Assembly: GCA_009700815.1 (NCBI GenBank)
Contig: WLLG01000002.1
Coordinates: 1 to 33,181 of the forward strand
Length of the DNA: 33,181 nucleotides
Origin: Actinomycetota bacterium
GTDB taxonomy: Bacteria; Actinomycetota; Acidimicrobiia; Acidimicrobiales; Microtrichaceae
Reading direction: 5' to 3'
Below are positions 1 through 33,181 of the stretch, piece by piece. Position numbers and translations under genes: made by a program. The notes under the pieces are model-generated. The model saw only the letters and a program-made list of their open reading frames with translations, was not told where the DNA came from and made no database searches. How positions within the stretch are numbered: position 1 is the first letter of the stretch; every line of letters begins with the position of its first letter.

Positions 1-561
1 CTTCAGGCACAAGGTGAGTTTCCTCGCGAGTTTCGTGAAGCACTCGGGGACCGTATCTATGGCTGCGATGAATGCCAAGAGGTGTGTCCTCCAAGCCGCC
101 GGGCCGATACAGCGGGGAACATGGAGAGTCCACAACCAGCGTCATTGCCTACAACGGAACCCGCACAGGCAACAGCGAGCGAGCCGCAGCCGGGCCCTGG
201 CTCCTGGATCGATCTGCACTGGCTGCTGTCGGCAAGCGACGAGGAACTACTCAGCCAGGTTGGACGCTGGTACATCCCCGCACGTGAGCCGCGGTATCTA
301 CGCCGGAATGCTCTGGTTGTGCTCGGCAACGCTCAGCAACCGATCAACTCCGGTCTGCAACTGCTCTTGGCTGACTATCTGGACCATACAGATGACCTGC
401 TCGTTGGCCATGCCACTTGGGCTGCACTGCGCCTTGGGCTAGTGGAACTCCTTGATGAGTCAACTCGAGCGGCGCGGCCGGCGATCCTGCTCGAGCGAGC
501 CAACTGCGATGCAGAGAAACAACGAATCGCCATCTCGGTGCGTCCAGAGTTGGGCGACTGA
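1..561 (+). CDS. queG: Epoxyqueuosine reductase QueG, C-terminal part (5' truncated by window)
   Basis: Frame 1 is open from base 1. It encodes LQAQGEFPREFREALGDRIYGCDECQEVCPP, the C-terminal 4Fe-4S cluster motif (CDxCQxxCP) of QueG, followed by a HEAT-like tail. Confidence 0.85.
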   Translation, partial: LQAQGEFPREFREALGDRIYGCDECQEVCPPSRRADTAGNMESPQPASLPTTEPAQATASEPQPGPGSWIDLHWLLSASDEELLSQVGRWYIPAREPRYLRRNALVVLGNAQQPINSGLQLLLADYLDHTDDLLVGHATWAALRLGLVELLDESTRAARPAILLERANCDAEKQRIAISVRPELGD

Positions 562-610
562 ACGCTCTCAAACGTGCTTCGGCCTGCTAGCGCCGCCATG
601 ATAGAGGTCA

Positions 611-1180
611 ATGAGCTCATCGCCCGAGGAGAAAACTCCCTCAAAACAGACTGCGGCGCAGGCTCGAGCAGAGTTCGAGGCCAACCGAGCAGCATCGGCC
701 GAGGCTCGGCGAGAGCGTATGGATGCAGCGTTCGGAGGGGGCATTCCTGGGCGGGCGATCGGTGTTATCTCTTGGTCCGCAACAGCTGTATTTGCAGTGG
801 TAACAGCTGCTGCAGTCATCAATCCGGAGCAATTTATTGGCGAGTTTTTTCTGGTGGCAGTTGGATTCTTTGCTGCGGGGAGCTTGTTGTTTGCTGCTGA
901 CATTGCACTTGCGGCGGCTCGAAGCCGAGATGACCTGATGGGCATTGGCGGGTTGTTCTTTCTATCTGGATGCGCACCCCGCTCGGTGCAGTTGAGTCTG
1001 CTGGGTTCGCTGATCGCGCAGCTCGTGATTGCCTGCAGTGGTGCAGCAGCTCGGCCATTCACCCCGCTTGCCTTTGGCATCTTGGTCCCAGTGCTGGGGT
1101 TATCGCTCTGTGGATTCTGGGCGGTTCGTTACGGTCTGTTCCCGGCTCAACAACCAGAGCCCGCTCGGCGTAGATCATGA
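611..1180 (+). CDS. Hypothetical multi-spanning membrane protein
   Basis: 189-aa ORF with four or five hydrophobic segments. Its stop overlaps the start of the next ORF (ATGA at 1177-1180). Confidence 0.65.
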   Translation: MSSSPEEKTPSKQTAAQARAEFEANRAASAEARRERMDAAFGGGIPGRAIGVISWSATAVFAVVTAAAVINPEQFIGEFFLVAVGFFAAGSLLFAADIALAAARSRDDLMGIGGLFFLSGCAPRSVQLSLLGSLIAQLVIACSGAAARPFTPLAFGILVPVLGLSLCGFWAVRYGLFPAQQPEPARRRS

Positions 1181-2358
1181 GAGTGTTGTTGTTTACTGGC
1201 AAGGGTGGAGTGGGAAAGACGACCACTGCAGCGGCAACCGCACTGCGAATAGCAGAGCAGGGCCAACGGGTCATTGTGACCTCGGCTGACCCCGCTCACT
1301 CGTTGTCCGACTCGATGGGACTCGAGCTTGGAACAGAACCCATTCAGATAGCTCCGAGGTGTTGGGCACAACAGCTAGATGCGCGTGAACGCCTAGAGGA
1401 GAACTGGGGAGAGATTCGCGTCTGGATGATGGAGATGCTTGATTGGGCTGGCGTCGAGGGCATCGAAGCCGAAGAACTCTCTGTTATTCCCGGCCTAGAC
1501 GAACTCTTTGCGCTGACCGAGGTCGAGTCCCTATGTGAATCAGGACTCTTCGACGTGGTGGTGGTGGACTGCGCTCCGACTGCAGAGACCATTCGCTTGT
1601 TGTCCTTGCCCGATATTTTGAGCTGGTACATGGAGCGGTTGTATCCGGCATCTCGACGGGTGAACCGACTGGTTTCCCCGTTGCTCTCTCGGTTGACCTC
1701 GCTCCCCGTTGCAGACGACGCAGTGTTCACCGCTGGTCAGCGTTTGTACGATTCGTTGGACTCGGTGCGGCGGATTCTTGCTGACCCAAAGATCACCTCT
1801 GCGCGACTGGTAATGAACCCCGAAGCAATGGTCATTGCAGAGGCGCGTCGGACCTACACGTATCTGTCGCTGTTTGGGTATCAAGTTGATGCCGTGATTG
1901 TGAATCGAATGTTGCCTGAACTGGCGCTTGACCCTTGGTTTGAAAAGTGGCGAGAGCAGCAGCAGATTCACTTGCAGACAATTGAGCAAAGCTTTGGTGC
2001 CTTGCCAGTATTTCGAGCAGAACACGTGGGTGGTGAGGTAGTCGGACTTGAGGCGCTAGCGGGCTTCGCTGATGGGCTCTGGGGGCAGGCTGACCCTTCG
2101 GCTCGGTTAGTCGCAGGTCGGCCACTTCGCGTAGACCGTCAGGAAGATGACTACGTGTTGTCCCTTGAGTTGCCGTTTGCGGATTCAGCCGATCTGGACC
2201 TGACTCGAGCGGGGGATGAGCTCTTTATTTCAATTGGGCCGCACCGTCGCAATCTGACTCTTCCGGACTCGTTGTCTCGCCGAGAGATCAGTTCGGCGGC
2301 GCTGCAGGATGGGTGCCTCGCAATCAAGTTTGTCGATGCAACTCAGCGATCGAACTGA
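1177..2358 (+). CDS. ArsA/GET3-family ATPase with C-terminal ArsA_HSP20-like domain
   Basis: Deviant Walker A FTGKGGVGKTT, SADPAHSLSDSMG and VVVDCAPTAETIRLLSLPDIL. The C-terminus LRVDRQEDDYVLSLELPFADSADLDLTRAGDELFISIG looks alpha-crystallin/HSP20-like. Confidence 0.9.
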   Translation: MRVLLFTGKGGVGKTTTAAATALRIAEQGQRVIVTSADPAHSLSDSMGLELGTEPIQIAPRCWAQQLDARERLEENWGEIRVWMMEMLDWAGVEGIEAEELSVIPGLDELFALTEVESLCESGLFDVVVVDCAPTAETIRLLSLPDILSWYMERLYPASRRVNRLVSPLLSRLTSLPVADDAVFTAGQRLYDSLDSVRRILADPKITSARLVMNPEAMVIAEARRTYTYLSLFGYQVDAVIVNRMLPELALDPWFEKWREQQQIHLQTIEQSFGALPVFRAEHVGGEVVGLEALAGFADGLWGQADPSARLVAGRPLRVDRQEDDYVLSLELPFADSADLDLTRAGDELFISIGPHRRNLTLPDSLSRREISSAALQDGCLAIKFVDATQRSN

Positions 2359-2410
2359 ACCAAAAACGGCTCAACCTGACGAATCGCTGCAAAACGGCAA
2401 TCATTGAGGG

Positions 2411-2872
2411 ATGGAAGATTCCTCGGGAGCAGATTCTCATTCGGCAGGTTCTCGTTCAACAGACTCTCGTTCAGCAGCCTCTCTTTCGACAGAGGGTGTG
2501 GAGCATGTGCAGCGCGCTGCTCGCGAAATGATCAAGGCTGCTCGATCCTTTTTGGATCTAGTTGAAGAAGTTGTGGATGACCCGGATCGAATTACCGAAG
2601 CCGCCGCTTCGGTGGCTGACATGGTGAAGGGCAGCTTTAGCAAGCCAGAGCAGCCATGGGAGCGCAGCGCCTGGTCGGAGACCGATTCAGAGACTGAGAC
2701 TGAGACTGAGACTGAGACTGAGACTGAGACTGAGACTGAGGCCGATCCAGAGCCTGATTCTCATGCTGAGTCCGGCTCGGCGCCCATGAAAGAGCCTGAA
2801 TCTCCGCCGCCTTCGAAGAGAACTCCGCCATCTTCACGAGTTCGCCGAATTGCAGTAGACGGCGCTAGTTGA
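2411..2872 (+). CDS. Small hypothetical protein with helical core and Ser-rich/Thr-Glu repeat tails
   Basis: Central segment VQRAAREMIKAARSFLDLVEEVVDDPDRITEAAASVADMVKG, flanked by 15-bp (N-terminal) and 6-bp (C-terminal) tandem repeats. Confidence 0.7.
   Translation: MEDSSGADSHSAGSRSTDSRSAASLSTEGVEHVQRAAREMIKAARSFLDLVEEVVDDPDRITEAAASVADMVKGSFSKPEQPWERSAWSETDSETETETETETETETETEADPEPDSHAESGSAPMKEPESPPPSKRTPPSSRVRRIAVDGAS
2432..2491 (+). repeat. 15-bp tandem repeat, 4 imperfect copies, in frame
   Basis: GATTCTCATTCGGCA/GGTTCTCGTTCAACA/GACTCTCGTTCAGCA/GCCTCTCTTTCGACA. Confidence 0.85.
2690..2740 (+). repeat. (GAGACT)8 hexanucleotide microsatellite, in frame (Thr-Glu repeat)
   Basis: Eight perfect GAGACT copies at 2690-2737, encoding (ET)n. 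Confidence 0.97.
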
Positions 2873-2948
2873 TTGGGAGATCTGAAAATTACTTGAGCTG
2901 CAATATTTAGTCACAGCAGGAATCGGCCGACAGTTACACAAGAATCTG

Positions 2949-5177
2949 ATGAAACTCTTACGCATCGACCAAGTAGCTCCACAAGGAGCACCGATTCAGC
3001 TGCACCCTCAGCTGACGGTTTTGCGCGGTGCAACCCCAGAGATGCGGCGCAAACTAATCGATCTGTTTCGGGCTTTTTCTACCCCAGCGACCTTGGAGTG
3101 CGCAGGCATGATCGAGGTTGGCGGCGTGCAACTCGCCCTTGATCAGCTCACTCTGCAGGGACTCGACCTTGACCCCAAGGTAAACGCCGTCCTGCACTGG
3201 AACCCTGCTAGTCCCAGCACAACTAGCCCGAGCACTGCTGACCCGAGCACTACTAGCCCGAGTACAGCTAGCCCGAACGCTGCTAGCCCGAACGCTGCTA
3301 GCCCGAACTGGGCGAGCCCTGAATCCGAATCAACTTTGGCAAGAATTCAGCAGCAGGTAGAGGGGCACCGTGAGGAGCTTCGGCAAATAGTTCTCAGTCT
3401 GAGCAGCTGTGCTGAGCGAATGGAGCAGACTCGGACAAGCCTTGACGCCGCAGCGGCACTCGATCTTGATGGGTGTCAAACTCGGATGAGCATCCTCGAA
3501 TCACAACGCTTGGATCTCCGGGCGCAGTGGGAAGATGATCGTCAACTTCTGCAGAACCGCCGAGTGGAATTGCTCGAGGAGATCAGCCTGCTGAATGAGA
3601 AACTCGACATGGTTGCCTTGCTTGACTTGCAAGCAGTTTGTTCAGCTCGAGATGAGCTCAAGAGCTTGATGACAGCCAGCTTGGTTCCAGACCCGGTGGC
3701 ACAGGAACTAGCGCTTCGCATCTATAACTCGCTGCGAAATCTGCGTGAGATCACTGACTTGGCCGTGGCTGCAACTTCACGCCGAATCGAGGCCGAGCAG
3801 AACCTAGATGCAGCTCAAGACGATCTTGTGGCAAGTACCTCTGCGAGTTTGTCGCAGCTGCCAAATCAAGATGACTTAGAGCGACTCGAGGAGTTACGCA
3901 ATCAGATTTTCTCGTACCCGACCACATTCTCTTCTCCTCAAGTACCGAAGCCGCAATTCTCACTTCAGGAGCTTCGATTAGAGGAGTCAGCGTTGCTGCA
4001 GCGGCTCGGGTATGAGTCCTATAGCGCTTACGTTCGCGGGATCCCCTTTGTACAGACAGACCTAGAGCGTGCCTCTCGCCGTGAGCGGGCTGTCGAACGA
4101 GTAGTGCAAGTGCAACAGGAGCTGCAGGGTCTGATTGAAGGTTCGCCTGATCCGCAAGACCTTGAGCTTGCAGAGATGGAACTTTCGGTGATGTTGCAGA
4201 CCGCAGCAGAGCTGTTAGCAACGGGTGAGCCAGCAGAACTCAGCGGGCAATCCCCAGTCTCTGCAGTCGTGTTGTCAGCAGCTGCAGCGGACGCTCAGCG
4301 CGCTGACAATGTGCGAGAGGTCGTTGCACTTCTGCGGGAGCGCAAAGTCGCAGCCGTAGTCCTCGATAGCGGGGAAGTACTCCAAGCGGCACACAGGCTT
4401 CGTCAAGCAGTGGAGCGCGCGGCTGGCCCGGGTCTGAACGAGACCTGGCTCCATGCCGAGAGCTCTACTGAGAGTCCAGAGGACCTTCTACGTGGGGTCG
4501 ATCTTTGGTTGGCAGTGTTTCAGGATCCCGCTGACTGGGTCGCGAGCACCCAATCCCAGATCAACGACCTCCGGGCACAGGTTTCTGCAGCAGAGGCCGA
4601 GGAATTTCACCAGGGCGACCTGAGCGAGTGGGCGCAGGTTGAAGCAGAGTTAGACCTGGTCATGGACCAGATGATTGAGGCTCAGAATCGGGTCGCTCAA
4701 CATGATCAGGCCATGATGCAGTTGGCTGCTTTGCGAGACCAAGAGTTGCAGCTGAGGAGCGAAGAGCGCGAGCTGCTGACGGTTTTGGCTCAGGAAGAAA
4801 CACAAGTGCAGCAGGCCCAACTCCAGGCCCAACTTCAGGCACAACTTCAGGTACCGGCGCTGCAAGTGCCGGCATCGAATCAGGTACTGCCCCCAACCTA
4901 TCGATCAGGTTCTAGCGGGGTTCATCAGCGATCAGCCGCTGATGATTGCGAATGGGCCTTGATTGAACGGGTAGCTCAGCAGCGGGCGATCTCATTCTTG
5001 GGTTCTGTCCCGCTCCTCATCGACTCCCTTCCGAGTGATCCGCTCGCACAGCACAAAGTGATTGAGCGTGCGCGCGAGATGTCGGCTGTCGTGCAAGTGG
5101 TCATTCTGAGCGAAAATCAGTGGTTGTTTGAGCAGGCGCAGTCAGGAAACTTCGCAGCCTCTGCAATCCAGTTCTAG
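2949..5177 (+). CDS. Coiled-coil Rad50/SMC-like protein with degenerate ATPase head (no Walker A)
   Basis: N-terminus LHPQLTVLRGATPEMRRKLIDLFRAF aligns by eye with the SMC/RecF beta-strand/P-loop region but lacks GxxGxGKS. A long Q/E/L-rich coiled coil follows. The C-terminal SVPLLIDSLPSDPLAQHKVIERAREMSAVVQVVILSENQWLFEQA resembles the Walker B/D-loop/H-loop region. Confidence 0.7.
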   Translation: MKLLRIDQVAPQGAPIQLHPQLTVLRGATPEMRRKLIDLFRAFSTPATLECAGMIEVGGVQLALDQLTLQGLDLDPKVNAVLHWNPASPSTTSPSTADPSTTSPSTASPNAASPNAASPNWASPESESTLARIQQQVEGHREELRQIVLSLSSCAERMEQTRTSLDAAAALDLDGCQTRMSILESQRLDLRAQWEDDRQLLQNRRVELLEEISLLNEKLDMVALLDLQAVCSARDELKSLMTASLVPDPVAQELALRIYNSLRNLREITDLAVAATSRRIEAEQNLDAAQDDLVASTSASLSQLPNQDDLERLEELRNQIFSYPTTFSSPQVPKPQFSLQELRLEESALLQRLGYESYSAYVRGIPFVQTDLERASRRERAVERVVQVQQELQGLIEGSPDPQDLELAEMELSVMLQTAAELLATGEPAELSGQSPVSAVVLSAAAADAQRADNVREVVALLRERKVAAVVLDSGEVLQAAHRLRQAVERAAGPGLNETWLHAESSTESPEDLLRGVDLWLAVFQDPADWVASTQSQINDLRAQVSAAEAEEFHQGDLSEWAQVEAELDLVMDQMIEAQNRVAQHDQAMMQLAALRDQELQLRSEERELLTVLAQEETQVQQAQLQAQLQAQLQVPALQVPASNQVLPPTYRSGSSGVHQRSAADDCEWALIERVAQQRAISFLGSVPLLIDSLPSDPLAQHKVIERAREMSAVVQVVILSENQWLFEQAQSGNFAASAIQF
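3210..3314 (+). repeat. 15-bp tandem repeat, 7 copies, encoding (SP-S/N-T/A-x)n
   Basis: Units such as AGCCCGAGCACTGCT and AGCCCGAACGCTGCT; two adjacent copies (3270-3299) are identical. Confidence 0.95.
4812..4847 (+). repeat. 12-bp tandem repeat, 3 copies, encoding (QAQL)n
   Basis: CAGGCCCAACTC/CAGGCCCAACTT/CAGGCACAACTT. Confidence 0.9.
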
Positions 5178-5227
5178 CTAGACCTTGGCGAACAATTAGC
5201 TGCTGCACTGGCCCAGATTGTCAGACT

Positions 5228-6277
5228 GTGATCCACTTCAACGCAATGGTTTCGGATCAGCAAACATCACATGTCGTAGGGGTTGACGTCGGAGGCACGA
5301 AAACGCTTGCGGCGCGTGTCCTCGTGCCGCAAGAGGTCCAAGAACAGGCTGTGCCTTCTGTGGCCTCTCAGACGGTGCAGGCCGAGGCGCCATCGGTGCA
5401 GGATCGTGAACTCGTCGGGTCATCTTCTCATGAGGAGGCCGTGCTCACTCAGATTGAGCATGCTGTCGCCGCGCTGTTTGACCGCTCCGAGCGGCGAGTT
5501 GATGCAATCGGCGTAGGTCTCGCCGGGTTCATTGGCTTAGACGGCATTGCGCGCTCGGCACCCAATGCCCCCGGACTCATAGGTGTTGACGTCGCAGCTG
5601 CTCTGACTACGCGCTTTGGGGTTCCGGTAGTAATCGACAACGATGCCAATTGCGTAGCCGTGGCAGCGCAGTCCATGTTTGGGACTCCCAGTTCTTCGAT
5701 TCTGGCCGTCACTCTTGGAACGGGCATTGGAGGCGGAATCGTCCTCGACGGCGAGCTCTACCGGGGGGCCCACGGGTTTGCAGGCGAGCCGGGGCATATG
5801 GTGATCAATCCGTTAGGCCCCGAGTGCCCCTGTGGTCAACGAGGTTGTTGGGAGCGCTATGCCTCTGGTTCGGGGTTGGGCTGGCTCGGCCGAACTGCCG
5901 CCGCAAGTGGTCAAGCAGAGGCTGTTTTGGCTCGCGCCGGTTCCGTAGATCGCATTGACGGCGAGATTGTTACTGAGCTTATGGAGCAGGGCGAGGCCGG
6001 CGCAGTCGGGATCTTTACTGAGTTCGCCGGGTATGTCGCCCTCGGTCTAGCGAATCTCATGCTGCTGTTCGACCCCAAAGTAATTGTGATCGGTGGAGGC
6101 CTCGCTGCAGTGGGTGAGCAACTCACTGCTCTGGTTCAAGCTGATCTACTTCAGCGGTTTCCTGCAGCCTCAAGGGATCGAGATGTGCAGATTCTCTCAG
6201 CGCCACTCGGCCCCGAGGCGGGGGCGCTCGGAGCGGCGCTCCTCGCTGCGAAGATGCTTGGCCGCTCAGGTTCCTAG
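5228..6277 (+). CDS. ROK-family sugar kinase, glucokinase-like
   Basis: VGVDVGGTKTLAARV phosphate loop, VVIDNDANC, TLGTGIGGGIV and the ROK zinc motif CPCGQRGCWE. The start could be the ATG at 5246. Confidence 0.9.
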   Translation: MIHFNAMVSDQQTSHVVGVDVGGTKTLAARVLVPQEVQEQAVPSVASQTVQAEAPSVQDRELVGSSSHEEAVLTQIEHAVAALFDRSERRVDAIGVGLAGFIGLDGIARSAPNAPGLIGVDVAAALTTRFGVPVVIDNDANCVAVAAQSMFGTPSSSILAVTLGTGIGGGIVLDGELYRGAHGFAGEPGHMVINPLGPECPCGQRGCWERYASGSGLGWLGRTAAASGQAEAVLARAGSVDRIDGEIVTELMEQGEAGAVGIFTEFAGYVALGLANLMLLFDPKVIVIGGGLAAVGEQLTALVQADLLQRFPAASRDRDVQILSAPLGPEAGALGAALLAAKMLGRSGS

Positions 6278-6308
6278 AAGGCTGCGCACAGAGGAGTAGC
6301 TTGAGGGC

Positions 6309-7484
6309 ATGGAGTTCCGTCGAATTACTTCGCTTCCCCCCTATGTCTTCACCATCATTGATTCGCTCAAGGTCGCCGCTCGTCGCGATGGGGCGGACAT
6401 TATTGACCTTGGCTTTGGCAACCCAGATCTTCCCTCACCTCCGATTGCAGTAGAGAAGCTCTGCGAAGCAGCGCAGAACGAAAAAAACCATCGGTACTCG
6501 GCATCTCGCGGCATCCCGAAACTAAGACAGGCTGCAGCTAGCTATTACAAGCATCGTTTCGATGTTGACATTGATCCTGATACCGAAGTCATCACCACGA
6601 TTGGCGCAAAGGAAGGGTTCAGTCACCTGATGTGGGTGCTACTCGAACACGGTGATGCCGCCTTGGTACCTTCGCCGAGCTATCCGATTCACATCTTTGG
6701 CCCGTTGTTCGCTGGTGCGAACGTTCGAGAGATCCCGTTGGGCACCGGAGACGAATTCTTTGCGAACATGGTCGAGGCTTGGGAGTACTCCTACCCGCGG
6801 CCACGAGTCATCGTGTTGTCCTTTCCGCATAACCCCACCACTACCTGTGTCGACCTTGCGTTCATGCAGCGTGTTGTTGACTTTGCCCGTGAACGAGACG
6901 TCATTTTGGTTCACGATAACGCCTATGCCGACTTGGGATTCGATGGGTATCGACCCCCATCCATTTTGCAGGCAGAGGGTGCAAAGGAAGTAGCGGTGGA
7001 GTTGTACTCCATGACGAAGTCGTTCTCTATGGCCGGTTGGCGCATGGCGTTCATGTTGGGTAATCCGCAGGTCATAGCGGCTCTTGCCAAGCTCAAGTCC
7101 TATCTGGATTATGGGACCTTTCAACCGATTCAGATTGCTGCCACCGTCACACTTAACGAGATGCAGGACTATCCCGTCGAGGTCAACCAGATCTATCAGG
7201 TGCGCCGTGATGCTCTGTGTTCTGGCCTGTCTCGCATCGGATGGCAGATGGAACCCCCCATGGGAACCATGTTTGCTTGGGCGCCGATTCCTGAGCCGTA
7301 CCTAGAGATGGGTTCGGTGGAGTTCTGTTCCTTCTTGGTACGCGAAGCAGGCGTGGCGCTGTCCCCCGGAGTGGGGTTTGGGCCCGGCGGTGAAGGCAAT
7401 GTCCGCTTCGCCCTGATCGAAAATGAACAGCGAATCAATCAGGCTGTGCGCAACCTGAAGCGGGCCCTGCCAAAACTCGGCTAG
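6309..7484 (+). CDS. Class I/II PLP aminotransferase (AlaC/DapL-like)
   Basis: IDLGFGNPDLPSPP, FPHNPTTTCVD, VHDNAYADLGFDGY, and the PLP-lysine motif SMTKSFSMAGWRMAF. Confidence 0.9.
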   Translation: MEFRRITSLPPYVFTIIDSLKVAARRDGADIIDLGFGNPDLPSPPIAVEKLCEAAQNEKNHRYSASRGIPKLRQAAASYYKHRFDVDIDPDTEVITTIGAKEGFSHLMWVLLEHGDAALVPSPSYPIHIFGPLFAGANVREIPLGTGDEFFANMVEAWEYSYPRPRVIVLSFPHNPTTTCVDLAFMQRVVDFARERDVILVHDNAYADLGFDGYRPPSILQAEGAKEVAVELYSMTKSFSMAGWRMAFMLGNPQVIAALAKLKSYLDYGTFQPIQIAATVTLNEMQDYPVEVNQIYQVRRDALCSGLSRIGWQMEPPMGTMFAWAPIPEPYLEMGSVEFCSFLVREAGVALSPGVGFGPGGEGNVRFALIENEQRINQAVRNLKRALPKLG

Positions 7485-8125
7485 TCGCGCTGCCTAGCTC
7501 CGATGGCATCACGAGCGCTGACTCCGATGCCATCACACCCGCCAACTCCGATGCCATCGCGGCAGAACGAGACCACTAGATCGGCGACGAAATCGGGGTC
7601 CATATTTCGCCCGTCTATGTAGACATTCGTGAGCTGGTTCGATACGCCGATGATGGCCAAAGCCAGGGCCTCTGGGTCACGATCCGGGATCCGGCCCAGT
7701 TGAATGGCCTCTTCAAGGTGAACCTGAGCATCGCTGACAAGTACTGCTTGGCCGCTTTGCATTGCCTCTCTGAACCTGCCCTCGGTGCGAGCAAACTCAA
7801 AGAGCTTTCGCAAGTCGTTGTGTTCTGCCAGCCAGAGAACCCCGGCTCGGATACCGAGCTCGATGCGCTTCACGGGGTCCTCCACGCCAGTGATTGCAGC
7901 TTGTTGCTGCCGCCTCATTCCACGCTGCGAGGTACGCATGATCTCTACGAATAGTTCCTCTTTCGAAGAGAAGTACCAATAGAACACTCCCTTGCCAACT
8001 CCGAGGCCGTCGACGATGTCGGCAACAGAGGTGAGGTGGTACCCCTTCTCGGCGAACTCATGGGTTGCAAAGGTAATGAGCTGTGCCCGGCGTTCTTTTC
8101 CGCGAGGGGTGAGCTTTCGTGACAT
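7481..8125 (-). CDS. TetR-family transcriptional regulator
   Basis: MSRKLTPRGKERRAQLITFATHEFAEKGYHLTSVADIVDGLGVGKGVFYWYFSSKEELF is a canonical TetR HTH. The ORF can extend to 8212, but the Met at 8125 gives the expected N-terminus. Its 3' end overlaps the convergent aminotransferase by 4 bp. Confidence 0.9.
   Translation of the reverse strand: MSRKLTPRGKERRAQLITFATHEFAEKGYHLTSVADIVDGLGVGKGVFYWYFSSKEELFVEIMRTSQRGMRRQQQAAITGVEDPVKRIELGIRAGVLWLAEHNDLRKLFEFARTEGRFREAMQSGQAVLVSDAQVHLEEAIQLGRIPDRDPEALALAIIGVSNQLTNVYIDGRNMDPDFVADLVVSFCRDGIGVGGCDGIGVSARDAIGARQRD
7499..7560 (-). repeat. 24-bp tandem repeat, about 2.6 copies, in the 3' end of the TetR gene
   Basis: 'CTCCGATGsCATCrC' recurs with CGATG at 7501, 7525 and 7549. 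It encodes DGIGVGGC/DGIGVSAR/DAIGARQR. Confidence 0.85.
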
Positions 8126-8251
8126 TTGTCCAAAGCTAGCAACCTTCCCTGCAACTGGGTCTAACGGGGGAAGCCCGGATGACGCCAAGGCAGACTGGGG
8201 GAGCAGGTCCACGGTCAGCCGTTTGGTTCACCGCTAGGAAACAGCCCGGTC

Positions 8252-8268
8252 ATCTAGCCCGCCTAGAT
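8252..8268. promoter_or_regulatory. Candidate TetR operator, ATCTAGCCCGCCTAGAT
   Basis: 17-bp palindrome with one mismatched pair, between the divergent TetR and ACT-domain genes and 9 bp before the ATG at 8277. Confidence 0.45.
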
Positions 8269-8276
8269 TGTCGGTT

Positions 8277-8885
8277 ATGGCCACCTTTGTGCTTCGAGTT
8301 TGGATCCCTGATCGCCCCGGAGCTCTCGGGGCGGTGGCGAGCAGGATTGGCTCTGTGAAAGCAGATGTTATTGGGATCGACATCATCGAACGCGGTGCTG
8401 GCCGAGCAATCGATGATCTAGTGATCGAGCTTCCCGATGCTGAACTCGTGGACCTTTTGTTGGCAGAGATCGCTCAGGTAGACGGAGTGGATGTTGAAGA
8501 TATTCGCGAACTTGATGGCCCCTTATTAGACCCCGCTATTCATGCTTTGCAGGTTGCAGGAGCTCTGCAACGTTGCAGTTCTTCGGTCGAGGCTTTGAAC
8601 ATGTTGGTGCAGGGAGCGGAACGACTGATCGGGGCCGACTGGGCAGCCGTGCTTGATTGCGATGCAGCGGCCGTGGTTGCATCGGTGGGAGAAGATGTGC
8701 CGAGCGAAAAATGGCTTGGTGCCTTTGTCGCTGGGGTGACAGCCGAGGGCGCTCGTGGTGATCATGATGAGTTGGCAGTCACATCCCTGCCCAACTCAAA
8801 CCTGAAACTCATTGTGAGTCGTAGTCGTTTGCCGCTTCGCTCTCGGGAGCGATCGGTTCTTGAAGCGCTCTGCGGCCTGCTGTAG
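8277..8885 (+). CDS. ACT-domain protein with a possible GAF-like C-terminal domain
   Basis: ATFVLRVWIPDRPGALGAVASRIGSVKADVIGIDIIERG is a canonical ACT-domain start. The remainder looks GAF-like. An alternative start is 8268. Confidence 0.75.
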   Translation: MATFVLRVWIPDRPGALGAVASRIGSVKADVIGIDIIERGAGRAIDDLVIELPDAELVDLLLAEIAQVDGVDVEDIRELDGPLLDPAIHALQVAGALQRCSSSVEALNMLVQGAERLIGADWAAVLDCDAAAVVASVGEDVPSEKWLGAFVAGVTAEGARGDHDELAVTSLPNSNLKLIVSRSRLPLRSRERSVLEALCGLL

Positions 8886-8901
8886 GACTGGGCGCGCTGT
8901 A

Positions 8902-8968
8902 GGACAGAGCTTGATGAAGGACAGAGCTTGATGAACGACAGAGCTTGATGAACGACAGAGCCTGCCCT
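8902..8968 (+). repeat. 17-bp intergenic tandem repeat, about 4 copies
   Basis: GGACAGAGCTTGATGAA x2, CGACAGAGCTTGATGAA, then CGACAGAGCCTGCCC (degenerate). It lies between the ACT gene and the convergent glpK. Confidence 0.95.
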
Positions 8969-10545
8969 TACTCGCTGGCCCAGGATCGGCTGCGCTCCAC
9001 GGCCCTTTGCCACTGAGAATACGAAGCATCTGCCTGAGTTCGATCTGCAGTTGGTTCTGCTTGAGCGTCTGCCTGCCACTGCTGGGATACCTCTGATAGG
9101 TCAGCCCAGATTCCAGCGCCCAGACCGGCTAGGTAGGAGGCTCCAAGAGCAGTGGTTTCCGCTACGGATGATCGCAGCACCTTTACCCCGAGTTGATCGG
9201 CCTGGAGTTGCAGGAGTAGCGGCATGACCGAGGCGCCGCCATCGACTCGAAGCTCCTCGATTTGGGTACGAGAAGCTGTGGTCATTGCATCAACTACATC
9301 TCGGGTTTGATAGGCCATGGCCTCGACAACTGCCCGAGCGAACTCTGCGCGACCGGATCCTCGAGTGATGCCGAGCACAGTGCCGCGGGCATATGGGTCC
9401 CAATACGGCGAGCCGAGACCGGCGAAGGCTGGCACGAATACCACACCTCCGCTGTCAGGCACAGACTCGGCCAGTGGTCCTATCTCGGCCGCCTCTTGAA
9501 TGATTCCTAGCCCGTCGCGAAGCCACTGCACAGCGGCGCCAGTTGCAAAGATGGACCCTTCGAGAGCGTAATGAGTGGTGAGTCCGTCAGTGGTGAGTCC
9601 GTCAGTGCTGAGTCCCTCAGTGCTGCTTGAGCCACTGGAACCTGATTCAGTGCCCAGCATCTGCTTGGGGAGTGTCCAAGCAACTGTGGTGAGGAGTCCC
9701 TCTGATGGCTCGGGGCAGGTGGACCCGACGTTCATGAGGACAAAGGAACCTGTGCCGTAGGTGTTTTTGGCCATACCAGGGTGCACACAAGCCTGTCCGA
9801 AGAGTGCGGCTTGCTGATCGCCAGCGATGCCGGTGATTGGAATACCCTCTGCCAGACCCGAACCCGCTGCTGTGGTGCCGAAGATCCCAGCAGAGGGCCG
9901 CACCTGAGGCAGGGCCGAGATGGGTACACCGAACAGATCACACAGGTCCGCAGACCACTCACCTGAGCGAATATCGAACAACATGGTTCGACTTGCGTTC
10001 GATGAATCAGTCAGGTGCGCTGCGCCTCCGGTCAAGTTCCACAGGAGCCATGAGTCGATGGTTCCAAGCAACAGATCCTCGTCGGCTGTAACTCCGCCCT
10101 GCGTGAGCAGCCACTCAATCTTGGAAGCCGAGAAATACGGATCAAGGACGAGTCCAGTGGTGGTACGAATCGCTGGTAGCTCTCCCTGGGCTTGGAGTTG
10201 TTCACAACGCTGAGCCGTCCTGCGGTCTTGCCAAACAATCGCGGCATGTACTGGCTTCTTTGTGCGACGACTCCATGCCACGATGGTCTCTCGCTGGTCA
10301 GTGATGCCGATTGCAGCGACAGTCCTGCCAAGCTTCGTCACGAGTTCATGAATGACCTGTTGGGTCACCGCCCAGATCTCGGCTGCATCATGTTCTACCC
10401 AACCTGGTTTCGGGAAATACTGGGTGAACTCGCGGTAACTCCGTCCCACAGGGTGGCCCTGTAGGTCGACAGCGAATGCGCGAACTCCGGTGGTCCCGGC
10501 GTCGATGGTCAGGATGACTGCATTGTCAGCAGAAGGTTCAGACAT
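8968..10545 (-). CDS. glpK: Glycerol kinase
   Basis: ILTIDAGTTGVRAFAVD, ITDQRETIVAWSRRTKKPVHAAIVWQDRRT, GIAGDQQAALFGQACVHPGMAKNTYGTGSFVLMN, YALEGSIFATGAAVQWLRDGLGII and FVPAFAGLGSPYWDPYARG. Confidence 0.97.
   Translation of the reverse strand: MSEPSADNAVILTIDAGTTGVRAFAVDLQGHPVGRSYREFTQYFPKPGWVEHDAAEIWAVTQQVIHELVTKLGRTVAAIGITDQRETIVAWSRRTKKPVHAAIVWQDRRTAQRCEQLQAQGELPAIRTTTGLVLDPYFSASKIEWLLTQGGVTADEDLLLGTIDSWLLWNLTGGAAHLTDSSNASRTMLFDIRSGEWSADLCDLFGVPISALPQVRPSAGIFGTTAAGSGLAEGIPITGIAGDQQAALFGQACVHPGMAKNTYGTGSFVLMNVGSTCPEPSEGLLTTVAWTLPKQMLGTESGSSGSSSTEGLSTDGLTTDGLTTHYALEGSIFATGAAVQWLRDGLGIIQEAAEIGPLAESVPDSGGVVFVPAFAGLGSPYWDPYARGTVLGITRGSGRAEFARAVVEAMAYQTRDVVDAMTTASRTQIEELRVDGGASVMPLLLQLQADQLGVKVLRSSVAETTALGASYLAGLGAGIWADLSEVSQQWQADAQAEPTADRTQADASYSQWQRAVERSRSWASE
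9574..9618 (-). repeat. 15-bp tandem repeat, 3 copies plus a partial, in frame inside glpK
   Basis: AGTGGTGAGTCCGTC x2, then AGTGCTGAGTCCCTC. On the minus strand it encodes TEGLSTDGLTTDGLTTH. Confidence 0.93.
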
Positions 10546-10611
10546 GACTCGTCACACTAGCGAGCGAGTCGTTCCTAGAACTGAATCTTCTCGTGGGCCT
10601 ATTCTGAGCCG

Positions 10612-11646
10612 ATGCGAATTGGCGTACTGACTTCTGGTGGTGACTGTCCTGGCCTGAATGCCGTAATCAGGGCACTCGTGCGAAAGACCGAAAAAGTTCA
10701 TGGCGGAACTGTTATCGGGTTCCGAGATGCCTGGCGTGGCGTTCTTGAAGATGACTTCGAGGTTCTCGACATCGAACGCTGCCGCGGAATTCTGCCTAGG
10801 GGAGGGACCATATTGGGCACCTCAAGGATTCAGCCCTATCAGTTTGAAGACGGAGTTTCACGAGTCGCAGATGCGATGCGCCGCCACGGCCTGGACGGGT
10901 TTATCGTGATCGGCGGAGATGGCTCCCTCAGTGCTGCTCGTGACCTCATGGCAGATGGCATTGCGTGCATCGGAATTCCCAAGACGATTGACAATGACAT
11001 TTCTGCAACTGAACTGACATTCGGATTTGATACTGCGGTTCATGTGGCCACCTCGGCAATAGACCGCTTGCATACAACTGCCGAGGCGCATGATCGGGTG
11101 ATGGTTGTAGAAGTCATGGGCAGAAACACCGGCCATATTGCGGTGCGTGCTGGACTTGCCGGTGGAGCAACCTTGACGCTCATTCCCGAAGTTCCATTTC
11201 AGATTGAGCAGATCTGTGAGGCCCTGACTCGTAGGCATAACGGGAATAAGTTTGCCTCCATTTTGGTCGTAGCCGAAGGGGCGCAACCAGCAGCAGGGTC
11301 AATGAGCGCGGCCACCTACGAGGTCGACCGTTTTGGTCATGAACGCCTAGGGGGCATCGGGCAGGTACTCGCCTCAGAAATTGAGGGCCGAACGGGCCTC
11401 GAGACTCGGGTCACGACCTTGGGGTACATCCAAAGAGGCGGAACTCCCACGGCATTCGATCGCATCCTGGCAACTCGATTTGGGGTGGCGGCCGCAGATG
11501 CTGCCGCCGAGGGCGATTGGGGCAAGATGGTTGCACTTCAGTCCGACAAGATCCGCCGAGTCGACCTTGATGCTGCGGTAAGTGCCCCAAAGACTGTGGA
11601 CCTTGATTTCTATGAGCAGGTCGTGTCGCCATTTTTTGCAGGTTAG
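10612..11646 (+). CDS. pfkA: 6-phosphofructokinase
   Basis: IGVLTSGGDCPGLNAVIRALV, IVIGGDGSLSAA, IGIPKTIDNDI and VMVVEVMGRNTGHIAVRAGLAGGA. Confidence 0.95.
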   Translation: MRIGVLTSGGDCPGLNAVIRALVRKTEKVHGGTVIGFRDAWRGVLEDDFEVLDIERCRGILPRGGTILGTSRIQPYQFEDGVSRVADAMRRHGLDGFIVIGGDGSLSAARDLMADGIACIGIPKTIDNDISATELTFGFDTAVHVATSAIDRLHTTAEAHDRVMVVEVMGRNTGHIAVRAGLAGGATLTLIPEVPFQIEQICEALTRRHNGNKFASILVVAEGAQPAAGSMSAATYEVDRFGHERLGGIGQVLASEIEGRTGLETRVTTLGYIQRGGTPTAFDRILATRFGVAAADAAAEGDWGKMVALQSDKIRRVDLDAAVSAPKTVDLDFYEQVVSPFFAG

Positions 11647-11660
11647 CAACTGATCGCTTT

Positions 11661-12296
11661 TTAGCAGCGAGTTGACAGGCTGGCCCTACGGGCCTCGAGG
11701 ACGCGATTGTTCTCTGGACTTAGTCCTGCGCTTTTTGCATCGTCCTCTGTTGCGAGAAGTGGTGCGAAGTCACACGCAGTGACTGTGCCGGAGTCTCCGC
11801 GTGCTGGCGTGCTGATCTGAATCGGCTCACCGTTAATCTCAACGTTCAAGCTGCTGACCTCGGAGCGCTCTGTGGCAGTGAGGACGAGTTGCCCAATGGC
11901 TTGTTGACGTGACAGCCCGAGCACATTGCCGAACTCGCTTGACAAGTTCAGCGTCAGATTGCCAGCAGCTTCTCGCAGCCCAATCAATCGAGTTCCAGCT
12001 GGAATAGAGCTCAGAGTCCCATCCACTTCGGACCCGGCCTGCGGGGGTAGAAGATCGGCCTCGAGCACTGTCTGCAAGCTGCGGTCTGCGAGTTCGGAGA
12101 TCTGCGGAATCAGCGAGCCGTCATTGACGTAATACAACACCGATGTCACCCGGCCCGATGTCGGCCCGGCGGGAGTTGTCGAGGTCGAGGAGCTGGGCTG
12201 CAGAATTCTCGGGGTCGAATCCACTCCGACTCCGCAGGAACTCGCCACACAGAGCATCAGTGCTGCCGCACAGCCAAGGACTGAGGGGCGTTTCAT
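11661..12296 (-). CDS. Short GerMN-domain lipoprotein (LpqB-like position)
   Basis: Lipobox-like signal CAAALMLCVASSC. GerMN-like region SVLYYVNDGSLIPQISELADRSLQTVLEADLLPPQAGSEVDGTLSSIPAGTRLIGL. Located directly downstream of the histidine kinase with a 4-bp overlap. Confidence 0.75.
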   Translation of the reverse strand: MKRPSVLGCAAALMLCVASSCGVGVDSTPRILQPSSSTSTTPAGPTSGRVTSVLYYVNDGSLIPQISELADRSLQTVLEADLLPPQAGSEVDGTLSSIPAGTRLIGLREAAGNLTLNLSSEFGNVLGLSRQQAIGQLVLTATERSEVSSLNVEINGEPIQISTPARGDSGTVTACDFAPLLATEDDAKSAGLSPENNRVLEARRASLSTRC

Positions 12297-13945
12297 ACGG
12301 GTGGATCCGGACTCTCATCGAGTCGAATGGCTGGCATTTGCCCCGTGAGCGCAAAAGTCTCTGCCTCGGCGGGAGTCACGGCGGCAAGATCTTCGGGATC
12401 ATCTGCCTCGAGTGGCTCCATCATGGGAAGCTCCAAGACAAATCGCGATCCCTGACCGCCATCGTGGCGGTCCTCAACCCAAACGCTGCCACCCTGAAGC
12501 CGAGCATGTTCTGCAGCTAATGCCAGCCCCAGCCCGACGCCCATATCGATCCCGCGGCTGCCACCTTGGTCCCCGCGGTTAAAGCGGTCAAAGATCTTGT
12601 CCCGCTCGCCTTCTGGCACGCCCGGACCACTGTCTTCTACTGAGATGCGCACGGTGGGGGCCGACAAAATAATCCCGAGGTGGTCTGGCTCGTGCAGTTC
12701 TACGGTGACGCTGGTAGCCCCATCGGCATACTTTCGGGCATTGTCAAAGAAGTTGGCAAGGATGCGCACTAAGCGGCGCTTATCGCAGGCAATGACAAGG
12801 TCAGTTAGCTCGGGATCAGCTTCTACTGGCACTGCAGCGTGAGCAACCATTCGAACGGCGGCTTCTACAGTTGGCACCAGAGCTACCGCATCGAGTTCGA
12901 GCCGAACTGCTCCAGCATCAAAGCGAGAAATCTCCAAGAGATCCTCTACTAGCTGTGTAAATCGGCCCATATCCAGTGAGAGCAGGTCGAGGGCTTGTTG
13001 GGAGCGCTCAGGTAGTACTTCTCTGGTGTTTTGCAGGACCTCAATCGAAGCGTTGAGCGTGGTCAGCGGCGATCGAAGCTCGTGGCTGACATCGCTAGCA
13101 AAGCGTGCATCACGGTTAATGCGTTCCTGCAAGGCGCTCACCATGTCGTTGAAGTTGGCTACAAGTGGAGCTAGATCTGGGTCTGCTGCATAATCCGCAT
13201 ATTCGATTCGAGTGTCAAGTTGCCCCAGAGCTACAGACTCGGCCGCATCTCGGATTCGGTTGAGTGGCCGGAGTGCATACTTGCTCGCCCAGTAGCCAAG
13301 GCCGACTGCAACAAGCGTGGTGAGTAGCGCCGCAAACGCCAACCGAAGGCCCAGGCTGCGAATTGCTGTGTCGATGTCGCCGAGTTGATTGATCTGGAAG
13401 TAGCTGGCATTTGAATCGGGCAGAGCCACGCCCACCACGAGAAGCGATTCGCCGTCGAAACGAAACCGCATGACTGCGTTGTTTCGCTCCTGCACCACAG
13501 AGTCAAGAAACTCGGCGGGCAAAGCGTCAATGCCGTAGCGGGCATCTACTGAGACGGTGCTGGGATCCTCGCCGCTGAGCGGAACTGCTGCTCCGGTGAG
13601 GAGGAGTGGTGACCCTGACTCTGGTAGCGAACTCAACAGTGTTTGTAGGTCCGCAGTCTCGGCGGAGCCGAGCGCTCCCGACACAGTGTCGGCATTAGCA
13701 ATTGCCTGTGCCGTAAGGGTTTGTTCTCGAGTGGTCAGCAGGGTGTTCTTGGCAACAGTCACAGTGGTCACAGCGAGTACCACTGACAGCAGCATGGCAA
13801 CAGCAGCAACTGCTAAGACAATTCGACCTCGCAGGCCGATCTGAATAGCGCGCTGCAATCGGACCACGCTGCGCCGTTCGGTCTCAGGAGTCTGAGCGGG
13901 TACATCTTGCGGGCTGGTCATCTTTGATTTCTCAACTCGGGTCAA
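12293..13945 (-). CDS. HAMP-containing sensor histidine kinase (MtrB-like)
   Basis: Two transmembrane segments, HAMP region ALRPLNRIRDAAESVALGQLDTRIEYAD, H-box ASDVSHELRSPLTTL, N-box LANFFDNARKYADGA, G1/G2 boxes DSGPGVPEGERDKIFDRFNRG and GVGLGLALAAEHA. Confidence 0.92.
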   Translation of the reverse strand: MTRVEKSKMTSPQDVPAQTPETERRSVVRLQRAIQIGLRGRIVLAVAAVAMLLSVVLAVTTVTVAKNTLLTTREQTLTAQAIANADTVSGALGSAETADLQTLLSSLPESGSPLLLTGAAVPLSGEDPSTVSVDARYGIDALPAEFLDSVVQERNNAVMRFRFDGESLLVVGVALPDSNASYFQINQLGDIDTAIRSLGLRLAFAALLTTLVAVGLGYWASKYALRPLNRIRDAAESVALGQLDTRIEYADYAADPDLAPLVANFNDMVSALQERINRDARFASDVSHELRSPLTTLNASIEVLQNTREVLPERSQQALDLLSLDMGRFTQLVEDLLEISRFDAGAVRLELDAVALVPTVEAAVRMVAHAAVPVEADPELTDLVIACDKRRLVRILANFFDNARKYADGATSVTVELHEPDHLGIILSAPTVRISVEDSGPGVPEGERDKIFDRFNRGDQGGSRGIDMGVGLGLALAAEHARLQGGSVWVEDRHDGGQGSRFVLELPMMEPLEADDPEDLAAVTPAEAETFALTGQMPAIRLDESPDPPV

Positions 13946-13977
13946 TCAACTCTGGCTGCGGGTTCGTTGGGCCACAG

Positions 13978-14676
13978 CTATGGCTGAAGCTTGTAGCCGA
14001 GGCCGCGAACAGTCATGACGTGGCGGGGGTTGGCAGGGTCTGCTTCAACCTTGGTTCGCAGGCGCCGCACGTGCACATCCACGAGGCGACCATCTCCGAA
14101 GACACCATGGCCCCAGACCTTCTCTAGCAAGTCTTCACGAGAAAACACCTTGCCGGGGCTATTGGCCAACTCGACGAGCAGTCGAAATTCGGTCTTCGTG
14201 AGGTGGATCTGTACGCCGTCTCGGCTGACTACTCCCTCTTGGGGAACGATCTCTAAGTCGCCGAACTGAAGGTGGGGGTTTCCCGGCTGAGCAGGTCGTG
14301 CACGTCGCAGCATCGCCCGAATTCGCGCAGAGAGTTCTTTGGGCTGTAGGGGTTTGGTCATGTAGTCATCTGCGCCTGCTTCAAGGCCAGCCACCACATC
14401 GTGGGTATCTGCACGTGCCGTCACCATGATGATCGGCACGTCACTTCTACGCCGTATCGTTCGGCAGACCTCAAACCCATCAATCCCTGGCAGCATGATG
14501 TCGATTAGGACGACATCAGTGGGGGACCGACCAAATGAGATGATTGCATCCTCGCCAGTTTCGGATTCGTCAACCTGCCAGCCCTCGTCCTCGAGTGCAA
14601 GCTTGACTGAACCACGGATGCGATGATCGTCCTCGACGTAGAGAATTCGTGTACCCACTGCTCTAGTCTCCCTCAT
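13978..14676 (-). CDS. OmpR-family response regulator (MtrA-like)
   Basis: ILYVEDDHRIRGSVKLALEDEG, phosphoacceptor VVLIDIMLPGIDGFEVCR, ADDYMTKPLQPKEL, winged-helix LTKTEFRLLVELANSPGKVFSREDLLEKVWGHGVFGDGRLVDVHVRRLRTKVE. Confidence 0.93.
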   Translation of the reverse strand: MRETRAVGTRILYVEDDHRIRGSVKLALEDEGWQVDESETGEDAIISFGRSPTDVVLIDIMLPGIDGFEVCRTIRRRSDVPIIMVTARADTHDVVAGLEAGADDYMTKPLQPKELSARIRAMLRRARPAQPGNPHLQFGDLEIVPQEGVVSRDGVQIHLTKTEFRLLVELANSPGKVFSREDLLEKVWGHGVFGDGRLVDVHVRRLRTKVEADPANPRHVMTVRGLGYKLQP

Positions 14677-14712
14677 CTCAGGGTGCAGATGCTCACTCCT
14701 CGGAGCGAGGAC

Positions 14713-15606
14713 TCAGACTCGGGCAGCACCAAGCATGCAGAGGAGTTCTTGGAGCGGGCCAAAGAGCAGTGGGCTAGCAGCAAGAATGCCTTCGGTTTCG
14801 GTCGAGCCTGGGTCAAGACTCCCTACCTGGGCTCCGGCTTCGGTTGCGATCAGAGCGCCGGCCGCAAAGTCCCAAGCGGAGAGGCCAACCTCGAAATACG
14901 CATCCACTCTTCCACCCGCAACCGAGCACAAGTCAACCGCTGCCGATCCGAGTCGCCGGATGTCCCGAATCTTTGGCAAGAGTTCTGCAATGACCTTGCC
15001 TTGGCGTGCTCTGCGCTCGGCTGAGTAGGAGAATCCTGTTGCAACGAGCGCTGTGGCGAGGAATTCCTCGCTGCTGCGATCAGTCGGGCGGTTGAGCTGA
15101 AGCTGCTCTAAGTTGCAAAATGCACCCCCGCCCAGAGTCGCGGTGAAGGTGCGGCTGTGAGTGGGGTCCGCAACAAGGCCAGCAACAGTTTGGCCGTCAA
15201 TCTGTGCCGCGATTGAGACTGCATAACCCGGAAGGTTGTAGACATAATTGGTCGTGCCGTCGATAGGATCTACGAACCACACCACCTCCGAGGCAGATTC
15301 TCGATTGTGGGTAAGGCCAGCTTGGGTTTCTTCGCCAATCACAACATCTTCAGGCCGGTGAGCGGCTATCACCCGTTTGATGAGATCCTCCGAAGCAAGG
15401 TCCATCTCGGTGACATGATCCGTGGCAGAGCTTTTTTGTTCAATCTGAAATGAACTTGGTCGGTTGGTGTAGATGAGTTCGACTGCACCTTGTGCAGCCA
15501 CGGATGCAATGTGGAGTAGATCTTGGTAGAGCTCCGAATGGTCAGTGGTGTGGGTCACGGCTAGTTGCTCTCTGATTGCTGTTCCCGTTGCTGAATTGTG
15601 TCCCAT
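14713..15606 (-). CDS. Inositol monophosphatase family protein
   Basis: TEMDLASEDLIKRVI, VIGEET, WFVDPIDGTTNYVYNLPGYAVSIA and SAWDFAAGALIATEAGAQVG are IMPase motifs. Confidence 0.9.
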   Translation of the reverse strand: MGHNSATGTAIREQLAVTHTTDHSELYQDLLHIASVAAQGAVELIYTNRPSSFQIEQKSSATDHVTEMDLASEDLIKRVIAAHRPEDVVIGEETQAGLTHNRESASEVVWFVDPIDGTTNYVYNLPGYAVSIAAQIDGQTVAGLVADPTHSRTFTATLGGGAFCNLEQLQLNRPTDRSSEEFLATALVATGFSYSAERRARQGKVIAELLPKIRDIRRLGSAAVDLCSVAGGRVDAYFEVGLSAWDFAAGALIATEAGAQVGSLDPGSTETEGILAASPLLFGPLQELLCMLGAARV

Positions 15607-15863
15607 TCGCCAAAGGCCCGCAGCGTCAGAACCGCAACCACGGCAACACCGCCAGCCCCGAGCAGCATGGAGATAAACGTGATGAACCCCAAATATGCGC
15701 CGCCAAAGCGGCCGAGTTCTGCGAAGGCATAGCCAATCAATCCTCCCGCAGCGGCACCAATAAAGATCGATCCGAATGCCAGTGCCCGGGCCAAGACAGA
15801 GGGCAGCGCCGTGTCTGGATCGCTGGGTTGGGGGTCTGGGCGTGAAGGTTCGACTCGAGCCAT
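15561..15863 (-). CDS. Small membrane protein
   Basis: 100-aa ORF with two hydrophobic segments (IFIGAAAGGLIGYAFAELG; YLGFITFISMLLGAGGVAVVAVLTL). Its end overlaps the IMPase 5' end by about 45 bp, so one of the two starts may need adjusting. Confidence 0.6.
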   Translation of the reverse strand: MARVEPSRPDPQPSDPDTALPSVLARALAFGSIFIGAAAGGLIGYAFAELGRFGGAYLGFITFISMLLGAGGVAVVAVLTLRAFGEWDTIQQREQQSESN

Positions 15864-16000
15864 GAGTAGCGAGTTTACGGCCGGGCCGAATAAAAGGTTA
15901 AGGCAGGCTCTCCGGCTGCCGATTTATTGAGCGGCAGGAAAATTTCGACGAAGTCAATTCGGCCAGGCACACAGTGCTGGCAGCTAGGGAGACAAAGACT

Positions 16001-16798
16001 ATGCACTCACGACGTAACCCCGAAGAACCACTTGTTCCACCACATCGTCTTGGCGAACTCCTGTGCGAGGCTCGCTTGCACCAAGGGCTCAGTTTGGATG
16101 CCGCTGCTAACGAACTCGGGCCCGACTGGTCAGCTCTGACCCTGCTCGAGATCGAAACTGGCTACCGAACAATTCCAGATCAGGACCTGCTGATTCTGAC
16201 CGAGATGTACAAGATCGACACTGCAGCGCTGATCCCCTCGCGTTCTCACCTAGTACTCGAGATCGACGATCGAATCCAAGATCGAGGCAACCTAACGGTC
16301 CACTTTGTAGGTGGTGCAGGTGGCCCCGGCGATGAAGCTGAGAGTGCCGAGGCTGGGGAAGTGCTGACCCGCTATCTTGCTGCGCTGTATTCGATGCGTG
16401 GCATTGAACCAGGTGAGATCATTCCGCTCCGCAAGCCCGACATGAAGGTGCTCGCAGAGGCACTTGGGCGATCCGCAGAGCAAATTGAGCAGGAACTCAT
16501 TGAGATGATGCTGCTCAGCACAGAGTCGGTTCGAACTCGCGGTTCGAGGTTGCGAAATCGCGTGCTGATCCCAGCGCTCGGCATAGTTGTGGCCGTTACG
16601 GCCGTTGGCATGCTGCTGCTAGTCAGCGAAGAAAGTGGCGCCACCGACGCAGTGCAGTCTGGGGTTCAGCCCGCTGCCGCAGCTTCTGAGTCTGTCAACC
16701 CATCAGTGGGTTCGGCGGTCCCTACCGAGATTGGTGATGCAGTAGTTCAGGAGCGGTTGCCTGACGGATCCCCAGGACCGGTCCTGACCCGAGACTGA
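16001..16798 (+). CDS. Membrane-anchored XRE-type HTH protein
   Basis: N-terminal HTH-like LGELLCEARLHQGLSLDAAANELGPDWSALTLLEIETGYRTIPDQDLLILTEMY, single transmembrane segment VLIPALGIVVAVTAVGMLLLV, short extracytoplasmic tail. Alternative start at 15974. Confidence 0.7.
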   Translation: MHSRRNPEEPLVPPHRLGELLCEARLHQGLSLDAAANELGPDWSALTLLEIETGYRTIPDQDLLILTEMYKIDTAALIPSRSHLVLEIDDRIQDRGNLTVHFVGGAGGPGDEAESAEAGEVLTRYLAALYSMRGIEPGEIIPLRKPDMKVLAEALGRSAEQIEQELIEMMLLSTESVRTRGSRLRNRVLIPALGIVVAVTAVGMLLLVSEESGATDAVQSGVQPAAAASESVNPSVGSAVPTEIGDAVVQERLPDGSPGPVLTRD

Positions 16799-16830
16799 GT
16801 TCTGAACTGCTGGGGCCTGACTCCTGCAAG

Positions 16831-16898
16831 CTAGGGCCCTCAGCAAACTAGGGCCCTCTGCAAACTAGGGCCCTCTGCAAACTAGGGTCCCCTGCATG
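16831..16898 (+). repeat. 17-bp tandem repeat, 4 copies, abutting a start codon
   Basis: CTAGGGCCCTCAGCAAA/CTAGGGCCCTCTGCAAA/CTAGGGCCCTCTGCAAA/CTAGGGTCCCCTGCATG. The last unit contains the ATG at 16896. Confidence 0.97.
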
Positions 16899-17351
16899 AT
16901 TCGACTTCGATCTGCTGGATTCTTTGTCCTAGCTAGCTGCTTCGTTCTAGCCGTGAGTTGCGCCGGTTCTAACTCTGCGGGTTCTCCAGATCCATCTGCT
17001 TCACCTGGTGATCAAGCAACTCAGGGTCTACCTGAAGTGCCGCAAAGCAAATTTGTAGACAAGACATCGCTTCCCGAGGTGACCGTCATTGTCAAGGACA
17101 ACGTGTACTCCCCGCAGTACATCACGGTCTCGCCTGGAACCAAAGTTGTGTTTAACAATCAGGGCCGGAACCCTCACAATGTGATTCCTGTGCAGAAAGG
17201 CGCATTCGAGCAGATCGCTACTGATGACCTGCAGCCTGATGAGCAGGCTCAGGTGATTTTCGACGAACCGGGCATGTATCCCTACTACTGCTCGCTACAC
17301 GGAACTCCTAAAGCCGGAATGAACGGTCGGGTTCAAGTAGCAGAGAGCTAG
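16896..17351 (+). CDS. Cupredoxin (plastocyanin-like) lipoprotein
   Basis: Lipobox FVLAVSCAG. Type-1 copper ligands in RNPHNVIP and YYCSLHGTPKAGMNGRVQV. Confidence 0.9.
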   Translation: MIRLRSAGFFVLASCFVLAVSCAGSNSAGSPDPSASPGDQATQGLPEVPQSKFVDKTSLPEVTVIVKDNVYSPQYITVSPGTKVVFNNQGRNPHNVIPVQKGAFEQIATDDLQPDEQAQVIFDEPGMYPYYCSLHGTPKAGMNGRVQVAES

Positions 17352-17386
17352 GAACTACGACGAGTGCTTCTGGCCGGAGGGGCTGT

Positions 17387-18331
17387 CTACTTAGGACCAA
17401 AAAGTGGGTCTTCATCTCGGTTCGAAGAGAGTCCACAGACCACATCGCGGTTCAGGCAGAGCTTGACCTCGTTCTCTAATCCTTCTTGGTCCCAGGAATT
17501 GATGAAGTCGGCATGGATTCCATAGGTCGAGCCCGATGCCAGCGTTAGGTCGTGACCAGCCCCAGAGATTGGGTAGGCCACTGCAAAGGTCAACTGCGGA
17601 ACGTGAACGGGGTGAGTCTTGGGGCACAGGCCTTGCGAGCTATTGACCATATGGCTGCGGTGATTCTTGCTGTCTGTGTTTACGCCATCCCAACAATCAG
17701 GAAATGTTATGACGGCTCGAAGTGGCGCCGAAGCCGGACACTGCGGGGGCGATGCGTCATGGGCGGAGGACACGCCGCAGGCCCAGCCTGCAAGGTCGGG
17801 GGAGAGGGGTTCGGTTGCAGTCATGTCACCGGCAATGATGTGAAGCCCTTCTGGGAAGGTCACCACATCTTTCGGGTTCACCCCCGGTGCTGCTCGGTAA
17901 TAGGCAACTGACTTCACCGGGGTGACGACTTGGCCGTTATCTCTGAGTTGCGGGGCCCAATACGCAGCAGTGTCTCGCTGCTTCTGACAAGTTGTAGCGC
18001 CCTTGAGTAGCGAGGCCGTAGAGGAGTCTGCGTTCGTGCTGCTGTTGCCAAAAAAGTCGTGCTCATGAGACATGCCGGGTTCGCCAGGAAACACGATCGG
18101 GTCATCCGGCGCAGAGTGGCTATAACCGCAGTCCGTCACGAACTGTCCGGCTAATCCCTGTGGGCCAGTGTGGCGGGCAGGGGAGAGGGGGCTCACCTGC
18201 GCTCTAGGGGGCTGCCCCGAGTTGCCTGCAGCCTCTGATATTGAGCAGGCCCCGAGCAAGAGTGCTGCACTGCTCATCAAGGCGATGGCAGCTGCACCCT
18301 GTGCTCGAGGCCTACTGAACAGCGAGGTCAT
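17387..18331 (-). CDS. DUF1996-domain secreted lipoprotein
   Basis: Lipobox LLLGACS. DUF1996-type motifs GEPGMSHEHDFFGNSSTNADST, YWAPQL, FPDCWDGVNTDSKNHRSHM and CPKTHPVHVPQLTFAVAYPI. Confidence 0.88.
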   Translation of the reverse strand: MTSLFSRPRAQGAAAIALMSSAALLLGACSISEAAGNSGQPPRAQVSPLSPARHTGPQGLAGQFVTDCGYSHSAPDDPIVFPGEPGMSHEHDFFGNSSTNADSSTASLLKGATTCQKQRDTAAYWAPQLRDNGQVVTPVKSVAYYRAAPGVNPKDVVTFPEGLHIIAGDMTATEPLSPDLAGWACGVSSAHDASPPQCPASAPLRAVITFPDCWDGVNTDSKNHRSHMVNSSQGLCPKTHPVHVPQLTFAVAYPISGAGHDLTLASGSTYGIHADFINSWDQEGLENEVKLCLNRDVVCGLSSNRDEDPLFGPK

Positions 18332-19779
18332 GTACCTGCGGGGCGAGCGGGCAGAGCAATTGCGTCGATATCCACTTTTGGCGGACCGGTCGGCGCTGGG
18401 GTCACCGGTGCCTTTGCCGCATTTGGCATGTTGGGTTGAGCTGCAGGCTCGGGGGTTGTCTTGTACGTACCCTCGGGCGGTGCTGCTGCCGGTGATCCCA
18501 ACAAGCCCAGCAAGTCGAGTGCCCCCGCATCCCAGCTGCCGCCATTGCCCTCAGCATCGCAAGGGGCGAGTGCCTGAAGGTCATTCGGGGCGCTCGTGGC
18601 AAAGGTGTTACCGCTAAAGCAGTTGCGCAGCATGTCGGTTGTGACTCCAAGTCCCAGCAGGTCGACAGTTCCAACAGCTAGATCTGCTGCACCCGAACCG
18701 GAGATGGTGTTATCCAAAATCCGATTCTCATACGGGTTCCAAAATACGACGCAGCCCTTGAGTAGACCATCAACTGCTTTGCAGTCAGCAGCGGGAATGG
18801 GAGGGACCTCTACGTCATGGGTTTCTGAACAAGGGGTGTCCCACTCGGCAGCCTCGGGCGCTAGGTCGCTTGCGTCCTCTTCTGGGTAGGGCACAAGGCC
18901 AATTCCGGTTCGCTTGTGATTGAACACTTGGTTCCGCTGTACCAGGTTTCGTACGCCACCGGGCAGCAAAATCCCGTTGCCCTGGGCAAGCAAAGCAACC
19001 TCGATGGCTGGGGCTACTTCGTTGTTGTTTTCGTAGACCAGATTGCCCACCACCGTGGTGTCACGTTCTGGGTAGCAGAGTTCGTAACTGCCACTGTTCG
19101 GTACGACACCGGCACGGTTGTTCCTGAATGTTGAGTTCACAATGTACAAATCACCGCCAGAGTTCGTGCCGGAGTAACCCAAGCCGTTGTTCTCCGAAAT
19201 CACGTTGTCGATGAGCGCATTGCAGGGATAGCACTCGCCAATATAAAAGCCGGCGTCGGGGCTACCCGATCCGAGTGAATTGTCGAGTTGTCCGTTCACT
19301 GCGTCGAATGCATAGATCCCGTAATCTCCGTTGCGGTAGGCCGTCAGGTAAGAGCCGCGGTATCCCTCTACGCCAGTCCAATAAAAGCCATTGGAAGTAA
19401 AGTTGCGGGCCGTCATGTTTTCGACCACTACGCCGTTGGCTTCGAGTATGCGAACACCGTTTTCAAGCTTGAACTGTCCATCGAGGATCACCGTATTGCG
19501 GTCAAGTCCCCGCAGCGTCAGGTCGTCCGTCGTGACATCAACATCTTCGTTGTAGACCCCCGGGCTAATCAGGATGAGGGCGCCCGGCTTTGCCGCATCA
19601 ACGGCATCTTGGATGGTGGGCTGGTCAGCAGGAACCGCAATAGTCATGGCCGAATCTGAACCTGAATCAGCGTTATTTGAGTCTCCTCCCGATTCGCTGT
19701 CAGACCCGCTGCAAGCTGTAGCGAATAGTGCAAGTGTGGCCAAAAATGCCAACATGAGCTTGAAAGTTGCCTTGCGCAT
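18328..19779 (-). CDS. Right-handed parallel beta-helix (NosD/pectate-lyase-like) secreted lipoprotein
   Basis: Lipobox LALFATACSG. TIQDAVDAAKPGALILISPGVYNEDVDVTTDDLTLRGLDRNTVILDG plus repeated NxI/NxF beta-helix rungs. Its stop overlaps the DUF1996 start by 4 bp. Confidence 0.88.
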   Translation of the reverse strand: MRKATFKLMLAFLATLALFATACSGSDSESGGDSNNADSGSDSAMTIAVPADQPTIQDAVDAAKPGALILISPGVYNEDVDVTTDDLTLRGLDRNTVILDGQFKLENGVRILEANGVVVENMTARNFTSNGFYWTGVEGYRGSYLTAYRNGDYGIYAFDAVNGQLDNSLGSGSPDAGFYIGECYPCNALIDNVISENNGLGYSGTNSGGDLYIVNSTFRNNRAGVVPNSGSYELCYPERDTTVVGNLVYENNNEVAPAIEVALLAQGNGILLPGGVRNLVQRNQVFNHKRTGIGLVPYPEEDASDLAPEAAEWDTPCSETHDVEVPPIPAADCKAVDGLLKGCVVFWNPYENRILDNTISGSGAADLAVGTVDLLGLGVTTDMLRNCFSGNTFATSAPNDLQALAPCDAEGNGGSWDAGALDLLGLLGSPAAAPPEGTYKTTPEPAAQPNMPNAAKAPVTPAPTGPPKVDIDAIALPARPAGT

Positions 19780-19902
19780 TTCATCCCCTTTGAGGTCGCG
19801 TAGGTACACGACAAGGTCTAATCATGCCCCACAGCTTGCGAGGAGTGACGCATTATTGGACTGCTGTTTCTTGAGGCCGCTAGTTGCTGGCAAACTAACG
19901 AC

Positions 19903-20475
19903 ATGCGCGACTGGTTCGTGGGTGGAGCGGTGATCCAAGCTGGATCCCTCGCGGCCAACAACTCTGCCGGTTCAAGTCCGGCCTCTCTTCAGGATGCAGG
20001 GCAGGCAGGGGATGCAGGGCAGGCACCCTCCGGCGTGCTGCTCGTAGAGAACCTCCGACAGAACGGCAAGTCGGACTGGACAACTCCCGGCGGTGTCATC
20101 GATCCTGGCGAGACTCTGCTGAGCGGACTGACGCGAGAGGTTCGCGAAGAGACTGGTCTGAACGTGATGCGTTGGTCGGGTTTGCTCTACGAGATTCTTG
20201 TAGAGGCTCCTGGGCTGAACTGGCGGCTCCGTGTCGAGGTGCACCTTGCTCTCGAGGTGCATGGAGAGGTGACGCTCGGCCATGACCCGGACGGCATCGT
20301 GATTTCATCTGACTGGGTGTCACCGCAGGTCTGTGCTGAGCGGTTGCAGCATGCACAGCCTTGGGTTCGCGAGCCGTTGATGGAGTGGATGACAGAGAGA
20401 TTCGAGTCTCCACGAGAATTTGTTTATGAGTTGCACGGAGATGCCCCGCATGATGTCTCGGTAACTCGCAAGTGA
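19903..20475 (+). CDS. NUDIX hydrolase
   Basis: Nudix box GGVIDPGETLLSGLTREVREETGL. Confidence 0.9.
   Translation: MRDWFVGGAVIQAGSLAANNSAGSSPASLQDAGQAGDAGQAPSGVLLVENLRQNGKSDWTTPGGVIDPGETLLSGLTREVREETGLNVMRWSGLLYEILVEAPGLNWRLRVEVHLALEVHGEVTLGHDPDGIVISSDWVSPQVCAERLQHAQPWVREPLMEWMTERFESPREFVYELHGDAPHDVSVTRK
19993..20028 (+). repeat. 18-bp tandem duplication in the Nudix gene
   Basis: GATGCAGGGCAGGCAGGG/GATGCAGGGCAGGCACCC, encoding DAGQAG/DAGQAP. Confidence 0.93.
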
Positions 20476-21830
20476 GCCAAGATTCGGCTCGGGTAATTCT
20501 TCATGTGGACATGGATGCATTCTTTGCATCGGTGGAACTCCTCCGCCACCCAGAGCTTCGAGGGTTGCCCGTTGTGGTTGGCGGCACCGGCGATCGAGGC
20601 GTAGTCGCGGCCGCCTCGTATGAGGCCCGTTCCTACGGTGTCTACTCGGCAATGTCCTCGGTCCAAGCGCGACGCCTGTGTCCCGACGCAGTGTTCTTGC
20701 AGGGCGACCATGCTCACTACAGCCGCACCTCGGCCGTCATCATGGAAATATTTCGGACCCTAACTCCGCTGGTTGAACCGCTCAGCCTTGATGAAGCCTT
20801 CCTCGATATCTCAGGGTCTCGTCGCCTACTTGGGGAGCCTTTGGATGTGGCTCAGCGGCTGCGGTGCAGCGTCAAAGAAGAGACAGGTCTGTCCTGCTCG
20901 TTGGGCATAGCGCCGAATAAGTTTCTGGCGAAGCTCGCAACCACCTCGGCCAAACCAACTGCCTCCCGCGGTGGCCCCATTGAAGGCCCAGGGGTGGCTG
21001 TGGTGTCGCCGGGTGAGGAGCTTGAGTTTCTGCACCCGCTGCCAGTGGGGCGGCTCTGGGGCGTAGGCCCCGCCACGTTGGCAAAGCTCGCACCCCTTGG
21101 CGTAGTCACCATTGGGGACTTGTCAGAGGTTCCGCAGGAGCTGCTAGTGGTTGTTCTTGGCCCTGGTGCTGGGGCGCATCTTCATCAACTGTCTCTGGGC
21201 CGCGATAACCGTCCTGTCGTGGCGAACTCCGAACCCAAGTCCATGAGCCAGGAACAGACCTTCGCTCAAGACATTTCCTCGATGGATGCGCTCCGATCAG
21301 AGCTCGTTCGTCAGAGCGAAGCAGTTGCGAGCCGCCTGCGTCATCACGGGTACCGAGGCAGAACCGTGCAACTCAAGGTTCGGTATCGAGATTTCACTAC
21401 GGTCACTCGTTCGCAGACCCTCGAGGCTCCAACCGATCGCGGCACTGACCTGGTGCGAACTGCTTGGTCGCTTTTGTTGCGGTTGCCAGTTGAACGAGGC
21501 GTGAGATTGCTTGGAGTGGGAGTGGCGAATCTCCTGCGTGGCGAGTTGCAACAGCAACTCTCCTTCGATGACGCTCTTGCTGGCCTGCGGGACGACCCGG
21601 GGCGACGCAACCCAAGCCGAGCAGCCCTTGACGCATCTGACTCCGAGTGGGATGCCACGAACTCTGCCGTGGATGCTATTCGGAACAAATTTGGTGCGGA
21701 ACTGATTGGTCCTGCTCGTCTTGCTGGTCAAGCCAAACAGGCTCACGGCCAGCAATGGGGACCCGCTGCGGAACATGATGTGGATACGGCGAGCAAGTCG
21801 GGTGTGCCGCCGCCGGCTGAGACTTCCTGA
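20472..21830 (+). CDS. dinB: DNA polymerase IV (Y family)
   Basis: VILHVDMDAFFASVELLRHPELRGLPVVVGG, AASYEARSYGVYSAMSS, LSLDEAFLDISGSRRLLG and CSLGIAPNKFLAKLAT. GTG start overlaps the Nudix stop (GTGA). Confidence 0.96.
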   Translation: MSQDSARVILHVDMDAFFASVELLRHPELRGLPVVVGGTGDRGVVAAASYEARSYGVYSAMSSVQARRLCPDAVFLQGDHAHYSRTSAVIMEIFRTLTPLVEPLSLDEAFLDISGSRRLLGEPLDVAQRLRCSVKEETGLSCSLGIAPNKFLAKLATTSAKPTASRGGPIEGPGVAVVSPGEELEFLHPLPVGRLWGVGPATLAKLAPLGVVTIGDLSEVPQELLVVVLGPGAGAHLHQLSLGRDNRPVVANSEPKSMSQEQTFAQDISSMDALRSELVRQSEAVASRLRHHGYRGRTVQLKVRYRDFTTVTRSQTLEAPTDRGTDLVRTAWSLLLRLPVERGVRLLGVGVANLLRGELQQQLSFDDALAGLRDDPGRRNPSRAALDASDSEWDATNSAVDAIRNKFGAELIGPARLAGQAKQAHGQQWGPAAEHDVDTASKSGVPPPAETS

Positions 21831-21963
21831 AGGATCAAAAACTGCCCGACCCCACGAACGGGTGAAATTGGCAGTATCTTTAGGGAGTTGAAGGAAGTAT
21901 CTTTGAACAAAAGCAGCACAGAACAAACGCAGCACACTTATCATGACAATCGGGTGATCAGAC

Positions 21964-22353
21964 ATGCCGCTCTCTGAGGACGAACAGCGAATCCTGGGCG
22001 AGATTGAACAAAATTTGCGCGCCAGCGACCCAGACCTTGCTCGGCAGGTCGGTTCTACAACTGTGTATACCGAGTCCATGCGGCGTCTCAAGTGGGGCGT
22101 GTTTGGTTTTGTTCTGGCGCTCATCGCTTCGGTGCTCTTGCTAGCAGTCAGCTATTTGGCTGCCTTCGCTGGCTTTCTTGTCGTCTTTGCACTGGCCATC
22201 TTTATTGAGTCTCATGCCCGTCAACTTGGGCGCGCCGGCATGAACGAGGCCACCCAGGCCCTGCGTAATAACGGCAGCGGAAGTCTGAAGGACTACTTCA
22301 ACGATGCCAGCACAAAGGCAAAAGACCGACTGCGTCGTCCCGAGGACGAATAG
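21964..22353 (+). CDS. DUF3040 membrane protein
   Basis: MPLSEDEQRILGEIEQNLRASDPDLARQV is the DUF3040 signature, followed by two hydrophobic helices. Confidence 0.88.
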   Translation: MPLSEDEQRILGEIEQNLRASDPDLARQVGSTTVYTESMRRLKWGVFGFVLALIASVLLLAVSYLAAFAGFLVVFALAIFIESHARQLGRAGMNEATQALRNNGSGSLKDYFNDASTKAKDRLRRPEDE

Positions 22354-24701
22354 CGGATCAGCTCTTCTACTGAGTCGGCTGCTTGTTGCGCCTTGATTCC
22401 CAGATGTGAAGACTCGCCAATCTGGCCGTACCGGCGAGCAGTCTCTGAGTTGGCCAGAGTGCGCAATGATGTTCTACCTAGCACCGTGGCCTGTGGGTTG
22501 CCCTCGGTGGTAGGAAGCAAGTTTGAGGCTCGGCTTGCAAACTCCGCTGGCGTTTCGAAGGTAGTAGGACGAATGTCTACGAGGGACAGCCACAGCAGAG
22601 CTCGCTTCCAAGCGTCCTCAACGAAGAGCGCATCGAGCAAGGACTGTTCTTCCTCTGATGCCTCTTGTAAGTCCTGCAACCCTTGACGGCGTTTTTGCTG
22701 TTTGAGTAGGCGTGCAGCCCAGATCATCAACCCAGACAAGATTCCTATGCCCAAGATGAGCAACAGCAGACTGAAGGCGAAACGTTTGAGAGCAGTGCCG
22801 CTGTTGTTCGGGGTTGAGGAGCTGGTATCTGCCTCTGGGCTTGGCTTCGGGGCAGGCAGAGCGGAACTGTCCTCAGTTGAGGTTGTCGGAACCGAAGTAA
22901 CGGCATCTCCATTGTTGGTGACTCCGTTGTTATCGGTCTCAGTGGAACCGCCAGCAGTTGTGGCGGGAGGGGTGGCTTGTGCAGCACCAACCCCTGTGTA
23001 GGGCGCAGTCTGAGGGTCACCTCGGCCCGGAGTTGGCTCAAAGGGAACCCATCCGAGATCGGCGAAATAAATCTCGGGCCATGCGTGGGCATGCCGGCCT
23101 CGTACCCGGTACTCACGGGTACCTGCACCTGACTGCTCTGGCTGGTTCGCAACCCCGACGGGGTCTCCTGGGGTGAACCCAACTGCGACGCGACTCCCAA
23201 GTCCTAGCGCTCGCGCAAAGAGCGCAAAGGCAGAGGAGAACTGCTGGCAAAAACCTGCAGCAGTCTGCAAGAACTCGGCCAGCGGGTCGGCGGATTGGCT
23301 GAAGTCGACAGTGTCGTCATAACGGAACTGGCTGCGGAACCAATTCTGAAGGGCAATGGCTTGTTCAAAGGGTGTTGTCGTGTTTGCCGTAATCTGCGCC
23401 AGCAACTCTGGAGTAATCGCAGGACTTTGGCTCTTCTCAAAGTAGATCGGGTCGAGCTCCTGCTTGGTGCCCGCTTGAGCTTGGGCTGCGGCAGCAAAGT
23501 CTGGGATGAGCGAGTCCAACTGATATTTCGGTGTGAGTTTGGAATCAGGTGAAACCAAGATGATCGAGGAGGATTCTCGGTCAAAGCTGACCTCAGTGTC
23601 TGTTGTGATCTGCGCTGGCTGGTAGGCACCCGGAAGCCATAGGCCCGTCAGTTCCGAAATCTGAATCTCTTGACGAAGGGTGGTTCCCGAAACCGTTGGG
23701 CCAAGGTTGGATGGAAGTTCACCATCGCTGCGTTGATAGGTGCCACGAGAGATCCAGATGTTGCGATCCGGATCAAATTCCTCTAGTGCGGTCAGTCTCC
23801 AATAAGCCGGAGCATCTGCTCGGACTGTGAATAATTCTGTATTGCTGCGCTCTCCGAGCAGCGACCCGATTCCAACAAACGGACTCACAACAGTTCGAGG
23901 TTCGGGACTGCGACCAAGCTGTCGCAGGTTGACTACCGGGTCTGTGGCCCCTGCTACGGCAGGTCCAAGAAGTAGTCCCCCAATGACTGCGAGGCTGCCT
24001 ACAAGGACGGCCGAGCGCGCCACCCCAGCAGTTGCGCTTCTGTGCGGTAACCCATCCCAGCGAGTTCTAGCCGCTCTCAATGTGAGCTGCGTGACCGTAA
24101 AGACTAAAAGACCCGCCAAGAAACACGCTGTTGAACTGATGCGCGCAGAGTCTCTCGAGAGGAGGCCAACGGCCAGAAAGGTCGTTAGGAATGGGGTAGC
24201 TGCCTGAGCGGGACCTGCGAATCGAAATGCAGCAGCATCGGCAAAACTAATGAACAGCCAGAACCCGACAGCAATGACGATCATGAAGCCTTTGGTTGCA
24301 GGCACGGGAGCCACGAGCTGGGAGAATTCGGTGAACGAGGTCGAGATACTGCTGCTCAATAGGCGCGCCGTTGCGGGAGTGGGAAGCAAAAATCTGCTGC
24401 TTCCGGGAGCGAAAAGCGCCGTGAGAAGTACCACCGCCGCAAGCAGTTGTGCAGCCAAAGCGGCAGCTAAGCCCACCCGTAATCTGCGTAGGGTCAGAGC
24501 AAGCAGCCATGGAGCAACAAGCGCAATGGCAAGCTCCGATACAAAGCTCCAAGTGTCAAACAGACGTAGAAAGCTGGCTGCTGTGCCCACAGCCAAGGCC
24601 AAGAGTCCGAGTTCAGCGGCAAAGGCTGGAACGGAATCGGGCCTGCGACTAGAACCGTCCTCTTGTGCTGCGGGCGCACCCGGTGAGGACTGCGGACTCA
24701 C
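22293..24701 (-). CDS. TgpA-like transglutaminase-domain membrane protein
   Basis: Multi-transmembrane N-terminus. Transglutaminase core AAGFCQQFSSAFALFARALGLGSRVAVGFTPGD...RGRHAHAWPEIYFADLGWVPFEPTPG. C-terminal transmembrane segment and tail. Confidence 0.92.
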   Translation of the reverse strand: MSPQSSPGAPAAQEDGSSRRPDSVPAFAAELGLLALAVGTAASFLRLFDTWSFVSELAIALVAPWLLALTLRRLRVGLAAALAAQLLAAVVLLTALFAPGSSRFLLPTPATARLLSSSISTSFTEFSQLVAPVPATKGFMIVIAVGFWLFISFADAAAFRFAGPAQAATPFLTTFLAVGLLSRDSARISSTACFLAGLLVFTVTQLTLRAARTRWDGLPHRSATAGVARSAVLVGSLAVIGGLLLGPAVAGATDPVVNLRQLGRSPEPRTVVSPFVGIGSLLGERSNTELFTVRADAPAYWRLTALEEFDPDRNIWISRGTYQRSDGELPSNLGPTVSGTTLRQEIQISELTGLWLPGAYQPAQITTDTEVSFDRESSSIILVSPDSKLTPKYQLDSLIPDFAAAAQAQAGTKQELDPIYFEKSQSPAITPELLAQITANTTTPFEQAIALQNWFRSQFRYDDTVDFSQSADPLAEFLQTAAGFCQQFSSAFALFARALGLGSRVAVGFTPGDPVGVANQPEQSGAGTREYRVRGRHAHAWPEIYFADLGWVPFEPTPGRGDPQTAPYTGVGAAQATPPATTAGGSTETDNNGVTNNGDAVTSVPTTSTEDSSALPAPKPSPEADTSSSTPNNSGTALKRFAFSLLLLILGIGILSGLMIWAARLLKQQKRRQGLQDLQEASEEEQSLLDALFVEDAWKRALLWLSLVDIRPTTFETPAEFASRASNLLPTTEGNPQATVLGRTSLRTLANSETARRYGQIGESSHLGIKAQQAADSVEELIRYSSSGRRSRSFAFVLASLK

Positions 24702-25894
24702 TGTTTCGCTCCGGCGGCAGAGCGAGTCGCTTGATCCCAGACTCGATTCAGCGCCGAGCCATCAGGCCAATCGATATGCAACCAACCCTGCTGCTGAGGG
24801 GACTGATCACTTGTGCTTTGTTTCTGCTCCGATCCGCTCGAGGTGAGCAGTACTCGCGAAGAAAACTGACGGCTACCTCTCTGGATCACGTCTAGGTCGG
24901 TCGAAGTCATGGAGCCCGCACAGATGACTAGGCGGCCACCATCTTGAGCGTCAAGAAGTTGCAGCAGACTCTGGATAGAAACAGCTTTGGGGGACTGCGC
25001 CACCTGAGCTAGGCGGTCCTGAAGTTGATCGAACTGATCCGCAGCATTGACGAACTCGATTCCGCTAAGTGCAACCGATTGAGCTGCCGTGGTCACCAAG
25101 CGAATGAGACCACCTTGTTCTGCCTCAAGGGCAACCACACTCGCTGCCGCCGACACGCTGCGCTCGAAGGACGCCGAACTCATCAGGTCAAGCAGCACTG
25201 TGGTTCGGTGTTGTAGCGGCAGTTCAAACTGTCGCATCACTGGCCGGCCAGTCCGTGCCGTGGTTGGCCAATGGATTCGCCTCAAGTCATCACCGGGTAA
25301 GTACTCGCGTAGGCCAGCGAACTCCTCTGCAGGCCTCGAGATGAAAGCTGCTGCGTGCGATGGTGTCATGTTCTCTTGACCGAGGACTGCCAGAAGCGGT
25401 GAGAGTGGCCAGAGTTTGGGCAGGACCAGAACCCGGGTCTCAGTCCCTGCGGGGCGGGTCGAGCGCAGCAGGCCGAATGGGTCTTCAACCTGAACCGTCG
25501 TTGGGAGAACGACTTGGCGTCCTCGAACATGAGTGGGGAAGATGTAGCTGGTCATGCTCTGCTCGCCAGATGGAACGGGAGCGATTTGTATGCGAAGCGA
25601 GTCAACAGCTTCTATGCGCTCGGTCAGAAGGAGCGGAGCGGTGGATCGGCTACCGGTATTGAGGATCTGGAGTTGAACTCGGCAAGGTTCTCCTACCCGT
25701 GGTCGAGTTGGCAGGATCGAACGCTGAACGTCTACAACTGCTGCACGGGCTTTGGTCCAGACTGCAGCGACGAGTACGAGGAGCGCAGCGCAAGCCGAGA
25801 GCACCGCAGCCTCTGGCAATCCGAGCAGCCATGCTGCAAGCCCTAGGACCGGTGATGTTGCGAGCACAGCCGCACCGCGCTGCGTGAGGCGCAT
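24698..25894 (-). CDS. DUF58-domain protein
   Basis: EFAGLREYLPGDDLRRIHWPTTARTGRPVMRQFE is the DUF58 signature. It sits between the MoxR and transglutaminase genes. Confidence 0.92.
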   Translation of the reverse strand: MRLTQRGAAVLATSPVLGLAAWLLGLPEAAVLSACAALLVLVAAVWTKARAAVVDVQRSILPTRPRVGEPCRVQLQILNTGSRSTAPLLLTERIEAVDSLRIQIAPVPSGEQSMTSYIFPTHVRGRQVVLPTTVQVEDPFGLLRSTRPAGTETRVLVLPKLWPLSPLLAVLGQENMTPSHAAAFISRPAEEFAGLREYLPGDDLRRIHWPTTARTGRPVMRQFELPLQHRTTVLLDLMSSASFERSVSAAASVVALEAEQGGLIRLVTTAAQSVALSGIEFVNAADQFDQLQDRLAQVAQSPKAVSIQSLLQLLDAQDGGRLVICAGSMTSTDLDVIQRGSRQFSSRVLLTSSGSEQKQSTSDQSPQQQGWLHIDWPDGSALNRVWDQATRSAAGAKQ

Positions 25895-25895
25895 C

Positions 25896-26861
25896 TCAGT
25901 GCGTGATCGGGGTTGAACGGATCAATTCCTCAATGGCACTGGCCGGACTGAGTCCTTTGTGGCGGGCTTCGGAACTCAGGATGACTCGGTGCGCTAGCAC
26001 GGGCACAGCAAGATTTTTGAAATCGTCTGGTGTCACAAAGTTGCGGCCCTCGGCAGCCGCCCAGACTCGCGCCGCGCGCAGCAGACCAAGTGTTGCTCGT
26101 GGCGAAATTCCAAGTTCAAACAGCGCGCTGTTACGAGACTGATCGGCTAGCTCAACTAGGTACTGCGTCAGCGAGTCGGCAACGTACAACTGTTGGGCGG
26201 CAGCACCCATAGCGAGGATCTCCGCAGAGGTTGCAACTGCAGCTAAGGAACTTAGGACTGCGTCGTGGTCCGGCTCGCGAAGCAAAGCCCGCTCTGCCTC
26301 TTTGCCTGGATACCCAATGGACAGCTTCATCATGAATCTGTCGAGCTGACTTTCGGGTAGCGGAAAAGTCCCGTGATGCTCGAGCGGGTTCTCGGTGGCG
26401 ATCACCATGAATGGTTTCGGGAGGTGATACGTCGTCCCATCTGCGGTGACTTGTTCTTCCGCCATGGATTCGAGCAATGCGGACTGAGTCTTTGGCGATG
26501 CCCGATTGATCTCATCGGCTAGTAGCAGGTTGGCAAAAACAGGTCCTCTGCGAAATGCAAAGCTGCCGTCCTGTTGATTCCAGACCGAGGTTCCGACGAG
26601 ATCTGAGGGGAGCAGATCGGGGGTGCACTGCACCCGGGCAAACTCGCCATCCACGGATCGAGCAACTGCTTTTGCAAGCGAGGTCTTTCCGACACCTGGT
26701 ACGTCCTCCAACAGGAGGTGGCCGTGAGCAACCAGGCTGGTAACGGTCAGGCGGACAACCTGCTCCTTTCCCCGAACCGCGAGTCCGATATTGGCGCAGA
26801 TTGAGTCAAAGTGTTCCGCAAAAGTTGTTGAGCCTTGTGCACTGCTCGGGGTACTGCTCAC
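25896..26861 (-). CDS. MoxR-family AAA ATPase
   Basis: LLLEDVPGVGKTSLAKAVARSVDGEFARVQCTPDLLPSDLVGTSVW, NLLLADEINRASPKTQSALLESMAEEQVT, VIATENPLEHHGTFPLPESQLDRFMMKL. Confidence 0.96.
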   Translation of the reverse strand: MSSTPSSAQGSTTFAEHFDSICANIGLAVRGKEQVVRLTVTSLVAHGHLLLEDVPGVGKTSLAKAVARSVDGEFARVQCTPDLLPSDLVGTSVWNQQDGSFAFRRGPVFANLLLADEINRASPKTQSALLESMAEEQVTADGTTYHLPKPFMVIATENPLEHHGTFPLPESQLDRFMMKLSIGYPGKEAERALLREPDHDAVLSSLAAVATSAEILAMGAAAQQLYVADSLTQYLVELADQSRNSALFELGISPRATLGLLRAARVWAAAEGRNFVTPDDFKNLAVPVLAHRVILSSEARHKGLSPASAIEELIRSTPITH

Positions 26862-26944
26862 CGTGGTCCCTTCAAGGTTCGAATGAGTTCAGTCTGTCAG
26901 AGCTTCCTCGGCTGAGAGGTGCTGTAACTGGTAGTTTTCTTCTT

Positions 26945-27847
26945 ATGGGTCAGCAGAAAACTCCGGAGTCACCTGCCCAAGACTCGGTAGTACTGGCCGT
27001 AGACATTGGTGGAACCAAGATTGCTGCTGCAATCCTCGATACTCAGGGACAGCTGCTAGCCCGTTCGCAGATAGCGACTCAGGACGGTACTGGTGTTGAC
27101 CTCTTCGACCGGCTGACGGCGTTGATGGATTCTGTCGTAGCCGAAGCTTGTCTGGCGCCCGATGTGATTGGTGTTGGCTGCGGCGGACCAATGACGCTGC
27201 ACGGGCAGACCGTATCGCCGCTCAACATTCCACAATGGCGGGATTTTCCCCTGCTTGAGCGTCTGCAGCAGACCTATCCGATCCCCATCTATATCGACAA
27301 TGATGCCAAGGCGTTCGCACTAGCAGAGGGTTGGCTAGGAGCTGCCCGCGGAGAGTCCGACTACATGGCGATGGTGGTTTCCACCGGGGTTGGTGGTGGC
27401 ATCGTTCTGAACGGAACGCTTCTCGATGGGGGCTGTGGTAACGCTGGTCACATCGGTCACGTCATTGTTGAACCTCTGGGCCGTGACTGTGTGTGCGGGG
27501 CGCAGGGGTGCCTAGAAGCCGAAGTCTCGGGAGCGGCCATCGCAGCATTCACTGGCGAGCCGGCCATGTATGCATCCACCGAAATCCGGCGCAGATCTGG
27601 ACTTCTCGTCGGCCGAGCAGTGTCCTCGGTAGCAAACCTGCTGGACTTGCGACTTGCAGTTGTTGCTGGCTCGGTTGCTCTGGGCTTTGGGCAAGATTTC
27701 TTTCAGGCTGCTCAACAAGAGGCTGATCGCAGCGCCCGTCTAGCTTTCTCTTCTGGGCTACGGATTGTTCCATCCGGTTGTGAAGATCGTGGACCATTGC
27801 TGGGGGCAGCGGCTGTGGGCCGAGCTGGATTGGCTGCGCAGAGTTGA
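26945..27847 (+). CDS. Second ROK-family sugar kinase
   Basis: VVLAVDIGGTKIAAAILD, IYIDNDAKAFA, STGVGGGIVLNG, CVCGAQGCLEAEVSG. The start at 26801 in the ORF track overlaps divergent moxR, so ATG 26945 is preferred. Confidence 0.92.
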   Translation: MGQQKTPESPAQDSVVLAVDIGGTKIAAAILDTQGQLLARSQIATQDGTGVDLFDRLTALMDSVVAEACLAPDVIGVGCGGPMTLHGQTVSPLNIPQWRDFPLLERLQQTYPIPIYIDNDAKAFALAEGWLGAARGESDYMAMVVSTGVGGGIVLNGTLLDGGCGNAGHIGHVIVEPLGRDCVCGAQGCLEAEVSGAAIAAFTGEPAMYASTEIRRRSGLLVGRAVSSVANLLDLRLAVVAGSVALGFGQDFFQAAQQEADRSARLAFSSGLRIVPSGCEDRGPLLGAAAVGRAGLAAQS

Positions 27848-27950
27848 AGAGCGTCCCTGCTAGCAGTGCGCTGACCTTACGGTCCGCCAAGATGCAGTCC
27901 CGCTACTCTTGGGGTAAGACCTTGAGAAACTTCAGAGAGCAGCTACGCCT

Positions 27951-28226
27951 GTGACCCGATCTTCAACCCAAATCACCTGGCCGATGATTCGGGTCGTGCT
28001 GGGCCATCCATCGCTGTGGCCCACAGCCATTCGGCAGATGTTTCTTCTTGCACCATCAGGTTGGTGGCGACGAGCCCCGTTCCTGCCGCTGCCCGATGCT
28101 GCGTACCTACGCTTTCGGATGGTAACTGCCTACGGTGGTGATGGAACTGCTGTGGCTCAACCGGATGACTTGCTGACGTATCTGCGCTGGTGTCGGGCTT
28201 GGCCGGCAGCGACATCCCGCTCGTGA
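27951..28226 (+). CDS. Small hypothetical protein
   Basis: 91-aa GTG-start ORF (MTRSSTQITWPMIRVVLGHPSLWPTAIRQMFLLAPSGWWRRAPFLPLP...YLRFRMVTAYGG) ending in a GTGA overlap with the next gene. Confidence 0.65.
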   Translation: MTRSSTQITWPMIRVVLGHPSLWPTAIRQMFLLAPSGWWRRAPFLPLPDAAYLRFRMVTAYGGDGTAVAQPDDLLTYLRWCRAWPAATSRS

Positions 28227-29407
28227 GCGGGGGCGCCCCCGCAGAGATTCGATTTCTGCGAGTCAACCTTCCGCTGCTGCACCACCATTCTGCTGCTCAC
28301 GGAACGGAACAGATCCGCGATGTGATTCTAGTGAGTTGGCAACTTTCCGATGGCACCGTTGGGTGGGGCGAGTGCCCCACGCTGTCATCTGATGGGTATG
28401 TAACTGAGTCCACGGAAAGGGCATGGGTTGGCCTGACCACTCAGCTAGGACCCGCTGTCCTGCGCAGTGGCTTAGCTGCTGCTACGAGCTCTGCTCTGTC
28501 TATTGGGTCTGCTGGGTCTGCTGGGTCGGTTGGGTCTGCTGTGTCTGGGGGACTGATCGCTTCTGCTGCGGCGCTAGCGGATGCATCGCTCGATGCCCGG
28601 CTCCGCTCGGAAGGAAGATCCCTGCTCGAGGAGTTGCTCAGTCTGAGCGGCAGCCCACCAACAGGTGAGCGGCCGATTGCCAAGCAGGCACTTTCGCGCT
28701 GTGCGGTCATTGCTGACCTCGGCGCATCACCAACGAAACTCGCCGAGCTTGCGAGCGAAGCCGCTGAAGGCGGTGCTGCGATGGTGAAAATCAAGATTGC
28801 CCCCGGTCACGACGTCGAGGAGCTCCTAGCGGTTCGTGCGGCCATTGGCGACCTACCGCTAGCAGCCGATGCAAACGGGAGTTACGCCGGCCTGAGTGAG
28901 ATTCTGGCAGTAGATGCCTTGGGGTTGGTTTTTCTGGAACAGCCGTTCCCTGCAGGATTGCCTTGGGAGGAGCTTGCTGGGCTTCGCTCCTCGATGCTCA
29001 CACCGCTGGCCTTAGATGAATCACTGTCCTCGATCGATGCGGTGAAGTGTGCCGTGCTAGCGGGAGCTGTTGATGTGGTCTCGGTCAAGCCTGCTCGACT
29101 TGGCGGCATGAGAGCCGCTGCCTTGGCAGTGGAAACTGCATCTTCTGCAGGCCTCGGCGTTTTTGTTGGAGGCATGCTGGAACTTGGGATCGGGCGTGCG
29201 GGTGCAACAGCCGTGGCGGCTCTGCCTGGTTGCAATCTGCCTACGGATCTGGGGCCGAGTCAGCAGTACGTGGACAGCGATATCTGTGATCCGATCAACG
29301 TGAACCCTGCTGGCGAACTGATCTTGCCGACGGGGCCGGGGATCGGCCGAGTACCGCGGGAAGAGCAGTTGCAGCAGTTCTGCGTGGAAGAGTTCGTGCT
29401 CAACTAG
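28223..29407 (+). CDS. menC: Enolase-superfamily protein, probable o-succinylbenzoate synthase
   Basis: MVKIKIAPG (catalytic KxK), LAADANGSY, FLEQPFP, ALDESLSS and VSVKPARLGGM. The preferred GTG start at 28223 overlaps the upstream TGA; the ORF track begins at 28190. Confidence 0.8.
   Translation: MSGGAPAEIRFLRVNLPLLHHHSAAHGTEQIRDVILVSWQLSDGTVGWGECPTLSSDGYVTESTERAWVGLTTQLGPAVLRSGLAAATSSALSIGSAGSAGSVGSAVSGGLIASAAALADASLDARLRSEGRSLLEELLSLSGSPPTGERPIAKQALSRCAVIADLGASPTKLAELASEAAEGGAAMVKIKIAPGHDVEELLAVRAAIGDLPLAADANGSYAGLSEILAVDALGLVFLEQPFPAGLPWEELAGLRSSMLTPLALDESLSSIDAVKCAVLAGAVDVVSVKPARLGGMRAAALAVETASSAGLGVFVGGMLELGIGRAGATAVAALPGCNLPTDLGPSQQYVDSDICDPINVNPAGELILPTGPGIGRVPREEQLQQFCVEEFVLN
28505..28549 (+). 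repeat. 9-bp tandem repeat, 5 copies, in frame in menC-like gene
   Basis: GGGTCTGCT x2, GGGTCGGTT, GGGTCTGCT, GTGTCTGGG; encodes GSAGSAGSVGSAVSG. Confidence 0.9.
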
Positions 29408-29432
29408 TTCTGGCTCGAGTCGGTCTGGCTGC

Positions 29433-30026
29433 TTAGCCCTTAGGAGGGGAGGCCTGCTCATGCCACCTGGCAACATGGTGTTCATCCGGCGTGATATCGA
29501 TCGGATCGCCAGCGAATTGACCGCCGATGACATGGGGAAGAAACTCCGCCATCCGGTATGGAATAGTGCGGGGTTGGTGCTCAAGCAGGTCCTCGAGGGT
29601 CCACCATCGCTGCTCGCCGAAAGCAAGCACTTCGAGTGCCTCGAGGCCCTGGGGTCCCTCCGATACACCCTCGCAGCGGGCGATGTGTACCCACTCATCC
29701 TGATCAAAATGCCAGCCACCAAAAGAGAACTGCACACGTTGGAACCACACGCATGGTCCGATCTCTGCCTCGGCTATGCCCGCTTCCTCCCAGAGTTCGC
29801 GTCGAGCAGCCTCTTCGGTGCTTTCGCCGTGGTCGATACCACCACCTGGGATCTCCCACCAGCCGGGGCCATTGCGATGAAGCGGGTCGCTCGCATTGAT
29901 AAGAAGAATTCTGTCGAGTGGGTCAAGGACAACAACTCGCGCTGCGCGCCGCCGTGACCCGGGTGAAGCACCAAACCCATTTGGCAACTCGCCGTTCTCC
30001 ATCCTGTGCAGGTTACTCCTGAGCAA
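29433..30026 (-). CDS. NUDIX hydrolase
   Basis: Nudix box GGGIDHGESTEEAARRELWEEAGI. Confidence 0.9.
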   Translation of the reverse strand: MLRSNLHRMENGELPNGFGASPGSRRRAARVVVLDPLDRILLINASDPLHRNGPGWWEIPGGGIDHGESTEEAARRELWEEAGIAEAEIGPCVWFQRVQFSFGGWHFDQDEWVHIARCEGVSEGPQGLEALEVLAFGEQRWWTLEDLLEHQPRTIPYRMAEFLPHVIGGQFAGDPIDITPDEHHVARWHEQASPPKG

Positions 30027-30087
30027 GACTTAGTTTTTTGGCAGGACTGCGTTCGGAGTGCTCTGAGATGGGGGAGAATCCCATGCA

Positions 30088-30873
30088 ATGACTAGTGCCG
30101 CGCCAGGACAAAGTCCCTGGATCACTGAGTTCTTGAGCGGGAACGCTCATGAATTGCATCAATCCGAGATGCCACCTGCGCAGAGGTGTGTCCGACTGCA
30201 TTCCCTCACCCGACCTGCGGTGGTCTTGGGAAGCGCTCAAGTCGCAGGGTCAAGACTTGGATCCTCCGAGAAGTTGGCGGTTGTTGCTGCCGAAGTGCTG
30301 GAGCAATTCGGTTGTGACCTTGCCGTGAGACGTTCGGGGGGAGGCGCAGTGTGGCTCTCGCCCGGTGATCAATGCTGGGTTGATATCTGGTTGCCAGCGG
30401 GTGATCCGTTGTGGCGCTCCGACGTGGGTCAGTCCTCGTGGTGGCTGGGGGAGTGTTGGGCAGAGGCCTTGGCTGAAACGAGTCAGCTAGCCGCGCAGCC
30501 AGTGGTTCACCGGGGCCCCCTGCTGCATCGTGATCTTGCAGAGGTGGCTTGTTTTGCTGGACTGGGGCCAGGCGAGGTCACAGTTGATCAGAAGAAGATT
30601 GTGGGTATTTCTCAGCGCAGGTCTCGACTTGGGGCGCGATTTCAGTGCGTTGTCTACACGCACTGGGACCCCAAGCCCTTGTTGGAAGTTCTGCAGTCTT
30701 GTTACCCGCAGACTGCTGCGGGAACCGAGTTTGGTCATGCACTCGGCGATGCATTGAATAGTGGAGTACTAGCAGTGCAGGTAGCCCCAGCAGAACAGGT
30801 AGCCCCAGCGCCCTCGGGGGTTACTGCAGAGCGGCAGATCCTCAACGCACTGCTAGCAAGCCTTCCGCGCTAG
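30088..30873 (+). CDS. Lipoate-protein ligase/biotin-ligase superfamily protein
   Basis: AVVLGSAQ, LAVRRSGGGAVWLSPGDQCWVDIWLP and KKIVGISQRRSRLGARFQCVVY match the LplA/BPL core. Confidence 0.8.
   Translation: MTSAAPGQSPWITEFLSGNAHELHQSEMPPAQRCVRLHSLTRPAVVLGSAQVAGSRLGSSEKLAVVAAEVLEQFGCDLAVRRSGGGAVWLSPGDQCWVDIWLPAGDPLWRSDVGQSSWWLGECWAEALAETSQLAAQPVVHRGPLLHRDLAEVACFAGLGPGEVTVDQKKIVGISQRRSRLGARFQCVVYTHWDPKPLLEVLQSCYPQTAAGTEFGHALGDALNSGVLAVQVAPAEQVAPAPSGVTAERQILNALLASLPR
30778..30813 (+). repeat. 18-bp tandem duplication in the lipoate-ligase-like CDS
   Basis: CAGGTAGCCCCAGCAGAA/CAGGTAGCCCCAGCGCCC. Confidence 0.92.
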
Positions 30874-30888
30874 CCCTCCGCGCTAGCC
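30863..30888 (+). repeat. 13-bp tandem duplication spanning the stop codon
   Basis: TTCCGCGCTAGCC/CTCCGCGCTAGCC. The stop TAG lies in the first unit and is duplicated in the second. Confidence 0.9.
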
Positions 30889-30906
30889 AACTCGAAACTC
30901 CCCCTG

Positions 30907-30953
30907 GATTGGCGCCGGAAAGCGACGGATTCCGTAGCTTACCGGCGCCAATC
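30907..30953. repeat. 47-bp near-perfect palindrome
   Basis: G-ATTGGCGCCGG-a-AAGC-g-ACGGA-t-TCCGT-a-GCTT-a-CCGGCGCCAAT-C, centred on 30930. 21 of 23 position pairs are complementary. Confidence 0.95.
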
Positions 30954-30966
30954 GATGAGGGGGGTC

Positions 30967-31007
30967 CACTATGAGCGCGAGAGCACGCGCGGAAAGTGTG
31001 ATTTTTT
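30967..31007 (+). terminator. Candidate intrinsic terminator
   Basis: CACT-atga-GCGCG-agagca-CGCGC-ggaa-AGTG stem-loop followed by tgATTTTTT. Confidence 0.45.
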
Positions 31008-31029
31008 CTGACCAATTCCAAAGAAATGC

Positions 31030-31057
31030 TTGATCGTGGAGGAAATAGGGTTAGGAT
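31030..31057 (+). promoter_or_regulatory. Candidate sigma-70-type promoter for the mra/dcw operon
   Basis: TTGATC-N16-TAGGAT, overlapping the phased TGG array. Confidence 0.4.
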
Positions 31058-31091
31058 GGCGGAAAGTGGAGCAAAAGGGAAGCTTTAGGGG
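31037..31091 (+). promoter_or_regulatory. Probable MraZ operator (10-bp-phased DGG direct repeats)
   Basis: TGGAG 31037, AGGGT 31047, TGGCG 31057, TGGAG 31067, GGGAA 31077, AGGGG 31087: six units at exactly 10-bp spacing upstream of mraZ. Confidence 0.65.
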
Positions 31092-31135
31092 GAATTGCCC
31101 AAGGTTCTTGGTTCGCTCCATTCGGGACCAGCAGT

Positions 31136-31161
31136 ACCGGCCAGCAAAACCGGCCAGCAAT
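31136..31161 (+). repeat. 13-bp tandem duplication in the mraZ 5' region
   Basis: ACCGGCCAGCAAA/ACCGGCCAGCAAT. Confidence 0.9.
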
Positions 31162-31228
31162 AACGATTAGCAGCAGCAAGCGATCTAGTGAGCCAACCAG
31201 CCGCCGAGCGGCTTGAGCGAGTGAGGGT

Positions 31229-31663
31229 ATGGAATTCTTCGGTCAGTTTGAACACACGATCGACGATAAGGGCCGCATGGTCCTCCCTTCTGCGTACCGC
31301 TCCGAATTTGTCGACGGTGCGTATCTTGCGTTTCTCGGTAGTTCAGCGGCGTTGTTCACCCCGGACGGGTGGGATCGCTACCGCAGAAAAATTGAACTGA
31401 GCGGAAAATTCGAGCGCCAAGACATGCAAGTGCTTTTGTCACTAGTGAGCCCTGCCACGCCTGACTCCCAGCATCGCGTCACGGTCAGTTCACAGCTGAG
31501 AGAGATTCTGGGCCTGCAACGTGAAGTCACGATTGTGGGTTCGGGCAGTTTCGCTGCGATCTATGACCGATCAGTCTGGGCTGCACGACAGAGCGAAACC
31601 TTGTCGAGAGATGAACAAGGACAGACCTTGGCCGACAAATTCAACGAATTGACGTTCTTATGA
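31229..31663 (+). CDS. mraZ: Transcriptional regulator MraZ
   Basis: FFGQFEHTIDDKGRMVLPSAYRSEF is the MraZ/AbrB-like signature, with a second DxQHRVTVSSQLRE repeat. Located upstream of rsmH. Confidence 0.97.
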   Translation: MEFFGQFEHTIDDKGRMVLPSAYRSEFVDGAYLAFLGSSAALFTPDGWDRYRRKIELSGKFERQDMQVLLSLVSPATPDSQHRVTVSSQLREILGLQREVTIVGSGSFAAIYDRSVWAARQSETLSRDEQGQTLADKFNELTFL

Positions 31664-31858
31664 GCCGCAGCGACTCCAGCGCCAACTGCAACGAAAGATC
31701 AAGCACCATCTATCCGCCGGCCATGCCGGTGGGCAGCTTCCCGGTCAACGTGAGGGTTGGCCTTGAACTCCGCCCGCGCCGATTCGGACTGACCGGGGAG
31801 ACATCCCGGCAGTCGTCGCGTGATCGGGAGGCTGTCCTCCAGCAAGGCCGGAGCAGTT

Positions 31859-32803
31859 GTGTCCGATGACTTCGTACACAAGCCAGTCCTGCTCGATCGC
31901 ATCGTGGACTTGTTCAGCGAAGTTCCCGCTGGACTCTACGTGGATGCGACCCTTGGGGGAGCAGGCCATGCGCGTGCGGTGCTGCAAGCCAATCCGGGGT
32001 TGCACTTACTCGGCCTTGACCGAGATGAAGTCGCCCTCTCAGCGGCGATGCGGAATTTGGCAGACATGCCGGACCGGTTCGAACTTGTCCGAACCGGTTT
32101 CGATCAATTGGAACATCTTGTACGAGACCGAACCCATCAAGGAGCGAGTGCTGTGCTACTAGATCTTGGAGTTTCTTCTCCTCAGCTTGATCAGGCCGAG
32201 CGAGGGTTTTCGTATCGATCAGCAGCCCCGTTGGACATGCGGATGGATCGCCGCGAACCAAAGAGCGCAATGCAAGTGGTGAACGAATACACCTACCCCG
32301 AGCTTGCGCGTGTGATTCGGACCTATGGGGAAGAGCGGTTTGCCTCTCGAGTCGCCCGAGCGATCGTCGAAGCCCGCCCCGTTACGGACACAGCAGAACT
32401 GGCTGAAATCATTCGTAATGCCATTCCTGCAGCAGCACGGCGTACTGGAGGTCACCCTGCTAAGCGGACGTTCCAGGCAATCCGAATCGAAGTCAATTCT
32501 GAGCTCGAACAACTCTCTGATGCGCTAGACGGTGCGTTATCGGTCTTGGCCCCAGGTGGGCGACTTGCAGTGCTCTCGTACCATTCGCTTGAAGACCGAA
32601 TGGTCAAGTCTGCGTTTCGGCAGGCTGAAACTGGCGGCTGTGTCTGTCCCTCGGGGCTGCCCTGTGCGTGTGGGGCGGAGCCAACCGTTCGACTTCTGAA
32701 GCGCGGCGCTTGGAAAGCCGCTCCAGAAGAGATCGCTGTGAATCGACGGGCAGAGAGTGTCCGTCTGAGGGCCGTTGAGCGACTCGAGGAGCAGGCCTCG
32801 TGA
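31859..32803 (+). CDS. rsmH: 16S rRNA (cytosine1402-N4)-methyltransferase RsmH (MraW)
   Basis: HKPVLLDRIVDLF, YVDATLGGAGHARAVL, LLDLGVSSPQLDQAERGFSYRSAAPLDMRMD, RIEVNSELEQL and SYHSLEDRMVK. Preferred GTG start at 31859; the ORF track begins at 31820. Confidence 0.97.
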   Translation: MSDDFVHKPVLLDRIVDLFSEVPAGLYVDATLGGAGHARAVLQANPGLHLLGLDRDEVALSAAMRNLADMPDRFELVRTGFDQLEHLVRDRTHQGASAVLLDLGVSSPQLDQAERGFSYRSAAPLDMRMDRREPKSAMQVVNEYTYPELARVIRTYGEERFASRVARAIVEARPVTDTAELAEIIRNAIPAAARRTGGHPAKRTFQAIRIEVNSELEQLSDALDGALSVLAPGGRLAVLSYHSLEDRMVKSAFRQAETGGCVCPSGLPCACGAEPTVRLLKRGAWKAAPEEIAVNRRAESVRLRAVERLEEQAS

Positions 32804-33181
32804 CAGCTGTTCGTAGCCGATCCGCTCGGAGATCACCCGCAGTAATTCAACCCAAGTCAACTACGCGCCGCACTAGCGCTGCAGCTAGCAGCACAAAGTC
32901 GCGAGCTGTGGTCCGGCCGCTCCCCCAGAAGGCGGCCGGACCACAGCTCCGAATATTTCCTCGCAGGGTTGTGTCGCTCCGCCTCGCCGTGCTTATGGCC
33001 GTCTTGTTGTTCTTTGGATTTTTGTTCGGAGCGGTTGCGATTCAGAGCCAGCGCATCTCGGGCCAACGCCAGATTGATCTGCTATCAGCCGAGATCAGCG
33101 CCCAGCAGGACACCAACCATGCTCTGCGCGCTCAGGTGGCGGAACGAGAGGCGCCCGAGCGAATCACCGCAGAGGCTGAGA
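32800..33181 (+). CDS. FtsL/DivIC-like septum protein, 3' truncated by window
   Basis: GTG start overlaps the rsmH stop (GTGA). Basic cytoplasmic N-terminus, transmembrane segment LRLAVLMAVLLFFGFLFGAVAIQS, then coiled coil (QRQIDLLSAEISAQQDTNHALRAQVAE). Canonical ftsL position after rsmH. Confidence 0.8.
   Translation, partial: MTAVRSRSARRSPAVIQPKSTTRRTSAAASSTKSRAVVRPLPQKAAGPQLRIFPRRVVSLRLAVLMAVLLFFGFLFGAVAIQSQRISGQRQIDLLSAEISAQQDTNHALRAQVAEREAPERITAEAE
32903..32949. repeat. Perfect 18-bp inverted repeat with 11-nt loop inside the ftsL-like CDS
   Basis: GAGCTGTGGTCCGGCCGC-TCCCCCAGAAG-GCGGCCGGACCACAGCTC. Confidence 0.97.

Follow-up and report, generated by a model that had tools for sequence, protein, structure and literature searches.

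ATP-driven engagement is the defining property of SMC and Rad50 heads. Here we describe a class-wide lineage in which the head fold is under purifying selection, the P-loop is gone and one clade is even without the arms, and this raises the question of what use an SMC head is without ATP. The question was met at an ORF in a stretch of 33,181 nucleotides (contig WLLG01000002.1, positions 1 to 33,181, assembly GCA_009700815.1, Microtrichaceae), referred to below as the window. An initial annotation, made from the letters of the window, had read the product as a pseudo-ATPase with coiled-coil arms.

The gene, its neighbourhood and its selection

The ORF was confirmed at its annotated position (Table 1). 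It occurs in one copy in its own genome (G000, contig C112) and is intact in five congeners. Pfam and NCBIfam scans of the window protein gave nothing convincing above cut-off, and no description of its family, termed family A here, was found in open-licence papers. Family A and the paralogous family B are covered by no Pfam or NCBIfam model, and a family without such an entry is of use for annotation. A narrow-profile scan of named genomes (four loci) placed the named relatives of family A in the Microthrixaceae and in other MAGs of Acidimicrobiia and Actinomycetes. Family A is spread across one actinobacterial class.

Table 1. Features of the window and of the 742-aa protein (residue numbers refer to this protein).
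Feature	Position	Strand	Remarks
ArsA/Get3-type ATPase, C-terminal HSP20-like domain	1177..2358	+	PF02374 E 6e-83, PF17886 E 3e-23
Small acidic protein, 153 aa	2411..2872	+	conserved neighbour without Pfam family
SMC/Rad50-like putative pseudo-ATPase ORF, family A, 742 aa	2949..5177	+	ATG start; AF2 mean pLDDT 81.8, pTM 0.38
Head N-lobe, residues 1-86	2949..3206	+	predicted strands E2-6, E22-26, helix H30-41, strands E53-57, E60-64; AF2 pLDDT mostly about 87-95
Missing Walker A site, G27-ATPEM-R33-R34	3027..3050	+	Arg in place of the lysine; second glycine and Ser/Thr both absent; helix predicted from residue 30
Pro/Ser/Thr-rich linker, residues 87-123	3207..3317	+	low confidence, pLDDT under 50; dN/dS 0.5-0.9
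Coiled-coil arms, residues 124-634	3318..4850	+	H125-163, H168-224, H249-301, H368-398, H402-425, H558-633 (AF2)
Head C-lobe, residues 661-742	4929..5174	+	AF2, Foldseek, profile-profile comparison
ABC signature position, RSAA for LSxG, residues 661-664	4929..4940	+	from alignment to canonical L181-L189
Degenerate Walker B, PLLIDS, residues 688-693	5010..5027	+	D692 present; no second acidic residue in the window's genus
H-loop/switch region, QVVILSEN, residues 716-723	5094..5117	+	Gln716 equivalent invariant in 59/59
ROK-family sugar kinase	5228..6277	+	
Aminotransferase	6309-7484		co-directional with the SMC-like gene

The gene belongs to a co-directional run which consists of a QueG-like gene, a 189-aa ORF, the ArsA/Get3-type ATPase, the 153-aa acidic protein, the SMC-like gene, the ROK kinase and the aminotransferase. 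From the ArsA gene onward, neighbouring genes are separated by gaps of roughly 53, 76, 50 and 31 bp. The QueG-like gene is truncated in the window and was identified from its full-length copy (L031). The initial annotation had placed the SMC-like gene directly between the ArsA-type ATPase and the ROK kinase, which is right for the ROK side, but on the ArsA side the small acidic ORF intervenes. A perfect GAGACT hexanucleotide repeat of 8.5 copies (window 2690-2740) is located inside the gene of the small acidic protein and gives rise to an ETETET run.

Across the order, many families share a fixed arrangement in which the SMC-like gene lies in a slot between the small acidic protein and ROK, with ArsA at the front. 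This arrangement and the first three of the gaps given above would fit an accessory role: the small acidic and SMC-like proteins would act as scaffold or client adaptor of the ArsA/Get3-type ATPase, which would itself provide the ATP cycle. However, in L202, L203, L207 and L208 the genes for ArsA, the small protein and ROK are present without the SMC-like gene, and the small protein gene abuts ROK. In other genomes lacking the SMC-like gene, the slot before ROK is taken by a gene of the bacterial eRF1-like release factor family 10 (baeRF10; L209:1891-3012 and L211:1986-3098, in L212 and L213 by sequence). Furthermore, no ArsA gene was detected in the 6-8 kb read around members from other orders of the class. 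Most of these genomes are MAGs, and few candidates per genome are scored in the search; all absence counts are therefore to be read as lower bounds on presence. Since the slot is empty or filled by baeRF10 in some genomes, the gene is accessory and no obligate part of an ArsA machine. An obligate ArsA subunit is thereby weakened, and the accessory role at ArsA is regarded as quite improbable. Synteny with ArsA, which the initial annotation had proposed to check, is thus conserved within the order but not obligatory. In the genome G199, two tandem Walker-A-less SMC-like genes (L123:2884-4365 and L123:4435-5772) are located between ArsA and ROK.

Across six congeners, dN/dS of the gene ranges from 0.12 to 0.22, and a pseudogene is ruled out by these values. 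Measured against the most distant congener, dN is lowest in the two lobes (0.11-0.13), while the arms and the middle part reach 0.22-0.29. The Pro/Ser/Thr-rich linker is nearly free to change. It is encoded by a 15-bp tandem repeat of 6.8 copies (window 3205-3306), the length of which differs between congeners.

A predicted SMC-type head without Walker A

For prediction of the fold we applied AlphaFold2 with an input alignment of 36 family members. In the resulting model, the N-lobe and the C-lobe mostly exceed a pLDDT of 80; the full-length pTM is low, probably because the arms are flexible. Foldseek against the PDB returned Rad50 (7zr1) as top match with a probability of 1.00 and an E-value of 2e-7, with Smc5/6 and MukB ranking next. 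Because the arms fail to superpose, TM-scores stay low, at 0.18 for 7zr1. Three genomes of one genus carry coiled-coil-free members of 190-191 aa at the same locus (L050:5670-6242, L101:5883-6452 and L102:5607-6179), in which the N-lobe joins the C-lobe directly. These genomes keep the two lobes without arms, therefore the head itself is under selection there. A 191-aa homologue of this type was modelled with a pLDDT of 89 and a pTM of 0.87. Its best PDB match is the SMC head of Thermotoga maritima (1e69, TM 0.56, probability 1.00), and the remaining matches listed are almost all ABC ATPases. The short protein is a stronger test of the fold than the full-length model. When the PDB was searched by sequence, both the single protein and two profiles gave coiled-coil or chance matches only, which neither support nor refute the fold.

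An ABC-type head built of N- and C-terminal lobes was thus recovered by AlphaFold, Foldseek and profile-profile comparison, in line with what the initial annotation had expected from structure prediction of the termini. Long antiparallel arms between the lobes are found in the window protein and are absent from the three short members. The family profile also reaches long ORFs with a matching C-terminal region in Acidimicrobiia and other actinobacterial classes (L181-L189); those of them covered by Pfam scans are AAA_27/SMC_N proteins. In the profile-profile comparison, the C-lobe aligns with AAA_27/YhaN-type SMC-like ATPases at 96.7% probability (E 3.7e-10). The alignment spans Walker B, D-loop and H-loop, a layout which had already been suggested for the C-terminus. 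The mini-heads alone reach 90.8% (E 1.2e-6). This comparison aligned the C-lobe only; for the N-lobe, the likely kinship with P-loop ATPases is drawn from its structure and position.

Residues 27-34 of the window protein read GATPEMRR where GxxxxGK[ST] is expected. The absence of Walker A had therefore been described correctly, as had the absence of a clear LSGGQ signature. The degenerate Walker B does not satisfy the consensus hhhhD[DE]. The pair DS, noted earlier in place of two acidic residues, is correct for the window but specific for its genus, whereas among 59 members of the wider family DD occurs in 17, DE in 6 and ED in 3, with the rest degraded. These 59 are the non-redundant members with both lobes, and the count takes in family B and class-level members. 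None of them contains G-x4-GK[ST], in contrast to 9 of 9 canonical relatives found with the same profile (L181-L189), where GPNEAGK[ST] or a similar motif is intact. The loss of Walker A is thus family-wide and exceeds what chance would give, and its extent had been left as a question by the initial annotation; the local pseudogene that it had named as the opposing case is excluded by the dN/dS values together with the lack of any homologue with an intact P-loop. A local peculiarity of the window's genome is likewise ruled out, the gene being intact in congeners and Walker A absent in 59/59.

The first glycine of Walker A is kept in 50 of the 59 members, and the lysine position is occupied by Arg in 35 and by Lys in one. 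No member shows LSxG at the signature position. All 59 have the switch-region Gln, and 55 have a downstream Trp. Where the lysine position carries a basic residue (Arg, Lys or His), the Walker B acid is kept in 29 members and lost in 9, compared to 7 and 14 for other residues (Fisher p 0.002, with members treated as independent and relatedness uncorrected). Such an association is what an internal salt bridge between the Arg and the Walker B acid would predict. The frequent Arg, which is invariant in the family B alignment, and the pair DD or DE in 23 of 59 members could also be read as signs of an active ATPase whose nucleotide site is non-canonical, with Arg replacing the P-loop Lys. This is highly improbable: no member retains the P-loop G-K-[ST], so that the Mg-binding Ser/Thr is missing as well, the predicted helix extends into the loop and LSxG is absent. 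When a tree was built from the two lobes, a split with a UFBoot of 100 set every Walker-A-less head apart from every canonical one. This supports a putative single loss of Walker A but does not prove it, because the alignment is short and takes in the P-loop columns.

We propose that a Rad50/SMC-type ancestor lost nucleotide binding. According to prediction and homology, the N- and C-terminal lobes still form an ABC-type head, from which two helical arms exit and fold back. Judged from the sequence, the P-loop is replaced by a run in which Arg mostly stands for the lysine and the predicted helix starts ahead of this position, and the signature is lost, so that most likely no ATP engagement cycle takes place. 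The head may have been retained as a binding module that works without nucleotide, with arms that may set reach and oligomerisation or act as a spacer; the protein would then be a scaffold or a regulatory subunit. Taken together, a nucleotide-independent SMC-type head and arm, serving as scaffold or regulator, is probably the correct description. On the other hand, ATP could bind without a canonical P-loop, and the full-length model has a pTM of 0.38 and low TM-scores owing to the arms. In addition, the Walker B pair DD or DE is kept in many members, although a head with a purely structural function would not need it except in some new role. The earlier reading as a pseudo-ATPase with coiled-coil arms is largely supported by the Foldseek matches to Rad50 and SMC and by the missing P-loop (0/59), where the term pseudo-ATPase is to be taken as an interpretation.

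Possible partners in the same cell

Such a scaffold might pair with another copy of itself, with the putative pseudo-ATPase of family B and its predicted membrane hairpin, with the cell's intact SMC or YhaN-type ATPase, or with the ArsA ATPase of the operon. The family B paralogue in the window's genome has 432 aa (L086:4114-5409, contig C79). Members of this family (L086, L117 and L222-L239) comprise about 430-480 aa and keep a Walker B of the form DEPF or DDPF, while Walker A is absent in all members examined. In an alignment of 14 members, the two residues at the Walker A glycine and lysine sites, Gly28 and Arg34, do not vary. A crude hydropathy scan showed one or more strongly hydrophobic stretches, frequently forming a hairpin, in every member examined. 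In L086 and L117 the gene is located beside a GNAT acetyltransferase and a YajQ-like gene.

Family B was found in 68 of the 298 genomes sampled in the order, and 36 of the 45 genomes scored positive for family A also carry B (Fisher p 2e-19, with genomes treated as independent and relatedness uncorrected). Both families might represent the two halves of one nucleotide-free SMC-like complex, with B as membrane anchor through its predicted hairpin and A as the source of the long arms. A fixed Arg-Asp contact would then replace ATP in holding the heads. We consider this quite unlikely. If true, the complex would be an SMC architecture turned into a permanent tether.

The window's genome also encodes an intact SMC of 1164 aa (GPNGSGKS) and, on contig C90, an intact YhaN-type ATPase of 975 aa (L240:1219-4143; GSNEAGKS) with a predicted membrane hairpin, the gene of which directly follows a metallophosphatase gene (L240:2-1219). 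The dead head could pair in trans with the head of one of these two ATPases and block or tune its cycle. Such regulation was proposed for SMCL-1 of Caenorhabditis elegans (PMC5373644), whose layout is similar to that of the arm-less 191-aa members. However, synteny with SMC or the YhaN-type ATPase is absent, the signature motif required for standard head engagement is also lost, and the pattern of SMCL-1 is nearly the reverse, with Walker A kept and the other motifs lost. Pairing in trans is thus unlikely.

Comparison with known systems

A role in defence was considered with regard to Lamassu LmuB and Wadjet JetC and rejected, as the window protein has no PADLOC match and no partner genes were found. 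The weak PADLOC matches of L088 and L045 to LmuB are confined to the coiled coil.

The nucleotide-independent head and arm proposed here can be compared with four groups of proteins. The AAA_27/YhaN-type ATPases (PF13514; L181, L182 and L184) share with family A the C-lobe alignment through Walker B, D-loop and H-loop as well as the combination of a head with a long coiled coil. In L182 and L184 the ending ..QEDxVxxWA.. is also common with family A. In contrast to family A, they keep GPNEAGK[ST] and LSxGT. AAA_27 was matched neither in the Pfam scan of the window protein nor among the families listed for 22 A1 members. Rad50/SbcC contains the best structural match of the window model (7zr1) and shows the same order of N-lobe, antiparallel arms and C-lobe. 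The window protein differs by the absence of Walker A, of the signature, of a detected zinc hook (no CxxC anywhere in the 742-aa sequence) and of an adjacent Mre11/SbcD gene. SMC provides the best match of the 191-aa member with the T. maritima head. The window protein is distinguished from it by the missing Walker A and signature and by the lack of a hinge recognised by Pfam (no PF06470 match), whereas the genome encodes a separate intact SMC in which PF06470 is present.

SMCL-1 of C. elegans is an SMC head thought to be catalytically dead and is without arms and hinge; it keeps Walker A but has lost the Walker B Glu and the signature (PMC5373644). A putatively dead head and the arm-less, hinge-less layout are also seen in the 191-aa members. 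In family A, however, it is Walker A that was lost, while many members keep the Walker B acids, and the origins of the two are unrelated. The 191-aa protein offers a small natural test object for an ATP-free SMC head.
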